A model generated the notes under the pieces. It was not told the DNA's origin. It saw nothing but the letters and a program-made list of their open reading frames with translations, and ran no database searches. 64,000 bases of DNA from Paenibacillus sp. FSL H7-0357 (GTDB lineage: Bacteria; Bacillota; Bacilli; Paenibacillales; Paenibacillaceae). Positions 1 through 64,000 of the stretch are shown here, one piece after another; the stretch's first letter is position 1, and the number at the start of each line of letters is the position of its first letter. The stretch is from assembly GCF_000758525.1 (NCBI RefSeq), contig NZ_CP009241.1:6324001-6388000 (forward strand), written 5' to 3'. The position numbers were made by a program, and so were the translations under genes.

Positions 1-927
1 CCGCGGATGCACTCCTGCCGGCCCGACGCCCGTTTGTACAACCCCGTCTTTGATTAGCGGTCCCTGCCCGCCGATTGCCAGTGCGACATCCTTCCATTCT
101 CCCTTCAGTGCAAATGCGGCAGTGACCTCATCTCCGGGTGCCAATCCTTGCAATACGGACCTGGAGGCGCCATGCGCGGACAGCACCACCTTGCCTTGGG
201 CAAGCGGAGTATCACCTTGGCTTGTCCGGACCTCCGATACCTTCAGCTTCAGGGTTTGTCCGCTTTTGACTTCGCCCTCAGCGATATCCAGTACGATTTC
301 ATCGCCATCAGCAGTTGATTTCGTTGAGCTGTTGTAATCCTTCGTATAGAGTACGAGCTGATCCGTATTCCGGTAACGGTTGATACTGTTCAGCGGCGTT
401 GTTTTCCCGTTCACCGTCACGCTCATAGACAGCTCCGGCTGTCCATAAATAGAGGTGCCATCCGCTTTTAACCCAAAAGCATATGATCCTCCGCTGTTCA
501 GAATAACCCCCTCATCCATAAACAGGCCATTCGGAACACCGGTGGCATAGCCGGATATTTCATAGAAATCACCGTTAATGCCTGCAATTACACGGTTTCC
601 CGGTGCATCCGCATATGTTGCCATACCTGTTACACCCTGCATTCCGTATACCTTGCCGTTTTTCGTTCCGGCCCGCAGCTGCAGGCCTGTATTCTGCGGA
701 TTGAACTCCACGGTATGTACTTTTTGCCGTCCTCTTTCATCTTTAATATCCATCCAGGTATAGATCGCACCCGGTGCCAACTCCGTCTTGCGCATATCCA
801 TAACCGTGCCGTATTCGCTGGCTGGCAGTTCAGCAATTGCGGCATTCGCCATTGCACCTGGCTGAAACATAGATAAGAGCAACAGAAAAATGATTGCCGG
901 ATTGAACTTTCGCAGATGTTTTTGCAC
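1..927 (-). CDS. Phosphodiester glycosidase family (NAGPA/DUF2233-like) exported protein, C-terminus cut by window edge
   Basis: The reading frame starts at a GTG (925-927) preceded by GGGAGGG about nine bases upstream and stays open to base 1, giving 309 codons without a stop. The N-terminus has a basic start and a hydrophobic stretch (about residues 9-28) followed by small residues, a signal-peptide pattern. The middle holds GINGDFYE and GVPNGLFMDEG, typical of the NAGPA domain that removes sugar-phosphodiester caps in eukaryotes and is common in exported Bacillales proteins of unknown substrate. The catalytic C-terminal half lies outside the window, so function cannot be settled. It is read away from the NDH-2 gene and sits downstream of that operon's terminator. 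Confidence 0.75.
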   Translation of the reverse strand, partial: MQKHLRKFNPAIIFLLLLSMFQPGAMANAAIAELPASEYGTVMDMRKTELAPGAIYTWMDIKDERGRQKVHTVEFNPQNTGLQLRAGTKNGKVYGMQGVTGMATYADAPGNRVIAGINGDFYEISGYATGVPNGLFMDEGVILNSGGSYAFGLKADGTSIYGQPELSMSVTVNGKTTPLNSINRYRNTDQLVLYTKDYNSSTKSTADGDEIVLDIAEGEVKSGQTLKLKVSEVRTSQGDTPLAQGKVVLSAHGASRSVLQGLAPGDEVTAAFALKGEWKDVALAIGGQGPLIKDGVVQTGVGPAGVHPR

Positions 928-1071
928 TTCGTTATACCCTCCCAGTGGTTGTCGCATTTTGTCTAAATTTGGACAATCTCATAGGGTACATCTTATGTGC
1001 TGAACATCAAGAGAGAATAAAATAGGGTAGGTTGTATTGTTAACACTGGCATGAATCTGTTAGTGCGCAGA

Positions 1072-1111
1072 AAAAAAAACGAAAAGCTCCCCGTCACCGG
1101 AAGCTTTCCGT
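1072..1111 (-). terminator. Intrinsic terminator of the NDH-2 operon
   Basis: On the minus strand an imperfect hairpin with arms around AAAGCTTCC and GGGGAGCTTTT is followed by a run of nine T residues. It lies just after the small gene ending at 1130 and before the exported protein gene starting at 927. Confidence 0.75.
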
Positions 1112-1129
1112 TTCATATTAGGCTTGTTG

Positions 1130-1378
1130 CTATTCGTCCGTGTCATCTTCCCGTAAGCTCTCCAGATATTCAGCCGTTGCCCGGTCGCGGGCCCGGCCCT
1201 TATCCTTCAGGCGTTCGATTGCCGGGAGAATGAGCACATCAATTTCCTTCTGGACATGATAAGCCAGATCATACCGGCTTTGATCCTCGAGATAGGAGCC
1301 GGCCTCAATCAGGCCGTTATAACGGTCCAGCTCTTCACGCGTCAACAGTCCGCGAACTTGCACGCTGCAGTGGCGCAT
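1130..1378 (-). CDS. Small uncharacterised protein (82 aa), coupled to NDH-2
   Basis: I do not recognise a family. The protein is predicted helical and rich in charged residues (many Arg, Glu and Asp), soluble, without Cys pairs or membrane segments. The start chosen is the ATG at 1376-1378, one base after the NDH-2 stop codon, so translation is probably coupled; a longer upstream frame would overlap NDH-2 without a ribosome site. A strong terminator follows. Position suggests a minor partner or an unrelated passenger of the NDH-2 transcript; the sequence itself says nothing about function. Confidence 0.6.
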   Translation of the reverse strand: MRHCSVQVRGLLTREELDRYNGLIEAGSYLEDQSRYDLAYHVQKEIDVLILPAIERLKDKGRARDRATAEYLESLREDDTDE

Positions 1379-1379
1379 C

Positions 1380-2573
1380 TTAAAGGAATCTTCCTTTTTT
1401 GAGCACCAGAGGGATGCCGCCGATAATGAACAGGTAACGCATATCCACAACCTTCTTCAGCTGCGCCGCGGTCCAGCCTTTGTATGTCTTATCGCCTACA
1501 ACGGCAATACCTTGTCCTTTTCCAAGGGAGGCTACGGTGCCTTTGTTGCTGAAGGAGAACTTCTTCGGCTGCTGGCTGCGGATCGCCGCCACCAGGTTAA
1601 ATGCGCAACATTCGCCCTGCTGCATGGCAATTTGTGCCGTCGGCGGATAAGGGCGTCCTTCCGGATTAATCATCAGGGAGCCGTCGCCAATAATAAAGAT
1701 ATTCTCATGTCCCGGTGCGCGCAGATATTCATCTATCTTCACACGTCCGCGCATCGCTTCAAAACCGGCAGCTTCGATCAGCCGGTTGCCGCGGATTCCG
1801 CCGGTCCAGACGATTGTGGAAGCCTTGATTTCCTCGCCGGTTGCGAGAATAACGCCATTCGGCAGACATTCCTTAATAGCTACTCCGATCTTGAAGGTTA
1901 CGCCCTTCTTCGTAAGCACCGTCATCGCATGCTCAACCAGCTCAGGGGCAAAGCCCGGTAGCGCCGTCGGTGCCGCTTCCACGTTGTAGATATTCACCAT
2001 ACTAGGATCTACATCATATTCTTTGCACAGCGCAGGGATACGGTCAGCCAGCTCAGCTACAAATTCGATGCCGCTGAAACCCGCGCCGCCCACAACGAAA
2101 TTGATATGCTCCTGTGCATTGTTCTCATTCTTGTATTTGGCAAATTGATATTCGATATGCTCGCGGATCAGCCGTACCGAATTGATGCTGCGAATAGTAA
2201 GAGCATATTTATCAAGTCCCGGAATGCCGAACGTTTCAGGCTCGCCGCCTAGCGCGATCACAAGGTAATCATACGAGAGCGTACCGTCCTCGAGAATGAC
2301 TTTTTTCTGTTGGGTACGGATTTCCTGCACGGAAGATTTCACGAGATCAATCTTGAATTCATCAATCAGTTTGGAGATAGATACGCGTGTATGTTCAATG
2401 CTGTCCGTTCCCGCAGCAGGCATATGCAGGTGGGTAGTGAAATAGTGATACTCATGTCGGTTAACTAGCGTCACATCGGCTTCATTGTAATTCAAAGCCT
2501 TTTGCAGCCGCTGGGCAGTTAAAATACCTCCATATCCCGCGCCTAGGATAACGATTTTTGGAATACTGCTCAT
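1380..2573 (-). CDS. Type II NADH dehydrogenase-like FAD/NAD(P) oxidoreductase (YumB-like)
   Basis: 397 aa, usual length for NDH-2. The N-terminal FAD-binding loop GAGYGG (about residues 12-17) and the second dinucleotide fold GGAGFSGIE (about 162-170) are intact, and IIGDGS near residue 296 is the FAD-contacting motif of the family. The C-terminus carries an amphipathic, basic helix with hydrophobic patches, as expected for a peripheral membrane protein passing electrons from NADH to menaquinone. The ATG has GGAAGGAG eight bases upstream. It is divergent from yumC, the same pairing as yumB/yumC in B. subtilis, which supports orthology; exact quinone activity is inferred. Confidence 0.85.
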   Translation of the reverse strand: MSSIPKIVILGAGYGGILTAQRLQKALNYNEADVTLVNRHEYHYFTTHLHMPAAGTDSIEHTRVSISKLIDEFKIDLVKSSVQEIRTQQKKVILEDGTLSYDYLVIALGGEPETFGIPGLDKYALTIRSINSVRLIREHIEYQFAKYKNENNAQEHINFVVGGAGFSGIEFVAELADRIPALCKEYDVDPSMVNIYNVEAAPTALPGFAPELVEHAMTVLTKKGVTFKIGVAIKECLPNGVILATGEEIKASTIVWTGGIRGNRLIEAAGFEAMRGRVKIDEYLRAPGHENIFIIGDGSLMINPEGRPYPPTAQIAMQQGECCAFNLVAAIRSQQPKKFSFSNKGTVASLGKGQGIAVVGDKTYKGWTAAQLKKVVDMRYLFIIGGIPLVLKKGRFL

Positions 2574-2712
2574 GTTCCGGCTCCTTCCAACAGGTAAATC
2601 TGTCTATGTGTTATTTTTTGTAAAAATATTTAGCGTTCTTTTGTGAATTTATACACTTAAATTCAGAAGAATTTCCAATTAAACTTAAAGGATTTCTAAA
2701 ATAACCATATCC

Positions 2713-2741
2713 ATTGTAAACCTTAGTACCGTTTTAATCAA
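2713..2741 (-). promoter_or_regulatory. Sigma-A promoter of the NDH-2 gene
   Basis: On the minus strand TTGATT is separated by 17 bases from TACAAT, about 140 bases upstream of the NDH-2 start. Confidence 0.6.
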
Positions 2742-2789
2742 ATATTATCATGCGAAAAAACGTCACAATTTTCAGGTCATTTAAAGCCT

Positions 2790-2818
2790 TTGCAGGGTGG
2801 TCCCACAATGTTTATAAT
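2790..2818 (+). promoter_or_regulatory. Sigma-A promoter of yumC
   Basis: TTGCAG, a 17-base spacer and a perfect TATAAT lie about 57 bases upstream of the GTG start of yumC. With the opposite promoter it makes a compact divergent regulatory region. Confidence 0.7.
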
Positions 2819-2874
2819 GAGTAAGTACACTAGTATGGCAAATTGAATATATCAACTCGGAGGTGTAATATTAC

Positions 2875-3876
2875 GTGACATTAGAGCAATCCGGCGTTCC
2901 TATGAGCGACCTTCTAATTATAGGCGGCGGTCCGGCCGGCATGTTTGCTGCCTTCTACGGCGGAATGCGTCAGGCATCAGTAACCCTTATTGAAAGTATG
3001 CCCCAATTGGGAGGGCAGCTCGCTGCTCTTTATCCCGAAAAATATATTTACGATGTGGCAGGATTCCCCAAAGTTACCGGACAGGAACTGGTTGACAACC
3101 TTTCACGGCAAATGGACCTGTTCCAGTCTAACATCTGTTTAGAAGAAAAGGTCGTATCTGTCGAGAAACGTGACGAACGCCATTTCGTCGTCACTACCGA
3201 TAAAGCGGAATACCATAGCAAGGCTGTCATCATTACCGCCGGCGTAGGCGCGTTTGAACCGCGTCGCCTGGAGGTAGCAGATGCACAGCGTTTTGAGAAA
3301 GCCAATCTGCATTATTTTGTAAACGATTTGAATGCATTCAAAGGCAAGAAGGTGCTGATCAGCGGCGGCGGGGATTCCGCAGTGGACTGGGCACTTATGC
3401 TGGAACCGATCGCCGAGCAGGTAACCCTGATTCACCGCCGCGATAAATTCCGCGCCCACGAGCACAGTGTAGAGAATCTCATGGCCTCCAAGGTGAAGGT
3501 AATTACCCCTTCGGAGATCACAGAGCTGCATGGTGAAGAATTTATTACCAAGGTCACCTTGTCCCATATTAAGACCAAAGAAACACAGGAAATTGAAGTC
3601 GACAGCGTAATCGTCAATTTCGGCTTCGTTTCTTCTCTTGGACCTATCGCTGAATGGGGCATTAACATTGAGAGCAACTCCATCGTTGTTGACTCGCGTA
3701 TGGAAACAAGCATTCCGGGAATCTTCGCTGCCGGCGATATTACCACCTATCCGGGCAAGCTGAAGCTGATCGCTGTAGGATTCGGCGAGGCGCCTACCGC
3801 TGTGAACAATGCCAAGGTATATATCGACCCTGAAGCCAAGCTTTCACCGGGACATAGCAGCAATCTTAAGCTTTAA
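2875..3876 (+). CDS. yumC: Ferredoxin/flavodoxin--NADP(+) reductase, thioredoxin-reductase-like type
   Basis: 333 aa, matching the TrxR-like FNR family of Bacillales. FAD-binding GGGPAGM (about residues 18-24), the PQLGGQL loop, [13 protein letters not shown], and the NADPH-binding ISGGGDSA are all visible, and the protein lacks the CxxC redox pair of true thioredoxin reductases, as expected for FNR. AAGDI near the end is the second FAD contact. It reduces ferredoxin or flavodoxin with NADPH in the cytoplasm and is essential in B. subtilis. The GTG start follows GGAGGTG; an internal ATG eleven codons in is less well placed. A long hairpin follows the stop. Confidence 0.92.
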
Positions 3877-3903
3877 GCCAACTGCCAATACTTTCACAAT
3901 AAA

Positions 3904-3950
3904 AGGGTATCCTTTCAGGTTGATTCCACTTCAACTTGAAAAGATACCCT
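3904..3950 (+). terminator. Long hairpin after yumC, probable terminator
   Basis: AGGGTATC pairs with GATACCCT at the base and an inner arm around TTCAGGTTGA pairs with TCAACTTGAA. There is only a weak T tract after it, so it may act as a terminator, a stabilising 3' structure, or both for yumC and the convergent sda. Confidence 0.55.
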
Positions 3951-4007
3951 ATTTAGTGCCGCTTGCGGTTAAAGATAAGCAGCTGCTGCAGAAATAGTCT
4001 ATGATCT

Positions 4008-4151
4008 TTAATGTAGAACCGCATGTACTGGAGAGTGTAAGTTCCGTTTGCGAATTTCAGCGAGTAAAAGAGCGATGAAATCATGCTCTAATTGGAGCTC
4101 TATAGCTCTCTGATAAGAGTCCAACAACATCTCATCCGACAATTCAACCAT
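4008..4151 (-). CDS. sda: Sda, sporulation checkpoint inhibitor of KinA-type kinases
   Basis: A 47-residue protein easily missed because of its size. LSDE, SY, DFI and EI followed by an Arg/Leu motif occur at the same spacing as in B. subtilis Sda (46 aa), a helical hairpin that binds the dimerisation domain of the sporulation kinase and blocks phosphotransfer. The ATG is preceded by an AGGTG-type ribosome site. A sigma-A promoter and a cluster of DnaA boxes lie directly upstream, the arrangement by which DnaA activity controls sda in B. subtilis, so cells with replication problems would delay sporulation. Family call is based on residue pattern plus this regulatory context. Confidence 0.88.
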   Translation of the reverse strand: MVELSDEMLLDSYQRAIELQLEHDFIALLLAEIRKRNLHSPVHAVLH

Positions 4152-4189
4152 AACGTTCACCTACCTTTCCTTTATTTGGATCTGAATCT

Positions 4190-4218
4190 ATCATAGCAAA
4201 CTATCATTTTTCGAACAA
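4190..4218 (-). promoter_or_regulatory. Sigma-A promoter of sda
   Basis: Minus-strand TTGTTC (4213-4218), 17 bases, TATGAT (4190-4195), giving a leader of roughly 30 bases before the sda start. Confidence 0.7.
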
Positions 4219-4227
4219 GCGTTCTCA

Positions 4228-4327
4228 TTATCCACAGCCAGCTGTGGAAATCCTGTGCATAATATGTGAGTAAGGGTTGCGAAGGCCCATGCTGCGCAGT
4301 GGACTATGGGGATAATAGTTATGCACA
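4228..4327. promoter_or_regulatory. Cluster of DnaA boxes upstream of sda
   Basis: Three perfect TTATNCACA matches: 4228-4236 (plus, TTATCCACA), 4254-4262 (minus, TTATGCACA) and 4319-4327 (plus, TTATGCACA). Near matches lie at 4243-4251 and 4307-4315. The first box is only 9 bases from the sda -35 hexamer. In B. subtilis DnaA binds such boxes and activates sda. The rest of the gap to 4476 is AT-rich and shows nothing else I can name. Confidence 0.82.
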
Positions 4328-4476
4328 GGAACAAACCACAGAATATTCAGCAAAAATATTTTTGTTATGTTCAAATATTTAACATTTATTACCTCATATT
4401 ACCTCATAAGCGGCATAACTAAACGCTATTCTATCTTATTACTATTACTATCGTCAATTCTTAAAATAATGTTTAT

Positions 4477-5139
4477 TTATTGTGGTCTTGTATTTACTTC
4501 CAGAATCCAAATTTTCCCGGAATTATCTATAGCATAATCAAAACCCAACTCGCCTATTCCCGGAAAATGACGTTCCATCAGCTCTGTACATACCAAGGTT
4601 AGACGCCGCATCTCCGCTTTTTTGGTGGCCGTTCTGTTGCGGGGCAACGATTTTCTCAGCCCTTCACGGCAGCTCATCATCGTTCCGCCCTTGCACAGGT
4701 TGGTCACGAACAGCCCCGGACGAGCTAATCTTCCCACCATGGAGCGAAACTCCCAACGGGCTCCGTTCTTTACTACCTTAACCCGATAATCAATCGGGCG
4801 CCCGGCAATCCGGGCCAGTGAGATGCCCTGCTGCATCAAATATTTTCGTCTTACCTTCACACGCTCGAGCGCCTGCCTCATGGAAGAGAAATCCCCGTAC
4901 ACGCGTGTTTTGTCCATATATGTGAAGCCGTATCCACGCCCGTCCAGAAACACTTTAATTACTCCGTAACCCCCGCCGCCTACGACAGGTTTAATCACAA
5001 CATTCCCATAACTTCTCAGCATTTTAAGCAGCCCGGCAGCACTGTATTCCCTTGTTCTCGGAATGTAACCGGCAACCCGCGCATCGCTAAGCAGCGCTTC
5101 GGTCTTCAGCCATTTGCTGGCCAGTTGTCTTCCCGCCAT
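4477..5139 (-). CDS. YheC/YheD-family ATP-grasp protein (spore-associated)
   Basis: 220 aa from the ATG at 5137-5139, which follows GAAAGGAG; a longer frame starting at 5181 lacks a good ribosome site. VVIKPVVGGGGYGVIKV resembles the ATP-grasp nucleotide-binding lysine and glycine loop, and GELGFDYAIDNSGKIWILEVN near the C-terminus is the family's metal-binding acidic end with E and N. The YheC/D family contains endospore coat-associated proteins in B. subtilis; the ligated substrate is unknown. It is shorter than the roughly 360-450 aa YheC/D proteins, so it represents mainly the ATP-grasp domain. Confidence 0.72.
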   Translation of the reverse strand: MAGRQLASKWLKTEALLSDARVAGYIPRTREYSAAGLLKMLRSYGNVVIKPVVGGGGYGVIKVFLDGRGYGFTYMDKTRVYGDFSSMRQALERVKVRRKYLMQQGISLARIAGRPIDYRVKVVKNGARWEFRSMVGRLARPGLFVTNLCKGGTMMSCREGLRKSLPRNRTATKKAEMRRLTLVCTELMERHFPGIGELGFDYAIDNSGKIWILEVNTRPQ

Positions 5140-5451
5140 TTTAATCCCGCTCCTTTCGCATTCCCAGCCTACCCTATACATTACTCAGGAGCGGCCCCGC
5201 CTTCCTGTATGATTGTCCGTGTAAGAAGGCGTTCACAGCAAAAAAGGGCATATGGCTCCGGGGCCGTATGTCCTGGGACTTTATCCGCACTGCGCTGTAT
5301 TCATCCGCATCATCCGACAATCATTTTTTTGACGGCAACAGCGCGGTTATTTTGACGATTCAATAGAAATGATTCGATATAGAGCCTCTGCAGACTAACT
5401 GGAATAATCTTAAAATTCATTGTATTATTGCGGTAAGAGGAGGGATCCTTA
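5140..5451. other. Divergent intergenic region without a gene
   Basis: 312 bases between the YheC/D-like gene and the small membrane protein gene. I see no open frame with a ribosome site. A weak promoter candidate for the plus-strand gene is TTGACG around 5353 with an imperfect GATATA-like -10 about 17 bases on. No convincing operator or structured RNA was found. Confidence 0.4.
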
Positions 5452-5661
5452 GTGGCACAATTGTTCGAGGTATTGTATTGGGTGGCTATGGTTGGCATGT
5501 CTGTTGTATTGGCGGGTACCACCATCCTTGTCTGCGCGCTCGGCTTCAAGTTTATAAAAGACCGCCGCAGAGTGCTTGGCGCCAGTTGTATCGCCTTCTC
5601 CATGGGGGCCGCCGCTTTAATCGTGTTTATGATTAACTTCAAGTTTATCCTTCCGGCCTGA
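5452..5661 (+). CDS. Small membrane protein with two predicted TM segments (69 aa)
   Basis: GTG start preceded by AAGAGGAGGG. Two hydrophobic stretches (about residues 5-30 and 43-66) are separated by a basic loop containing KFIKDRRR, so both ends are probably outside and the loop is cytoplasmic. It is similar in layout to DUF2768-type Bacillales proteins, but that is a recollection rather than a match I can prove. An inverted repeat follows the stop. Function unknown. Confidence 0.6.
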   Translation: MAQLFEVLYWVAMVGMSVVLAGTTILVCALGFKFIKDRRRVLGASCIAFSMGAAALIVFMINFKFILPA

Positions 5662-5674
5662 TTGCGGCGATCGT

Positions 5675-5718
5675 TTCACTCCTTCATTGCAGATACTATA
5701 CTCTATGAAGGAGTGAGA
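5675..5718 (+). terminator. Inverted repeat after small membrane protein gene
   Basis: TTTCACTCCTTCAT pairs with ATGAAGGAGTGAGA across an 18-base loop. No T tract follows, so termination is possible but not assured. Confidence 0.45.
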
Positions 5719-5773
5719 GGATGGCTTGTGCAGATGGACAGCTTCATTCGCTGAGATCTATTAACTACTTATA

Positions 5774-5988
5774 TATATAAGTTGAACTTTAGACTTACCA
5801 AGCCGGCATAGAACGCAACTGCGGTGAATATTTGGACTTCCGGCCGCTGTTGTCTTCGGATTTCTTGATTTTAACCGCTATTTAGCGGTAGAAATCCGAA
5901 GACAAAGGCGGACACTACCGTTCCTCCAGTTCCAAAATTCCCCTCCGCTGCTTTTGCCTCTAGGTAGTTCTTTAGTTCAACTTATATA
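5774..5988. repeat. R1 structured repeat, copy 1 (215 bp)
   Basis: Outer arms TATATAAGTTGAACT (5774-5788) and its complement ending at 5988 enclose a second stem around GGACTTCC / GGAACTGG, then the conserved block TTCCGGCCGCTGT, a long stem TTGTCTTCGGATTTC with its complement, and an inner hairpin ACCGCT-ATTT-AGCGGT. The conserved block AAAGGCGGACACT follows. Two further copies (43876-44032, 49140-49356) share the conserved blocks but have different, still self-complementary stems. This copy lies between the 3' ends of two genes and codes for nothing I can see. Confidence 0.85.
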
Positions 5989-6060
5989 GAAGCAATTGCT
6001 ATGACGCGCAGGTAATGGGCAATATCGCTGCAAGAGAGGGTTCAACCTCATTCCCGTACT

Positions 6061-6265
6061 TTACGGCCCAATCAGCTTTCTCTTAAAGACAACAATGACA
6101 TCTTTGGAAGCCCCCTGTGCCTGGCTGGTGTCAAAACAGGATACAAGCTCCCAGCCCTCCTTACCATAAAAATTCAGCTCCTCCTGAAATTCCGAATTAT
6201 CAACTCTGCCGCCCCAAAATCCGCCGGTCTTAAATTTAATTGTTTTGATATTCCCATCGCTCCAT
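6061..6265 (-). pseudogene. DUF4177 family gene with a frameshift at codon 7
   Basis: A ribosome site AAAGGAG and an ATG (6263-6265) begin the expected MERWEY, but the frame then hits a stop after nine codons. Shifting by one base restores IKTIKFKTGGFWGGRVD through GWELVSCFDTSQAQGASKDVIVVFKRKL and a proper stop at 6061, the full DUF4177 pattern. The simplest reading is one extra C in TATCAAAACA. It is either a genuine inactivated gene, a sequencing error, or translated from another start; no good one is visible. The gene lies 15 bases after a truncated acetyltransferase gene. Confidence 0.75.
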
Positions 6266-6280
6266 GTGTCCGCTCCTTTC

Positions 6281-6589
6281 TCACTGCCCCCAATACCGGG
6301 AATTAAAGCAATAACCTATCTCTCCCTGGCCCTGCTCAGGCGTATGAATTCCGCAGCCGCCAATCAGCTGGTTGGTCTCTTTTAGAACCACTGCAAATTC
6401 AAAAACTTTACGCGGTTCCTGATGCTGTTGGCTGATTGTTAAATGAAGATAGGCTCTTGTTTCCTCTTCCGTGTTGGGCCCCCACATCATATGCTCTACT
6501 ACCCTTGGGTCCGATGCGTAGCTGTGAACCGCTGCACAATCCCCGGGCGAAAATTCCCTGATCATCAGCCGTTGTGTTTCAATGATCAA
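6281..6589 (-). pseudogene. GNAT (RimJ/RimL-type) N-acetyltransferase, C-terminally truncated
   Basis: The frame begins at TTG 6589 after a GGAAGTGA ribosome site. The first 102 residues are a normal RimJ-like start (ETQRLMIREF, then IGGCGIH and GEIGYCFN), ending at RYWGQ followed immediately by a stop. In intact relatives WGQG opens the acetyl-CoA-binding helix and about 70 more residues follow, so the cofactor site is missing. The stop is followed directly by the DUF4177 ribosome site, suggesting a deletion that joined two genes. Probably inactive. Confidence 0.75.
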
Positions 6590-6676
6590 TTCAGATCACT
6601 TCCTTAATATCAATAGTAATGTGCCGTATGGTTCATTTATGCTCCAGTATATCAGGCACACTAAATATTGGAAATA

Positions 6677-6710
6677 CAAAAAGACTCCAAGGCGATTAAC
6701 CTTGAAGTCT
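6677..6710 (-). terminator. Intrinsic terminator for the small membrane protein / IscA transcript
   Basis: Minus-strand AGACTTCAAGG pairs with CCTTGGAGTCT across a 7-base loop and is followed by TTTTTGT. Confidence 0.8.
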
Positions 6711-6733
6711 CATTCTGCACGTCATGAAGGGTG

Positions 6734-6961
6734 TTACAAACGTTTCTCTGGAGATTTGCGAAAAGTACGTTTTAGCAAAAGCACCAAGAAAACCAGTACA
6801 AAAACAATAAAAAAAGCTGTCAGGAAAAGTCCTGTGCCTACCCAAAAGCCGTAATCAAAAAGGTCTGCAACATCTTCTGGTGTGAAGATAAGATTGATTA
6901 CTGTTGGAATAGTTATAAATATCAAAGCGTATATTAACGCCTCTTTCAGTATCTTTGACAC
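6734..6961 (-). CDS. Small membrane protein (75 aa), two TM segments
   Basis: Unrecognised. Two hydrophobic stretches (about residues 8-24 and 38-64) and a strongly basic tail ending in lysines and arginines, suggesting both termini are cytoplasmic. I prefer the GTG at 6961, which has GGGAAGGG seven bases upstream; the ATG at 6985 would overlap the IscA-type gene by seven bases and has no ribosome site. It follows that gene closely and shares its terminator, so the two are probably co-transcribed. Confidence 0.5.
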   Translation of the reverse strand: MSKILKEALIYALIFITIPTVINLIFTPEDVADLFDYGFWVGTGLFLTAFFIVFVLVFLVLLLKRTFRKSPEKRL

Positions 6962-6978
6962 TAAACGGCCCTTCCCAT

Positions 6979-7338
6979 TCAGCAAGGCTCAGCTGCAGGC
7001 TTGCCGGCATCGTCCTTCGTACGGAAGGAGGAACCGCAGCCGCAGGTGGCGGTGGCATTCGGGTTATTAATGGTGAACCCGCCGGTCATGCCGGATTCTT
7101 CGAAGTCAATCTCAAGACCGTTGAGATAACGGATGTCGTCTTTACTTACAACTACCTTGAGATCAGCGACATCCAGGTAGACATCCTGCTCGCTCTCGTT
7201 ATCGTCAAAGCCCATGGCGTAGGAGAACCCGCTGCAGCCCCCCGGTGTTACGCCAAGGCGAAGGAACATGTTGGGCAGCTCCTGCTCAGCCAGCATTGTC
7301 TTGAGTTGTTCTGCCGCTGTTTCACTAATTGTAATCAT
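6979..7338 (-). CDS. HesB/IscA-type iron-sulfur assembly protein (YutM-like)
   Basis: 119 aa, A-type carrier family. The three conserved cysteines are present: GGCSGFSY (Cys about 35) and the C-terminal CGCGSSF pair (about 100-102). These bind iron or a transient Fe-S cluster and pass it to apo-enzymes in the cytoplasm. CAGGAGG lies upstream of the ATG. The neighbourhood also contains a NifU-type scaffold and DUF1450, as the yut/yuz region of B. subtilis does, supporting orthology to YutM. The short tail after CGCG is longer than usual. Confidence 0.9.
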   Translation of the reverse strand: MITISETAAEQLKTMLAEQELPNMFLRLGVTPGGCSGFSYAMGFDDNESEQDVYLDVADLKVVVSKDDIRYLNGLEIDFEESGMTGGFTINNPNATATCGCGSSFRTKDDAGKPAAEPC

Positions 7339-7511
7339 GATCTCAACCTCCTGAAAGTTTGTTAGCCTATCTGCTTCTTATGCTATGACAGCCTTCCGGC
7401 CAAAAGTAATTTTCTATATTAAATTAAGTATACCCCACTCTTCCCATGCCCTCAAGTCATATCTGCTGCTTTGGATACGATTTATCCGCTCTATACTTCA
7501 AGTCTCAGCGG

Positions 7512-7540
7512 TTGCTCACCCTTGGAGAGAGGTTTATAAT
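7512..7540 (+). promoter_or_regulatory. Sigma-A promoter of mqnE; 150-base leader follows
   Basis: TTGCTC, 17 bases, perfect TATAAT. The 351-base gap 7339-7689 holds this promoter and a roughly 150-base leader. The leader contains a short GAAGGC/GCCTCC hairpin followed by TTTTTT near 7600, which could be a weak attenuator, but I see no known riboswitch. Confidence 0.7.
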
Positions 7541-7689
7541 AGGGGAAGCGATATACGTAAAAATTCGGAAAATTGTCACGAAGGCCATCAAAGCCTCCAT
7601 TTTTTACGCTGGACATCACGTGTTTTAGCAATTTTCGGTTACGATTCTGCGGGTGCATTCACCTCGCCAAACCTTCAGGAGGAAATCAT

Positions 7690-8796
7690 ATGTCTACTCT
7701 TATCACACCCCACACAGACGCCAGAATGGCGAACATTATCGAAAAGGTTCGCGGCGGAGAACGATTAAATTTGGAAGACGGCGTTTATTTATATGAGAGC
7801 AACGATTTGCTCACGATCGGCCAGCTGGCTAATGAAGTCAACCAGCGCAAGAATGGAAACAAGGTATATTTTATCGAAAATATGAGCCTTTATTTCACCA
7901 ATGTTTGCGAATCCCACTGTGCATTCTGCAATTTCCGCAAGGATGACGGAGAAGAAGGCGCTTATACCCTTTCCGGTCAGGAAATGGTGCAATATGTCGA
8001 ACAGCATATTCATCCCGGCGTACGCGAATTCCATATTGTCGGCGGCCATAATGATAAGGTGCCCTTCCAATATTACGTTGATTCGCTGAAAGCTCTGCAT
8101 GAGCGGTTTCCTGAAGTTACCTTAAAAGCCTATACTGCGGCGGAAATTGACTTTTTCACCCGGATCAGCGGACTCAGCATCCGTGAAGTACTGGAGCAGC
8201 TGCGCGCAGCCGGACTCCAATCGCTTACCGGAGGCGGAGCTGAAATTCTCTCTGACCAATACCGTAAAAAAATGCGCGTTGATAAAGCAAACGTCGAAGA
8301 GTATCTGGAAGTGCACCGGGTTGCCCATCAGATGGGCATGAAGACGCACACCACCATGCTCTACGGCTCCATCGAATCGCACGAGGACCGCATCCGCCAT
8401 ATGCTGCAAATCCGCGAGCTGCAGGATGAAACGAACGGATTTATGGTATTTATCCCGTTGTCCATGCAGCCCAAGAACAAAAACGCCGGGATTATGCGCC
8501 GCAACTCCGCGTACGAAGATCTTAAGACAATTGCGATCAGCCGTTTGATGCTGGATAATATTGACCATATTAAAGCTTACTTCATTAATATTGGCGCGCA
8601 GCTGACTCAGGTTGCCCTAAGCTTCGGAGCTTCCGACGTGCATGGCACGATCCTAAAAGAACGGATCAGTCACGCCGCAGGTGCTTTAACTCCTGAAGGT
8701 CTGACACGCGAAGAATTGATCTGGCTCGTAAAAGGCGCCGGACGGATTCCGGTTGAACGGGATACCTTCTACAATGAAATTAAGGTTTACGAATAA
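7690..8796 (+). CDS. mqnE: Aminofutalosine synthase MqnE (radical SAM)
   Basis: 368 aa from the ATG at 7690, which follows CAGGAGG; a longer upstream frame is not supported. The radical-SAM cluster motif CESHCAFC (Cys 73, 77, 80) and the family start GGERLNLEDGVYLY are present, followed by HIVGG and the long TIM-barrel body with SLTGGGAEIL, the MqnE/MqnC signature region. MqnE joins the chorismate-derived enolpyruvyl benzoate to SAM to make aminofutalosine, an early step of the futalosine route to menaquinone. Distinguishing MqnE from MqnC rests on length and overall pattern. It implies the organism uses this route instead of the classical men pathway. Confidence 0.85.
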   Translation: MSTLITPHTDARMANIIEKVRGGERLNLEDGVYLYESNDLLTIGQLANEVNQRKNGNKVYFIENMSLYFTNVCESHCAFCNFRKDDGEEGAYTLSGQEMVQYVEQHIHPGVREFHIVGGHNDKVPFQYYVDSLKALHERFPEVTLKAYTAAEIDFFTRISGLSIREVLEQLRAAGLQSLTGGGAEILSDQYRKKMRVDKANVEEYLEVHRVAHQMGMKTHTTMLYGSIESHEDRIRHMLQIRELQDETNGFMVFIPLSMQPKNKNAGIMRRNSAYEDLKTIAISRLMLDNIDHIKAYFINIGAQLTQVALSFGASDVHGTILKERISHAAGALTPEGLTREELIWLVKGAGRIPVERDTFYNEIKVYE

Positions 8797-8879
8797 TTAA
8801 ACGACTGAGTTAGCCGGAATTATCCTTCGCTGCTGCAAAAACCATATTTGAGCACTACTCGAAAGGAAGATCGGTCTGC

Positions 8880-9941
8880 ATGAGAACACTACTCGTCCTG
8901 GGTGGCGGCTACGGCGGCCTTGCCCTTATCCAAGAACTGCTCAACAACCATCTCCCTCATGATATGGAGATCGTCCTAATCGACCGGATGCCTTATCAGG
9001 GAATCAAGACAGAGTATTATGCGCTTGCTGCAGGGACGGTGAACGATTACCATTTACGCATCCAGTTTCCCGTGCACCCGCGTCTGACCGTCAGATATGG
9101 TGAAGTAGGCTCCATTGATCTGGAGAGCAGAATGATATTCATGGAGACCGGCGAGCCGGTTTCCTATGATATCCTGGCGATCGCTCTCGGCTGTACAGAT
9201 AATTATCATGGCATTCAAGGAGCAGAGCAATATACCTGCAGTATCCAGAGCTTCTCGGAAACGCGGGAAACGTATCGGCGGCTGAATGATGTGAAGCCTT
9301 ATGGAACGGTTAATATTGTAGGCGGGGGATTAAGCGGAGTGGAAATTGCCGCAGAGCTGCGTGAAAGCCGTCCTGACCTGAATATTTCTATACTGGATCG
9401 CGGGGAACGCGTGCTGTCGGCTTTTCCGGCGAAGCTGTCCAAGTATGTGGAGGAATGGTTCAGCGAACACCATGTCGAAACACTGGGCAAAATTTCCGTA
9501 TCTCATGTAGAAAAGGATGCCATCTATAATGGCACCCAGGCTATTCCTGCTGATGTTACCGTATGGACCGCCGGAATCCAGCCGGTCCGGGTAGTCCAGC
9601 AGCTCGGAGTAGCCAAAGACCGCAGTGGCCGGATCATGCTGGACCAATATTACAATATAGCGGATTATCCGGAAGTGTACGTGCTCGGCGACTGCGCCAG
9701 CCTTCCGTTCGCTCCAAGTGCTCAGGCAGCCGGAGCGCAAGGGGAACAGGTAGCACATGTCCTTCAGGCGCTGTGGCGCGGCGAAACACCGAAGCTCCAT
9801 GCGATCAAGCTGAAGGGAACGCTTGGTTCCCTGGGCAAACATGCCGGTTTCGGGCTGATGGGCCGCCGCTCCGTCATGGGACGTGTCCCCCGTCTGCTGA
9901 AAAGCGGCGTATTGTGGATGTCCAAACGGCCTTTGGGTTAA
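8880..9941 (+). CDS. NDH-2-like FAD/NAD(P) oxidoreductase (YutJ-like)
   Basis: 353 aa, shorter than the NDH-2 at 1380-2573. FAD loop GGGYGGLAL at the N-terminus, second dinucleotide loop VGGGLSGVEIAAEL in the middle, VLGDCASL near residue 277 contacting FAD. The C-terminal membrane-binding helix of true NDH-2 is reduced to a short basic hydrophobic tail. B. subtilis has yutJ beside yuzB and yutI, exactly as here, so this is probably the YutJ orthologue; its electron acceptor is not established. AAAGGAAG precedes the ATG by ten bases. It faces the DUF1450 gene tail to tail. Confidence 0.85.
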   Translation: MRTLLVLGGGYGGLALIQELLNNHLPHDMEIVLIDRMPYQGIKTEYYALAAGTVNDYHLRIQFPVHPRLTVRYGEVGSIDLESRMIFMETGEPVSYDILAIALGCTDNYHGIQGAEQYTCSIQSFSETRETYRRLNDVKPYGTVNIVGGGLSGVEIAAELRESRPDLNISILDRGERVLSAFPAKLSKYVEEWFSEHHVETLGKISVSHVEKDAIYNGTQAIPADVTVWTAGIQPVRVVQQLGVAKDRSGRIMLDQYYNIADYPEVYVLGDCASLPFAPSAQAAGAQGEQVAHVLQALWRGETPKLHAIKLKGTLGSLGKHAGFGLMGRRSVMGRVPRLLKSGVLWMSKRPLG

Positions 9942-9975
9942 GTTAAGGTAGGCCAAGGATAGGACTAGCCTTTGA

Positions 9976-10230
9976 CTAGTCCAGTTCCAGATTGTCCCAT
10001 GCTTCCTGTTCCTTAATTGCGGCCTCGATGGCTGCTTCCAGTTCCTCCGGAGAAGCTGCTTCAATAATCTCGCCGTCAACCATGGCGAATGGCTGCAGGT
10101 AGCACTCGCCGCAGTTGTTCAGACAACCGTATTCAATGACATCGTATTCCGGATTTTGTTCCAGCTTTTTTTTCAGCGGTTCCGTGCCATGGCCAATATT
10201 ACTGGCACAAAATTCAATAATTGGTCTCAT
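9976..10230 (-). CDS. DUF1450 family protein (YuzB-like)
   Basis: 84 aa from the ATG at 10228-10230, which follows AGGGAGA; a start seven codons upstream is less well supported. IEFCASN at the start and YGCLNNCGEC in the middle give the conserved Cys pattern of YuzB, a thioredoxin-like ferredoxin fold. The C-terminus is a Glu/Ala-rich helix extending beyond the B. subtilis protein. The function is unknown, but the cysteines and its constant pairing with NifU-type and flavoprotein genes suggest a redox or Fe-S role. Confidence 0.85.
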   Translation of the reverse strand: MRPIIEFCASNIGHGTEPLKKKLEQNPEYDVIEYGCLNNCGECYLQPFAMVDGEIIEAASPEELEAAIEAAIKEQEAWDNLELD

Positions 10231-10312
10231 GATGCTCTCCCTATTCTGCACTAACCATTTTATTTTTTAACTTTTTGTACTATAATGAACTTACGAAAGG
10301 AGTGATTGAGAA

Positions 10313-10561
10313 ATGAGTGAGAATGTACAAAGCACCACCATGTATGATGAAGTACTGGAAGTGCTCGATAAACTTCGTCCGTTCCTGCAGCGCGATGGCG
10401 GTGACGTCGAACTGATCGATGTTGAAGACGGCATTGTTAAGTTGAAGCTTATGGGTGCCTGCGGCAGTTGCCCCAGCTCCACGATCACGTTGAAAGCCGG
10501 GATCGAACGCGCCCTCCTTGAAGAAGTAGAAGGCGTAGAAGAAGTTGTTCAAGTATTCTAA
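10313..10561 (+). CDS. NifU C-terminal-domain iron-sulfur scaffold (YutI-like)
   Basis: 82 aa, a stand-alone Nfu domain. [17 protein letters not shown] and GACGSCPSS, with the CxxC that binds a 4Fe-4S cluster between two subunits, are intact. It delivers clusters to cytoplasmic apo-proteins. Ribosome site AAAGGAG. It is divergent from DUF1450 with only 82 bases between the starts, so their promoters overlap; TATAAT at about 10280 is the likely plus-strand -10. A strong terminator follows. Confidence 0.93.
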
Positions 10562-10576
10562 TCCCGTTTGATACCG

Positions 10577-10616
10577 ATCCCGGATCTTCTGAGAAGAAGA
10601 CCCGGGATTTTTTTGA
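10577..10616 (+). terminator. Intrinsic terminator of nifU-type gene
   Basis: ATCCCGGATCTTCT pairs with AGAAGACCCGGGAT around a four-base loop, followed by a T run. Confidence 0.92.
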
Positions 10617-10713
10617 ACTATAAGAATTTATAGGCTTCACACTACGGCGAAGCCGTTTCCACTTGTTATATGTATTATAGAGGATTTCACATTTCGCAAC
10701 AACCGGAGTACTA

Positions 10714-10750
10714 AAAACCCCGCATGCCTATTTCTGGCATGCGGGGTTTT
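10714..10750. terminator. Bidirectional terminator; ends the met operon on the minus strand
   Basis: AAAACCCCGCATGCC and GGCATGCGGGGTTTT form a perfect 15-base stem with an A tract before and a T tract after, so it works in either direction. Confidence 0.92.
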
Positions 10751-10789
10751 CCGTCGTTGTAATTCTGTTAAGTCAGCTAAGGCAGCAGC

Positions 10790-11668
10790 TTAAAATGCAG
10801 GGATAATCGCACCTTCGTATTTCTCTTCGATAAATGCTTTAGCTTCCGCAGAGTTCAGAGCTGCAGCCAGCTTCTGGATAGCATCGGAATCCTTGTTATC
10901 AGGACGGGATACCAGCAGGTTGGCGTAAGGGGAATCTGCTCCTTCAATGAACAATGCATCTTTGGTTGGAACAAGGCCGGCTTCAAGTGCAAAGTTGGTG
11001 TTGATCAGAGCAATATCCACTTCATCAAGCTGGCGTGGCAGCATTGCTGCATCCAATTCAATGATCTCAAGTTTCTTTTTGTTTTCGGTAATATCCGCTT
11101 TGGTGGAAGTGATATTAGTATCGTCTTTCAAGGTGATCAGGCCGTTTTTAGCCAGCAGAATCAGTGCGCGTCCACCGTTGGTGGCATCGTTCGGAATGGC
11201 TACTTTCGCGCCGTCAGCCAGTTCGTCAATTGATTTGATTTTTTTGGAATAAGCGCCGAAAGGTTCAACGTGAACAGCAGTTACCGATACCAGATCCGAG
11301 CCGTTCTTTTTGTTCTGGTCATCAAGGTAAGGCTTGTGCTGGAAGAAGTTCGCATCCAGTGCCTTTTCGGCAAGCTGTGTGTTCGGCAGGATATAGTCTG
11401 TAAATTCTTTGATCTCCAGCTTGATGCCTTGTGCTTCAAGCAGCGGAGCGATAGCCTTGAGAATTTCAGCATGCGGCACAGGAGATGCGCCGACCACGAG
11501 GGTTACAGGTTCTGCAGCCGGTTCGGTCGTTGGCTCTGCAGAAGCATCTGTTGTTGGTGCATTCGTTGCGGCGGAATTGGCCACGTTATTGGTATTGTTA
11601 TTGTTGCCGCAAGCAGCCAGCACCAATACCAAGGTCAAGCTGAAAAATGTGAGCAGTACTTTCTTCAT
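10790..11668 (-). CDS. metQ: Methionine-binding lipoprotein MetQ
   Basis: 292 aa. Signal peptide ends in the lipobox LAAC with the acylated Cys at about residue 20, followed by an Asn/Thr/Ala linker (residues 22-52) typical of tethered binding proteins. The mature domain matches the NlpA/MetQ family: VVGASPVPHAEIL, FTDYILPN, NFFQHKPYLD, and VAIPNDATNGGRAL. It captures D- or L-methionine outside the membrane for MetNP. It lies at the 3' end of metN-metP-metQ behind a SAM-I riboswitch, which fixes the substrate prediction. Confidence 0.94.
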   Translation of the reverse strand: MKKVLLTFFSLTLVLVLAACGNNNNTNNVANSAATNAPTTDASAEPTTEPAAEPVTLVVGASPVPHAEILKAIAPLLEAQGIKLEIKEFTDYILPNTQLAEKALDANFFQHKPYLDDQNKKNGSDLVSVTAVHVEPFGAYSKKIKSIDELADGAKVAIPNDATNGGRALILLAKNGLITLKDDTNITSTKADITENKKKLEIIELDAAMLPRQLDEVDIALINTNFALEAGLVPTKDALFIEGADSPYANLLVSRPDNKDSDAIQKLAAALNSAEAKAFIEEKYEGAIIPAF

Positions 11669-11720
11669 CTGTAAATCCCCCTTTAATAAATGTATGAATA
11701 AGGCTATATATGGACGTACC

Positions 11721-12389
11721 TTATTTCCGGGTAAAAAATCTGACCAGCCGGTCTCCGGCCATTTGCAGCAGCTGAACTAGTATAACCATCAGCACTACGG
11801 AGATAATCATAACTTCTTTCTCATACCGGTAATAACCGTAGCGGATTGCCAGGTCACCAAGACCGCCGCCGCCGATCATCCCCGACATCGCGGTGTAGGA
11901 AACGAGCGTAACGAGAGTGATGGTCACTCCGGCAAGCAAGCCTGGACGAGCCTCGGGCAAAAGTACACGCATAACGATCTGCCCTGTAGAAGCTCCCATT
12001 CCTTGTGCTGCTTCAATCACGCCCCGGTCAACCTCACGCAGTGCCGTCTCCACCAGTCTGGCAAAAAACGGAGCCGCACCGATGACCAGCGCCGGAATCG
12101 TACCGAGCACACCTATCGAAGTCCCCATAATCGACTTGCTGAAAGGAATCAATGCTACCATTAGAATGAGAAATGGAACGGAACGCAGGATGTTTACAAG
12201 TAGTGATAATACCGAGTAAATAACCCTGATAACAATGTTATTTGATCTTCCCCATAAATATAACACAATTCCGAGTGGTAAACCAAGAATAATTGTGAAT
12301 ATTCCGGAAAATGCCAACATTTTTAGTGTAGCCACTGTAGCATCAAGCATTTCTTCCCAATTAATCGTATTAAAATTCAAGCCGCCCAC
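11721..12389 (-). CDS. metP: Methionine ABC transporter permease
   Basis: 222 aa with five or six predicted membrane segments. The EAA loop (EAAQGMGASTGQI, about residues 134-146) that docks on the ATPase is clear. The GTG start overlaps the last base of the metN stop codon (TAGTG), so translation is coupled. Family: MetI/MetP of the methionine uptake group. Named metP after B. subtilis; the E. coli name is metI. Confidence 0.93.
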   Translation of the reverse strand: MGGLNFNTINWEEMLDATVATLKMLAFSGIFTIILGLPLGIVLYLWGRSNNIVIRVIYSVLSLLVNILRSVPFLILMVALIPFSKSIMGTSIGVLGTIPALVIGAAPFFARLVETALREVDRGVIEAAQGMGASTGQIVMRVLLPEARPGLLAGVTITLVTLVSYTAMSGMIGGGGLGDLAIRYGYYRYEKEVMIISVVLMVILVQLLQMAGDRLVRFFTRK

Positions 12390-13405
12390 TATGAAATCAC
12401 CTCCACATCAAGCCCCTGCGCCGTTAACTCGGCGATTGTGGCTTCAACCGCTTCAGGAGACCCTTCAAAACGGACAATCAGCTGGCCATAAGGCACATCT
12501 TTAATTGTGGAGATTGTCCCCTGTAAAATCGCAAAGTTGACCCCGGTATCGCGGGCCACATGGGACAAGGTAGACTCGTACGTTTTTTGTCCCAAAAAGG
12601 TAATCTTGACGGCCTTGCCGAAATCACCGTTCACTGCATCAATGGCCGCCCGAAGAGGCCCGTCCTGCTGAGTTTCACTACGGATAAACTCCTTGGTTAC
12701 TTCATGCTTGGGCTTCAGGAATACCTCTGCGACATCCCCCTGCTCGATAATACCGCCGCCATGAATGACTGCGACCCGGTCACAGATGCTCTGTATGACA
12801 TGCATTTCATGCGTAATCAGCACAATCGTCAGATTAAATCGCTTGTTGATATCGAGCAGCAGACGCAGGATGGAATCCGTTGTCTGCGGATCCAGCGCCG
12901 AGGTCGCTTCGTCGCATAGCAGCACATCGGGATCACTAGCCAAGGCACGGGCCACGCCCACCCGCTGCTTCTGTCCACCGGACAGCTGGGCAGGATATTT
13001 GTTCAGATGTTGTTCGAGACCAACCAGTGTTATCAGTTCCTTCACTTTATGGTCAATTTCTTTTCCCGGAGTGCCCATCAGCCGCAGCGGAAAAGCGATA
13101 TTATCGTATACTGTAGCCGAAGTGAGCAAATTGAAATGCTGAAAAATCATTCCGATTTTACGCCGCTGCACCTGCAATTGCCTCTGATTCAGCGCCGTCA
13201 GATCCACACCGTTCACCCATACCTCACCCTCTGTCGGACGCTCCAGCAGGTTAATGCAACGGATTAGGGTGCTTTTTCCCGCTCCAGAATGGCCGATTAC
13301 TCCAAAAACCTCACCTTTTTTGATGGACAGGTTCAGATCCCAGAGCGCTGTAGCGGCCTTGCTGCCTTTTCCGTAGACCTTGGTTAAACCTTTTAGCTCT
13401 ATCAA
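12389..13405 (-). CDS. metN: Methionine ABC transporter ATP-binding protein
   Basis: 338 aa. Walker A GHSGAGKST (about residues 38-46), signature LSGGQKQR, Walker B VLLCDEATSALD and the switch histidine in ITHEM are intact. The last 70 residues form a NIL domain, the methionine-sensing regulatory domain that inhibits transport when the cell is replete. First gene of metNPQ, with the SAM-I riboswitch upstream. Confidence 0.95.
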   Translation of the reverse strand: MIELKGLTKVYGKGSKAATALWDLNLSIKKGEVFGVIGHSGAGKSTLIRCINLLERPTEGEVWVNGVDLTALNQRQLQVQRRKIGMIFQHFNLLTSATVYDNIAFPLRLMGTPGKEIDHKVKELITLVGLEQHLNKYPAQLSGGQKQRVGVARALASDPDVLLCDEATSALDPQTTDSILRLLLDINKRFNLTIVLITHEMHVIQSICDRVAVIHGGGIIEQGDVAEVFLKPKHEVTKEFIRSETQQDGPLRAAIDAVNGDFGKAVKITFLGQKTYESTLSHVARDTGVNFAILQGTISTIKDVPYGQLIVRFEGSPEAVEATIAELTAQGLDVEVIS

Positions 13406-13445
13406 TTGCTGTCCCCCTCTCTTTAATTTCTATTTCTATAACATC

Positions 13446-13485
13446 AAAAAGACCTCTTACGATCGATTGCAGATCGCAAGAGGCC
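13446..13485 (-). terminator. Expression-platform terminator of the SAM riboswitch
   Basis: Minus-strand GGCCTCTTGCGATC pairs with CGATCGTAAGAGGTC and is followed by TTTTTG, located between the aptamer and metN. Confidence 0.92.
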
Positions 13486-13504
13486 CTGTGCGTTTATTAA
13501 CAAT

Positions 13505-13650
13505 GCCTTCTCATCTGCCAAAGACCGCAAACCGCGCGGTATTGTAGGAATTAGCACCATGACATTCATCTAAAACGCGGGTTGACGCGTATTACACAAA
13601 TCGGTTGCCGGGCTTCATCGGGCCTATCCCTCCGCCGCTCTCGATAAGAT
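13505..13650 (-). ncRNA. SAM-I (S-box) riboswitch controlling metNPQ
   Basis: The minus strand reads ATCTTATCGAGAG, then GGAGGGATAGGCCC, GATGAAGCCCGGCAACC, a variable arm, GGTGCTAATTCC and finally GCAGATGAGAAGGC, the S-box consensus in order. High SAM stabilises the aptamer, lets the downstream terminator form and shuts off methionine uptake. Confidence 0.96.
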
Positions 13651-13700
13651 TATGATATGAAATTAGTTGCCGTTCTCTGTGAGAAACGAATGCATGCCTA

Positions 13701-13729
13701 AGTATAGTAATTTTCAGGTTTTTTGTCAA
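13701..13729 (-). promoter_or_regulatory. Sigma-A promoter of metNPQ
   Basis: Minus-strand TTGACA (13724-13729), 17 bases, TATACT (13701-13706). The -35 begins 11 bases after the HEPN gene stop, and transcription starts about 45 bases before the riboswitch. Confidence 0.85.
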
Positions 13730-13739
13730 AGGGAAAGTT

Positions 13740-14480
13740 TTACTTGGAGCCGTCCCCTGCTTTCAAGGCTGCCGCGTTTTTACGCCACTGCTCATTGCTG
13801 TAACGGAACGAAGCGCTTAAAGATTTGCACACCATCTCGAGGCACTGCTTCAAATCCTCCAGATGACTGTCCAAATCTTCAAGCTGAATTTTGTCATGCA
13901 GACCTTGATGTCTTTGCCAGAGATCATCCTGCATTTCCGCATTCATATAATGAACTTCGGCGTTGCGGCGTTTGCGCAGATTCTGCAGCGGCTCCCGGTA
14001 AGAGTTCTTGATATTCTCCAGTTCTTCCGCCAGCGGCGCATGCGCTTTGAGCAATTGAAATTGCCGCAGCACGGTGAAATATGAGAAATGGGCTTTGACC
14101 TTGGTCGTGTTGAGATTATACAGACTGTTCAATACAGTTCCAAGCTTGTCCAGCAGTGAGAAGACACGAATAAAGCCGTTTTTATAAAAATAAACATACC
14201 TGGCATAATCGCCCTGCTCGATCACCGTCATATCATCCATATAACCGGCAACAACCAATTTCCGGTAAAAGGCTGCCGCGAACCAGCTTTGCTCCAACTC
14301 GTCCAGGGAGGAAATCAGCCCGCGCGTCCATATCTCCAGCTTGCGGTATTCATGGTCGTGGTCCTCATGCGCGTTCATTTCCTTGCGCAGCATCGCTGCA
14401 AGCTTCGCCATGTTATCCATGGCTTCAGCCAGTACACCGCCGTTCTCGCGCGGCGGTTCTCCCAGTAATATCCGCAGCAT
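13740..14480 (-). CDS. HEPN-domain protein, Cthe_2314-like family
   Basis: 246 aa, almost entirely helical. RKRRNAEVHYMN (about residues 187-198) contains R-x4-H, the HEPN ribonuclease/nucleotide-binding motif, inside a long four-helix layout; the family resembles the Cthe_2314 HEPN proteins common in Paenibacillus. HEPN proteins are often RNases or their partners in toxin-antitoxin and defence settings, but no nucleotidyltransferase partner is adjacent here. The ATG follows AAGGAGG that is itself the end of an R2 repeat array. Confidence 0.6.
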   Translation of the reverse strand: MLRILLGEPPRENGGVLAEAMDNMAKLAAMLRKEMNAHEDHDHEYRKLEIWTRGLISSLDELEQSWFAAAFYRKLVVAGYMDDMTVIEQGDYARYVYFYKNGFIRVFSLLDKLGTVLNSLYNLNTTKVKAHFSYFTVLRQFQLLKAHAPLAEELENIKNSYREPLQNLRKRRNAEVHYMNAEMQDDLWQRHQGLHDKIQLEDLDSHLEDLKQCLEMVCKSLSASFRYSNEQWRKNAAALKAGDGSK

Positions 14481-14487
14481 GTTTTGT

Positions 14488-14634
14488 CCTCCTTAAAGTT
14501 TTGTAAGCATTACATCCTGAATCTACTTCGTACAAAACTCGCTTCGGAAGCATTCGCTTAGTTTTGTGAGCAATTCTTCCTGATTCTTCTTCGTACAAAA
14601 CTAATTTCGGAAGCATTAACTTAGTTTTGTGAGC
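14488..14634 (-). repeat. R2 repeat array A: two 63-bp units plus a terminal unit carrying the ribosome site
   Basis: Read on the minus strand, units 14634-14572 and 14571-14509 both begin GCTCACAAAACTAAG and share about 80 percent of positions. Each can fold with CAAAACT pairing to AGTTTTG around a GCTTCCGAA centre. A third, partial unit (14508-14488) begins GCTTACAAAACTTT and runs straight into AAGGAGG of the HEPN gene. The first unit overlaps the end of the UbiD-family gene and supplies its stop codon. Similar arrays lie at 33601-33733 and 35951-36002. Confidence 0.85.
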
Positions 14635-16400
14635 ATCGGGAAATAGTTCTTCCAGTTTTGGTCGACCACCTTCACAATATCCCCGCACGGTTCCAGCTCA
14701 TCCGGATAATCAGGCTTCATGCGGGCGTCGATAACAATTGGCAGCTTATAGCCAATGTGATGGCGGTTAACCTTGGATTCTGCGTAAATATCGCTCGCCG
14801 GATTAAACCGGGTGAACACAGTCCACAGAAAGGAGGTTTGCGTCTGAGCGGTTTCAGCGGCGTGATCCACCAGTATGACAAGCGGCCATTCCGTTTCGTT
14901 CTGGCGCAGTTCGGCGATCAGTCTCAGCGGAAGCTCAGGGTCGTCTATATAGGATGCACCCGATACCGTTAAACATCCTCCGCAATAAGGAACAACGCCG
15001 GTAATTCCGGGAAGCACTCCCTCATTATAGGTACGGGGAAGCACCCGAACCGGGGATCCGATGCCCATCATTACGCCTTTACTGCCGCGGTTCAGCTTGT
15101 GTCCGGTATAATCCGAGGTATCTTGAGCCGTATTATTCAGCACAACCAGATCAGTTTGCGGATCGAAACGCTCCAGTACCGTCTCCAGCAGCTTGGGGAA
15201 ATCGCAAAGATCCACCGGTTCATTCGTCAGCAGCAGAAATTTGGTCAAAGACAGCTGGCCTTCTCCCAGAATGCGGAAAGCCGATGCCAGCGCTTCGCGC
15301 GAATAGCTTTCGCGCACAACGGCGGATGCCAGCGAATGCGAGCCGGCTTCGGTATAAGACCACAGTGCCTTGACTGACGGCATCAGCAGCGGATAGGCCG
15401 GGGACAGGAGGCGCTGAAGAAAATCCTTCAAATAATAATCCTCCTGGCGGGGTTTGCCGGCAATCGTTGCCGGATAAATCGCATCCTTGCGGTGCCACAT
15501 CCGCTGAACATGCAGGACAGGGAAATCATGCTGCCGGGAATAATATCCATAGGGATCTCCGAAAGGTCCCTCCGGGCGACGTTCCAGCGGCGTTACAAGA
15601 CCGCGGATGGCGAATTCGGATTCAGCGGGAATCCGGTGTCCGCCCATGGGATCCTTAACCATGGGCAGCCGACGGCCCAGCATTAGCGAAGCCAGCAGCA
15701 GTTCAGGCAGCCGCTCCGGCAGGGGAGCAATGGCTGCGGCAATCAGCGCCGGCGGGCCGCCGAGAAATACGGAGACTGGCAGAGCCTCGCCGAGCAGTTC
15801 AGCCTCACGGTGATGAAAACCGCCGCCTTTATGGATTTGCCAATGGACACCTGTTGTATTGTCATCATAAATTTGCACACGGTACATTCCAAGGTTACGG
15901 TTCAACGGATTGGTAATACTCTCGGTATATACTAACGGGAGGGTGATCAGCGGCCCGCCATCCTCGTGCCAGCTTGTGATTCTGGGCAATTCCTGCAGCG
16001 GGTCGGTACTGCGGCATATGCCCAGCACAGGCGCTTCACCCTGGGGCACATCTTTGACGCCTACCTTGAGCAGATCATACAGCAGGCCTTTTTCTTTCCA
16101 TATCGCCGAGGGGGTGGGCGGCAGCAAAGTTTCCACCGCCCCCGTCAGCGACTTCATCAGCTGCTCGGGCCGGGTCCCAAATGCCTGGTTTACCCTGCGG
16201 ACCGTCCCGAATAAATTTGTCGCGACCGGAAAAGGGGTTCCTTTTACATGGGTAAAGAGCAATGCCGGCCCTTCTTCCCGTACCACACGCCGATGAATCT
16301 CCGCCAGTTCAAGATAAGGGTCCACCGGAGTATCAATCACAGCGAGATCCTTATCCTTTCTCAACTGCTCGATCCATTGACGCAAATTATCGTATCCCAC
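14616..16400 (-). CDS. UbiD-family prenyl-FMN-dependent decarboxylase
   Basis: 594 aa from a GTG (16398-16400) with GGAGG nine bases upstream; an earlier start would add residues lacking a ribosome site. MYRVQIYDDNTTGVHWQIHKGGGFHHREAE is the region that binds prenyl-FMN and metal, and PEGPFGDPYGYYSR and the Glu/Arg catalytic surroundings follow. The length (near 600 aa) and the presence of mqnE suggest the menaquinone-decarboxylase branch used with the futalosine route, but no UbiX or UbiA-like gene is adjacent. The last residues (MLTKLS) and stop codon come from R2 repeat sequence. Confidence 0.82.
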   Translation of the reverse strand: MGYDNLRQWIEQLRKDKDLAVIDTPVDPYLELAEIHRRVVREEGPALLFTHVKGTPFPVATNLFGTVRRVNQAFGTRPEQLMKSLTGAVETLLPPTPSAIWKEKGLLYDLLKVGVKDVPQGEAPVLGICRSTDPLQELPRITSWHEDGGPLITLPLVYTESITNPLNRNLGMYRVQIYDDNTTGVHWQIHKGGGFHHREAELLGEALPVSVFLGGPPALIAAAIAPLPERLPELLLASLMLGRRLPMVKDPMGGHRIPAESEFAIRGLVTPLERRPEGPFGDPYGYYSRQHDFPVLHVQRMWHRKDAIYPATIAGKPRQEDYYLKDFLQRLLSPAYPLLMPSVKALWSYTEAGSHSLASAVVRESYSREALASAFRILGEGQLSLTKFLLLTNEPVDLCDFPKLLETVLERFDPQTDLVVLNNTAQDTSDYTGHKLNRGSKGVMMGIGSPVRVLPRTYNEGVLPGITGVVPYCGGCLTVSGASYIDDPELPLRLIAELRQNETEWPLVILVDHAAETAQTQTSFLWTVFTRFNPASDIYAESKVNRHHIGYKLPIVIDARMKPDYPDELEPCGDIVKVVDQNWKNYFPMLTKLS

Positions 16401-16498
16401 TTTATTGTTCCTCCTCAAACCTGGCTGAGTGCCCAAAGTCTGATTGGCAGTCTTACTGAGAACTAACGATACAGGACAGACGAACATTTCCCCTGCAT

Positions 16499-17431
16499 TT
16501 AGTTTGATTTATTCTTTCTGCTCAGCTGCCATACACGCACACTCATGTAGCACAAGACTCCGAACAGTCCAGCAATCAGCAAAATATGGGCCAGCGCAGC
16601 AAATATGTACAATTGTTCGTTATACAGCGTATGCACCACAGCCGCACCGCTGAGTACCTGCAGCAGACAGAGCACAACCGCGGCAACGCCCAGAGCCCTC
16701 AGCTCAGGCCATGCTCTGTGTTTCCAATAGGCTAAATGTCCAAGCAGTGCGATTAGAACAAACAGCAGTGCCGCCGCAACCCGGTGTACAAATACTATGC
16801 CTACACCACCAGACAGCTCGGGAATCCATTCCCCATTGCAGAGCGGCCAGCCGGAGCAGCCTCCCTGTGAATCCGTGTGGCTAACATAAGCTCCGATATA
16901 AACGACAATATATGAATATAACGCCGTAAACCACGTTAAGTTGCGGAACCCCCGGCTTACCCCTTGCCCGTAAGCCTCCTCTACGGCTCTAGATTCATGC
17001 TCGCGCTTCGTACCCAGCGCGAGCATGAGTGAGCTGGCGAAAGCTATTAAAGAGAAGCCCATATGCAGCGCCATCACCGCAGCTGACTGCGCTTGCATGA
17101 CCGCAAGCGCTCCCATTCCACCCTGTACCACTACAAAAAAAAGTGTCAGCCCAGCATAAACAAGCAGTTCCTTCTGTCTGCGGGCATAACGCCAAAAAGC
17201 AAACATCGATATTAACGACACCAAACCCGCCAACCCACTGAACAAGCGGTGGGTGTACTCGATCATTGATCCCACGGTATAGGCTGGAATCAGCTTTCCG
17301 TGGCAGAGCGGCCAATCATGTCCGCACTCCAGTCCCGATCCCGTCTTCGTGACCACAGCGCCTCCAAGCAAGGCGAAAAACATTGTGAGGCAAGTGATAT
17401 AGCTAAGCGTTTTCAATTGATTTGTCGTCAA
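16499..17431 (-). CDS. ctaA: Heme A synthase
   Basis: About 310 aa, eight predicted membrane helices. The two extracellular Cys pairs (LECGHDWPLC and GGCSGWPLC) and four heme-ligand histidines (EYTHRL, MALHMG, FVHRVA, ALAHIL) of Gram-positive CtaA are all present. It oxidises heme O to heme A for cytochrome oxidase. I prefer the TTG at 17431 behind GGGTGAT; another TTG five codons earlier is possible. ctaB and a SCO1 gene lie 10 kb away instead of beside it, in contrast to B. subtilis. Confidence 0.93.
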   Translation of the reverse strand: MTTNQLKTLSYITCLTMFFALLGGAVVTKTGSGLECGHDWPLCHGKLIPAYTVGSMIEYTHRLFSGLAGLVSLISMFAFWRYARRQKELLVYAGLTLFFVVVQGGMGALAVMQAQSAAVMALHMGFSLIAFASSLMLALGTKREHESRAVEEAYGQGVSRGFRNLTWFTALYSYIVVYIGAYVSHTDSQGGCSGWPLCNGEWIPELSGGVGIVFVHRVAAALLFVLIALLGHLAYWKHRAWPELRALGVAAVVLCLLQVLSGAAVVHTLYNEQLYIFAALAHILLIAGLFGVLCYMSVRVWQLSRKNKSN

Positions 17432-17487
17432 TAGGATCACCCGCAATTTTCATAGGAATGAACTGGATAATATAAGGGAAGAAAGAT

Positions 17488-17529
17488 TAAAAAAACACCG
17501 CTTCTGCTCTATCAAGGCGAAAGCGGTGT
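17488..17529 (-). terminator. Intrinsic terminator of thioredoxin-like gene
   Basis: Minus-strand ACACCGCTTT pairs with AAGCGGTGT and is followed by seven T residues. Confidence 0.88.
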
Positions 17530-17539
17530 GCAAACTTCA

Positions 17540-17884
17540 TTACTTGTGAATACTCAGATAAACCTCAAGCGCCGTATTCAGAAAATTCTCAATTTCCTCA
17601 CGGGATTTGCGCAGCTTATTAACGAATCTTACTAGCTCACGGCCGTCGGTGTAAGCGACAAAGCTGGGAATTCCAAGAATGTTCTGTTCCTGGCTGACAT
17701 CGCCTACCGCATCGACATCTACTTCGACAAGCGTAAGACGTCCATCGTATTTCTGCTCTACTTCAGGCATAAAAGGATCAATAAACTTGCAATCGGAGCA
17801 CCAATCCGCCTTGAATACAGCTACGCTCAAGCGCGGTGATTGAATCGCTACCTGAAATTCCGCAGGGGAAGAAATTTTATCCAT
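17540..17884 (-). CDS. Thioredoxin-family protein with CSDC active site
   Basis: 114 aa with no signal peptide, so cytoplasmic. FKADWCSDCKFIDPF holds the redox pair CSDC in place of the classic CGPC, which is seen in YdbP-like thioredoxin-related proteins and usually changes redox potential. GIPSFVAY contains the conserved cis-proline. The extended C-terminal helix ends in Ser-Ile-His-Lys. Monocistronic, ending at the terminator at 17488-17529. Confidence 0.85.
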   Translation of the reverse strand: MDKISSPAEFQVAIQSPRLSVAVFKADWCSDCKFIDPFMPEVEQKYDGRLTLVEVDVDAVGDVSQEQNILGIPSFVAYTDGRELVRFVNKLRKSREEIENFLNTALEVYLSIHK

Positions 17885-17991
17885 GGATTATCCAATCCTT
17901 TCTTCATCATTGAGTCGGTTACCCTTTAAGTGAAGCAAAATGTGCTCAGGAAGTCAAATAAAATAGACGAAATAAGACATTAATCATAGCA

Positions 17992-19617
17992 TTATTCGTT
18001 AGTACGAACACGTTCAGGCTGAAGCTTCATCAGTGGTTTGAGCAGCTTCTGCAAAGCACGCGGATAACTGGCAACCTCCTGGCGGCTTAGCACACCCAGC
18101 ACAATCAGGAGTACAAGATAAATTACAACAACAGCTGCACCTACAACCAGACAGGTAATCAGGAAAGCAAGCCGTGCAGGCATCAGATGGGTCAGCATCA
18201 CTCCCGCTTCGTTCAGGCCGTAGCCAATTCCGCCGGAAGCGAGAACCGCAACGGTGAATCCGCCCCAGCGTTTACCCATAATCTCAAAAGGAACAATGGT
18301 TTTGAGCATGCGCAGATTAAGATAAGTAATGATGAAGAAGCAAAGCGCCGTTGCTGCAATAATGCCGTATATCCCGAAGGCGCGGCTCAGCAGGAAGTTT
18401 GAACCTAACTTCACGAGAAGACCTGCCATCACATAATACATGGAAATTCGTGATTTCCCCATTCCCAGCAGAATGGAGTTGGTCGTCATCATTGTAATCT
18501 GAAAAATCGTACCAAGCGTCAGCATCGCAACAATCCCGCTGCCGTCAAGACTGCTGAAGATCAGTCCGTTCACAGAATAGGCTGATACAACGAGAGCAAG
18601 TACAATTGGTGTTCCCGTTAATATCGAAATGCGCATCGCGAGCGTCACCTGGCGTTTCAAGTGCTCTTCATCACGCCGGGCGTAGGCCGCTGAGATAATC
18701 GGAATCAGCGAGGTGCTTAGCGCAATGGACAACACAGGAGGTATTCCCGCGATACTCTGCGCCCGGCTGCCAAAAATCGCCAAAGCCTGGGTCGCTTCTG
18801 CCATACCGATTTGCCCACTAAGCAATGGCACAATGAAGGAAGTATCGATAAAGTTCACTACCGGAACCGTAATTGAAGATAACACAATGGGTATAGAAAG
18901 CTTAAAAATATCCTTGTAAATACCCAGCAGCGGCAATTTGGCTTCATTGGTTTTATAGAGGGCCACTTGCTCCTCACTGCGGCGCAGCTTTATTGCATAA
19001 TACAACATGACGCCAAATGCGCCGATACTGCCGAGCACACTGCCGAATGACGCGCCGGCTGCCATCCATGTATTGCTGTATCCCTGGCGGAGCAAAATAA
19101 AAGCGAGCAGCACGGCCGTGGATACCCGGGCAATCTGCTCGACAATTTGCGAGATTCCTCCAGCCATCATATTGTTGCGTCCCTGGAAATAACCGCGCAT
19201 CATCGCGATGCAGGGGAACAGCAGCAGTGCCGGTGCAATCGCCCGAATGGCCAGGGTGCTCTCTGGAACCTTGGTATGTTCCGCATAATAAGGAGCAGCT
19301 ATGTACAAGATTGTACTCATCAGCACACCTACAATAGCGGCGAATATAAGTGCGGCCCGGTACACCTGCTGCGCTTCATGCGGCCGGTTCAGGGCATAAC
19401 GCTCGGATACCATTTTACTTAGTGTGCTGGGGATTCCGGCTGTGGCCAGCGGCAGCAGCAGCAGGTAGACGTTGTTCGCCTGCGTGAACGAAGCGTTCCC
19501 GATATCATCGAATAAATGCTCCAGCGGCACCCGCTGGACAAGCCCGAGCACCCGGGCCACGAGCGCGGCAGCGGCTAGAATAAGCGTGCCTTTGACAAAA
19601 GATTCTTTCTTGGACAA
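17992..19617 (-). CDS. MurJ/SpoVB-type lipid-linked glycan flippase (polysaccharide biosynthesis protein)
   Basis: 541 aa with about 14 predicted membrane helices, MVF/MATE fold. GTLILAAAALVARVLG opens the first helix and FQGRNNM, the typical loop of B. subtilis YtgP and SpoVB, is present near residue 145. Length and start resemble YtgP/MurJ, the lipid II flippase, more than SpoVB, but the paralogues cannot be separated by eye. TTG start behind AAGGCG. It precedes DUF456 and HAD genes on the same strand by short gaps, reading the other way along the same strand order PBP2, HAD, DUF456, flippase. Confidence 0.82.
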   Translation of the reverse strand: MSKKESFVKGTLILAAAALVARVLGLVQRVPLEHLFDDIGNASFTQANNVYLLLLPLATAGIPSTLSKMVSERYALNRPHEAQQVYRAALIFAAIVGVLMSTILYIAAPYYAEHTKVPESTLAIRAIAPALLLFPCIAMMRGYFQGRNNMMAGGISQIVEQIARVSTAVLLAFILLRQGYSNTWMAAGASFGSVLGSIGAFGVMLYYAIKLRRSEEQVALYKTNEAKLPLLGIYKDIFKLSIPIVLSSITVPVVNFIDTSFIVPLLSGQIGMAEATQALAIFGSRAQSIAGIPPVLSIALSTSLIPIISAAYARRDEEHLKRQVTLAMRISILTGTPIVLALVVSAYSVNGLIFSSLDGSGIVAMLTLGTIFQITMMTTNSILLGMGKSRISMYYVMAGLLVKLGSNFLLSRAFGIYGIIAATALCFFIITYLNLRMLKTIVPFEIMGKRWGGFTVAVLASGGIGYGLNEAGVMLTHLMPARLAFLITCLVVGAAVVVIYLVLLIVLGVLSRQEVASYPRALQKLLKPLMKLQPERVRTNE

Positions 19618-19638
19618 ACTGTTTCGCCTTCTTCGCTG

Positions 19639-20121
19639 TTAATTTATTACGATCCAGATAAAGAAAAGGACCACCATGGCAATTTGCAGTATGATTTTGA
19701 CTACCGTACTGCTGAATAAGCCAAGCAATGCACCGAAGCTGACCTTGACCGCTTTGCCGGGATTTGAGCCAGCCATCAGTTCACCTACAAAGGCCCCGAT
19801 AAACGGACCGAGGATCAGACCGATAGGCGTCAGAATCGGCCCCAGAATCAGACCGATGGTGCTGCCGATGACTGAGGCGCGCGAGCCACCAAATTTCTTG
19901 ACTCCCCAAGCCCCGACAACGTAATCAGCCACAAACAAGATAATTACAATCAGCGTCTGGAACAACCAAAACCAGACTCCGAAAGGTTCGAAGCTGAAGA
20001 ACCACCCGTATACAAAGAAGGCCAGATAAATCGCCAGCGCACCAGGTAGAATCGGGTATACAGCCCCGGCCAGTCCGACCGCGATTAAAGCAATAATCAG
20101 AATCCAACCCAGAATGGCCAT
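19639..20121 (-). CDS. DUF456 membrane protein (YqgC-like)
   Basis: 160 aa with five or so membrane segments and three Gly-rich repeats of the family (GLILGPILTPIGLILGP and related), which give DUF456 its name. AAGGAG is well spaced before the ATG. It lies 21 bases upstream of the flippase gene, so the two are probably co-transcribed. Function unknown. Confidence 0.88.
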   Translation of the reverse strand: MAILGWILIIALIAVGLAGAVYPILPGALAIYLAFFVYGWFFSFEPFGVWFWLFQTLIVIILFVADYVVGAWGVKKFGGSRASVIGSTIGLILGPILTPIGLILGPFIGAFVGELMAGSNPGKAVKVSFGALLGLFSSTVVKIILQIAMVVLFFIWIVIN

Positions 20122-20155
20122 TGGCTCATCTCCTTAAAGGTTTTGGTCGCACTTA

Positions 20156-20893
20156 CTACAGGATATACTTTTGAATCACTTCAGCAATTCCATCGTCATT
20201 ATTGGACGCTACCACAGCATCCGCCTCCTGCTTGACGGTCTCCTGGGCGTTGCCCATAGCAACCCCAAATCCGGCCTGCTGGATGGCAGCCAGATCGTTC
20301 AGACTATCGCCAACGGCAACAACCTGTGACATTTCGAGACCCAGCAGCTGGCAAACCTCGCGTATACCGGATGCCTTATTGACACCAAGCGGATTGATCT
20401 CCAGATTATGCGGCGATGAATTGGTAATTTCGAGACCGCCCATATCCTGAAGCCGCATCAGCAGCTTATGGCGGATCTCATCATCCTCTGTGGAATAACC
20501 AAACTTGAGCCATTCCCTGCTCAGAATCTCCCCATCCCAGTTGTTCCGGTTGTACACTTCATCCACCGAATACGCCCAGAACCAGATATCGTATTCCTGG
20601 GCAATGTCATACATCTGCTGCACCAGCACCGGGTCCATCAGCGAGCGGCGGTACAGCTCATACGGAGCCCGCCATACTTCACTACCATTCACCATAATCA
20701 TCGGAGTCTTAAGTCCAAGCTGTTCAGCATAAGGCATGGCGCTTTTGGAGGCGCGGCCTGTGGAGAGACAGACGTGAACGCCTGCATCAACTGCCTTTTG
20801 AATCCATTCTACCGTTTTTGGGGTAATGATTTGTTCATCATTCAGTAAGGTTCCATCCATATCCAGTGCTAACAGGCGGTATTTGGCAGTCAT
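20156..20893 (-). CDS. Cof-type HAD-superfamily phosphatase
   Basis: 245 aa from the ATG at 20891-20893 behind GGAGGGG. Motif I LALDMDGTLL supplies the nucleophile Asp and the general acid; motif II LSTGRA; the lysine and motif IV VAVGDSLNDLAA complete the site. The large cap between motifs is the Cof (type IIB) form. These enzymes dephosphorylate sugar phosphates or FMN-type substrates; the actual substrate is not shown. 34 bases before the DUF456 gene. Confidence 0.9.
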   Translation of the reverse strand: MTAKYRLLALDMDGTLLNDEQIITPKTVEWIQKAVDAGVHVCLSTGRASKSAMPYAEQLGLKTPMIMVNGSEVWRAPYELYRRSLMDPVLVQQMYDIAQEYDIWFWAYSVDEVYNRNNWDGEILSREWLKFGYSTEDDEIRHKLLMRLQDMGGLEITNSSPHNLEINPLGVNKASGIREVCQLLGLEMSQVVAVGDSLNDLAAIQQAGFGVAMGNAQETVKQEADAVVASNNDDGIAEVIQKYIL

Positions 20894-20965
20894 TGCCACC
20901 CCTCCAATTTGTATGCTCATTTCAAGAGCTATTATTTGGTCACTCGACCCGGCAGCATAGCCGCG

Positions 20966-23077
20966 TCAGTTGTTCGTCGTTCCGTCTGTGCCGCTTGCCG
21001 AGTCTGAGCCCTCTGCATTGGCATCGGTTTTCAGACTTTTCTTCGGCACTCCATCCAATCCATACTCATAGTCGTACGCGTCAAATATTTTTCGTGCAAC
21101 CGGAGCGGCACTGCTGGAGCCGAACCCGCCCTCCGGAATAACAACCGCTACAGCAAGCTTGGGATTCTCGCGCGGGGCATAGGCAATAAATACCCCGTTA
21201 TCGCGCAATTCCCCTTTACCCAGCTGCTGTGAGGTTCCCGTTTTGCGGGCAAAGTCATAAGGGAAGTCATTAAACGCAGTAACATCACTGTTCATGCCCT
21301 TTTTGATTTCGTTCCAGTAGGATTTATCAAAGGTTGTAACTTCATCAAGTACCTCGCGTTTGAACTGTTTAACCACGTTACCCTTGGCATCGGTGATTTT
21401 GCTGACCAGCTGCGGCTTGATCCGTACTCCTTCATTCGCCAGTGTCGTTACGTATTGGGCGAGCTGCAGGACCGTATAGCGTCCTTGCTGTCCGAATGAA
21501 GCATAGACCAGCGCAGCCTGGGCACTGCCGGCAGCCTTGGTATCGGTATAGTTGATCTGTCCGAGATACTCATTGGGCAGTCCGCTTTTTGTAGATACAC
21601 CGAGGCCGAATTCCTTCATATATTTATCCCAGATATTTATACCTTCACTATGATATTTCTCCCACAATTTCTTGCCAACCATGTCCACCATGAACGCATT
21701 GGAGGATTTCTCAATCGCTCTGGACGGGTCCATAGGGCCATACACGTGGCCGGAAGAATTTCGCACGGAGGATTTGTCATTTTTCCCGAAGTGGGCAATC
21801 CCTCTGTCTGTATAGATAGTCGAAGTAGTAAAGAAGCCTTCATTCAGTCCTACAAGCACACTCAGAGGCTTGATGGTTGAACCGAGCAGCACCGTGGAGC
21901 CGAACTCATGACCCGACATCCCGGAGGAATACGGTGTAATGGTTCCGTTCTGGTAGTTGCCCATTATTTTCTTCCATACCTCGGTGTCCATTTTCTCGGC
22001 AGTCCACACATTGGTGTCATAATCAGGCATGCTGGCCATCGCAACAATATTGCCGGTATCGACTTCCATAGCTACGGCATAGCCGGTCAATGCATTCGGG
22101 TGTGTCTTGCCTTGTACCGAATTCGAGTGCAGCCATCTGATTTGCTCTGTAATGGCCTGCTCGGTCTTGAGCTGAATGTTCTTGTTGATCGTCATCCAGA
22201 CATCGTTACCCTTGACAGGGGGCACGACCGCCTCCACCTTCTCAGCCATATTCTGCGGACTCACCGAGATCACCTGATATCCGTTCTTGCCGCGCAGCTC
22301 CCGCTGATACTGCAGTTCCAGGCCATCGAATCCGACAAATTCATCGTCTTTATAAGTAAGGCCGGGGTCCGCATCCAACTGTTTCATCGCATTCTGAATA
22401 TTCTTATAAATATTCAAGCTGTTGGACGACTTAAAGGGTTTGATATATCCGACAGTCTGTGCGGCTACAGATTCCTTGTCATAATGCCGGTTGCTTTCCT
22501 CCACAATCTCAAGTCCGGGATATTCGCTCTTGTGCTCCATAAAGTAGGCCACTTCCTGCGAAGTAAGACCAGCCTTGATGCGCCGCGCCATAAAACCCGA
22601 ATATTTCCGGAAATACAAATCCAGGGAATCAATAATATCTTTTTCAGTCAGCTTCTCAGCATTCGGATCACCATAGGCGCTAAAGTCCTTAACCAGCTTG
22701 GCCGCAAGGGCATCTGATTGGGCCTGCGCCTCCGGCGTAAGCACGGTTTCTCCCGTCACCTTATCCGTAACCTTGGCTGTATATTCTTTAGTAAGTGTAA
22801 TATAAAGCGACTGCACAGAAGTCGAGTAAGCGATGGGCTCCCCTCCCGCTGCACGAATGTTCCCTCTTATTGCGGCGAGCGGCACATTTTTGGTATCACG
22901 GCTTGTCTCCACCTCAGTCAGAGTTGGCCCTTCGACGAACTGTAAAACGGCAAGACGGACAATGATTACACAAAAGATAACAAATGTGCTAAAAAAGAAT
23001 ACATTGATCCGTAGGCCAAGCGAACTTTTGCTGTTGCTTTCCTCTGGGGGTGAGGCCTGCTTACGGAAAAAACTCAC
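20966..23077 (-). CDS. Class B penicillin-binding protein 2-type transpeptidase
   Basis: 703 aa. Short cytoplasmic tail, one membrane helix (about residues 24-45), a pedestal domain, then a transpeptidase domain with GSTIKP (SxxK), SSN and KTG (RKTGTSQQ) all intact. It cross-links peptidoglycan outside the membrane and is closest in layout to PBP2/PbpH elongation enzymes. GTG start with GAGGAGTG upstream. The C-terminus is a Ser/Asp/Gly/Thr tail. It is upstream of HAD, DUF456 and flippase genes; a flippase together with a class B PBP would suit cell-wall elongation. Confidence 0.92.
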   Translation of the reverse strand: MSFFRKQASPPEESNSKSSLGLRINVFFFSTFVIFCVIIVRLAVLQFVEGPTLTEVETSRDTKNVPLAAIRGNIRAAGGEPIAYSTSVQSLYITLTKEYTAKVTDKVTGETVLTPEAQAQSDALAAKLVKDFSAYGDPNAEKLTEKDIIDSLDLYFRKYSGFMARRIKAGLTSQEVAYFMEHKSEYPGLEIVEESNRHYDKESVAAQTVGYIKPFKSSNSLNIYKNIQNAMKQLDADPGLTYKDDEFVGFDGLELQYQRELRGKNGYQVISVSPQNMAEKVEAVVPPVKGNDVWMTINKNIQLKTEQAITEQIRWLHSNSVQGKTHPNALTGYAVAMEVDTGNIVAMASMPDYDTNVWTAEKMDTEVWKKIMGNYQNGTITPYSSGMSGHEFGSTVLLGSTIKPLSVLVGLNEGFFTTSTIYTDRGIAHFGKNDKSSVRNSSGHVYGPMDPSRAIEKSSNAFMVDMVGKKLWEKYHSEGINIWDKYMKEFGLGVSTKSGLPNEYLGQINYTDTKAAGSAQAALVYASFGQQGRYTVLQLAQYVTTLANEGVRIKPQLVSKITDAKGNVVKQFKREVLDEVTTFDKSYWNEIKKGMNSDVTAFNDFPYDFARKTGTSQQLGKGELRDNGVFIAYAPRENPKLAVAVVIPEGGFGSSSAAPVARKIFDAYDYEYGLDGVPKKSLKTDANAEGSDSASGTDGTTNN

Positions 23078-23299
23078 AGTTTTTCACTCCTCTACATCTA
23101 AAATAAACCTTTGTACCTGTGCTGACTCCATGTAAGGCCGAAAGTTCCTTACAGGCGCTTAGTCCAGTCACGATTCCCGGTCACAGGCATCAAAAATTGC
23201 ACGTGCGGCCAGTGTGCGCACGAGAGTGTTCATATTATTCTTCAACATCGTTTCACATGCTGTATTGTATCATAGAATCAAGGCATTCCGCTTCCTTGC

Positions 23300-24445
23300 T
23301 CAGAGCATACTTTCTTTGACATGGGTTTTATCGAAATCCTTGGGATTAAACCAATCCCCGCTGACTGCCCAGGTGGAATCGAGTGGAATCCAGGCCTGCC
23401 GGTCTGTGATGTACACTTCATTCCAGGCATGGGGCCCGGATCCCCCTTGGCCGTCGTAGCCCTGACCGGTCACTACGCGCACTTGAAGCCCCTGGGAGCG
23501 GGCCATCACTGCATAAAGACGTGCATAATCAATACATACACCGATCCGGGTATCAAAGGTATCCTGCGGAGTCTGCTCCTTCCAAATCCGGTTCTGCTCA
23601 TAATTCTCGGCTTTGGCATAATCATAAGAGATCCTGGAGCCGACCCAATCATACAGCAGTCTGGCCTTCTTCTCATCGTCGCCGGCTTGTCCCGCTATAT
23701 CAGAGGCAGCACCCACGATGTCGGGTGAAATCTCATGGTCGAGCACTTCGTATTTCCGCCGGAGGATATCCGTCATCTCGGCGGCAACCGCCTTGGTCAG
23801 AACCGGCAACTTACTGCGCACATTCTCACCGGTAAGGGGTTCGAAGACCGCAGATGCGCTTTGCCGGTAGATCGGGGATGATTCCACATAACGGCTGAAC
23901 GTGCTGTCCGGATTCAAGCCTACGCCGATGTACAAGGCAAAAACAAGCAACAGGGCGCGCACAAGGCCGGTAGCCAGACCGATGACAGCTCCGCTGAGAC
24001 GGCTCACCTGCGTAATCTTCCTGTTTCCGGACCTGCCCGAAAGGCGCGGAAGGGAAATCGGAAGCAGCATAAACAGCAGTCCCAGCAGCAGGCGGATGAG
24101 ACTGTAGGACAAGAGCAGCAGCAGCAAAAAACGCACAAGCGGCGAACCCGCCAGAACGGACACCGCCGTATAGTATAGCTGCTGCCACTGGCTTAATTGG
24201 ATATTCGGAAGCTCAATTCCACCTGCCCAGGTCTGTACACGGGGCGAGAGGTAAAAGGCAGCCGGAATGGCCAGGGCCAACGCAGCTATGGCAAGCAGCC
24301 CGGTTCCGAGCAGCCCAAACAGCCCTCCCGCTGAGCGGCCAAACCCCCGGCTCCAGCCCTGCAGCAGCGAGAAGAGCACTATCAGCAGAAGGAGGATAGT
24401 GATGATATTGGCATCACTAATACTGTCCATCCAGCTGTTCAGCAT
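23300..24445 (-). CDS. CvpA-like membrane domain joined to a transglutaminase-like domain
   Basis: 381 aa. Five hydrophobic helices occupy residues 1-190, with the last resembling a CvpA pattern (SRLSGAVIGLATGLVRALLL). Residues about 270-360 are a transglutaminase-like core: RIGVCIDYARL (Cys), GPHAWNEVYI (His) and WIPLDSTW (Asp), the full triad. Such domains usually act as proteases or peptide-modifying enzymes outside the cell. GGGAGGGGAGG precedes the ATG. The combination suggests cell-surface work; the substrate is unknown. It ends 220 bases upstream of the PBP gene and starts 36 bases after the next gene. Confidence 0.75.
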   Translation of the reverse strand: MLNSWMDSISDANIITILLLLIVLFSLLQGWSRGFGRSAGGLFGLLGTGLLAIAALALAIPAAFYLSPRVQTWAGGIELPNIQLSQWQQLYYTAVSVLAGSPLVRFLLLLLLSYSLIRLLLGLLFMLLPISLPRLSGRSGNRKITQVSRLSGAVIGLATGLVRALLLVFALYIGVGLNPDSTFSRYVESSPIYRQSASAVFEPLTGENVRSKLPVLTKAVAAEMTDILRRKYEVLDHEISPDIVGAASDIAGQAGDDEKKARLLYDWVGSRISYDYAKAENYEQNRIWKEQTPQDTFDTRIGVCIDYARLYAVMARSQGLQVRVVTGQGYDGQGGSGPHAWNEVYITDRQAWIPLDSTWAVSGDWFNPKDFDKTHVKESML

Positions 24446-24481
24446 AACCTCCCCTCCCTTTCTTTCGCATCAGCTTGTATT

Positions 24482-24928
24482 TTAATTCCCGGCCCCATTC
24501 TTCCGGGCTTCATCAATAAAGCTTTTGGTAGTATCGTTAACACTCCACTTCCCAAGACTGACTCCGCGGAAGGTCACTTCCACTTTATCCTCACCGGCTG
24601 CACCCTTCACTTCAAGATTGGGTGTTGTGATCGTAAACGTACCGTCACCGCCTGAAGTATATTTTGCTTCTTTCGCTTCTTTCAGCATAACTTCCTGCGC
24701 TTCGCTCTTCAGGGTGCTGACCGTTCCATCCGCCACCTTATTCACAGCGTCTCCAATCTGATCCATTGTAACCCCGCTGTAAATGAACAGACCCGCAACG
24801 ATAACAATAACAATCGCCCATTTCAGAACCGTCTTGACCAGATTAACAACGGCAAACAGCAGTACAAGCGCAATAACGATAACTAGCCAATTTTCTCTGA
24901 TAAACTGTGACCATACTTCCGGATCCAT
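24482..24928 (-). CDS. Uncharacterised membrane-anchored protein (148 aa)
   Basis: Two adjacent hydrophobic stretches near residues 14-30 and 36-50, then a soluble region rich in Lys, Thr and Val that looks beta-stranded (DGTFTITTPNLEVKG, KVEVTFRGVSL). I chose the ATG at 24928 over the TTG one codon earlier; the ribosome site GGGAAA is weak. It probably shares a transcript with the transglutaminase-like gene 37 bases downstream. No family recognised. Confidence 0.55.
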   Translation of the reverse strand: MDPEVWSQFIRENWLVIVIALVLLFAVVNLVKTVLKWAIVIVIVAGLFIYSGVTMDQIGDAVNKVADGTVSTLKSEAQEVMLKEAKEAKYTSGGDGTFTITTPNLEVKGAAGEDKVEVTFRGVSLGKWSVNDTTKSFIDEARKNGAGN

Positions 24929-25170
24929 CAATTTCCCAACACCCCTATCAAAAATTTCGTTACACCAGGGAGCGAGTCCCCATTAATACTAATTATTATA
25001 CATGAATGCCTCTTATAATTCATGATTACCCACCCGTTCAGGTGGAATCCCCCAATAAAATGGTATAAGCCCCCCTCGACTCACGTAAAGTACAAGTAGG
25101 CTTAACCATTCCCCATTAAAAAGCGCCACCCTGCGCCAGCGCAGAAACGGCCCTTTCGGAGGTGTATTCC

Positions 25171-26343
25171 GTGAAAACCGCACTGTGGCTGTATTTATTT
25201 CTTTTCCTGGCATTCTTTGATCTGCATGCCCAGTACCCCATTCTTACCCCCTTTGCTATCTCACTGGGGGCGGGACCAGCCTTCATCGGCTGGATGATGG
25301 GCATGTATTCCCTGACCCATCTTCCCGGCAACCTTCTGGCCGGGGTACTGGTTGACCGCAACGGCAGCCGCCGCTACATCGTCTTCAGCCTGACGGTTGC
25401 AGGCGCCATCCTGCTGCTCCAGGCCCACGCTCAGCTTCCCTGGCATCTGCTGCTGCTTCGGGCGGCCAGCGGCTTCGCCCTGGCATTTCTGTCCCCGGCC
25501 TGCATGACCCTGCTGGCTTCCCTCTCGTCAGATCCCATCACGCAGGGCAAGTATATGTCCGGCCATGGCATCATCCATACGCTGGCCTCGGTCGTATCGC
25601 CAGCTGCCGGAGCCTTTATCGTCCACCAGGCCGGGTATTCCGGCACCTTCAGCACCTTGGGCTGGCTGCTGATTGCCACTGGTGTGATGGCCTTCTTCAG
25701 TGTACCTAAGTTCTCCGGCAGTATGGCAGCTGCCAAACCATCACAGCCGCTGCAAGAGCACCAGGTTGCATCCGAAAAACCGCATTCATCCGTTACCAAG
25801 CGATATTATCTGCTGCCCTTTTTCGTCTCCTGCTCGCAGGGGGTACTGTTCTTTGAGCTTCCTTTGTCACAGGGGAGCAACGGGATCGTATCCACCGGGA
25901 TTCTGCTTTCGCTTCTCAGCCTGGGGGCACTCTTGACGCTCAGCCTGTTTTTCCTGAACCGGCTCTCTCCGGTTGCTAGAATTGCTGTGGCACTGCTCGG
26001 GATGGCGCTGTGTTTCTTCGTACTTGCAGCATTCACCAGCATTCCCGCAGGTGTCGTCCTCTTCCTGCTGGGAGCAGCTAAAGGTGTACTGTTTCCGGCG
26101 ATGGCTTCGCTGTTCATCAGTCTCGGGGCAGGCGGCCATCTGGGCCGCACCTTCTCGCTGCAATCCATTGCGATGTCTCTCGGCGCTTTTGCCGGACCGG
26201 TGGCTGCAGGACAGTTAAGGGACTTCGTTTCTCCTTATTTCATTGCATTTGTCTTGCTCATGACCGCACTTCTGCTGTTACCTCCAAGAGATACCGGAAA
26301 AAGCGCGGCCTACCGTGCGGACTTGAACAGCCATGCCGCTTGA
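25171..26343 (+). CDS. Major facilitator superfamily transporter
   Basis: 390 aa with about 12 hydrophobic segments. The cytoplasmic loop LVDRNGSRR after helix 2 is the MFS motif A. The middle loop (residues about 185-210) is hydrophilic, as expected between the two bundles. GTG start with GGAGG eight bases upstream. No neighbour indicates the substrate; the family includes drug and sugar-phosphate exporters. A terminator lies about 90 bases downstream. Confidence 0.85.
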   Translation: MKTALWLYLFLFLAFFDLHAQYPILTPFAISLGAGPAFIGWMMGMYSLTHLPGNLLAGVLVDRNGSRRYIVFSLTVAGAILLLQAHAQLPWHLLLLRAASGFALAFLSPACMTLLASLSSDPITQGKYMSGHGIIHTLASVVSPAAGAFIVHQAGYSGTFSTLGWLLIATGVMAFFSVPKFSGSMAAAKPSQPLQEHQVASEKPHSSVTKRYYLLPFFVSCSQGVLFFELPLSQGSNGIVSTGILLSLLSLGALLTLSLFFLNRLSPVARIAVALLGMALCFFVLAAFTSIPAGVVLFLLGAAKGVLFPAMASLFISLGAGGHLGRTFSLQSIAMSLGAFAGPVAAGQLRDFVSPYFIAFVLLMTALLLLPPRDTGKSAAYRADLNSHAA

Positions 26344-26434
26344 GCCGGCAACAAAGGAGCTGCAATTCCCCGCATTTATCTATTGAAGATAATGATCAGT
26401 CCGCAGAATTAAATCTGCCAGTCAACCCCGCAGT

Positions 26435-26476
26435 CACCCGGCCTCTCCTTGAGCCGGGTGATTGTTGCTTTTTACG
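26435..26476 (+). terminator. Intrinsic terminator downstream of the MFS gene
   Basis: CACCCGGC pairs with GCCGGGTG and a mixed T tract follows. Confidence 0.75.
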
Positions 26477-26629
26477 ACATTTCCCGGGGAATGAACACAT
26501 TTTGTCCCTCAGCTGTTAAAAATGACGAAGCTTAGGTAATATACTTAATAAGCATATGACCGTGTTCATTAACATGCTTAAGATCACAAATTCCGTCATT
26601 ACCACTTATTATCCGGGGGGCGACAGATT

Positions 26630-26992
26630 ATGTCCATTACCATCATTGTCGAAGGCAAAAACGACCGCAGCAGATTGCGGCGACTGCTGGCGCCGGAGGT
26701 CGACATCCTATGCACCTTCGGTACGTTGAATACACTCAAGCTGGAATCGCTGCGGCGTAAAATCGGAGACGGAGAAGTTTATCTATATATGGACAACGAC
26801 AGCTCGGGTAAGAAAATCCGCGGAATTCTGCGCGATGCTTTTCCAGACGCGGTCCATATTTATACCCGGAAAGGCTATGCAGGGGTAGAAGGAACTCCCG
26901 ATGAATACAATCTCACCCAGCTTGAAAAAGCGGGGTTGGAGGAGTACATCATCTATCCGCAGCCGCTGCCATTCCCGTTTCTGGAACCATAG
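26630..26992 (+). CDS. Stand-alone Toprim-domain protein
   Basis: 120 aa. IIVEGKNDRSRL contains the catalytic Glu and YLYMDNDSSGKKIR the DxD of the Toprim fold used by primases, topoisomerases and RNase M5. It lacks the RNase M5 C-terminal part, as does YusF in B. subtilis. Probably a nucleic-acid enzyme of unknown target. GGGGGG lies nine bases before the ATG. Confidence 0.83.
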   Translation: MSITIIVEGKNDRSRLRRLLAPEVDILCTFGTLNTLKLESLRRKIGDGEVYLYMDNDSSGKKIRGILRDAFPDAVHIYTRKGYAGVEGTPDEYNLTQLEKAGLEEYIIYPQPLPFPFLEP

Positions 26993-27000
26993 CGGCAGCA

Positions 27001-27057
27001 AAAAAACGCCTTGTTCACCCTTCGCATGTAACCGGAGGATGAAGCAAGGCGTTTTTA
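27001..27057. terminator. Bidirectional terminator between Toprim and SCO1 genes
   Basis: AAAAAACGCCTTG pairs with CAAGGCGTTTTT, serving two convergent genes. Confidence 0.85.
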
Positions 27058-27070
27058 AGTTCAATGCATT

Positions 27071-27688
27071 TTAATTGGGTGCCAGCTTCTTCAAAGCACC
27101 GGCAAGGAATTCAGGTGTCACATTTTCTGTATCTCCCGCATCATATAGTCCGCGCAACCGGTTCTCCGGGTCTACAAGACCTATAAGATTAGCGTGGGCA
27201 AAGTTATCCTTGTCATTTCCATAAATAAGCACTTTAAACGAATCGGCAGCCAACTGCCGCACCTGCTCCTGATCTCCGCGCAGAAAATACCAACCGTTAT
27301 AATCGGCGTGGAAACGGTCTGCGAACGTCTTGATGGCCTCGCGTGTATCATTCTTGGGATCAAATGAGATGGAGACAAATTCCACATCCTTGCCGAAGCT
27401 GCCGTCCTTGACCAGCAAATCCTGGGTCTGTGACAGCATATAGGTAGTGATGGGGCATACATCCGGACATTCCGTAAAGAAGAAATAAACCAACCGTGCT
27501 TTCCCTTGCGTATCCGCAAGTGTTACTTGCTTGCCATCCACATTTTCAAGAGAGAAGTCCTGTACCTCCCCGATGACCGGCAGCTGCTTTTCCCCTAAAT
27601 CCAAGGATTGAATCACTAAGTAAAGGGCCATTCCCAAAGCCAGGGCCAACAGCAGCCAGGTCCATTTGTAACGTTTCAAGGTATGCAC
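27071..27688 (-). CDS. SCO1/SenC-type copper chaperone of cytochrome oxidase
   Basis: 205 aa. One N-terminal membrane helix (about residues 9-26) anchors a thioredoxin-fold domain outside the membrane. FFTECPDVCPITT gives the copper-binding CxxxC and FAHANLIGLVD the third ligand His. It inserts copper in the CuA site of cytochrome c oxidase subunit II. It lies 18 bases after ctaB on the same strand, a logical pairing for oxidase assembly. Confidence 0.92.
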   Translation of the reverse strand: MHTLKRYKWTWLLLALALGMALYLVIQSLDLGEKQLPVIGEVQDFSLENVDGKQVTLADTQGKARLVYFFFTECPDVCPITTYMLSQTQDLLVKDGSFGKDVEFVSISFDPKNDTREAIKTFADRFHADYNGWYFLRGDQEQVRQLAADSFKVLIYGNDKDNFAHANLIGLVDPENRLRGLYDAGDTENVTPEFLAGALKKLAPN

Positions 27689-27706
27689 AGGTGTACTCTC
27701 CCCCTC

Positions 27707-28639
27707 TTAAACGTGAGTCGTATTCAGCACAAGCACGATCAGACTGACAGTCAGGTAATTAATGGAGAAGAAGAAGTTCTTCTTCGCCCAGGCATCGTCA
27801 TCCTTTGCTTTGAAGCCCGTCAATGTCAAGTACAGCCAGGCAACGGACAACGCGGCAGAAATAACAAGGTAGAATATCCCTGCATAATCATAAACGTACA
27901 TCAGAACCGGAATCGGCAGCAGCAATGCCACATAGGGAATCATCTGGAATTTGGTGCGGCGTGTTCCCTTAACGACTGGAAGCAGCGGAAATCCCGCAGC
28001 TCTGTACTCTTCCTTCCGGCGGATGCCCAGAGCCCAGAAATGGGGCGGCTGCCACAGAAACAGCATTGCGAACAGCAGCCAGGCACCGAGATCCACATTA
28101 CCTGTAACTGCAACATATCCGATAACCGGAGGCATGGCTCCGGAGATTGCACCTACAGATGTACTCCAAGTAGATGTTCTTTTCAGCCAAAGGGTGTAAA
28201 CTACTACGTAAACGAACATGCCGAGTATGCCGAACAGCCCGCTGAGCACACCGGAGAATGCAAACAGCACAGCAAGACCGGCAATGCCAAGCCCGATGGC
28301 ATAGAGCAGAACCGTATTCGGCTTGAGTCGGCCCGTAGGCAGTCCGCGTTCACGGGTTCGTTCCATCTTCATATCCAGGTCGCGGTCAAAATAATTATTA
28401 AATACACAGGCCGAAGCCATGACTAGCATTGTACCGAGCAAGGTCAGAATTAATCGGCCGTATTGCACGTCCCAGCCCGAAGCCACCCAGTATCCTGCAA
28501 AAGCAGCGATAAGATTGGAGCGGATAATGCCGGGTTTCGTCACTGTAATAAAGTCACGCCAGCTTGCACCTTCCTTGGGTGATTTGGCAGACATGGCTGC
28601 GGAATCGGAAGAAGCTTGATATCTCAATTGATTGTCCAC
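27707..28639 (-). CDS. ctaB: Protoheme IX farnesyltransferase (heme O synthase)
   Basis: 310 aa, about nine membrane helices, UbiA family. The prenyl-diphosphate motif NNYFDRDLD, then ERTRERGLPTGRL, is intact. It adds a farnesyl group to heme B, producing heme O for CtaA. GTG start with GAAGGAGG ten bases upstream. First gene of a ctaB-SCO1 unit. Confidence 0.94.
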   Translation of the reverse strand: MDNQLRYQASSDSAAMSAKSPKEGASWRDFITVTKPGIIRSNLIAAFAGYWVASGWDVQYGRLILTLLGTMLVMASACVFNNYFDRDLDMKMERTRERGLPTGRLKPNTVLLYAIGLGIAGLAVLFAFSGVLSGLFGILGMFVYVVVYTLWLKRTSTWSTSVGAISGAMPPVIGYVAVTGNVDLGAWLLFAMLFLWQPPHFWALGIRRKEEYRAAGFPLLPVVKGTRRTKFQMIPYVALLLPIPVLMYVYDYAGIFYLVISAALSVAWLYLTLTGFKAKDDDAWAKKNFFFSINYLTVSLIVLVLNTTHV

Positions 28640-28741
28640 GTTTGGTGTTCCTCCTTCTAAGGGACTTCTAACGTTCCGCCGGAGTCAAGAACCGTTTTAT
28701 CGTTCTTAATTAAGAATTTTTACCACTCCGCTGTTAACTTT

Positions 28742-28771
28742 ATCATATCAAACCGGGAAAGACTTTGACAA
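28742..28771 (-). promoter_or_regulatory. Sigma-A promoter of ctaB
   Basis: Minus-strand TTGTCA (28766-28771), 18 bases, TATGAT (28742-28747). Confidence 0.65.
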
Positions 28772-28897
28772 TCATTGACCAAGATGTTCATCAATTTGAC
28801 AATTACGTGAAAATATTTATTTCCTCCTCCCTAAATAACTGGACGCAAAATTGGGTAGTTATTAATAGAGAACTTCCGTACAAAGGAGATCTGACCA

Positions 28898-29902
28898 ATG
28901 GATACTGCTACACATTTTGTTATGGGCCTGGGACTGGCCGGCCTTTCCTTCGTTGATCCCGCCGTCGCCTCCCATGGAACACTGGCCGGGGCTGTCATGG
29001 TAGCCACTGTACTGGCCTCGCAAGCACCGGATGCCGATACTGCGTTGCGTCTCAAGGACAATGCGCTTTATATCCGCAATCACCGGGGAATCACCCATTC
29101 CCTGCCATTCCTGCTGCTGTGGCCGGCTTTGATCACACTGGTGATCGGACCGCTATTCGGATTTACCGATGTACCTTCTCTTAGCCATATTGCTCTGTGG
29201 AGCTTCATCGGCGTAGCCGTTCATGTATTCTCCGATTTGTTCAACACGTATGGGACACAGGCCGCGCGTCCCTTCACAGAGAAATGGATTGCCTGGAATA
29301 TTATCCACATCTTTGATCCGTTTATATTCGGCAGCCATGTAGCGGCAATTATTCTCTGGATCAGCGGGATGATTCCACCGGCACCTTTATTTATCACCCT
29401 GTATGCCAGTATCGTGATTTATTATATTTGGCGGACCCTCGTGCATGCCCGGATTACGCGCAATATCAAGAACAAAGATATGCATCATAATGCCGGCGAC
29501 CGTTATTATGTCATCCCCACGATCTCGCCATCACGCTGGAATGTGGTCAAAGCCAAACCGGACGGCAGCTATAACGTCGGATTGCTGAGCGGCGGGCGGC
29601 TGGAATGGTTCAAACATGCGGTGTGCTCCACCCACCCCGCTGTAGAACATTCCAAATCCCATCCGGACATTCAGGCATTTCTTTATTTCACCTCATATGC
29701 TGTAGCCGAGGTCGAGGAATTGCCCTCCGGTTATATTGTACGCTGGGGCGATGTGCGTTATTTACACCGCAAGCAATTCCCTTTCGTAGCGGTGCTTGTA
29801 ATGGATAACCAATATCATCCGCTCAACACTTATGTAGGCTGGCTCAGCAGCGAGAAACTGGATGAACGGTTCGCCATTGATCCGGGCTCCGTAAAGCTGT
29901 AG
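28898..29902 (+). CDS. YfhP/YdjM-type membrane-bound metal-dependent hydrolase
   Basis: 334 aa. The N-terminal half is a DUF457/YdjM membrane domain with ATHFVMG, PDADT and RNHRGITHS, where His and Asp residues could bind metal, and several membrane segments up to about residue 175. The rest is a soluble domain with HHNAGDRYYVIPT, as in B. subtilis YfhP (327 aa). The biochemical role is not known. The ATG follows AAAGGAGAT. A perfect terminator follows the stop. Confidence 0.85.
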   Translation: MDTATHFVMGLGLAGLSFVDPAVASHGTLAGAVMVATVLASQAPDADTALRLKDNALYIRNHRGITHSLPFLLLWPALITLVIGPLFGFTDVPSLSHIALWSFIGVAVHVFSDLFNTYGTQAARPFTEKWIAWNIIHIFDPFIFGSHVAAIILWISGMIPPAPLFITLYASIVIYYIWRTLVHARITRNIKNKDMHHNAGDRYYVIPTISPSRWNVVKAKPDGSYNVGLLSGGRLEWFKHAVCSTHPAVEHSKSHPDIQAFLYFTSYAVAEVEELPSGYIVRWGDVRYLHRKQFPFVAVLVMDNQYHPLNTYVGWLSSEKLDERFAIDPGSVKL

Positions 29903-29910
29903 TCAATAGC

Positions 29911-29942
29911 AGAAGGCGTCCGGTTTCCGGACGCCTTCTTTG
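29911..29942 (+). terminator. Intrinsic terminator of the YfhP-like gene
   Basis: AGAAGGCGTCCGG and CCGGACGCCTTCT form a perfect 13-base stem with a three-base loop. Confidence 0.9.
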
Positions 29943-30072
29943 CTCTGCCATGAATTACCGCTCTTGACGCCTGTCGCAACATAAGGCACAATCACCATAA
30001 AGCGTTTTCAATGAATTTTAGATGTTTATTAAGCATCATTTATTACTGCATATTATATAGTTCCTTATATTA

Positions 30073-30105
30073 CAAAAAAACTCCGCAGCACATAAGCGCT
30101 GCGGG
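30073..30105 (-). terminator. Intrinsic terminator on the minus strand, probably for trpS
   Basis: Minus-strand CCGCAGC and GCTGCGG flank a short loop and are followed by AGTTTTTTTG. The nearest minus-strand gene is trpS, whose transcript would run antisense through the small gene at 30146-30334. Confidence 0.7.
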
Positions 30106-30145
30106 ATCATTCACTTACTATTATTAGAAAGGAAGGCTGGCAATT

Positions 30146-30334
30146 ATGGGTAAAGGTCTGTCGCTTTGGTTCGCATGTTCTTCGATTCTAATGCTAACAG
30201 CTGCTTCTATCTCCATCAGCTTTAATATCTGGCTTGCGCTCCTGCTTGGCGTTCTCTGTGTCCTGAACATCGGCTGGGGGTTTATTCTCAAAGCCAGACT
30301 GAGACGCAAAGCGGAGGCAAGGCAGGCCTCTTAA
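30146..30334 (+). CDS. Small membrane protein (62 aa), two TM segments
   Basis: Unrecognised. ATG with GGAAGG nine bases upstream. Hydrophobic residues about 6-24 and 27-46, then a basic tail (KARLRRKAEARQ) likely in the cytoplasm. It overlaps the trpS stop codon by four bases tail to tail and lies inside the predicted trpS 3' region, so mutual antisense interference is possible. Confidence 0.55.
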   Translation: MGKGLSLWFACSSILMLTAASISISFNIWLALLLGVLCVLNIGWGFILKARLRRKAEARQAS

Positions 30335-31320
30335 CGTAACGGGAGGAAGCCCATCCGTTCCTTAACGGCGGCAAGGTTCTGCGCCGCCACGATGCGGGCG
30401 CGTTCCGCACCTTCGGCAAGAATATCACCAAGCGTGCCGGAGCTGCGGATTTCATAATATTTCTGCTGAAGCGGCTCTAGCGCAGCCACCAGCACTTCAC
30501 CAAGATCCTTTTTGAACCCTCCATACATTTGGCCTTCATAACGGTCGGCAATCTGCTGCAGGCTCATTCCCGAGCACTCGGCATAAATGCTCATCAGATT
30601 GCTGATTTCAGGCTTGTTTGCGGGATCATACACCACTTCACGGCCGGAGTCCGTCGTAGCACGGCTGATTTTTTTGCGGATCACATCCGGCGGATCAAGC
30701 AGTGCGATATAGCTGCCCGCGTTTGGATTGCTTTTGCTCATTTTTTTGCTGGCGTCGTCCAGCGACATAATGCGTGCGCCCACTTCAGGAATATACGGCT
30801 CCGGAACCGTGAAGAATTCCCCAAACCGGTGATTGAAACGTCCGGCCAGATCTCTCGTCAATTCCAAATGCTGCTTCTGATCCTCACCAACAGGTACGAG
30901 GTCGGCATTGTAAATGAGGATATCGGCAGCCATCAGCGATGGATAGACGAACAGGCCTGAGCCTACAGAATCCTTCCCGGAAGACTTATCCTTGAACTGG
31001 GTCATCCGCTCCAGCTCACCCATTGCAGTCAGCGTAGTCATGATCCAGCCCAGCTCGGCATGCTGTGGTACATGGGACTGCATATAGACATTTGAGATTG
31101 CCGGATCAATGCCTGCAGCAAGATAAAGTGCCGCTACCGATTCTGAATTTTCCCGCAGTGCGGCAGGATCCTGAGTAACAGTAATGGCATGAAGATCCAC
31201 TACCATGAAAAAGCATTCATATTCTTTTTGCAGTTTTACGAAATTTTTGATCGCTCCGATATAGTTCCCGAGTGTCAGTGAACCACTGGGCTGAATGCCC
31301 GACAATACTTTTTTAGCCAT
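30331..31320 (-). CDS. trpS: Tryptophanyl-tRNA synthetase
   Basis: 329 aa from the ATG at 31318-31320 behind GGAGGG. Class I synthetase: GIQPSGSLTLGNY holds the HIGH-equivalent and KKMSKSNPNA the KMSKS loop; AGEDQKQHLELTRDL resembles the Trp pocket helix. It charges tRNA-Trp in the cytoplasm. A T-box leader with a Trp specifier precedes it. Confidence 0.97.
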   Translation of the reverse strand: MAKKVLSGIQPSGSLTLGNYIGAIKNFVKLQKEYECFFMVVDLHAITVTQDPAALRENSESVAALYLAAGIDPAISNVYMQSHVPQHAELGWIMTTLTAMGELERMTQFKDKSSGKDSVGSGLFVYPSLMAADILIYNADLVPVGEDQKQHLELTRDLAGRFNHRFGEFFTVPEPYIPEVGARIMSLDDASKKMSKSNPNAGSYIALLDPPDVIRKKISRATTDSGREVVYDPANKPEISNLMSIYAECSGMSLQQIADRYEGQMYGGFKKDLGEVLVAALEPLQQKYYEIRSSGTLGDILAEGAERARIVAAQNLAAVKERMGFLPLR

Positions 31321-31365
31321 CGAATTTCCCTCCATAAAATGTAATTTCCACTTTCGAAGAACACA

Positions 31366-31636
31366 AAAAGGCCCCACATCCGCAAGGGACGTGAGACCGT
31401 GGTACCACCCTTATTCGCTGCTCGAGGGTTCCATAGAGGACATCAGCAAACAGCCTTTGCTTCCGGTAACGGGGAAGTGCCGGCCGGTCTACTGAGGCTC
31501 TCCAGCCCGTTCAAGCGCGGCGCTCAAGGGTCCATTCATACGGAAGTGTCCCGCCGGTTCACATCAGCCACCGGCTTTCTGAAGGTGCAGTTCCCGCCTA
31601 CTTGTCCCTGTCATCGCATTGTCATCGTTCATTAAT
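31366..31636 (-). ncRNA. T-box leader of trpS, specifier TGG (Trp)
   Basis: The T-box sequence AGGGTGGTACCACG (31398-31411, minus) is perfect, and a terminator stem GGTCTCACGTCC / GGATGTGGGGCC with TTTTT follows at 31366-31398. Upstream, AGAAAGCCGGTGGCTGATG and GAACCGGC form stem I, and GAATGGACCC places the specifier TGG at 31532-31534. Uncharged tRNA-Trp pairs with it and allows readthrough, matching the downstream enzyme. Confidence 0.95.
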
Positions 31637-31642
31637 GCATTC

Positions 31643-31671
31643 ATCATAGAGCGATACTGAGAAGATGTCAA
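31643..31671 (-). promoter_or_regulatory. Sigma-A promoter of trpS
   Basis: Minus-strand TTGACA (31666-31671), 17 bases, TATGAT (31643-31648). Confidence 0.85.
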
Positions 31672-31676
31672 ATCCG

Positions 31677-31706
31677 TTAACCACAAAAACATAAATCTGT
31701 TATGAT
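31677..31706 (+). promoter_or_regulatory. Candidate promoter of the epimerase gene
   Basis: TTAACC, 18 bases, TATGAT, divergent from the trpS promoter and only six bases from its -35. Confidence 0.5.
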
Positions 31707-31753
31707 AAGGTTATTCGCATTCTTTCAGATTAAGTTAAAGGAGCATATCTCTC

Positions 31754-32722
31754 ATGAAACAGGTGACCAAAGGGCAGTGGGGCGGCTATGATACCTATAT
31801 TTTGCATAGCTGCGAACTTGAACTCACGCTTTTGCCGCGACTGGGAAACAACATTATCTCCTTGTGGGACCGTAAGGAGAATCGGGAAATCCTGCGCCGG
31901 CCTGATGAAAGCGACATATCTTTTTATCTGCAGAAGCCTTACCATTTCGGTATTCCGCTCTTAGTTCCACCCGGACGAATCCGCAAGGGTCAATTTCAAT
32001 TTGAGGGCACAAGCTACCAGTTTGATCAGAATACGGCCGGGGACAATCATATTCATGGACTGCACCGGACGCAGAGCTGGTGTGTCAGCGATATTGAAGA
32101 GGACGAAGAAGGCTGTGCGGTGACGACGGAATTCAATACCGGCGACGACGCTAACTGGATGAGGCAATTTCCTGTTCCTCTGAGATTCGAAATGACGTTC
32201 CGGCTTCAGGATGCCCGCGTTCAGCAAACGCTCAAGGTCACTCACTTAGGAGACACAGTCATTCCATTCGGGATTGGCTATCACACATGGTTCATGATTG
32301 ACAGTGAACCCGGCCGCTGGAAACTGAATTTACCCGTAGAAAGCATTTATGAACTGAACAACGAGCTCCTGCCCAGCGGCAGCCTGCTGCCACTTGGTGA
32401 TTTGGAATCCTTGAACCAAGGTATGAATCTTCAAGGTACTAATTTGGATACTGTGCTAAGGATCGGAAAAGAGCAGCCCGCAGAAGCCTTGCTGCTCCGC
32501 GATGACGGATATGGGCTTCGCTATACTGCAGACAAAGATTACTTCCGTCATTGGGTGGTATATACGAAAGGGCCTGCAGAGCAGTTTCTGTGCATCGAAC
32601 CCTACACATGGCTGCCGGATGCTCCGAATATTCCAAAGAACCCTTCCTTTACAGGACTCATTACCTTGCAGCCCGGCCAGACACTTGCGCTTTCCAGCAT
32701 GCTCGAAATACTCTATCCTTAA
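31754..32722 (+). CDS. Aldose 1-epimerase family protein (galactose mutarotase-like)
   Basis: 322 aa, all-beta galactose mutarotase fold. DNHIHGLHR and GIGYHTWF supply the two catalytic histidines and CIEPYTW the catalytic Glu. It interconverts the anomers of an aldose in the cytoplasm; the sugar is not evident, since no sugar operon is adjacent. AAAGGAG lies ten bases before the ATG. Confidence 0.88.
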   Translation: MKQVTKGQWGGYDTYILHSCELELTLLPRLGNNIISLWDRKENREILRRPDESDISFYLQKPYHFGIPLLVPPGRIRKGQFQFEGTSYQFDQNTAGDNHIHGLHRTQSWCVSDIEEDEEGCAVTTEFNTGDDANWMRQFPVPLRFEMTFRLQDARVQQTLKVTHLGDTVIPFGIGYHTWFMIDSEPGRWKLNLPVESIYELNNELLPSGSLLPLGDLESLNQGMNLQGTNLDTVLRIGKEQPAEALLLRDDGYGLRYTADKDYFRHWVVYTKGPAEQFLCIEPYTWLPDAPNIPKNPSFTGLITLQPGQTLALSSMLEILYP

Positions 32723-32769
32723 CTTCTTAATTTCATATAATTACCATCCTTAAATTCTTTCGAAATCGT

Positions 32770-32799
32770 GCATGAATTCATCTCCTCGCGCTCATACTA
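32770..32799 (+). promoter_or_regulatory. Sigma-G-type promoter of the SASP gene
   Basis: GCATG (32770-32774), 18 bases, CATACTA (32793-32799) fit the forespore sigma-G pattern GHATR and CATNHTA, and the gene is a forespore gene. Confidence 0.7.
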
Positions 32800-32829
32800 T
32801 CTTCACAACGGGCGAAGGAGGTGACACAC

Positions 32830-33063
32830 ATGGGTCAAGCAGGTCAACAAGGTCGTAGCAGCCGTAGTAATAACCTGGTCGTGCCTCAAGCGAATGCAGC
32901 GCTGCAGCAGTTGAAATATGAAGCAGCACAAGAGCTTGGAGTAACGATTCCACAAGACGGTTATTATGGTAACTACACTTCCCGCGAAACCGGTTCTTTG
33001 GGAGGATACATCACCAAACGTCTGGTACAACTGGCAGAGCAACAACTGTCCGGTCGTTCGTAG
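32830..33063 (+). CDS. Alpha/beta-type small acid-soluble spore protein
   Basis: 77 aa from the ATG at 32830 behind [29 protein letters not shown] and [16 protein letters not shown] are the two conserved helices that coat and protect forespore DNA; the EAAQELG region is where the GPR protease cuts at germination. The family is usually 60-75 aa, so length fits. The sigma-G-type promoter upstream supports forespore expression. Confidence 0.95.
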
Positions 33064-33123
33064 TCGCCTTATTATTAAGTGATTTATCCGGTAGGGCTAA
33101 CGCCTGAAACGGAGTAGCTTCTC

Positions 33124-33166
33124 AGCCCGCCTGCGCTTCTCGTCGAAGCGCAGGCGGGCTTTTAGC
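33124..33166 (+). terminator. Intrinsic terminator of the SASP gene
   Basis: AGCCCGCCTGCGCTT pairs with AAGCGCAGGCGGGCT around a six-base loop, followed by TTTTAG. Confidence 0.9.
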
Positions 33167-33186
33167 TTGTGTAGCTATGTATAATT

Positions 33187-33594
33187 TCAGCCGTAATTTT
33201 GATCTGAATTATCAGCAGAATTACGGGGATAGCGGATCATCAGGTTGGCCATATTGTAATTGGACTCCAGGATCGCATCTACAACCACCATTCCCTGGCG
33301 GACGGCGAACTCATAGCTGATCTCACCATGCGTCCAGCGCCGTTTGTATTTCAGACTCTCCAGCGCCATAAGCCGGAAGGAGGATAACTGGCCTGAGTTC
33401 AGCCCCTCCTGCTCTTCCTTAAATACACCACTTCGTCCAGACAGCGGATTATGGCGGATCCCAAACTTACCGATGACATTATTTCTGATTTGCACAAAAA
33501 CCGTGCCGGAAGACAGTCCAGACAATTCCTCTTGCAGTTCCTTGAATACCAAATCCATCTGTCTTGCCAGCGATAGCTCTTCTGTCCTGAGCAT
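33187..33594 (-). CDS. Uncharacterised protein (135 aa) behind R2 repeats
   Basis: No family recognised. Mixed alpha/beta, no signal peptide or membrane segment. FVQIRNNVIGKFGIRHNPL and FRLMALESLKYKRRW are its most structured parts and the tail is Asn/Ser/Asp-rich. Strong ribosome site AGGAGG formed by the end of R2 array B. It is alone on its strand between the SASP terminator and pepF. Confidence 0.6.
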   Translation of the reverse strand: MLRTEELSLARQMDLVFKELQEELSGLSSGTVFVQIRNNVIGKFGIRHNPLSGRSGVFKEEQEGLNSGQLSSFRLMALESLKYKRRWTHGEISYEFAVRQGMVVVDAILESNYNMANLMIRYPRNSADNSDQNYG

Positions 33595-33600
33595 ATTGTA

Positions 33601-33733
33601 CCTCCTAAAAGTTTAGTGAGCATTGCTTCTTGAAGTTCTATTCTTCGTACAAAACTTGCTTCGTAAGCTTCCGCTTCGTTTTGTGAGAGCACTGCTTCTT
33701 GAATATTCTTCGTACAAACTGCCTTCGTATTTC
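33601..33733 (-). repeat. R2 repeat array B
   Basis: On the minus strand a partial unit ending in TTTGTACGAAGAATATTC is followed by a full unit starting GCTCTCACAAAACGAAGCG with AGCAAGTTTTGTACG as its other arm, then a terminal GCTCACTAAACTTTT joining AGGAGG of the gene at 33594. The same elements appear at 14488-14634. Confidence 0.8.
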
Positions 33734-33898
33734 TTTCCTAGCAGGCCTTATATAAGGCTTTAGGCTCATTATAGGGCAGTACTTTACAAGGTACAACATT
33801 ATTCAACATAATTGGGTTAAAATCCCTATATGTGCGCAATATTTATTAAAAATCCAATAAATTCCACTATAAACCGATCGCTTTCGACACTGTACAGC

Positions 33899-33930
33899 GC
33901 AAAAAAAAGCCCCGATAAAGGGGCTTTTGC
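33899..33930. terminator. Terminator downstream of pepF
   Basis: AAAAAGCCCC pairs with GGGGCTTTT around a short loop, with A and T tracts on both sides. It serves pepF on the minus strand. The rest of the gap 33595-34009 beyond R2 array B holds nothing else I can name. Confidence 0.82.
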
Positions 33931-34009
33931 GTATTCACACCAATTCTGAGCGAATCGATTTCCATTCGACAAAAAATTCTCGTCTTAGTTCTGTCATATT
34001 CTCGGTCGA

Positions 34010-35800
34010 TTAGTTTGTCATTGCAAGAAATTCGTTGATATCCGCTACAATCAGATCTACGGCTCCCTGCCAGAAATCCGGCTCTGCAAGGTCTACTCCA
34101 AGATGTTTGGAGACCAGATCCTCCAGTGTCATTACCCCTGTATCCCGCAGCAAATTATCATATTTGTCAGCGAATGAAGCCCCTTGCTCCAGCGCAAGCC
34201 GGTACAATCCCGTGCTGAACATATATCCTACGGTGTAAGGGAAATTGTAGAACGGCACATCTGTAATGTAGAAATGCAGCTTAGAGGCCCAGAAATGCGG
34301 GTGATACTCTGACAACACACCGCAGAAGGCTTCCTTCTGAGCTTCCTCCATCAGTGCCGACAACTCTTCCGCGTTCACAAGACCTTCCTTGCGTTTTTCG
34401 TAAAAGCGGGTTTCGAACAAGAAGCGGGCGTGGATGTTCATAAAAAAGGCAACGCTATTCTGAATTTTCGCCTCAAGCAGCGCCAGCTTCTCCTCCGGAT
34501 CAGCAGCTGCCTTCACCTGTGCATCGGATACAATGACTTCTGCGAAGGTAGAGGCGGTCTCTGCTACATTCATCGCGTAATTCTGGTTGAACAGCGGCTG
34601 GTCATCCAGCAGGAAAGAGTGGTAGGCGTGTCCAAGCTCATGCGCCAATGTCGACACATTGGAAGGCGTGCCGCTGTATGTCATAAATATGCGGGATTCC
34701 TTGCTCTCCGGGAAGGAGACGCAGAATCCGCCGGGACGTTTGGCCGGACGATCTTCGACCTCGATCCAGTTATTGTCGAAGGCATGCTCAGCGAAATCCG
34801 CCAGCTTCGGACTAAATTTGCGGAATTGCGTAACAATGTCTTTTGCTGCCTGATCATAAGGGATTTTGCCGGAGGATTTACCGACAGGCGCTTCTACATC
34901 CACCCAGGCGAGTGCGTCCATACCCAGCAGTTTGGCTTTGCGCTGGAGGTAGGAGACAAGCGCCGGTTTGCTCTTGGTAATGACGTCCCACATCACGTCC
35001 AATGTTGTGTGCGACATGCGGTTGATGTCAAGCGGCTCCTTCAGCACATCCTCCCAGCCCCGGCCTTTGTACAACTTCAGCCGGAATCCTGCCAGATGAT
35101 TTAGGGTATCCGCGCAATAATCCGCGGCTCCGCCCCAGGCTTCCTCCCATTTGCGGAACATGGCCTTCCGTACTTTCGGATCTTCATCATCCAGCTTATT
35201 GAAGGCCTGTCCGGCAGACAACTGTTTGGTTCCTTCCTCATCCTCATACGGGATTTGAATGGAGCCGACAATCGTTTCGTAATGCTCGCTCCAGCCATGA
35301 TATCCGTCAACGGCGAGCTCAAGCGCCAGACTTTCCAGCTCCGGGCTCATCTTCTCGCGGGCTAAGTCACGGCTTTCGCTTAGTACGAAAGCAAGCGGAG
35401 CAATTTCCGGCCGGGCCATCCACTCCGTCCATACCGCATCCGACGTTTGACGCAGCACATTGTCAAATTGCGAACTGATGCCTTCGAAGCCGGCGCGCAA
35501 ACCGGTCACTTTGGAGGATAACCGGACAGCACCCTTGTCCTGCTGATTCTGGGCACCCAGGCAGCCGGCAAATTCCGACGCCTGGATCAGACGTCCGGAG
35601 CAGCTCTGCAGCAATTCGATCACAGAATCCAGGGATTTGGTGGATTCGGAATCAGCCGGGGAGACGGAAGCGGCAACCTGCTGCCGCAAGGTCTCAATAT
35701 CCGCTTCAAGCTGCTTCAAGAATTCTTCAAACTGGGGAGAGGATGAACCGCCCGGAAAAATAGACTCCAGCTCCCATGTCAGTGATAATGGTTGTTTCAT
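34010..35800 (-). CDS. pepF: M3-family oligoendopeptidase F
   Basis: 596 aa, usual for PepF. LAHELGHAYHS is the HExxH zinc site (about residue 385), and the third ligand Glu lies in NVAETASTFAE. It cuts 7- to 17-residue peptides in the cytoplasm. GGTGGGAAG is a moderate ribosome site close to the ATG. Monocistronic. Confidence 0.95.
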   Translation of the reverse strand: MKQPLSLTWELESIFPGGSSSPQFEEFLKQLEADIETLRQQVAASVSPADSESTKSLDSVIELLQSCSGRLIQASEFAGCLGAQNQQDKGAVRLSSKVTGLRAGFEGISSQFDNVLRQTSDAVWTEWMARPEIAPLAFVLSESRDLAREKMSPELESLALELAVDGYHGWSEHYETIVGSIQIPYEDEEGTKQLSAGQAFNKLDDEDPKVRKAMFRKWEEAWGGAADYCADTLNHLAGFRLKLYKGRGWEDVLKEPLDINRMSHTTLDVMWDVITKSKPALVSYLQRKAKLLGMDALAWVDVEAPVGKSSGKIPYDQAAKDIVTQFRKFSPKLADFAEHAFDNNWIEVEDRPAKRPGGFCVSFPESKESRIFMTYSGTPSNVSTLAHELGHAYHSFLLDDQPLFNQNYAMNVAETASTFAEVIVSDAQVKAAADPEEKLALLEAKIQNSVAFFMNIHARFLFETRFYEKRKEGLVNAEELSALMEEAQKEAFCGVLSEYHPHFWASKLHFYITDVPFYNFPYTVGYMFSTGLYRLALEQGASFADKYDNLLRDTGVMTLEDLVSKHLGVDLAEPDFWQGAVDLIVADINEFLAMTN

Positions 35801-35950
35801 GTCTTCCCACCATTCCTTTGCTCTGAATTGGTTTTCTTTGTATTTGGCTTGAAGCCATGGTAAAGTGAATTACGATAACCCCAAGCCTCTGCTTTCGAGG
35901 CCAAATAATCATATTTATTCTAATGGGTACCGCCATATGCTTCTGAGGCA

Positions 35951-36002
35951 GCTTTGTACGAAATGACTCTAAGCAGCTATGCTCATTAAACTTTTAGGAG
36001 GG
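35951..36002 (+). repeat. R2 repeat C (single unit)
   Basis: GCTTTGTACGAAATGACTC then AATTCT-less middle and GCTCATTAAACTTTTAGGAGG. The last 21 bases match the terminal units of arrays A and B and supply the ribosome site of the YycC-like gene. The hairpin arm is degenerate. Confidence 0.7.
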
Positions 36003-36009
36003 CATCAAC

Positions 36010-36201
36010 ATGAAGCCACTGCAAATTTCACCGGAAACGGCTATCACTTTATCCAAACAGCTCGGCGTTCCCCTGGAACACTTGATGCATATGCCTCAAC
36101 ATATCCTGCTGCAAAAGATCGCTGAATTATCGAAGCAGCAAAGCGCTGAGACCGATGGTAAAGCTGCAGAGACGCCGCCAGCTGAGAAGGAAGAGCAATG
36201 A
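36010..36201 (+). CDS. YycC-like protein (63 aa)
   Basis: MKPLQISPETA, LGVPLEHLMHMPQHILLQKI and a short charged tail match YycC of B. subtilis, a helical protein of unknown function, with an extended Glu/Ala/Pro tail. The ribosome site comes from R2 repeat C. Its stop overlaps the next start (ATGA). Confidence 0.8.
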   Translation: MKPLQISPETAITLSKQLGVPLEHLMHMPQHILLQKIAELSKQQSAETDGKAAETPPAEKEEQ

Positions 36202-36428
36202 TCCCTTTCAGCCATACCTGGCCTTATGACATTATTCTTGGAGATCTGTACGTGCAGTACTGCCCGTTCTGCAACTCGGAGAACGTGCTTCTCCCCATGA
36301 AACCTAAGGAACTGCAAATCGTGCGCGACGGCAAAAAGAAACTGCTTGTCTTTCCATGCTGCAGCACTAGCCCGACAGTCATCGACAACGATGGGGACTA
36401 TCTGCTGTTTGACCGTGCGGTCCGCTGA
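36198..36428 (+). CDS. Small Cys-containing protein coupled to the YycC-like gene (76 aa)
   Basis: CPFCNSENV (about residues 22-30) and PCCSTSP (about 53-59) give a possible CxxC...CC metal site; the pattern resembles the zinc-ribbon fold without a named family. The ATG overlaps the upstream stop by four bases, so it is probably translated only together with the YycC-like protein. Function unknown. A strong terminator follows. Confidence 0.65.
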   Translation: MIPFSHTWPYDIILGDLYVQYCPFCNSENVLLPMKPKELQIVRDGKKKLLVFPCCSTSPTVIDNDGDYLLFDRAVR

Positions 36429-36470
36429 CCGCCTATGGTCTCCAATTCCCACAATCAGGCACACCTGCAT

Positions 36471-36505
36471 AGCGCAAAAGCGAGTTTGTCGCTTTTGCGC
36501 TTTTT
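36471..36505 (+). terminator. Intrinsic terminator of the YycC-like operon
   Basis: AGCGCAAAAGCGA pairs with TCGCTTTTGCGCT around a five-base loop, followed by TTTT. Confidence 0.9.
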
Positions 36506-36531
36506 GCCGTTCATGGAGCTGCGCAAAAGCA

Positions 36532-37236
36532 TCAGATTCCTGCAGACAATGTGTCCGGGTCAATATCTTCTCCACGCATTTGTTCGCGCAGCAGGGCCCA
36601 CTGCTCGCGCGCAGCCCGGATCATCGCGGCATCGGTGATTCTCTGGTCGTTGATCAGACGTGAGAACCATTTCACCGCACTGTGGAACTCCCCAATACGG
36701 CGGTTCAGCTCGCCGATCAGATACATCAGCCGGGCGTCATTTCCACCCATCCCGTCATTCTCAAACACCTTTACATATTCATCCAGCGAATAACGCAAAA
36801 AGCGCTGCTCCTGCGCAGAATCCCCCTGGTAGCGGTACATCCAGGCAATATGATGCAGGAGGCTAGCGATAATCCGGTCTTTATCCTTGATGCTTTGAGC
36901 GCAAATCAATGCAAGCTTGTACGATTCAAGTGCGAGCTCCCAGCTGCGCTTCTCCCCGAAATCCCGGGTCTTCCAGCGGGTCCCCACCTGCTCATTAAAA
37001 GCTTTGCGCTGCCAGTCGACCAGCTTGTCGGCAGAGTTCTCTGTAGAGGCAAAGCCGCATTTCGGACAGACACGCACAACATAATAATCCGGATTTTCCT
37101 CCTTGTAATAGGAGCAGAAATCCGCATCCCGGCGTATTGCTCTTTTGAGGCTCGGACGTACCCGTGAGGTTGAGAATTCCTCTTCACAGTTGCAGCATAT
37201 AACTTTAATCGAGTACAAAGGTATTAATTCTGGCAA
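36532..37236 (-). CDS. DUF2225 family protein
   Basis: 234 aa. Two CxxC pairs (VICCNCEEEF and VCPKCGFA, spaced by about 40 residues) form the zinc site that defines the family, followed by a helical TPR-like part (residues about 95-220). TTG start behind GGATGAGG. It lies 31 bases upstream of the truncated hemoglobin gene reading leftward away from it, so they may share a transcript: hemoglobin first, DUF2225 second. Confidence 0.85.
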   Translation of the reverse strand: MPELIPLYSIKVICCNCEEEFSTSRVRPSLKRAIRRDADFCSYYKEENPDYYVVRVCPKCGFASTENSADKLVDWQRKAFNEQVGTRWKTRDFGEKRSWELALESYKLALICAQSIKDKDRIIASLLHHIAWMYRYQGDSAQEQRFLRYSLDEYVKVFENDGMGGNDARLMYLIGELNRRIGEFHSAVKWFSRLINDQRITDAAMIRAAREQWALLREQMRGEDIDPDTLSAGI

Positions 37237-37267
37237 ATGCCCTCATCCTTTCGCGATCAACTGCTCC

Positions 37268-37651
37268 TTACTCCTGGGGCATGTTAACAAAATGGTGTGC
37301 AGGTCCTGCAAGCCGGCTGAGCACAAATGAACGCAGCGGTTCCTGAACACCGGTATCCTCCAGTGCTTCCTTCATACACCTAAGCCACTGCTCGGCATGT
37401 GCCGGCGTGATAGGAATATGCATATGCCTTGCTCTCATCATCGGATGGCCATGGAGCTCGGAATATAGCGCCGGTCCGCCGAAAAACTGACTGAGGAATT
37501 GATATTGCTTCTCCAGGACAGGAGTAATATCAGCAGGGAATAACGGGCTCAGCTGCGGATGAAGCTGCACCTTTGCATAGAATACTTCAACCAGACGGTG
37601 AAGCCCCTCTGCGCCCCCCAGATTGTCGAATAAGCTGTCATTTGGATTCAT
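37268..37651 (-). CDS. Truncated hemoglobin, group II (YjbI-like)
   Basis: 127 aa, two-on-two globin. LGGAEGLHRLVEVFYA begins the fold, LSQFFGGPALYSELHGHPMMRARHMHIPI carries the proximal-heme His and the family's Gly-Gly and Arg-His pattern. Binds oxygen or NO in the cytoplasm. The ribosome site is weak. Neighbour DUF2225 follows in the same direction. Confidence 0.92.
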   Translation of the reverse strand: MNPNDSLFDNLGGAEGLHRLVEVFYAKVQLHPQLSPLFPADITPVLEKQYQFLSQFFGGPALYSELHGHPMMRARHMHIPITPAHAEQWLRCMKEALEDTGVQEPLRSFVLSRLAGPAHHFVNMPQE

Positions 37652-37762
37652 TGGAGGTTACCAGCTTTCTTTCATTTTAATTGAAGCGTCTGTTTTATTA
37701 TACCAAAAAAAGCATTGCACCGTTAAACAATGACTTTAGGCTTATGTCATCCTGTAGAACGC

Positions 37763-37795
37763 AAAAAAAAGACGCTAAACCCGGTGTTTAGCGTC
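37763..37795 (-). terminator. Intrinsic terminator of a very short gene
   Basis: Minus-strand GACGCTAAACACCGGGTTTAGCGTC is an almost perfect hairpin followed by eight T residues. It comes ten bases after the stop of the 31-codon gene at 37805-37900. Confidence 0.9.
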
Positions 37796-37804
37796 ACATC
37801 ATAT

Positions 37805-37900
37805 TTAATAGGTCCGAAATTCCTCATCACCAGGAGGGACGAGAGAGATCCGGATAACATATACAAAAGCACAAACGAGAACTCCGGCAACTACGCTCAT
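37805..37900 (-). CDS. Candidate 31-residue single-TM protein
   Basis: An ATG (37898-37900) with GGAG eight bases upstream opens 31 codons: a hydrophobic helix (about residues 3-20), then VPPGDEEFRTY, a charged tail. It is followed directly by a strong terminator, which supports a dedicated transcript. Too short for standard gene calls and not recognised. The rest of the gap 37652-38071 shows only AT-rich sequence that may hold the promoter. Confidence 0.5.
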   Translation of the reverse strand: MSVVAGVLVCAFVYVIRISLVPPGDEEFRTY

Positions 37901-38071
37901 CACCATCACTCCATCCCTAATTATTACTCTAAAAGGTGTGCATTGATTAATTTAATAATATCATAATTCAAGCAAAAATGCATCGCGTCTTGTAACCGCT
38001 TTCCGCATTTTTTTGTGCTGTTTGTCCTCCTTTTGGCATACATCTAACCATAGAACTTGGAGGCGTTGACT

Positions 38072-39310
38072 ATGCTCTTGAAGAAGATTTCCGGCCCCCT
38101 GCTAGGTCTCATCTTTGCCGGCTGCATCCTGCTGATGCTGGCTCATCCGGCAAGCGCTCTGGCTGCAGCGTTGCGCGGGCTGGCCATCTGGTGGGACGTG
38201 CTGTTCCCCTCTTTGTTTCCGTTCTTTGTCATTTCCGAAATCATGCTCGGCCTCGGCATAGTTCATCTCTTCGGTGCGCTGCTGGACCCTTTGATGCGTC
38301 CGATGTTCAATATTCCCGGCAGCGGCGGATTTGTGGCGGCCATGGGATATGTATCAGGATATCCAGTTGGTGCCAAATTAACCGCAAAGCTGCGGGAACA
38401 GGGCCTGGTCAACCGGGTGGAAGGGGAGCGCCTCGTTGCGTTCACCACCTCCTCCGATCCTATTTTTCTGCTGGGTGCCGTATCGGTCGGTTTTTTTCAT
38501 GATGCTTCTTTAGGACTAGTCCTGGCGCTTGCCCATTACGGAGGGGGCTTGATCGTAGGCCTGCTGATGTCCTTCCATGGACGGAAAGAACATACATTGT
38601 CCGCTAAAAATCAGACTCCCCCTAGTGGACAAAACTCCAGGCGGCTGCGCATGGCACTGAGCTCCATGGCCGAAGCCCGGCGCAGGGACGGGCGGAGCTT
38701 CGGCGAGCTGCTTATGGGTGCTGTGCAATCCTCACTGCTGCTTATTATTGTCGTAGGAGGGCTGGTTGTATTCTTCACCGTGCTGATGGAGCTGCTGGCC
38801 CGCGCCGGAATCATGTCGACACTGTTCGGACTGACAGACCGTATTCTCTCTCTGGCAGGGTTCCCGCCTGAATTGTCGGCGGCTCTGGTCAGCGGCCTGT
38901 TCGAGGTTACCCTGGGCGCCCGTTCAGCCGGTGAGGCGACGGCTTCAATTCCGCTGCATTTCAAAGCAGCTGCAGCTGCTTTTATTCTCTCCTGGGGCGG
39001 ATTATCCGTACATGCCCAGGTCGCAAGCATCCTGAATGGCACAGGACTGCGTTATCTCCCCTTCATGCTTGCCAGACTGGTTCACGCCTTTCTGTCAGCG
39101 GGCTTGCTGCTGCTGCTCTGGAAGCCCGTCATAAGCTCCGGGTTGTCAGAGCATTGGAATTCACTGCCTGCCGCTTCCGGGCTTGCTGCTCCCGCCTCTG
39201 CTTTCGTCTCCAGTCTAAGCCTGCTTGGCCTGCTGCTGGGTGGGGCTTTGCTGCTGTCGCTGCTTATAATGCTATCCGGCATAGCAGCGCGCACATGGCG
39301 GCGGCATTAA
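38072..39310 (+). CDS. ylbJ: Sporulation integral membrane protein YlbJ
   Basis: 412 aa, about nine hydrophobic segments. Family start with SGPLLGLIF and FPSLFPFFVISEIMLGLG, GGFVAAMGYVSGYPVGAKL as the conserved nucleoside-transporter-like gate, and GLFEVTLGARSA are all present. In B. subtilis ylbJ is a sigma-E gene needed for normal spores. I chose the ATG at 38072 with GGAGG eight bases upstream; a longer frame starts at TTG 38057 inside the ribosome site. B. subtilis YlbJ is 408 aa. Confidence 0.93.
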   Translation: MLLKKISGPLLGLIFAGCILLMLAHPASALAAALRGLAIWWDVLFPSLFPFFVISEIMLGLGIVHLFGALLDPLMRPMFNIPGSGGFVAAMGYVSGYPVGAKLTAKLREQGLVNRVEGERLVAFTTSSDPIFLLGAVSVGFFHDASLGLVLALAHYGGGLIVGLLMSFHGRKEHTLSAKNQTPPSGQNSRRLRMALSSMAEARRRDGRSFGELLMGAVQSSLLLIIVVGGLVVFFTVLMELLARAGIMSTLFGLTDRILSLAGFPPELSAALVSGLFEVTLGARSAGEATASIPLHFKAAAAAFILSWGGLSVHAQVASILNGTGLRYLPFMLARLVHAFLSAGLLLLLWKPVISSGLSEHWNSLPAASGLAAPASAFVSSLSLLGLLLGGALLLSLLIMLSGIAARTWRRH

Positions 39311-39368
39311 TCCTGAAAGGATACTGAACAATATACGCAAGAAGGACAGTCTTTTCATCGCTCTAATA

Positions 39369-39397
39369 TTGTGTTCCGGGTCAAGATTGATTATGAT
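39369..39397 (+). promoter_or_regulatory. Promoter of nadK with a nearby palindrome
   Basis: TTGTGT, 17 bases, TATGAT. Just downstream TGTATGA and TCATACA (39401-39419) form a palindrome covering the transcript start region, a possible operator. Confidence 0.6.
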
Positions 39398-39435
39398 CGG
39401 TGTATGACTGAATCATACAAAGGAGCCTGTACATC

Positions 39436-40239
39436 TTGAGATATTATGTTCTGGACCGCGGAGACGAATTGTCCATTAAACTTGCGGAGCAATTTCACAA
39501 GCTGGCGGCGGAGCGGAACCTGGAGCTGGATGCCGAATCTCCTGAAATCGTCATTTCCATTGGCGGTGACGGAACTATGCTGCACGCTTTTCATACTTTT
39601 ATCGATCAGATTCCCAATTTGGCTTTTGTAGGTGTGCATACCGGACATTTGGGCTTCTATGCGGATTGGCAAGCGGAAGAGCTTCCGACACTGATCGACT
39701 ATATGTGCGGAGTGGGTGACTCCATGCCACATAAACCGCGTATCGTGCAGTATCCGCTGCTAGAACTGGAAATTCATAAAAAATCAGGTTCCACCTCGCA
39801 TATTGCCCTGAATGAGTTCACCCTTAAAGGTGTTGACGGAACGGTGGTCATCCAGGTTGACATTAATGACGTTACCTTCGAGATGTTCCGCGGCGATGGC
39901 TTATGCCTCTCCACGCCATCAGGCAGCACCGCCTACAACAAAAGTCTTGGAGGTGCTATGGTACATCCGTCGATTGAAGCGCTGCAAATTGCCGAAATTG
40001 CATCGATCAACAATCGTGTGTTCCGTACGATGGGTTCGCCGTTGCTGCTGCCCAAGCATCATCACTGCGACATCTTTTCCCGCAAAGACCAGCGCCTGCT
40101 GCTGACGATTGACCATAACAATATTCCAGTGGATGACCTGGTCTCCGTCCGTTGCCAGGTATCCGACAAAAAAATCAGCTTTGCCAGATACCGCCCGTTT
40201 CCTTTCTGGAACCGTGTCCGTGAAGCCTTTCTGGTCTAG
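39436..40239 (+). CDS. nadK: NAD kinase
   Basis: 267 aa. IGGDGTML (about residues 42-49) is the ATP/NAD site, NEFTLKG and STPSGSTAYNKSLGGA follow, with HPSIEALQIAEIA. Phosphorylates NAD to NADP in the cytoplasm. TTG start behind AAAGGAG. A palindrome and a terminator flank it. Confidence 0.96.
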   Translation: MRYYVLDRGDELSIKLAEQFHKLAAERNLELDAESPEIVISIGGDGTMLHAFHTFIDQIPNLAFVGVHTGHLGFYADWQAEELPTLIDYMCGVGDSMPHKPRIVQYPLLELEIHKKSGSTSHIALNEFTLKGVDGTVVIQVDINDVTFEMFRGDGLCLSTPSGSTAYNKSLGGAMVHPSIEALQIAEIASINNRVFRTMGSPLLLPKHHHCDIFSRKDQRLLLTIDHNNIPVDDLVSVRCQVSDKKISFARYRPFPFWNRVREAFLV

Positions 40240-40268
40240 GGAGCTGGTCCTAACTTCAGAGGTGGGAA

Positions 40269-40302
40269 AGCCGGGAATGCAACGACATTCCCGGCTCTTT
40301 TA
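40269..40302 (+). terminator. Intrinsic terminator of nadK
   Basis: AGCCGGGAATG pairs with CATTCCCGGCT around six bases, followed by CTTTT. Confidence 0.9.
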
Positions 40303-40374
40303 TGCTTGGGGGCGTTTAACAAACTCCTCTATTACAGCTAACACAAGTTGATAGACAGGGAGAATTTCCATTGG

Positions 40375-40380
40375 TATAAT
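40375..40380 (+). promoter_or_regulatory. Extended -10 promoter of the stalk-domain gene
   Basis: TTGGTATAAT contains TGN before a perfect TATAAT; no good -35 is visible, usual for extended -10 promoters. Confidence 0.6.
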
Positions 40381-40427
40381 GAACCTATTTTACATAGTTA
40401 TGTTTATTTTAAAGGAGAGAATAACCG

Positions 40428-41609
40428 TTGAAAAAATTAATATCTTTATTAGGCACCAGCCTGTTGGCACTTGTGCTGGCAGTCCCCGCTTTTGCTGCAG
40501 AACAACCGATTAAGGTCTATATTAACGGCAGCAATGTTTCATTCACTGCGGGTACTCCTTACCTTAAGAATAATACTGTACTCGTTCCTTTCCGTGTCAT
40601 CTTCGAAAAGCTTGGACTTCAGGTGCTCTATAATGCCCAGACGGGAACCATCAACGGCACCAGCTCCTCGCTTAAGCTCAGCCTCAAAATCGGCAGCAAC
40701 CGGGCTACCCTGAACGGAACCGTCAAAAAAATGAGTACAGCGCCCCTCTCCATCGGCGGCACTACTTATATTCCTTTGCGTTTCATTGCTGAAGCTACCG
40801 GCGGCACAGCCGTCTGGGACTCTGGCAGCAGAAGCGTCAAGATCAAAGCCGCTGTGTCCACTGTCACCGACGAGAAGGATATTACGGCCTTAATTCATTT
40901 GGCCAATCAATATTATAATACTGAACAAGCCAGTCGCTTTTATTCGCTTGTGGATGCAGGTGAGGACGTTACGGGAATGGTAGCCGATATGGATTCATCC
41001 TTTGAGCTGTATGATGTCAAGAATACAATAGAAAGCCTCAAGGTGCTGCAAATCCAGGGAAATGAAGCGACTGCCGTCACGGTTGAGAAAGCTGTTCGAA
41101 CCGGCGGCGTTTATATTCCTGACGAGAACATTGAATATTTGTATGAGCTCGTCCGTAAGGACGGGAAATGGAAGATCGCCTCGATGGAGGTGCAAGACAG
41201 AACGGTGCTCCTGACCCGTGAACAGGGAATGACAGCAGCAGTGCTGCCGCAAGCTACAGCAACAACCATCAAAGATAAACTCAGCAAGTATTATCAATAT
41301 ATGAGCGCTGAGAATACGGATGCTATCTCCGCCCTGATGACCTCATACGGGGAGGAGTACGATGCGGCAACAAAGTCGGATATGCAGGACTATTTTGATA
41401 CCTATGATCACCGCTATACACTGGATAACTCGAATATCTTCTATTATTCTAACGAAGAAGCCGCTGTGTATGCGGAAACCACCATTAAGGATGCCGATAG
41501 CGGGGAGAGCTACAAGCAGTCACTCATCTTCCTCTTTGTGAAGTCAGAAGAAGGTGCGTGGACGGTTGACGAAACCTATAACCTTAGCTTTGATGGTGAT
41601 CAATCATAA
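40428..41609 (+). CDS. Exported protein with copper amine oxidase N-terminal (stalk) domain
   Basis: 393 aa. TTG start behind AAAGGAG. Signal peptide KKLISLLGTSLLALVLAVPAFA-like (about residues 2-23), then a stalk domain of about 110 residues with VPFRVIFEKLGLQV and YIPLRFIAEATGGTAVWD, the two strands typical of this domain. The remainder resembles repeated NTF2-like folds (about residues 150-270 and 290-390). Such stalk domains are common on Paenibacillus surface and secreted proteins. It precedes a stalk-bearing S41 protease on the same strand by 59 bases. Confidence 0.8.
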   Translation: MKKLISLLGTSLLALVLAVPAFAAEQPIKVYINGSNVSFTAGTPYLKNNTVLVPFRVIFEKLGLQVLYNAQTGTINGTSSSLKLSLKIGSNRATLNGTVKKMSTAPLSIGGTTYIPLRFIAEATGGTAVWDSGSRSVKIKAAVSTVTDEKDITALIHLANQYYNTEQASRFYSLVDAGEDVTGMVADMDSSFELYDVKNTIESLKVLQIQGNEATAVTVEKAVRTGGVYIPDENIEYLYELVRKDGKWKIASMEVQDRTVLLTREQGMTAAVLPQATATTIKDKLSKYYQYMSAENTDAISALMTSYGEEYDAATKSDMQDYFDTYDHRYTLDNSNIFYYSNEEAAVYAETTIKDADSGESYKQSLIFLFVKSEEGAWTVDETYNLSFDGDQS

Positions 41610-41668
41610 TCTTAAGACAGACAGCTGTAATGCATCATCAAATATAATAAAAAAGGGCGTATGCACTT

Positions 41669-43105
41669 ATGAAATCCGGTAAAATCATGTCGGCCGTTCT
41701 TAGCGGCTGTCTTGCGTTCTCCCTCCTCTTAGCACCTGCTGCTTCAGCGGCAGAGAGCGCACAGACCGATTCAAACACGGAAATTATTAACGAAATTATG
41801 GACTATATTGAATCCTACAACGTGGAAGGGGTAGACAAGGATACCCTGATCCGTGGTGCAATTGACGGAATGATCTATACGCTCAATGATCCTTACAGCA
41901 TGTACCTCGACAGTGACGAAGCCGCTGAATTTCAACATCAGCTTGAGCTTGAATATGTCGGTATCGGTTTTTCGCTGGCGAGAAATGGGAATGAAGTGTA
42001 CATTGAAGAAATCACCCCCCGTTCTCCCGCCGAACAAGCGGGTCTGAAACGTGGTGACGTTCTTCTGAAGATCAACGGTACGGCCATCGATGATCTTGAG
42101 GCCGATCCCTTTAGCGCAGCGCCGGGCAGCAAGCTGACCCTAACAGTCAACCGAAGCGGAGCGGCCAAATCCGTTAACGTAACCCTGAAAAGTATGGTAA
42201 CAACCTCTGTCACCGGCAAAATTGTCGGCCAGAAAATCGCCTACATCGCATTAAGCGGCTTCACGCAAAATGCCGACAAGGAATTCTCCGCTATGCTGGA
42301 TAAGATGCGGGCAGCTGGGATGAAATCGCTCGTGTTGGATCTGCGCAATAACGGAGGCGGCTATATTGATGTTGCCAAGAACATTACCGCCAAGTTTATG
42401 GAGTCGGGCATTATGATGTACACCTCCGACCAAAGTGGCGCTCTGACTCCGGAAATTATAAAGGGTGGCAGTAAAATCGGCGTGCCTGTCGTCGTCCTGA
42501 CGAATGAAAACTCCGCCAGTGCCTCCGAAGCCTTGACCGGCGCTCTGCGCGATAATAAGATCGCGACTATCGTCGGTACCCGCACATACGGCAAAGCCAG
42601 AATTCAAAACCTTGTGCCCGTATCCAACGGCGGAGAACTAAAGCTCACGACTTTAAAGTACCTGACCCCGAACAAGGAGGACTTTAACCAGATCGGCCTG
42701 AAGCCGGATATTGAAGTCCAAAGCAAAACCGCGCAGCTGATTACCGCCCTGCAAATTGCCGGAATGACCAACATTACTGCGTCCGGAGATAACCATATTC
42801 TGAACATCAATGGAAGTCCTTTTGCCGGAAATGTCGGTCTCTTGAAGCAAGGAGACAAGGTTTATGCTTCGGCACGCGTGCTGGCCACCCTTGTCGAGAG
42901 CGATGTTACTTGGGATGCCAAGAACAAGAAAGTGCTCGTCACGAACGGAGCCGGCAGCATCTCCAGCTTCGCCTTAGCCTCCAAAGAAGCCCTTTCCCAG
43001 AATGATGAGACCTACATTGAACTCAATGCATTCAAGAAGAAATTCCCTGCGCTAACCTGGAGCTACGACGCCGCACTCAAACAGTTGAAATTATCCGTTA
43101 AATAG
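41669..43105 (+). CDS. S41-family (CtpA-like) protease with C-terminal stalk domain
   Basis: 478 aa. Signal peptide to about residue 27, PDZ domain about residues 92-172 (VGIGFSL, AEQAGLKRGDVLLKINGTAI), S41 core with NSASASE (about 281-287, nucleophile Ser) and TYGKA (Lys309). The last roughly 110 residues fit the stalk domain (KVYASARVLATLV and VTWDAKNKKVLV). It probably cleaves C-terminal tails of exported proteins; the partner with the same domain just upstream is a natural suspect. Ribosome site weak (AAGGG). Confidence 0.87.
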   Translation: MKSGKIMSAVLSGCLAFSLLLAPAASAAESAQTDSNTEIINEIMDYIESYNVEGVDKDTLIRGAIDGMIYTLNDPYSMYLDSDEAAEFQHQLELEYVGIGFSLARNGNEVYIEEITPRSPAEQAGLKRGDVLLKINGTAIDDLEADPFSAAPGSKLTLTVNRSGAAKSVNVTLKSMVTTSVTGKIVGQKIAYIALSGFTQNADKEFSAMLDKMRAAGMKSLVLDLRNNGGGYIDVAKNITAKFMESGIMMYTSDQSGALTPEIIKGGSKIGVPVVVLTNENSASASEALTGALRDNKIATIVGTRTYGKARIQNLVPVSNGGELKLTTLKYLTPNKEDFNQIGLKPDIEVQSKTAQLITALQIAGMTNITASGDNHILNINGSPFAGNVGLLKQGDKVYASARVLATLVESDVTWDAKNKKVLVTNGAGSISSFALASKEALSQNDETYIELNAFKKKFPALTWSYDAALKQLKLSVK

Positions 43106-43131
43106 CGGATTATATCGCACAGCAGAAACAA

Positions 43132-43182
43132 AAGAATGCCCCGCCAGCCATGTATGTATGGCTGCGGGGCATTCTTGTTTTA
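43132..43182 (+). terminator. Intrinsic terminator of S41 protease gene
   Basis: AAGAATGCCCCGC-AGCCAT pairs with ATGGCT-CGGGGCATTCTT, with a T-rich tail. Confidence 0.9.
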
Positions 43183-43219
43183 TACCAATCCCAGAACAGA
43201 CGACAGTTGCCGCCTTTGC

Positions 43220-43834
43220 TTAGTTTGAAGAATTCTGGGGCGGGTTCTGTGGATTCTGCGGGTTCTGCGGGCTTTGCTGGTTCTGCTGCTGTCTGCCCTG
43301 AAAATCTTTATTGCCTTTTTTGTCTTTATTCCGGTGGTTCCGGCTTTGATGTTCCCGCACAGGTCTATCCTTAGACGAATGATCCCTGCCGTTTCCGCCA
43401 GTACCCTTGTCCCGGGCCGGGTTAGAGTAAGAAGATTTCGATTCCCGCTGCTCTTTAATTACAGCATCCGGTTCAGCCGGCTCTTGTTCAAGGTCTTCCT
43501 CCAGCGCCGGCTCCGGTATTTCTTTAATCAAGATATCCTTGAATGTGCCTTCCTTCGGCTGCTCTTTCAATTTATGCAGAACAAAATAGGCACAGCCGAA
43601 ATTGCAGTATTCATTAATGTAATCCACCATACCTGAAATAGCTGTATCCCGGTTCACCTTCGGATGGTTGTCCCGGTAAAAGCCTTTCAGACGTAATTGG
43701 CTGTATCCCCAGTCACCGATAATATAATCGTAACGGTCCAGCACCTCGCTGTATCTCCCGCGAAACGCCTCCGGATTCCAGCCGTCCTTATGATCCAACA
43801 TGAGCTCGTAGCCTTTTCCACCTATAACGATCAA
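43220..43834 (-). CDS. yutD: YutD family protein (DUF1027) with a disordered C-terminal tail
   Basis: 204 aa. IVIGGKGYELMLDHKDGWNP, AFRGRYSEVLDRYDYIIGDWGY and EYCNFGCAYFVLHKL match YutD of B. subtilis. The tail (residues about 115-204) is a charged, Gln/Pro/Asn-rich disordered stretch ending in repeated PQN units. The TTG at 43834 is the likely start, since upstream codons would be read from an R1 repeat. A longer start at 43999 would add 55 residues with no homology to the family. Function unknown. Confidence 0.83.
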   Translation of the reverse strand: MIVIGGKGYELMLDHKDGWNPEAFRGRYSEVLDRYDYIIGDWGYSQLRLKGFYRDNHPKVNRDTAISGMVDYINEYCNFGCAYFVLHKLKEQPKEGTFKDILIKEIPEPALEEDLEQEPAEPDAVIKEQRESKSSYSNPARDKGTGGNGRDHSSKDRPVREHQSRNHRNKDKKGNKDFQGRQQQNQQSPQNPQNPQNPPQNSSN

Positions 43835-43875
43835 GCGTGTGTCGCCTGCCTTTCTTTTGCATAATGGGAGCGGGG

Positions 43876-44032
43876 GCGTTGATAAGCCGCCGTTCCGCGG
43901 AATTTCGAATTTCCGGCCGCTGTAGTTGTCCGATTTCTTCATCTTAACCGCCATGCGGTTGAAATCGGACAACAAAGGCGAACGCTGGCGCTCCTCCAAT
44001 TTCGAAATTCAGCTCCACGGCTCCATCAACGC
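43876..44032. repeat. R1 structured repeat, copy 3 (157 bp)
   Basis: Outer arms GCGTTGAT and ATCAACGC enclose GAATTTCGAA paired with TTCGAAATTC, then TTCCGGCCGCTG, stem TTGTCCGATTTC with GAAATCGGACAA, and inner ACCGC / GCGGT. The conserved AAAGGCGAACGCT block follows. It starts 42 bases upstream of the yutD start and would be in its 5' leader. The gap to 44194 also holds a hairpin of AAGGGCC and GGCCCTT at 44062-44099. Confidence 0.82.
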
Positions 44033-44194
44033 GTGATGGGGTGGACCTACAACATTAACCCAAGGGCCTCTGATCGCCTACGGCTCACAATCGGCCCTTT
44101 TCCCTCTAAAACCTAAAACCTTAAAGACTAAAGACTAAAGATAAACCCTGTGACTCCGTCACGAAGGCAATTTTGTTTCCCTAAATTTTAATTA

Positions 44195-45097
44195 TTACTG
44201 TGAAACTGAACGCTCCTCACGGGCTTTTGCAGCGGACTTGACCTGCTCATGCGCACGATAAGAGCTGCGGACGAGCGGACCCGCTTCCACATGACTGAAG
44301 CCCCGTTTCAGTCCTTCTTCCTTCAGCAAAGCAAATTGCTCCGGCGGATAATATTTCTCCACATTTAAATGCTTAGGGGAAGGCTGCAGGTATTGCCCTA
44401 ATGTCAATATATCACAATCTGCCGCCCGCAGATCATCCATCGCCTGAAGTATTTCGTCCCATTCCTCTCCAACGCCTAGCATGATGCTGGATTTGGTAGG
44501 AATATCTGGTTTGATCTCCTTCGCCCGGCGCAGCAGCTCCAGAGAGCGGCGGTACTTGGCTCTGGCCCGCACACGGTCCGACATCCGCTCTACCGTCTCT
44601 ATATTATGGTTTAGGATGTCCGGGCGGCTGTTCATTACAATTTCCAGGCTGTCCCGGTCTCCGAGAAAATCCGGGATCAGTACTTCCACACTGCATAGCG
44701 GAAGACGTCTTCGAATAGCAGCAACAGTCTCGGCAAAAATCGCCGCACCGCCATCCTTCAAGTCATCGCGGGCCACGCTTGTCACCACACAATGGTTAAG
44801 CTTCATGCCTTCTGCAGCTTCAGCAACACGCTCCGGCTCCAGCAGGTCCAGCTCCGTGGGCAGACCTGTATTCACGGCGCAGAAACGGCAGGCCCGTGTA
44901 CAAATGTCTCCCAGGATCATAAATGTAGCCGTACGGTTCGCCCAGCATTCATAAATATTGGGACAACGTGCTTCCTCACATACGGTATGTAAAGTTTTGG
45001 ATCGCATCATGCCTTTAATATCCTGATAATTATCACCGGTTGTTAACTTGATTTTAATCCAGTCCGGCTTGGGTTGTTTGGCTGTTCTATTAGTCAA
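44195..45097 (-). CDS. lipA: Lipoyl synthase
   Basis: 300 aa from the TTG at 45097; B. subtilis LipA is 298. [12 protein letters not shown] (auxiliary cluster), CTRACRFC (radical-SAM cluster) and RSSYRAHE near the end (the serine ligand region) are intact. It inserts two sulfurs in octanoyl groups of the lipoyl domains. An ATG at 45155-45157 would give a longer protein but overlaps the -10 region, so it is upstream of transcription. Order yutD-lipA-lytH matches B. subtilis. Confidence 0.93.
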
Positions 45098-45157
45098 AGT
45101 GGTGAACCCCGCTTTCGCCTGAATATAAGTTCCATGGTTAAAAAGTTGCTGCCTCAT

Positions 45158-45163
45158 ATTATA
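45158..45163 (-). promoter_or_regulatory. Extended -10 promoter of lipA
   Basis: Minus-strand TGATATAAT, with TGN before the perfect TATAAT and no good -35. Start of transcription should be near 45151. The gap 45098-45399 holds this promoter and that of lytH. Confidence 0.6.
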
Positions 45164-45399
45164 TCATGTGCCATTAGCAATTGCCTGTTTTTGTGAAATT
45201 CAACTTGCAAACTTGATTGCCCTGTACTTCAGATAGACATCAGCTCTTTCTGCAGGGTATTTGTTCATACTTGGTAGCTTTAGACAAGTACGGATAAAAA
45301 CATCCCTTTTGCTTCAAATTAAAAGAAAAAGAAGTGCATCTGTCAATACCTGCCCGATGTATTGTACAATTCCACGGCGGAACTTAGGAGGTTATTATC

Positions 45400-46488
45400 A
45401 TGCTGGCCCCATTCAGAAATTATAAAAAAGTGATCACCGTATCCTGCTTGTCGGCTGCCCTATTGCTGTCGGGCGGCGGGGAAGCGGCTGTTGCAGCCAC
45501 CCGGGGGCATAACCTCCCGGCCGTCAAATCCAGCGGCGTTCCTGCCGGCAGCAAGGTGAATGATGAGGCTGCACGCAAGGAGCTTTATGAGCAAATGAGT
45601 GCTGCTACCGGCATTCCCTGGTTCAGATTCGCTGCCATTGACCAGTATGAGCGGACGATCGCTAAGAAAAAGGGAGGCACGGAAGTATCCGCTTCTTCCC
45701 GTCTTACCAGCATCGCCATTCCTGCACCGGTATGGTCCGGTCCGCTGAATCCGGATCAGGCCGATAAATCGCCTGATTCCATCAGCTTCTTCGGCGGTTT
45801 CGGGCAGGACGGGTCCGGGGACGATCTTGCCGATCCCGCAAATGATGCCGATGTGCTCTACAGCATGGCACGCCACCTTCTGAATTATGGAAACTCTGCG
45901 AATGACTTCAACATTGCAATTTGGGAGTATTATCATAATGGCCGCGCGGCCCAGCGGGTGGCGCAGTTCTCTAAGCTGTATGAGCATTTCGGACGGCTCG
46001 ACCTGTCAGGCAGCGCTTTTCCGCTGCCTGTCGGAACGATGTATGCTTACCGCAGTACCTGGGGCACCGGCAGAAGCTGGGGAGGTGCGCGCATTCACGA
46101 GGGAACGGATCTGTTCACCCCGCACGGAATGACTGTGCGCAGCACCTGCTTTGGAGTAGTGGAGACCAAGGGGTGGAACCGCTTTGGCGGCTGGAGAATA
46201 GGCATTCGCGATATCGAGAACCGATATCATTATTACGCCCATTTGGCCGGGTATGAGAAATCCATCTCCCGCGGAGATATCGTCACACCCGGGCAGACTC
46301 TTGGCTGGGTCGGCAGCTCGGGGTATGGCAAACCCGGAACTCAGGGCAAATTCCCTCCCCATCTGCATTACGGCATCTACCGCGACCGGGGAATTACAGA
46401 GTGGGCCTTCGATCCTTATCCTTTGCTCAAGCAATGGGAGAATCAGGAGTACCGGACACTTAGGAAAAATAAGAAAAACAAATCATGA
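45400..46488 (+). CDS. lytH: M23-family peptidoglycan endopeptidase, LytH-like
   Basis: 362 aa. A hydrophobic N-terminus (about residues 10-32) serves as signal peptide or anchor. The LytM domain in the C-terminal half has RIHEGTDLF (His and Asp zinc ligands) and HLHYG (HxH). Synteny yutD-lipA-lytH as in B. subtilis, where LytH (326 aa) makes cortex muramic acid with single L-Ala side chains during sporulation, supports the name; sporulation control is inferred. AGGAGG is near the ATG. Confidence 0.85.
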   Translation: MLAPFRNYKKVITVSCLSAALLLSGGGEAAVAATRGHNLPAVKSSGVPAGSKVNDEAARKELYEQMSAATGIPWFRFAAIDQYERTIAKKKGGTEVSASSRLTSIAIPAPVWSGPLNPDQADKSPDSISFFGGFGQDGSGDDLADPANDADVLYSMARHLLNYGNSANDFNIAIWEYYHNGRAAQRVAQFSKLYEHFGRLDLSGSAFPLPVGTMYAYRSTWGTGRSWGGARIHEGTDLFTPHGMTVRSTCFGVVETKGWNRFGGWRIGIRDIENRYHYYAHLAGYEKSISRGDIVTPGQTLGWVGSSGYGKPGTQGKFPPHLHYGIYRDRGITEWAFDPYPLLKQWENQEYRTLRKNKKNKS

Positions 46489-46527
46489 ACCTGAGCCCGG
46501 CCGTATGATTTCATCCGCACCGTTCGG

Positions 46528-48228
46528 CTAGTTCAACATCAGGCAGCCGAACGGTTCAATCTCCACAAGAATCCGTTTGGCATTCCGGATGGTCCTTCCA
46601 CTCAACAAGTCAGTCAGTTCATTTGGGTCAGGGCGGAAACTGCTCAGCTCAAGCTGATAATGATTTGGGGAGTTGTTGAGAATCAGCCCTATTGGGTCCT
46701 GATCACCCCGCCGCACAAAGCCGAGGACATTACGCGCCTCATCAGTGAACCAGGGGCGGAATGCGCCTTTTTGCAGGACGTTATGTGCTTTCCGCAGGGC
46801 AATCAGCTCCTTATACCAATTGCGCAGTTCCTCATTCTGCTCCTGCCTGTGCCAAAGCATCGGTTTTCTGCAGTGCGGATCGGTGGCCCCTTCCATTCCG
46901 ACTTCATCTCCGTAATAAATCATTGGCAGGCCAATATAGGTCATCTGAAAAAATATAGCCAGCCTCATCCGCTGAAGGGCTGTACCCGCCCGGTTCCAGC
47001 CGCGGCCGCCTTCCTTGCAGGCTGTCAGAAACCGCTGGGTATCATGGCTGCCAAGCAGCTGGAACATTGCCGAGTTAGCCTGATCATTGCAGAGTGCTTC
47101 GATATGGAGCAGCTGCTCCATGAACCGCTGCGGGCCCGTGGATTGTTCCGCAAAAAATTCCAGCACCGCATCGCGCAGCACATAATTCATCCCGCCATCA
47201 AACTGGTCACCCCTTAACCACGGGCCTGAAGCATGCATGATTTCCCCAATCAGCAACAGTTCAGGAAATTCATCCTTCAGTTCGCGGCGGAACCGCGACC
47301 AGAACAGCGGATGGACCTCATTGGCCACATCCAGACGCCAGCCGTCAATTCCCGCTTCACGTATCCAATGCTTAGCCACACCGAGCATATAATCAGCAAC
47401 CTCAGGATGATTCATATTCAGCTTGGGCATTTGGGCTTCGGCCTTTGCGAAGGTCTCATAGGTTGGAACCGGAGACTGCTCAACCGGATAGGAATGGATA
47501 AAGAACCAATCCTTATACCGCGAATTCTCCCCATGTTCAAGCACATCTCTGAAAGCAAAAAAAGTATCGCCGGAATGGTTGAACACAGCATCCAGCAGCA
47601 CCTTGATCCCGTGGCGGTGTGCCTCAGCGACGAGCTCCTTAAGCTCCTCTGCTGTACCAAAATCAGGATCAATCTTGTAATAGTCCGATGTATCATATTT
47701 ATGCTCTGAAGGAGATTCAAAGATAGGTGTCATGTAGATGGCGGTTACGCCGAGTTCCTGCAGATAGGGTATTTTTTCTGTAATTCCCTGCAGTGTTCCA
47801 CGGTTATAGCTGCTGGGATATATCTGATAGACAATGGCTCCGCTCGTCCATGAAGGCAGCTCCAGCGCCTGGTCGGCATGCAGATAAGCGTATTGAAAAG
47901 ACCCGGCACGTTCGCGGTTTTGGGACTCTCCCCGCTCCCCGTACCATGTATAATCACCCGCAGGATTTTTTACATAGAACAAATATCTGCATTTGCCGGT
48001 TTCCGTCCGGATTACCGCCTCATGAATCTCATAGGCGCCGGCTGAACCGATTTTCTCCATAGACTGCGGCTGTTCACTGCCCGGGGAATCATAGCGGTCG
48101 GAGTGAACCACAGTACAGCTTAAATGCTGTCCGGCAGGCACAAACAGCCGCAATTTCAGGGCTCCCGGTCCAGCGGGAAAGGCAAAAGGATCTTCTGACG
48201 TATGGTACAAAAACCAGTGGTTTGACAT
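46528..48228 (-). CDS. GH13 alpha-glycosidase (neopullulanase/cyclomaltodextrinase-like)
   Basis: 566 aa. N-terminal beta domain (about residues 1-120, CBM34-like), then a (beta/alpha)8 barrel with the family regions DAVFNHSG, GWRLDVANE (nucleophile Asp), LIGEI (acid Glu) and GSHDTQR (third Asp), all intact. Without a signal peptide it would act in the cytoplasm on short maltodextrins. AAAGGAG is close to the ATG. A LacI-type palindrome overlaps its promoter region. Confidence 0.92.
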   Translation of the reverse strand: MSNHWFLYHTSEDPFAFPAGPGALKLRLFVPAGQHLSCTVVHSDRYDSPGSEQPQSMEKIGSAGAYEIHEAVIRTETGKCRYLFYVKNPAGDYTWYGERGESQNRERAGSFQYAYLHADQALELPSWTSGAIVYQIYPSSYNRGTLQGITEKIPYLQELGVTAIYMTPIFESPSEHKYDTSDYYKIDPDFGTAEELKELVAEAHRHGIKVLLDAVFNHSGDTFFAFRDVLEHGENSRYKDWFFIHSYPVEQSPVPTYETFAKAEAQMPKLNMNHPEVADYMLGVAKHWIREAGIDGWRLDVANEVHPLFWSRFRRELKDEFPELLLIGEIMHASGPWLRGDQFDGGMNYVLRDAVLEFFAEQSTGPQRFMEQLLHIEALCNDQANSAMFQLLGSHDTQRFLTACKEGGRGWNRAGTALQRMRLAIFFQMTYIGLPMIYYGDEVGMEGATDPHCRKPMLWHRQEQNEELRNWYKELIALRKAHNVLQKGAFRPWFTDEARNVLGFVRRGDQDPIGLILNNSPNHYQLELSSFRPDPNELTDLLSGRTIRNAKRILVEIEPFGCLMLN

Positions 48229-48289
48229 ATTTTTTAATCTCCTTTTTATTATCAGTCCCGGAATTTCCCGGACAAACTCAACCCGTTAG

Positions 48290-48303
48290 GGAAACCGGTT
48301 TCC
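48290..48303. promoter_or_regulatory. Candidate LacI/GalR-family operator for the GH13 gene
   Basis: GGAAACCGGTTTCC is a perfect 14-base palindrome with a central CG, as in LacI-family operators, placed about eight bases after the -10, at the likely transcription start. No LacI-type gene is present in the window. Confidence 0.6.
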
Positions 48304-48310
48304 TTCATAA

Positions 48311-48339
48311 AAATTACCATGTGCTGTATACGTTGTCAA
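48311..48339 (-). promoter_or_regulatory. Sigma-A promoter of the GH13 gene
   Basis: Minus-strand TTGACA (48334-48339), 17 bases, TAATTT (48311-48316). Confidence 0.75.
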
Positions 48340-48363
48340 TGCAAATCAACTCTATAAATAAGA

Positions 48364-48400
48364 AAGAGCCTGCTTCACACTCATCGGTGAAAGAGGCTCT
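48364..48400 (-). terminator. Terminator of alpha/beta hydrolase gene
   Basis: Minus-strand AGAGCCTCTTTCACC pairs with the complementary arm GGTGAAGCAGGCTCT-like sequence and TTTCTTATTT follows. Confidence 0.7.
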
Positions 48401-48436
48401 GCAAGCGGCGCTTGATATATTATTTTCACATACTAT

Positions 48437-49105
48437 TCAGGAAGCCCCTGAGCGCTCGATAAACTGCAGTACTTCGTTCATGATCCGCTCACTGTCATCG
48501 CAATGGCAAACCATATGACCGCTGTTCTCCACCATCAGCACCTGTTTGCAGCCGGAAGGAATGGTCTGCTGCAGGTAACCGGCGCTTTTGGTCTTCACCA
48601 GGTGATCTCTTCTGCCCTGCACGATCAAGGTCGGAATCTCGATGCGCGGATAGACCTCAAAGCTTTCGCGGACCAGCCGCTGAAATTCCCGGGTGGCCTT
48701 CGCCGGCGTCGAGCCGAATTTGCTGAAATAATTCCTGAGCATGGCTGGGCTGCCCAACGTTCTGAGAATCTCAAGCACGTTCAGCGGAAACACAGGCGCC
48801 GACAGCAGCGTAAGCGACTTAATCCGGGCTTGGTATTGTACCGAAAGATGGGAAGCGATCAACGCTCCGGTAGAAAAACCAATAAGATGAACGCTCTCCG
48901 TCTGGTTCAGCAAACTCTTTAATTCATCTTCGGCACTTTGCCGCCAATCATGCCTGTCCGAGTGAAGCAGATCTTTTCTGCTGCCGCCGTGCCCTTTAAG
49001 CGTGAAGGTCCTGGAATGGTAATTATGCTGCTCCATAAACCGTGACAACGGAGAGATTTCGTGTTCTCCCCCGGTGAAGCCATGAATAAACAAACAGCTA
49101 TCCAT
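48437..49105 (-). CDS. Alpha/beta hydrolase (Est30/monoacylglycerol-lipase type carboxylesterase)
   Basis: 222 aa from the ATG at 49103-49105. LFIHGFTGG is the oxyanion loop, GFSTGALIA the nucleophile elbow, RRDHLV the Asp and ENSGHMV the His. Start choice: AAGAGGA lies six bases upstream, whereas the longer frame to 49318 would be translated from R1 copy 2. Small carboxylesterases of this type hydrolyse short esters. The substrate is unknown. R1 copy 2 begins 35 bases upstream. Confidence 0.85.
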   Translation of the reverse strand: MDSCLFIHGFTGGEHEISPLSRFMEQHNYHSRTFTLKGHGGSRKDLLHSDRHDWRQSAEDELKSLLNQTESVHLIGFSTGALIASHLSVQYQARIKSLTLLSAPVFPLNVLEILRTLGSPAMLRNYFSKFGSTPAKATREFQRLVRESFEVYPRIEIPTLIVQGRRDHLVKTKSAGYLQQTIPSGCKQVLMVENSGHMVCHCDDSERIMNEVLQFIERSGAS

Positions 49106-49139
49106 AACCATTCCTCTTTTCGTATAGATTTTTTTAAAG

Positions 49140-49356
49140 CTATATAGATTGAACTTATAATTCTTATATTTTGGGATTGGCCGTGACTCCAGAGAATGTT
49201 TGGACTTCCGGCCGCTGTTAGGTTTCGATTTCCTGAATTTAACCGCGAATCGCGGTAGAAATCCAAACCTAAAGGCGGACGCTGTCGCTCCTACAGTTCC
49301 AAGATTCCCCTCCACCACTTTTCCCTACATGTAATTCTCAAGTTCAATCTATATAG
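49140..49356. repeat. R1 structured repeat, copy 2 (217 bp)
   Basis: Outer arms TATATAGATTGAACTT and AAGTTCAATCTATATA, then GGACTTCCGGCCGCTG, a stem TTAGGTTTCGATTTC with its complement, inner ACCGCGA-TCGCGGT, and AAAGGCGGACGCT. The outer arm differs from copy 1 at two neighbouring positions on both sides, so pairing is kept. It lies 35 bases upstream of the hydrolase start and next to the IS element. Confidence 0.85.
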
Positions 49357-49533
49357 GTTTATATGTATCTACCTTATTTTAACCATTTTAACCATTTTAA
49401 CTTATAATTATCAAAATTCCCCCACTTCTAAAGTGGTGGGAGGAATGTCAACGGTCTTCTTTCATTGACTAATCCAACCTAAATGGCCAGAATAGAAGTA
49501 TTCAGTCGTATCATATAAAAGGTTGTGTTATCA

Positions 49534-49866
49534 ATGGAGTTAGATTCAATAACCATTCAGTGTTTTCACTTCATTATCATCTTATTCTAGTCTATTCAGC
49601 CCAATTACAATATCAGGCTGCAAGAATGGAATCATGGCAAGGATCATGTTCACGTTCTTATGAAGGCTCATCCCAATAGCGAAATTCCCAAATTCCTCAA
49701 CGCTTATAAAAGTGCTTCCTCTCGACTGATCAAGAAAGAATACCCTATTATTCGTAAACAACTGTGGAAGGAATATTTCTGGTCGAGAAGCTATTGCCTT
49801 ATAACGACTGGTGGAGCGCCTATGGATGTCATCCGAAAGTATATTGAAACTCAAGGTGAGAAATGA
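49534..49866 (+). pseudogene. tnpA: IS200-type HUH transposase TnpA, frameshifted with internal deletion
   Basis: The start MELDS is followed by a one-base shift to NNHSVFSLHYHLIL, then the reading jumps directly to QPNYNIRLQEWNHGKDHVHVL. In intact relatives about 25 residues lie between, so an internal deletion of roughly 75-80 bases occurred. The HUH motif (HVH) and IRKYIETQ with the catalytic Tyr survive in the C-terminal part. No full-length product is possible. Confidence 0.85.
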
Positions 49867-49875
49867 GGTGAACCG

Positions 49876-50949
49876 GTGTTAATTGCTTATAAATATCGAA
49901 TCTATCCCAATCATGAACAACAACAGTATTTGGCTAGGGTGTTTGGTTGTGTTCGCTTCGTCTACAACAAAATGCTTGCGGATAAAATCGAATATTATAA
50001 ACAAACAGAAAAGATGCTTGTGAACACTCCTGCTCAATATAAGAAAGAATTCGTATGGCTAAAAGAAGTGGATAGCCTGGCACTAGCGAACGCTGGGCTG
50101 CACTTGGATAAAGCCTATAAAAATTTCTTTCGGGAAAAGAACATGGGATTTCCTAAGTTCAAAAGTAAAAAAACGAATAGGCATAGCTTCACAACGAACA
50201 ATCAGAATGGAACGATCTCTATCCGTGATGGACATATCAAGATTCCTAAGCTAAAGACTAAGATAAAAATCAAGTTGCACCGTCCATTCACTGGACTCAT
50301 CAAATCCTGCACCATCTCCAAGACTCCATCGGGTACATACTTTGCTTCCGTTTTGGTTGAAACAGAACTAACGGCTTTGCCGAAAGCTGAAAAGAAGATT
50401 GGCGTGGATCTAGGACTGAAAGAATTTGCGATTACTTCGGGTGGTGAGGTGTACGCCAATCCTAGACATCTTCGTAAATCTGAAAAACGATTAGCCAAGG
50501 TGCAAAAAGAGTTGTCGAGAAAGAAGAAAGGGAGCAAAAACCGATATAAAGCAAGGCTCCAGGTTGCCAAACTTCATGAAAAAATATCGAATCAGCGTAA
50601 AGATTTCTTGCACAAAACGTCAACCCAAATGATACGCGATAACCAAGTAATCGTTATGGAAGACTTGCGTGTAAAGAACTTGCTGCAGAATCACAAATTA
50701 GCTAAAGCCATATCAGAAGTATCTTGGAGCATGTTTCGTTCGATGCTCGAATATAAGGCTAACTGGTACGGCAGACAATTGATTATTGCACCAAAAAACT
50801 TTGCAAGTAGCCAATTATGTTCCTGCTGTGGCTACAAAAACGCAGAAGTGAAAAACCTTGCTGTACGTGAATGGACTTGTCCAGAATGTAGTGCACAACA
50901 CGACAGAGATGTAAACGCAGCTAAAAACCTACTGAAATTAGCAATATAA
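49876..50949 (+). CDS. tnpB: TnpB RNA-guided endonuclease, intact
   Basis: 357 aa, usual length. The RuvC active site is complete: Asp178 in GVDLG, Glu262 in VMEDL, and the last Asp (about 345) in [10 protein letters not shown] zinc finger CSCC (315-318) with CPEC (335-338) sits in the RuvC insertion. The N-terminal wedge/helical part begins YKYRIYP. TnpB cuts DNA guided by an RNA from the element's right end and maintains the IS. GTG start nine bases after the tnpA remnant. Unlike tnpA it shows no damage. Confidence 0.93.
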
Positions 50950-51054
50950 TATTGCAACGATTGGGCTAGGAACTAGCCTATAAGCTTGGGTAAACTTGGA
51001 GCAGTAGCTCTATTGACCAAGAAGCACCCACCTCTTAGGTGGTGTGTAGTTCAC
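50950..51054 (+). ncRNA. Predicted right-end / omega-RNA (reRNA) scaffold of TnpB
   Basis: Known TnpB systems transcribe the 3' end of tnpB and the right end as guide RNA. Here GGGCTAGGAACTAGCC and the right-end hairpin 51025-51044 provide the structured part; the guide would be the host sequence starting close to 51055. Based on family knowledge and position, not on a covariance search. Confidence 0.55.
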
Positions 51055-51117
51055 GAAAAATAAACCTCAACGTCCAATCGTTAAGGTTCACTTCATCATT
51101 ATGTCATTAAATGCCGG

Positions 51118-51699
51118 TTACCGCTCCCACCACATCAAGCCCAGTGCCGAGGTAATGGTAAGCCCCACGGAAGAGCTTGAGGAAGTTACATTGGCGCTGA
51201 TTGCGCTGCCTGGAGGAACTACAATGCTGCCGGTAAATACCTGCGTGAATACGCCTGGGGTTAATTGATAGGTGGATAGGGTCGTCCCCCCGCTGATTGC
51301 CGCTGTAGAGGACTGCACCGTCATGCTGCTGGCTGCGGTGCTGGCCAAATTATTGTTCACCGGAGTCAAGGTTCCCGGCGTGGTTAATGTTCCTCCTCTA
51401 ACTATGGTGAAGGTGCCTGACATGGCAGATAGTAATGATGATCCGCCAATGCTGCCGCTGATGTGTGAAATGAACACAGTCCTGCCGCTGAGTGCCGGAT
51501 TGTTAATCCGGACAGAGATAATAGCAGAGCTCAAGCTGAGTATCACCGTCGCAGAAGCGGAAGCATTCGACGAAAATAATGCCGCATTCTCCGCCGCATT
51601 CATCTCAGGCGGTGCCGAAATGTCCGGTGAGCGGAAGGTGTTTGTCATTTCCACATAAACCGGCTGGTCATTCTCATTAAACACATAACGATTAGGCAC
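51118..51699 (-). CDS. Beta-rich Thr/Ser-rich protein A of the fibre locus (193 aa)
   Basis: Not recognised with certainty. It shares MPN, VFN, QP, Y-E, NT, then NPALSGRT, TPVNNN, SSMT, VPPG and a C-terminal WWE with its paralogue at 51718-52254. The body is alternating hydrophobic and Thr/Ser residues with no Cys and no signal peptide, a beta-sandwich look. GTG start behind GGGGAGGGGAG. The gene runs 18 bases behind its paralogue. Position suggests spore or surface material; no evidence of export signals was seen. Confidence 0.65.
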   Translation of the reverse strand: MPNRYVFNENDQPVYVEMTNTFRSPDISAPPEMNAAENAALFSSNASASATVILSLSSAIISVRINNPALSGRTVFISHISGSIGGSSLLSAMSGTFTIVRGGTLTTPGTLTPVNNNLASTAASSMTVQSSTAAISGGTTLSTYQLTPGVFTQVFTGSIVVPPGSAISANVTSSSSSVGLTITSALGLMWWER

Positions 51700-51717
51700 T
51701 TTTCTCCCCTCCCCGTT

Positions 51718-52254
51718 CTAATATTCCCACCAGCTAATCCCCCCTGTAGCCGCTGAACTCCCTGTAGAAATGGTTAGCGTGATAGTCAGGGAATTACCCG
51801 GAGGCACAATAATTCTTCCGTTAAGTTCTACAATGACCGGACCTGCTGCCAACAATAAAGACGTCAAAGTAGCCGGACTGCCTGAAGGAGCCGCAGTAGC
51901 CGTACGGGCAGTCATTACACTGGCAACCGCACTTCCAAAGTTGAAATTGACCGGTGTAATCGCCGCCCCACCGACTGTCGCATTCCTTAACAGTGTCAAT
52001 GTCACCGGGGATGTCGCCGTGCTGGCTGTGACCCTGGAGATGTATGCTGTACGCCCGCTGCCGGCCGGATTAAATACCTGAAGCACAAGAGGAGCAGCTG
52101 TGGTAACTGTAGAGGCAAAAGGGATGGCAAAGAACAAACCAGACAGGGCTGCGTCTGCCTCAGGAAAGGAGGCGACCCCTGGGGTAACATAGGTGTTGAC
52201 CTGTTCGGTATACAGCGGCTGGCTGCTCGGGTTGAATACCGCATCATTCGGCAT
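51718..52254 (-). CDS. Beta-rich Thr/Ser-rich protein B of the fibre locus (178 aa)
   Basis: Paralogue of the neighbouring gene: MPN-VFN at the start, VFNPAGSGRTAYIS, TPVNFN, VPPGNSLTITLT and the end ISWWEY. I chose the ATG at 52252-52254 because GGGAGG stands at the right distance; a frame nine codons longer is less likely. Low charge, Ala/Thr/Ser/Val-rich. The constant Trp-Trp end could be a packing or attachment motif. Function unknown. Confidence 0.65.
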   Translation of the reverse strand: MPNDAVFNPSSQPLYTEQVNTYVTPGVASFPEADAALSGLFFAIPFASTVTTAAPLVLQVFNPAGSGRTAYISRVTASTATSPVTLTLLRNATVGGAAITPVNFNFGSAVASVMTARTATAAPSGSPATLTSLLLAAGPVIVELNGRIIVPPGNSLTITLTISTGSSAATGGISWWEY

Positions 52255-52448
52255 AACTCTATCCTCCCATCGTTCTAGCATATTCTCATATTATGCGGTT
52301 TTATCCGGCTTGTTTGGGAATCTGCGTATTTTGCTATGCGAACCCAGTCATCCTCTTCAATCCTCCATATATTAATATCACACCATTCGAATGGTTTATT
52401 TTTATCCGTACAGGCTGTGTTCTAGCAATGACGGAAGCAATAATGTTT

Positions 52449-52477
52449 AAGACCCAGACGACGGTTTGGGTCTTTTT
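52449..52477 (+). terminator. Intrinsic terminator between protein B promoter region and repeat protein
   Basis: AAGACCCA pairs with TGGGTCTT around a short loop and TTTTACG follows. On the plus strand it would block read-through from the IS element before the repeat protein. Confidence 0.75.
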
Positions 52478-52524
52478 ACGAGTAAGCTTGCAGCTTCTAT
52501 TCTATAAAGAAAGGATGAATAACT

Positions 52525-54189
52525 TTGCCGAACTTTAGTTCATTCCAGTCCAATCCGGATAATTTGCGCACGCTTATTTTCGGGCGGGACCCCGTCTCAC
52601 TTAATGATCTTCCCCTTACTACAGATCCCAGCGGTAACCTGACCACAGTCATCCTGAATGGTACGATTACCAGCGTATTGGGGGCTACCATTACCGCCGG
52701 TACATTATCGTCGGCTGGTACAGTCACCAACCTGCTCAACGGTACAATCACCAGCGTACTCGGCGCTACTATTACCGCCGGTACGTTGTCATCGGCTGGT
52801 ACAGTCACCAACCTGCTCAACGGTACGATTACCAGCGTACTGGGGGCTACCATTACCGCCGGTACATTATCGTCGGCTGGTACAGTCACCAACCTACTTG
52901 ACGGTACGATTACCAGCGTACTCGGCGCTACCATTACTGCCGGTACATTATCTTCAGCTGGTACAGTCACTAATCTGCTTGACGGTACGATTACCAGCGT
53001 ACTCGGTGCTACCATTACTGCCGGTACTTTATCGTCCGCTGGTACAGTCACTAACCTGCTTGACGGTACGATTACCAGCGTACTCGGTGCTACCATTACT
53101 GCCGGTACGTTGTCGTCCGCTGGTACAGTCACTAATCTGCTTGACGGTACGATTACCAGCGTACTCGGCGCTACCATTACTGCCGGTACGTTGTCATCGG
53201 CTGGTACAGTCACCAACCTGCTCAACGGTACGATTACCAGCGTATTGGGGGCTACCATTACTGCAGGTACGTTATCGTCCGCTGGTACAGTTACCAACCT
53301 GCTTGACGGTACAATTACCAGCGTATTGGGGGCTACCATTACTGCAGGTACGTTATCGTCCGCTGGTACAGTTACCAACCTGCTTGACGGTACAATTACC
53401 AGCGTGCTCGGTGCTACCATTACTGCCGGTACGTTGTCGTCCGCTGGTACAGTCACCAACCTGCTTGACGGTACAATTACCAGCGTACTTGGCGCTACCA
53501 TCACCGCCGGTACATTATCGTCGGCCGGTACAGTCACTAACCTGCTTAACGGTACGATTACCAGTGTGCTGGGGGCCACGATTACTGCCGGTACATTATC
53601 GTCGGCCGGTACAGTCACTAACCTGCTTGACGGTACGATTACCAGTGTACTGGGGGCTACCATTACTGCCGGTACATTATCGTCGGCCGGTACAGTCACT
53701 AACCTGCTTAACGGTACGATTACCAGTGTGCTGGGGGCTACCATTACTGCCGGTACGTTGTCGTCCGCTGGTACAATTACCAACCTGCTTGACGGTACAA
53801 TCACCAGTGTACTGGGGGCTACCATTACTGCCGGTACACTCAGCAGTGTGACCTCCATCTCGCAGCGCAGCTTTATTGAGCAGGCTACACTCGGAATTCC
53901 AACCTCCGATGTCTTCACGCCGCTGCCGGCCAATACAACGAGCGTGCTGGGTACCTACTCCTATTTCATCTTGAACACTGGAGCCAACCCTGTGAATACG
54001 CAGGTTGAGATCAGTGCGGATGGAACCAATTATTTTGTCGATACGACCGGTGACAATCCTTTGCCTGCTGGTTCTGTTGATGTCATCGTTCCGGCAAGAT
54101 TCCTGAAATATACCCGTCTTTCTTATCAATCAGCGACCCCGGGTGCAGCTTCTACCATTAATGTCATTTTTGACGCTCAGGGAACGTAA
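52525..54189 (+). CDS. Repeat fibre protein with 15 Thr/Ser-rich 27-residue repeats and a DUF6385-like C-terminal domain
   Basis: 554 aa. TTG start behind AAAGGATG. Residues 1-43 form a short domain (FSSFQSNPDNLRTLIFGRDP), residues 44-441 hold 15 near-identical 27-residue repeats (LLDGTITSVLGATITAG then TLSSAGTVTN), and residues about 442-554 form a beta-sandwich-like C-terminal domain (SVLGTYSYFILNTGAN, NTQVEISADGTNYF). The domain resembles DUF6385, from memory. Ten of 27 residues per repeat are Thr or Ser, with alternating hydrophobics as in beta-solenoids. No signal peptide, as for exosporium-type or phage-fibre-type proteins. Followed by glycosyltransferases. Confidence 0.8.
   Translation: MPNFSSFQSNPDNLRTLIFGRDPVSLNDLPLTTDPSGNLTTVILNGTITSVLGATITAGTLSSAGTVTNLLNGTITSVLGATITAGTLSSAGTVTNLLNGTITSVLGATITAGTLSSAGTVTNLLDGTITSVLGATITAGTLSSAGTVTNLLDGTITSVLGATITAGTLSSAGTVTNLLDGTITSVLGATITAGTLSSAGTVTNLLDGTITSVLGATITAGTLSSAGTVTNLLNGTITSVLGATITAGTLSSAGTVTNLLDGTITSVLGATITAGTLSSAGTVTNLLDGTITSVLGATITAGTLSSAGTVTNLLDGTITSVLGATITAGTLSSAGTVTNLLNGTITSVLGATITAGTLSSAGTVTNLLDGTITSVLGATITAGTLSSAGTVTNLLNGTITSVLGATITAGTLSSAGTITNLLDGTITSVLGATITAGTLSSVTSISQRSFIEQATLGIPTSDVFTPLPANTTSVLGTYSYFILNTGANPVNTQVEISADGTNYFVDTTGDNPLPAGSVDVIVPARFLKYTRLSYQSATPGAASTINVIFDAQGT
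52654..53847 (+). repeat. 81-bp in-frame tandem repeats (15 copies)
   Basis: Fifteen consecutive 81-base units, last one truncated after 21 codons. Between units only Asp/Asn at position 3 and one Val/Ile change alter the protein, while several third positions vary (for example TTATCG against TTGTCG). The DNA is therefore not simply freshly duplicated; the protein sequence is being kept. Confidence 0.95.
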
Positions 54190-54218
54190 GCAAAAGGTCC
54201 GTCATATCCTGTAGAGAC

Positions 54219-54255
54219 AAAGAGTGCATGGTTGTCCATGTACTCTTTCTTTGGT
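54219..54255 (+). terminator. Intrinsic terminator of the repeat protein gene
   Basis: AAAGAGTGCATGG pairs with CCATGTACTCTTT around four bases and TCTTTGG follows. Confidence 0.85.
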
Positions 54256-54412
54256 TTTGAAGCCCTGCAAAGTACTTGGATCATGCTATGAACCGAATCC
54301 GCACTTTGAGGGTTATTTTGTCATAACCAGACTCTGCAGCTACATATGCCGGACAATCATCACCTCCCTCAACACAGAACTGAAGAAATCGCCTTCCAAA
54401 GGAGGAAAAACC

Positions 54413-56440
54413 GTGAATACCCCTACCCTTGGCGTTCATCTGATCGTCAAAAATGAAGCAGAACTCCTGCCCCGCTGTCTGGAAAGTCTGGCTGGAGCTG
54501 ACGAGATTGTCATCGTGGATACTGGCTCGACAGATGATTCTGTTGCAATCGCCCGGACCTACGGAGCCAAAGTGCTCCTCAGGGAATGGGCCGATGATTT
54601 CTCGGAGGCGCGCAATGCCGGGTTATCCGCTGCCGGGACCGATTGGCTTCTGGTGATGGATGCCGATGAGATCCTGAAGACCCCTCTGCAGAAAATTATC
54701 GAATTACTTCGTGAGACTAAAGCCGAAGCATTCACAGTAGACATAGAAAACTGGTTTGGGAGCAGGCCCGAAGAGCGTTTAAACCACAGGCTGGTGCGTT
54801 TGTTCCGCAATCGACAGGAATACCGCTACAGCGGGAAAATCCATGAAGGCGTAGACGCCGCAATTATCAGCAAACAGGGTGTTTACGCAATCCAGGACAG
54901 TGACATCGGGGTTGTCCATTTTGGATATTTACCAGAGATGATGGCCCGCAAAAATAAAATCAGCCGCAATGAACATCTGCTGCGCCTCGCTCTTGCACAA
55001 CAGCCGGAGGATGACTTCTACAGCTATAATCTGGCAGTGACCTGCTGTCAGAACGGCAATCCGGAGGAGGCGGAGCAACTACTGCGCCAGACCGTCAGCC
55101 GCGCTCCGCTTAAAGTCTCCTATCGTCCGGCCATGATCCGTGATTTATGCAAAATCTATCTCGCTCTGGGAAAAATGAGCGAGATCGATGCTTTGCTGGC
55201 AAGAGAACTGCAACGTTACGGGGATTATCCTGATTTGCATTTTATTCAGGGCCAGTCCTGGGAGAGTCAAGGTCTGCCGGAACGCGCCTTCCAGTCCTAT
55301 CAGCAGGCAGCAGCACTCTGTGACAGTTCAACACGAAGCGGAAAATACGTCCGCGAACAAGGCATGTGCACCTTCCGTCCGCTGCACCGCATGGGTGTGC
55401 TCTCTCAGGAGCTTGGCCAGCTCGAAGAGGCGGCAAGGTATTTCCACCGCTCGCTTCAGCATTACTCCCTATATGCCCCGGCACTGCAGGGAATCGCCGC
55501 TGCCTTCCAGCGCCTTGCAGTACCGGATAATGACATTGCTGCACTGCTTGTCCAGCTTGTCCCGCTGGAGCAGGCAGCCGCAAGAACGGCAGTCATCACC
55601 ACCCTGTTTGCGATTGGCGCTTACGAGGCTATAGCCGGATTGTCACAGGAGAGTTTTCCTTTGGAGCGGGATACACTTGTGTCTATCCTTTCCGCCTGGA
55701 TCATTGCCGGGAAGGTTCAGGAGGCTGAGAATGCCCTTAAGGAGCATAAGACATCTCTAAGCGGCGAAAATGTGGATCAAGAATTATTACAGCAGTTGTG
55801 GAAGCTTGAGGCGATATGCCATTGGGAAATGGGAAAGCGGCTGCTTGATGTATCCGAACCCTTTTGCAAAAAAATATATGATATAGACCAACTTTTATCG
55901 TACAAAAGGGCCTATCCGTCTAAACTCACAGCTGAACCTGGCTTTGCTCCGCTCATAACCACACTTATTGAGCTGTCTGTGAAACTGCAGCGTTACGGGC
56001 TGGCTGCTTCTTTGGCAGAGCTATCTCCCGCACATACGGCGGATCTGGCTGCAGCATTGTATGAGGAAGGCAGATTAAAGGAAGCCGGGGAGCTGTTTAT
56101 AGACCTGGCCTGCGACAAACGGGCAGAGGGAAAAGTTCTCTTTTATATCGGGGAAATGCTCTTTGACAAGGGCCATTATTCAGAGGCTGCCGGGTGGTTT
56201 CAACAGCTGCTGGAAGAATCACCCGGGAATGAAGCTGCGCGAATCGGCTTATCGCTCTGTTATCTTCAACTGGCGAGGCTTGGGCTGGAAGAGGTTGTGG
56301 AAAGCATTAAAGAGGATGATCCCCATAGTCCACTCCTGGAGGACATTGCCGCGATAAGAAATTCCATGGCCATACTGAACCGCACACCTTGGCATACGCA
56401 GTGGAGCTACCGTCAGCGCCAGGGAGGAACAACACCATGA
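54413..56440 (+). CDS. GT2 glycosyltransferase with C-terminal TPR region, first of three
   Basis: 675 aa. GTG at 54413 follows AAAGGAGG; a frame 63 codons longer lacks such a site. GVHLIVKNEAELLPRC, VDTGSTDDS and MDADEIL (DxD) make the GT-A GT2 domain (about residues 1-220, with EARNAG and HEGVDA). The rest is helical TPR-type repeats. The layout resembles SunS, which glycosylates peptide side chains, but the substrate is not shown. No membrane segment. Stop overlaps the next start (ATGA). Confidence 0.85.
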   Translation: MNTPTLGVHLIVKNEAELLPRCLESLAGADEIVIVDTGSTDDSVAIARTYGAKVLLREWADDFSEARNAGLSAAGTDWLLVMDADEILKTPLQKIIELLRETKAEAFTVDIENWFGSRPEERLNHRLVRLFRNRQEYRYSGKIHEGVDAAIISKQGVYAIQDSDIGVVHFGYLPEMMARKNKISRNEHLLRLALAQQPEDDFYSYNLAVTCCQNGNPEEAEQLLRQTVSRAPLKVSYRPAMIRDLCKIYLALGKMSEIDALLARELQRYGDYPDLHFIQGQSWESQGLPERAFQSYQQAAALCDSSTRSGKYVREQGMCTFRPLHRMGVLSQELGQLEEAARYFHRSLQHYSLYAPALQGIAAAFQRLAVPDNDIAALLVQLVPLEQAAARTAVITTLFAIGAYEAIAGLSQESFPLERDTLVSILSAWIIAGKVQEAENALKEHKTSLSGENVDQELLQQLWKLEAICHWEMGKRLLDVSEPFCKKIYDIDQLLSYKRAYPSKLTAEPGFAPLITTLIELSVKLQRYGLAASLAELSPAHTADLAAALYEEGRLKEAGELFIDLACDKRAEGKVLFYIGEMLFDKGHYSEAAGWFQQLLEESPGNEAARIGLSLCYLQLARLGLEEVVESIKEDDPHSPLLEDIAAIRNSMAILNRTPWHTQWSYRQRQGGTTP

Positions 56441-58182
56441 CCAAGCCGCGCCGCAAGCCGCTGATTTCGTTATGCATGATCGTTAAAAATGAAGCCGACA
56501 GTCTGGCCCAATGCCTAAAAAGTGTACACGGGGTAGCTGATGAGCTGGTCGTTGTCGATACCGGATCTACTGACAGCACTGTGCAAATTGCCCGTTCCTT
56601 CGGCGCCGCTGTCGTCTCTTTCCCCTGGAACGGAGACTTTGCCGCAGCCCGCAATGCAGGCCTGAAGATGGCAAAAGGAACGTGGATCCTCATACTGGAC
56701 GCTGATGAAGAGCTCGATGCAGGAAGCAAAGAAGAACTGTTGCTGTGTGCGGAGCATACGGAGTATGAGGCGTTTTTCCTGCGGATTCATAATCATAAGG
56801 GAACCTCCCGCGCTTCGCAGACCATCACGGTGAATCCGATCCTGCGGATGTTCCGCAACCGTCCTCAGTACCGGTTCAACGGAATTATCCACGAGCAGAT
56901 TGCTGGTGTTATCGTGGAGGCCACTCCCGCTGCCGCAATGCATCTGAGCACTGTGGTTATTCATCATTACGGCTATGCCGATGGTGTTGTAGCGAAGAAA
57001 GACAAGATCAGCCGCAACGTTGAGCTGTTGAAGGAGCAGCTGAGGCTGAACCCCGGCGATGCTTTTCACCATTTCAACATGGCTGTGGAATATATGCGTT
57101 TAGGGGAATATGACCCTGCTCTTCACCATATCCAGCGTTCGCTGGAGGAGGTCGAGCCGGATACAAGTTACGTCCATCTGCTGTATAAATACGAAATCCG
57201 CTGCCGGGCCGCCAAAAGAGAACTGAAGGGTGCGCTGGAAACGTGTGAACGGGGCATAACTTTGTTCCCCGATTACCCTGATCTCCATCATCTCAAGGGA
57301 GTCCTGCTGCTGCAGGCGGGAGCTTTTGCTGAGGCCAAAGCGGCGCTGCGCCGCGCACTGGACATCGGCGTCTCTCCTCCGGGCTACCACACGGAATCCG
57401 GATTCGGGACCTATTTGACCTATACTGCATTAGGGCAGCTATGCCAGGAAACGGGCGAAGATGGCGAGGCCATCGCCTGCTGCACACGGGCGGCTCAGCT
57501 TCATCCGGAGCCCGGCCCGCTTATTGCCCGCCTCCTGCGGATCTTCAAGTACAGCGGCCGTGAGCAGGAGATATCCGGCTGGTTGAAGGCCCATTTGCCC
57601 GATGCATGGGCCGCGCTGCACGGCAGCCTTCCGGCACTGCTGCTGAGGGAAGGCTGTTATACCACGGCAGCAGTGCTGCTGGCCGAAGTGGAAGCCGCAT
57701 CGGCCGGGGTAACAGCGGGAGTTGATACGGCCGTGCTGGGCAGCGCAGAGAGCTCAGCCGTGCTGGAGGCAACGACGGGAGGAACAGCCGCGACGGATAA
57801 AGCGACGGCGACCAATAGGCTGGCTAGTCCAGCTCCGGCAGCCGCTGAGCGTGGAGCGGAGCGGGCTGCGGCAACGCCTGAGCATGCACCAGAGCCGGAT
57901 ATTGCCGCAGCTCCCGGCAACTCCTTATTAGAACTAATACACGGGGTGCGGACCATTCCAGCAGAACAGCTGAGCCAAGGGGATGTACTGTCCCTGCTGA
58001 ACCATCCCTCTATTTGTAACCAGGCTTCTCCCGCATTTGCAGCCGCACCTGCCCTGCAGCTTAGCCGTTCCTGGATTTTGCTGGCCGACCGGGTGCTGGC
58101 CTCAGCTCCCGCTGCGCCCGTCTATGGTCCGGCAGTCCGAAGAGCGCAGATGGCGCTGCCGCTTCCCAGAGTTACAGATTAG
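56437..58182 (+). CDS. GT2 glycosyltransferase with TPR region and Ala-rich linker, second of three
   Basis: 581 aa from the ATG at 56437, overlapping the upstream stop by four bases and preceded by AGGGAGG. SLCMIVKNEADSLAQC, VDTGSTDST and LDADEEL identify GT2; NGIIHEQ and the KDKISRN block resemble its neighbours. TPR-like helices follow. Residues about 415-500 are an Ala/Thr/Glu/Pro-rich stretch that looks disordered and interrupts the helical end. Probably translated with the first gene. Confidence 0.85.
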   Translation: MTKPRRKPLISLCMIVKNEADSLAQCLKSVHGVADELVVVDTGSTDSTVQIARSFGAAVVSFPWNGDFAAARNAGLKMAKGTWILILDADEELDAGSKEELLLCAEHTEYEAFFLRIHNHKGTSRASQTITVNPILRMFRNRPQYRFNGIIHEQIAGVIVEATPAAAMHLSTVVIHHYGYADGVVAKKDKISRNVELLKEQLRLNPGDAFHHFNMAVEYMRLGEYDPALHHIQRSLEEVEPDTSYVHLLYKYEIRCRAAKRELKGALETCERGITLFPDYPDLHHLKGVLLLQAGAFAEAKAALRRALDIGVSPPGYHTESGFGTYLTYTALGQLCQETGEDGEAIACCTRAAQLHPEPGPLIARLLRIFKYSGREQEISGWLKAHLPDAWAALHGSLPALLLREGCYTTAAVLLAEVEAASAGVTAGVDTAVLGSAESSAVLEATTGGTAATDKATATNRLASPAPAAAERGAERAAATPEHAPEPDIAAAPGNSLLELIHGVRTIPAEQLSQGDVLSLLNHPSICNQASPAFAAAPALQLSRSWILLADRVLASAPAAPVYGPAVRRAQMALPLPRVTD

Positions 58183-58198
58183 GAAGGGGGGATTTCAT

Positions 58199-60163
58199 AT
58201 GGCCACTCCCGATCTTTCGCTATGCATGATTATCAGGAATGAGGAACGCCACCTGGAGCGGTGCCTGGCTTCAGTTCAGGGCTGGGTATCGGAGATTATT
58301 ATCGGCGACACAGGCTCCAGTGACGGCAGCATCGGCATTGCAAGCAGCTTCGGTGCGCAGGTGATCGAAATTCCGTGGGAGAATGATTTTGCCAAGGCCC
58401 GGAATCTAACCCTCCGGGCGGCTTCATGTTCATGGATTTTGGTCTTGGATGCGGATGAGGCCATTGCCGGTTGGCGGGAAGAAGTATTGCAGCCCTTGCT
58501 GGAGGCGGAGAAGGTGCAAGGTTACTTTCTGCCTTTTATCCACTATGTAGGCAATACCTCCGGGCGGGAATATGTGACGGATAATGTATGCAGGCTGTTC
58601 AGAAATGACGCACGTATTGTTTTTGAGGGGAGTATTCATGAGGAGGCCGCCGGAAGCATCTGGGCACTGCCGGAAGGACATGTCGATTATGCGGAGCTGC
58701 CCATTGATCATTATGGCTACCTGGATGATGAATTGCAGCGCAAGGATAAATCCAGCCGCAATCTGAGCCTTATCCTCACCGCCCTGGAGCTTGATCCGAA
58801 GAGTATATCCCTGCGATATGCACTGGGAACCGAACATTATCAGCAAGGACAGTACACTGCAGCCGCCAATATCCTGTTTCCGCTGCTCCCTGAAATCCCC
58901 GCCGGCTCCGGCTATGCTGCGGACATCTATCTCAAAACAGCCTATGCTCTGCAAGCAGGCGGACGGAGCAGCGACGCCAAAACGGTTTTTGCAAACGGCC
59001 GCTCCCTATTTCCCGATTTCACAGATCTCCTGGAGAGTTACGCCGGGCTGCTGCTCGAAGAAGGGGAGCTGCAGGTATCCCGTCTTCTGCTGCAGCAGGC
59101 GCTGGAGAGCGGAAACACTGCGCATAAATACCCCTCCTCTTCCGGCAGCGGTACCAGCCGCACCCAGCTGTTTGCCGGCCAAGTGTGCGAGCGGCTGTTC
59201 CTGTACAAGGAAGCGCACAAGCATTACACGCAAGCTATAGGTTATGAAGCGGACTATAGTGCCGCATGGGATGAACTCGTGCCGCTGTGCCTGTTGTCAG
59301 GGGAAGAAGAAATACTGTCTTCCCTAACCCGGCTCCATGCCCCGTCCTTATCTTCAGCTTTGCTTGGCAGGCTTGTGCCTGCTGCGTTGAATGCCCGCGC
59401 ATTCGGCTGGCTGGAGGTGCTGGGCGAGGCGGGGCAGCTGCCCCTTCACGTCCGGCGGCTCATTCAAGTGCTGCTGCAGCTCCTCCCGCAGCAGCACTCC
59501 TCACCGCAAGCTGCCCAGCTGCTGGCACAGCTGCTGGAGGAAGATTCCGAACAGCCATTTATCCATGGCTATTTGTGGGCCTGCTCCTGCCGCATCGGCG
59601 ATGAAGCTGCCGCAGGACAATGGCTGGAACGCCTGGCCGCTTACAGGCCAGGTTTAACCGCTGTCCGGCAGCTGCTGGTGAACCCTCCGGCTGATTCAGC
59701 CGGATGTCAGTCACCAAGCTTCGCCGATCTCTCTTACGCCGCGCAGCTGCTGCTCCAGACAGGAGCCTGGAGCAGCCTGCTGGCGTTATACAAGCATGCG
59801 GATGCCGCACTCTTGCAGTGGTCAAGGCTGCCCGAACCGCTGTGGTGCGGGCTGCTGCAGGCCCCCGCAGCGATAAAGAAGCAATGGTGCTCGGTCTACA
59901 CCGCACAAGAGCAGCATTGCCATACTCCTGCCGGCTTGGCGGAGTGGCTGCTGTACGCAGCGGTAGCCAGCTCATGCGGGCTGACTCCCCTGCTGGAGCC
60001 CGCAGCTGAACGCGCGTTGCAGCAATCGGGGAGCAAGGCAGCTGCGGTGGGCCTGAGCTACCATAAGCTGCTGCTCGCAGCAGCCGTCCATCCGCAAGGC
60101 GCTGCTTCCGGCAGCATCCCTTGGCTGCTGCTTGTAAGAGCAGCCCTCCGGGAGAAGCTTTAA
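58199..60163 (+). CDS. GT2 glycosyltransferase with TPR region, third of three
   Basis: 654 aa from the ATG at 58199 with GGAAGGGGGG upstream; a longer frame overlapping the second gene is not needed. SLCMIIRNEERHLERC, DTGSSDGS, ENDFAKARN and VLDADEAI define the GT2 domain, then FRNDARIVFEGSIHEE and KDKSSRNL, followed by TPR-type and Leu/Ala/Gln-rich helices. 16 bases after the second gene, so one operon. A terminator follows. Confidence 0.85.
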   Translation: MATPDLSLCMIIRNEERHLERCLASVQGWVSEIIIGDTGSSDGSIGIASSFGAQVIEIPWENDFAKARNLTLRAASCSWILVLDADEAIAGWREEVLQPLLEAEKVQGYFLPFIHYVGNTSGREYVTDNVCRLFRNDARIVFEGSIHEEAAGSIWALPEGHVDYAELPIDHYGYLDDELQRKDKSSRNLSLILTALELDPKSISLRYALGTEHYQQGQYTAAANILFPLLPEIPAGSGYAADIYLKTAYALQAGGRSSDAKTVFANGRSLFPDFTDLLESYAGLLLEEGELQVSRLLLQQALESGNTAHKYPSSSGSGTSRTQLFAGQVCERLFLYKEAHKHYTQAIGYEADYSAAWDELVPLCLLSGEEEILSSLTRLHAPSLSSALLGRLVPAALNARAFGWLEVLGEAGQLPLHVRRLIQVLLQLLPQQHSSPQAAQLLAQLLEEDSEQPFIHGYLWACSCRIGDEAAAGQWLERLAAYRPGLTAVRQLLVNPPADSAGCQSPSFADLSYAAQLLLQTGAWSSLLALYKHADAALLQWSRLPEPLWCGLLQAPAAIKKQWCSVYTAQEQHCHTPAGLAEWLLYAAVASSCGLTPLLEPAAERALQQSGSKAAAVGLSYHKLLLAAAVHPQGAASGSIPWLLLVRAALREKL

Positions 60164-60197
60164 CCAAGGGCTTCACAGTCCAGTGCAGCAAACCTGG

Positions 60198-60240
60198 ATA
60201 ACCCCCGTTCCTTTGCCAGCCGGAACGGGGGTTATTTGCT
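60198..60240. terminator. Bidirectional terminator between the two glycosyltransferase operons
   Basis: ATAACCCCCGTTCC pairs with GGAACGGGGGTTAT around ten bases. The plus side is followed by TTTG, the minus side has a mixed T/A tract. Confidence 0.8.
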
Positions 60241-60321
60241 CTGAGCAGCATACTATTTTCATTGCATACTCTCAAAACCGGTTTATAGCTGTGCAGGCAA
60301 CCATTACCCATACACCGCTGT

Positions 60322-61062
60322 TTACATGCCGCGCTTTTCTTTCCACTCTACTAAGCGGGGATTCTCATCCAGAATGGAATGATATTGCTCCAGGCTCCCC
60401 CATCTGCCCTCAGGATCAAGCTCCAGATAACGCTCGTATTTCTGCCAGAGCTCTTCCGGCGGCACAGCCCAGCCGTAATGCTTCACACGCAGTTCGGCTA
60501 GAAATCCCGGCAGGATGGCGTAGGAAAGCGGGAGCCGGGGAACATGATGATCCATCCGGGGCGTAAAATAATGAAAATGCGGCAGATAGCGGACCAGCGT
60601 GCGGGTATGCTTCATGTGTATATTCCAGTGTTCATCCTCACGGTAATGGGTAGTTCCGCCCCAAAAATCATACAGACGGAAGGCTACCCAGTCGTAAACA
60701 TCCTGATCAATGAGGCGACGCATCTCCCGCTTCGCCTCTTCCTCGTAGAATTCATCGGCATCGACAGATAATAGCCAGTCTGGTCCGGTGGACACCGCCA
60801 GATCCCAGAGCGTTTGCCGGAGCACCCATTCCCGGCTGAACAGCGAGCTTTCCAGCGTCACCAGCTTTGACACCTTGGCGAAAGAATTGCACAGCCGCGC
60901 CGTACCATCCGTACTTCCGTCATCAACAATGACGATATCGTCCACAAAATCGCTCAGTTCCTCCAGCACCCGCTCCAGATGACGCCCGCTCTCATTGCGT
61001 ACCTGCATCATCGCGGTCAGCCGGTTGCCGGAGGATTTGCGCAGAGGCTCACGATTACTCAT
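60322..61062 (-). CDS. GT2 glycosyltransferase (246 aa)
   Basis: Compact GT2 without TPR. MMQVRNESGRHLE, VDDGSTDGT and SVDADEFYEEE (DxD) with WVAFRLYDFWGG mark the domain; HYGWAVPPEELWQKYERYLELDP is typical of the end of small GT2 enzymes. Its ATG lies eight bases inside the preceding gene and follows GGGGGAGAG. Third of a minus-strand operon with all junctions overlapping. Confidence 0.87.
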   Translation of the reverse strand: MSNREPLRKSSGNRLTAMMQVRNESGRHLERVLEELSDFVDDIVIVDDGSTDGTARLCNSFAKVSKLVTLESSLFSREWVLRQTLWDLAVSTGPDWLLSVDADEFYEEEAKREMRRLIDQDVYDWVAFRLYDFWGGTTHYREDEHWNIHMKHTRTLVRYLPHFHYFTPRMDHHVPRLPLSYAILPGFLAELRVKHYGWAVPPEELWQKYERYLELDPEGRWGSLEQYHSILDENPRLVEWKEKRGM

Positions 61063-62332
61063 CTACTCTCCCCCTCAGTCGCCCGACTGCCTCTTCCAGA
61101 TCGGCCATTTCGGCAAACAGCGGCCGGGCTTGGTGGTCTGCTCCGGCCGCCCGGAGAAAGCTGCGGATGGCGGCATGCCGCCTGCCATGCAGCAGATGCA
61201 GGGTACCTTCGATCACCGGCAGCTGCTGGCTTGCAGCTGCTGCCGCTCCGCCTCTTGCTGGAGGTGAAGTTCCCGCAGCAGTACCCACCCCCGCATCGCT
61301 GCTGGCTTCCATTTCACGCTGGAGCTGCAGTGCTTTTTCCCATTGATAGGTTTCAATGTAGTTCAGCAGCAGCAGCGGTTTCGCCTCCATATAGGATGAA
61401 CCGGACAAAATCATGATCGCCGCCGCCGAATCCTCGTTCACACGGCAGATTTCCGCCTGAAGCAGCTCTTTTTGACCGTGATCCAGCCAGTTCTGCATCT
61501 CCGCTGCCCTCGCTCTTTCTTCGTCCGTAAAGGCTGTAATGGCATACTGCGCGGCAGCAAGCTCCAGCTGGCCCTGCTTAGCTTCAATAGCCGAGAAAAA
61601 CCGGTAATGGGAATGAAGGCAGTCCGTATAATCATGCAGCAGCATCAGCTCGAAGGATTGCGTCAAATACCGGGAGGCTGCCTCGTCCCCAAGCAAATAT
61701 AAATAGGAGGCTGCCAGATAATGCACGGTCGGCTGATCGGGCAGCTTCTCGCACATGGACAGATAAAACTCCGCACGGTGCCGCCGCTGGATATCAAGCC
61801 AAGACACAGGCGATCCTGCGGATGGCTGCCACAGTTCTCCCAGCGCTCTCGTCCATATCGCTTCATAGCCGGAGAGAAAGAACAGCCGGTCTCCCCGGCG
61901 GATGATTCCGTACGATAAGGGACTGTCCCCGCTGAGATAGACGACCCCGTCTCTGCGCAGATTCTGCTCCAGATATAGCCGTTCTGAAGCGGTGGCCACC
62001 AGATCGGCTCTGGCAGCGAGCAGCGCGCTGTATTTGTCCCACAGTCCGCTGTCTTCGCCTTCGGGACAAGCTTCCAGCAGTGCCACGGTATAGGCTGGCT
62101 CCAGTGTCATTACATCCGGCAGCCAATACGGGGAGGAGACGAGCACCGTGTATTCCTTGGCATTCAGCTTGTAAATCTCTGCCAGGCACAAGGACTGGAT
62201 GTCATATTCCTCCTGCTGGCCCGGTGTCAATCCCCCCGCAAACAAAACTTCCCTGCGGTCCGGCAGGAGGTTGAGCAGTCTCTTGTATTCATAGGCCTCC
62301 CAGGGAACAGAACTGAGGATAAGATAGTTCAT
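61055..62332 (-). CDS. Glycosyltransferase-associated TPR-like protein (425 aa)
   Basis: No GT motif seen with certainty. Residues 1-165 look like an alpha/beta Rossmann-type part (NYLILSSVPWEAYEYKR, TVLVSSPYWLPDVM, DLVATASERLYLE) that could be an inactive or divergent glycosyltransferase N-terminus. From about residue 190 it is helical with TPR-like spacing. Ala/Gly/Pro-rich linker at about 350-372. Its ATG overlaps the stop of the upstream GT gene (ATGA) and its end overlaps the downstream GT gene by eight bases. Tight coupling suggests a partner of those enzymes. Confidence 0.6.
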   Translation of the reverse strand: MNYLILSSVPWEAYEYKRLLNLLPDRREVLFAGGLTPGQQEEYDIQSLCLAEIYKLNAKEYTVLVSSPYWLPDVMTLEPAYTVALLEACPEGEDSGLWDKYSALLAARADLVATASERLYLEQNLRRDGVVYLSGDSPLSYGIIRRGDRLFFLSGYEAIWTRALGELWQPSAGSPVSWLDIQRRHRAEFYLSMCEKLPDQPTVHYLAASYLYLLGDEAASRYLTQSFELMLLHDYTDCLHSHYRFFSAIEAKQGQLELAAAQYAITAFTDEERARAAEMQNWLDHGQKELLQAEICRVNEDSAAAIMILSGSSYMEAKPLLLLNYIETYQWEKALQLQREMEASSDAGVGTAAGTSPPARGGAAAAASQQLPVIEGTLHLLHGRRHAAIRSFLRAAGADHQARPLFAEMADLEEAVGRLRGRVDE

Positions 62333-63816
62333 CGCCGTCCCCCTCCCTCACTGGGAGATGGCGATGATTCTCCGCCGCGAAGCCCGGCAATGTACCCTAT
62401 AGTCAGTGTTTCTGCGGGAACGAGCTGCAGGCTGCGGCGGGTCGGCTCCTCCCGCCGCCCAATTCGGCCAGGCATAATTCCGCCCCGGTGGGCCGTACGT
62501 TCAAGCGGAAGAAACAGCGGAAGCCCCCCGGTCAATGGCCCCTGCAGCCCATCTTTCTGGCTCACCACAATATCGGTTGAACCCTGCCGCACAGCCTGCA
62601 CAATTCTCTCCACATAACGGGTGTCATATTCTGCAGAAGCGGACAAATACACTACTGCTGCACTTTCGTAGAGTGCGGAGACATTCTCCAGCGCATGCAG
62701 CCAAGGTTTTTCTCCCTGTACCGTAATCACCGCATCCCTCTCCTGAACCGGAAATTCGGAAGCAATATCGTTTGCGCTGTCTCTGATCCATACCCAGCGG
62801 ATATTGTCATAACTCTGCTGTTCTTGCAGCAGCTGACGCCGCTTAAGCGATATTTCTGTGTTCCACTTCTCTTCAAAATAAACAACTGCTGTCACCAGTG
62901 GAACGGTCACGGAAGATTTGCCGAGCGGTATCGCGGGCTGCTGCGGAGAGACGGAAAGCTCCGCAGGTACCAGGAGACTTCCTCCACCCCCAGAGACGCC
63001 GGGCAAATTCCATTTGGCGCAGTACGCCCGTCCGCCTTCCTCCTCAGCTCCTTGGTCCATGCCATTCAAAGAACAACTTCCGTCCTCAAGCGGATGAAGC
63101 GTGTGAACATACAAAGCATCACTGAGCGCGAGCCTTCTTCCCAGCTGCCGGGCCCGCAGGCACCAATCGGCCACCATCAGACGCCGCTGGCGGAGCGATG
63201 CATCGAAACCGCCCACCCTGAGCAGCAGTTCCCTGGTGAAGAGCAGGCAGGCACCACTTAGCACTTCCACATTACGCCATTCGCCTTGCCGCCGAAGCCG
63301 GGTATGGTTTACGTATGCGGACAGTTTTGAGAAATCGTCAAACCACTGCAGTTCCCTGCCTTCCGCTTCTTCCGTAGAGGAACGCGGGGCAACTACCCCG
63401 ACAACCGGATCATCAATGGCCGGCCAGAGCAGATCGGCGAGCCAGCCTGCAGTGACCATGACGGAATCCTGAAGCAATACGACAAATGAGGTCTCGGCAT
63501 ATGCCAAGGCCTCATTCACCCTAAATTCCCCGTTCCTGTAGGGGAGAAAAGACACGGCATGTTCTCCAGAGAACTGCTCCGAGAGGGGCTGCAAAGCAAA
63601 ATCCTCTTCCAGCGGAACGCCAATCACACGGACGCCAGGGCCGGAATGCAGCAGCAGGAGCCGCAAGCATTCTGCACTCCATGCGGCGCAGCGCAGTTCA
63701 ACCACAATTGTTATTCCGTCTATTACCGGAAGCGGCAGTAATCCTTCACGCTCCAGATAGCTGTATCTTCCGGCCAGACGCTCCAAGCGGTCAGAATCCA
63801 TAGAATCATACGGCAT
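62329..63816 (-). CDS. GT2-like glycosyltransferase (495 aa)
   Basis: Residues about 35-270 form a GT2 fold: VVELRCAAWSAECLRLLL, VNEALAYAETSFVVLLQDSV (QDS in the place of DxD), GVVAPRSS, VLSGACLLFTRELLLRVGGFDASL and VADWCLRARQLG are the standard downstream motifs of rhamnosyltransferase-type GT2. A second alpha/beta part (about 300-495) looks like another Rossmann domain. The ATG at 63816 has GGAG nine bases upstream; a GTG three codons earlier is too close to it. First of the minus operon. Confidence 0.75.
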   Translation of the reverse strand: MPYDSMDSDRLERLAGRYSYLEREGLLPLPVIDGITIVVELRCAAWSAECLRLLLLHSGPGVRVIGVPLEEDFALQPLSEQFSGEHAVSFLPYRNGEFRVNEALAYAETSFVVLLQDSVMVTAGWLADLLWPAIDDPVVGVVAPRSSTEEAEGRELQWFDDFSKLSAYVNHTRLRRQGEWRNVEVLSGACLLFTRELLLRVGGFDASLRQRRLMVADWCLRARQLGRRLALSDALYVHTLHPLEDGSCSLNGMDQGAEEEGGRAYCAKWNLPGVSGGGGSLLVPAELSVSPQQPAIPLGKSSVTVPLVTAVVYFEEKWNTEISLKRRQLLQEQQSYDNIRWVWIRDSANDIASEFPVQERDAVITVQGEKPWLHALENVSALYESAAVVYLSASAEYDTRYVERIVQAVRQGSTDIVVSQKDGLQGPLTGGLPLFLPLERTAHRGGIMPGRIGRREEPTRRSLQLVPAETLTIGYIAGLRGGESSPSPSEGGGRR

Positions 63817-63938
63817 CAGGCTCACACTCCATTAGTTAAAACTGTGCTACCTATAGTGTATGAACGCTACGCGGTGATATCCCTGTTCCATTGGCGGATT
63901 TTTCCGGATTCTCCCAAATTAAATCCAATTCACCTATA

Positions 63939-64000
63939 CTATTCGCCGCCACCCTCAATCGCCGCTCCGCCGTTACCTGCGTTTCCGGCATTGCCGGAAG
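63939..64000 (-). CDS. C-terminal end of a Gly/Asn/Ala-rich (collagen-like) protein, cut by window edge
   Basis: Only the last 19 residues are in the window: SGNAGNAGNGGAAIEGGGE, then a TAG stop. Glycine in most third positions suggests a Gly-X-Y (collagen-like) or Gly-rich tail, though 19 residues cannot settle this. It would lie upstream of the glycosyltransferase operon, 122 bases before its first start. Another reading frame is also open over this short distance. Confidence 0.4.
   Translation of the reverse strand, partial: SGNAGNAGNGGAAIEGGGE

Follow-up and report, generated by a model that had tools for sequence, protein, structure and literature searches.

The stretch of DNA analysed here (the window, 64,000 nucleotides from Paenibacillus sp. 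FSL H7-0357) contains three copies of a repeat whose stems differ in sequence from copy to copy while staying self-complementary, and it raises the question of whether such a sequence is made to fold as an RNA or as a single strand of mobile DNA. We prefer the DNA reading over the RNA reading, and we give about an even chance to the repeat being a non-autonomous mobile element, one that functions by folding as a single strand and measures about 220 bases where it is best defined.

All three copies described in the earlier note were recovered at the positions it gave, with the blocks it quoted and with self-complementary stems. Copy 1 (5774..5989, minus strand) has inverted ends of about TATATAAGTTGAACTT ... 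AGTTCAACTTATATAG and a structured core at 5814..5952 (minus strand, 157.6 bits with covariance model R1), and lies between genes that a coding-potential gene caller predicts to be convergent. Copy 3 (49140..49356, minus strand) spans 217 bp, with ends CTATATAGATTGAACTT ... AAGTTCAATCTATATAG and a core at 49182..49319 (minus strand, 148.6 bits with R1), so that, over its whole length, it is a unit like copy 1, about 217 bp with inverted ends. Copy 2 (43876..44032, minus strand) has its core (43888..44022, minus strand, 117.6 bits with R1) in common with the other two and is without the CTATATAG ends; its outer arms, GCGTTGAT and ATCAACGC, differ from theirs in sequence yet are complementary. 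Judging from the predicted frames, copy 2 probably sits in the leader of a YutD-like gene, whose frame enters the element and whose domain starts at residue 59, and for copy 3 the leader is probably that of an alpha/beta hydrolase gene with an inferred start. The parts of the fold are readily located in copy 3: a small junction hairpin GC-GACA-GC with a GNNA-type loop (49281..49288, minus strand; columns 34-41 of alignment A2), a long covarying stem with its first arm at 49218..49232 and its second at 49258..49272 (plus strand; A2 pairs 50-64 with 93-108, the second arm being placed from the sequence and the A2 pairs), and, likewise from the sequence and the A2 pairs, an inner hairpin ACCGCGA / TCGCGGT at 49242..49256 (plus strand). 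Compared with shuffled sequences, the plus strand yields fold z-scores of -10.0 (copy 1) and -5.1 (copy 2) as RNA and of -6.9 (copy 3) as DNA, and the minus strand yields -9.0 (copy 1) and -5.1 (copy 2) as RNA.

The description of a three-copy repeat holds for the copies themselves and understates the family, which occupies about 90 places in the genome, three of them in the window. An exact pattern finds 18 copies in the 7.69 Mb genome and, among 40 genomes, is positive in 13 including this one, all of them within the 25 that belong to the same genus. Covariance model R1, built from 28 copies with the three window copies among them, returns 100 rows in this genome, or 90 copies, a few of them partial, once 10 opposite-strand echoes are removed; this number may be a lower bound, since the best 150 of 2598 candidates were scored. 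Extending the covariance search to relatives, as the earlier note had proposed, reveals R1 matches in 62 of the 78 genomes sampled from the bacterial family, spread over 13 of its 19 genera. For the order, a broader model (R2, built from 108 sequences) has matches in 199 of the 246 genomes sampled and in 33 of the 46 genera. Rfam, whether at gathering or at permissive thresholds, has no match on the element: its only match in the window is a SAM riboswitch located elsewhere (13508-13650, minus strand, 69.3 bits), and a search of 16 loci at E up to 1 yields six weak matches, none of which covers the element core. Neither a set of just three copies nor a known Rfam family, the outcomes that the earlier note had set against its own reading, was thus encountered. 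Copy 3 has no match in plasmid and phage collections at blastn sensitivity, and no published description of such an element in this group was found in the portions of the open-licence literature available. The family is real and order-wide, and apparently unnamed as far as the Rfam and literature searches go.

Selection for single-strand structure, proposed in the earlier note from the differences among three copies, is upheld by covariation measured against shuffled and slid controls. In alignment A2, a sequence-only alignment of 28 sequences from which the tested pairs were themselves drawn, 94.3% of cells pair and 23 of 46 pairs have changed on both sides. Its 101 double-change cells compare with a mean of 30.5 in 500 shuffles, none of which reaches as high, and chance is therefore excluded; sliding the partners by 1 to 3 columns lowers pairing to 37-49%. 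Alignment A4, which comprises 108 sequences and leans towards the model because it was fitted to it, gives 92.6% pairing, 42 of 46 pairs doubly changed and 548 double-change cells against 121.2 after shuffling. One drawn pair, A4 columns 10 and 217, fails to pair in 67 of 106 sequences and probably should not count as one.

Read on the minus strand, the architecture consists of an outer stem enclosing a multi-branch junction with a small hairpin GC-GNNA-GC, a four-pair helix, a long stem and an inner hairpin. The unpaired blocks of the junction are near-invariant and its small hairpin retains both pair and loop type; the four-pair helix, CCGC/GCGG, has C-G as its outer pair in 54 sequences of A4 and U-A in 30. 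Variants within this genome carry an extra hairpin after the junction (class B), are without the long stem (class C) or have a wholly different outer stem (class D). The minus strand can thus form a branched fold in which stem letters turn over and pairing is preserved. It is also probably the functional strand, the complement of the one first described, because wobble cells of the G-U type outnumber those of the A-C type on it; on this evidence the strand chosen in the earlier note was probably the wrong one. The counts for the minus strand are GT 52 against AC 17 in A2, with 7 of the 17 AC cells in one doubtful pair. Among 43 A4 representatives below 85% identity there are 86 G-U-type against 45 A-C-type cells, the doubtful pair contributing 15 of the 45; helix 3 of A4, the outer-middle stem, has 11 cells of each type in these representatives.

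The suggestion of a mobile hairpin element moved in trans gains support from recurrent ends and from empty sites in related genomes, which were found for copy 3 and for the loci L051 and L047. In the subfamily that is best defined, a unit of 217 bp carries inverted ends CTATATAG, and its boundaries (query 704-920) recur within a few bases in many dispersed matches. A permissive pattern allowing up to 6 of 17 substitutions finds both inverted ends in 44 of the 64 copies of this genome so searched, the other 20 being without one or both; the end pattern has 155 matches, against 21 for a reversed control pattern. Copy 3 is absent at the orthologous gene in all 10 relatives read, from among 48 genomes with any query match, and the element is therefore mobile; at base level the empty site does not align, because the intergenic DNA is too diverged. 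The L051 copy, which lies between two genes and has a damaged left end in this genome, is absent in 13 of 13 loci read, where its flanks are adjacent or nearly so. At L047, 9 of 13 loci read are without the element in the stretch and the remaining four have a related element elsewhere in the same gap (three of class B, one of class A); it is absent as well in 6 of 6 further stretches. One diverged empty site, G018, reads TTGAA-TTA-CTTCG where the filled site reads TTGAA-CTA...TAG-CTTCG, a comparison that would be consistent with duplication of TA on insertion.

Several arrangements of copies were recorded alongside these results. In genome G063 the element occurs in tandem arrays, with a 226-bp unit repeated 4.8 times at L299 (389-1473) and three units of about 200 bp at L298. 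Nine close pairs of oppositely oriented copies, separated by less than about 600 bp, all run minus then plus (L100, L101, L103, L110, L125; L300-L303), and two wider pairs run plus then minus (about 1 kb at L110, 1.5 kb in G079). Four near-identical copies in G147 (L294-L297) lie within a larger repeated element beginning GAGGCCACTGAAAAAG, so the element can hitch-hike, and no element ends are taken from these copies.

Copies are oriented with respect to replication. In this genome 72 of 90 have the leading orientation with the terminus set at 4.0 Mb, and 68 of 90 with the terminus at the midpoint. Once close same-strand copies are merged (82 and 68 rows beforehand), G063 has 57 of 71 and G112 has 43 of 67; among the copies listed in G079 the figure is 29 of 37. 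The bias is weakest in G112 (p = 0.027), and in three genomes the assigned replichores agree with GC skew. Between flanking genes that oppose each other, 23 of 31 copies are leading, and gene direction therefore cannot explain the replication bias. The lagging-strand template is exposed as a single strand at the fork, and the orientation bias means that the functional strand tends to lie on it.

The hairpin loops bear on the nature of that strand. GNRA is the stable tetraloop of RNA. Across 117 distinct contexts caught by one pattern, which leaves out copies that do not fit it, the junction hairpin has 90 GNYA, 11 GNA, 5 GNAB, 5 GNRA and 6 other loops, and in class B the loop of the extra hairpin is GNA in 15 of 16. 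The available text of PMC4686876 calls DNA mini-hairpins with a GNA or GNNA loop and at least two G-C pairs extraordinarily stable, and that of PMC8373063 describes GNNA and GNAB tetraloops as stable in DNA and names GNRA as the RNA counterpart of stable DNA tetraloops. By this comparison the loop types favour single-stranded DNA over RNA, short of proof. Loops and replication orientation are each in keeping with an element that folds, as single-stranded DNA, on the lagging-strand template, while RNA stays a plausible, less favoured molecule.

In the mechanism that we put forward, the folded strand would be DNA of the lagging-strand template in its exposed, single-stranded state, an enzyme acting in trans would read the near-invariant junction and not the stem sequence, and insertion of the CTATATAG subfamily would duplicate TA, as the one diverged empty site suggests. 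A fuller version, which we advance more tentatively, envisages an order-wide class of mobile elements whose branched single-stranded DNA fold is the substrate of transposition, with a non-Y1 enzyme reading the junction and its GNA/GNNA mini-hairpins on the lagging-strand template and with stems free to change provided that they pair.

The strongest competitor to this reading takes the functional molecule to be an RNA (a structured leader, a processing RNA or a small RNA) whose copies owe their spread to a mobile carrier. A transcribed RNA would also be expected to show wobble asymmetry and replication bias, and neighbouring genes point in its direction: the downstream gene is co-directional in 52 of the 70 copies, out of 90, assessed with the coding-potential gene caller (the copy before the YutD-like gene being scored as opposite, as the gene frame had been extended over the element), and 33 of 39 copies between co-directional genes are sense. 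Yet orientation follows replication between opposed genes too, and where both flanking genes run against replication in this genome 3 of 4 copies are antisense, that is, with replication. In a set of 20 leading and 20 lagging loci taken from G063 and G112, and therefore rich in lagging copies, the raw count for this configuration is 6 sense to 2 antisense, and becomes about even when weighted by the lagging shares of 14/71 and 24/67; co-directional pairs in the same 40 loci comprise 6 sense and 6 antisense lagging copies, and 9 sense and 2 antisense leading ones. Replication matters for orientation, transcription may matter too, and the two causes are only partly separable. Loops also speak against RNA, with GNYA at 90 and GNRA at 5. 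Sites held by descent offer the RNA its best support. A genus (g42) of another family of the order has two to three matches per species in four species, which have in common two sites, before icd (isocitrate dehydrogenase) and before leuA (2-isopropylmalate synthase). The element at leuA is conserved at 0.94, against 0.85 upstream and 0.75 over the remainder of the leader. No other locus argues as well for a local function, and because of leuA the RNA explanation retains about a third of the probability. Elsewhere the element is no better conserved than its surroundings (0.72 against 0.71 upstream at icd) or less so (0.90 against 0.97 upstream at a fucosidase locus in three species of another genus). 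Paired changes between orthologues number up to 13 at icd and 7 at leuA in model-fitted alignments, counts that are inflated by register shifts; direct alignment by eye gives two clear paired changes in the outer stem at icd and one clear paired change at leuA. At the fucosidase locus single-sided breaks (5 to 9) outnumber paired changes (1 to 4), and the fold is therefore decaying there. With regard to the regulatory RNA that the earlier note had considered, a leader role stays in play through leuA, and a riboswitch of the metabolite type is not supported: 20 of 51 downstream genes were scanned, and these belong to mixed families with no common pathway, including several ABC transporter parts, two response regulators and two acetyltransferases.

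Three further explanations are less likely. An ordinary MITE, with a transposase that binds its ends as double-stranded DNA and an interior structure without a role, would account for the recurrent boundaries, the empty sites and the 44 of 64 copies in which the permissive pattern finds both ends. It might also account for two places (G000:C1:5542585-5542663 and 6482771-6482822) where the same inverted ends are closely paired and the core model is silent, possibly end-only derivatives or miniatures. We consider it unlikely, in that the interior and not the ends is conserved across genera, the outer arms in the printed folds being completely replaced yet complementary; the CTATATAG ends were not seen by eye in 26 copies printed from outside the genus, 20 of 64 copies here are without one or both ends, and no autonomous full-length element with the same ends was recognised by eye among the matches listed, of 155. 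Less likely again is covariation without selection, in which template switching at palindromes or conversion between copies rewrites one arm from the other. Whole stems do differ at once between copies, and at icd one species combines a remodelled long stem with an outer stem changed from GGC/GCC to GAT/ATC. Against such rewriting, however, stand the near-invariant junction blocks, the junction hairpin that keeps its pair and loop type, and the strand bias of wobble cells, where templated repair should yield perfect pairs. A REP/REPIN-type system served by a Y1 (RAYT) transposase would fit the high copy number, the intergenic palindromes, the strand and replication bias and the close inverted pairs, but is largely refuted and has very little probability left. 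Of 78 genomes of the bacterial family, 21 carry the Y1_Tnp domain (PF01797). Among the 16 that have at least 39 element matches, 10 gave no hit to it (G011, G079, G086, G088, G091, G097, G101, G108, G109 and G112), some of the assemblies being drafts; this absence argues against a REP/RAYT partnership, and we reject a Y1/RAYT partner as a general mechanism. The search for a mobilising enzyme covered the Y1 family only and found none. This genome has two PF01797 hits, both interrupted. Beside copy 3, the window holds an IS200/IS605-type element (49582-50949), in which the remnant of a Y1 transposase, itself interrupted, is accompanied by a TnpB-like frame (49876-50949).

We thus keep the folded single-stranded DNA element as the preferred reading. 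Whichever molecule is at work, an element carried by most of the genomes sampled from a large order, and often dozens of times over, has had no Rfam match or literature name, and its covariation provides a secondary structure of unusual confidence together with a test set for single-stranded DNA versus RNA function. It also serves as a warning that covariation need not signify an RNA gene. If the DNA reading is true, it points to a new replication-coupled mobilisation enzyme.

Among known systems, the element is similar to MITEs, to BCR repeats and to REPs; it failed the test for a REP system, and the features that define MITEs are present in part. Bacillus cereus, which hosts the repeats bcr1-bcr18, is a Firmicute, and the family is like these repeats in its Firmicute host, size range, dispersal and mobile features, while differing from them in being order-wide, in its branched junction and in stems that covary across genera. 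According to the available text of PMC6542083, the bcr repeats are dispersed, 100-400 bp long and endowed with mobile features, with dozens of copies of bcr1; the first BCR element does not occur beyond the B. cereus group, and movement of bcr repeats is tied to TTTAT motifs. In our family TTTAT is present in some AT-rich flanks and was not seen by eye as a duplicated motif, and the ends are CTATATAG. With REP/REPIN sequences and their RAYTs the family has in common palindromes, high copy number, intergenic location and a strand-specific fold; REPs measure 20-40 bp in the available text of PMC3733652, and the present element is several times larger, with a conserved junction and no consistent Y1 partner. 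The same text describes MITEs such as RUP, NEMIS, ERIC and Nezha as non-coding sequences of 70-300 bp with inverted ends, found beside genes (PMC3733652). The genus subfamily is like them in size (within 70-300 bp), precise inverted ends, lack of coding capacity and proximity to genes; the difference is that the interior of the element, and not its ends, is common across genera. Integron attC sites work as a folded single strand, and the likeness to them and to the ends of IS200/IS605 elements would be one of working, as a folded single strand on the lagging-strand template. For IS200/IS605 the lagging-strand link is stated in the available text of the HuH paper PMC6006769, whose main text makes no mention of Paenibacillus or Bacillus. 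The element described here differs from both in apparently being without an attached transposase or integrase and in its stems, which are fixed in sequence in those systems and free in this one.
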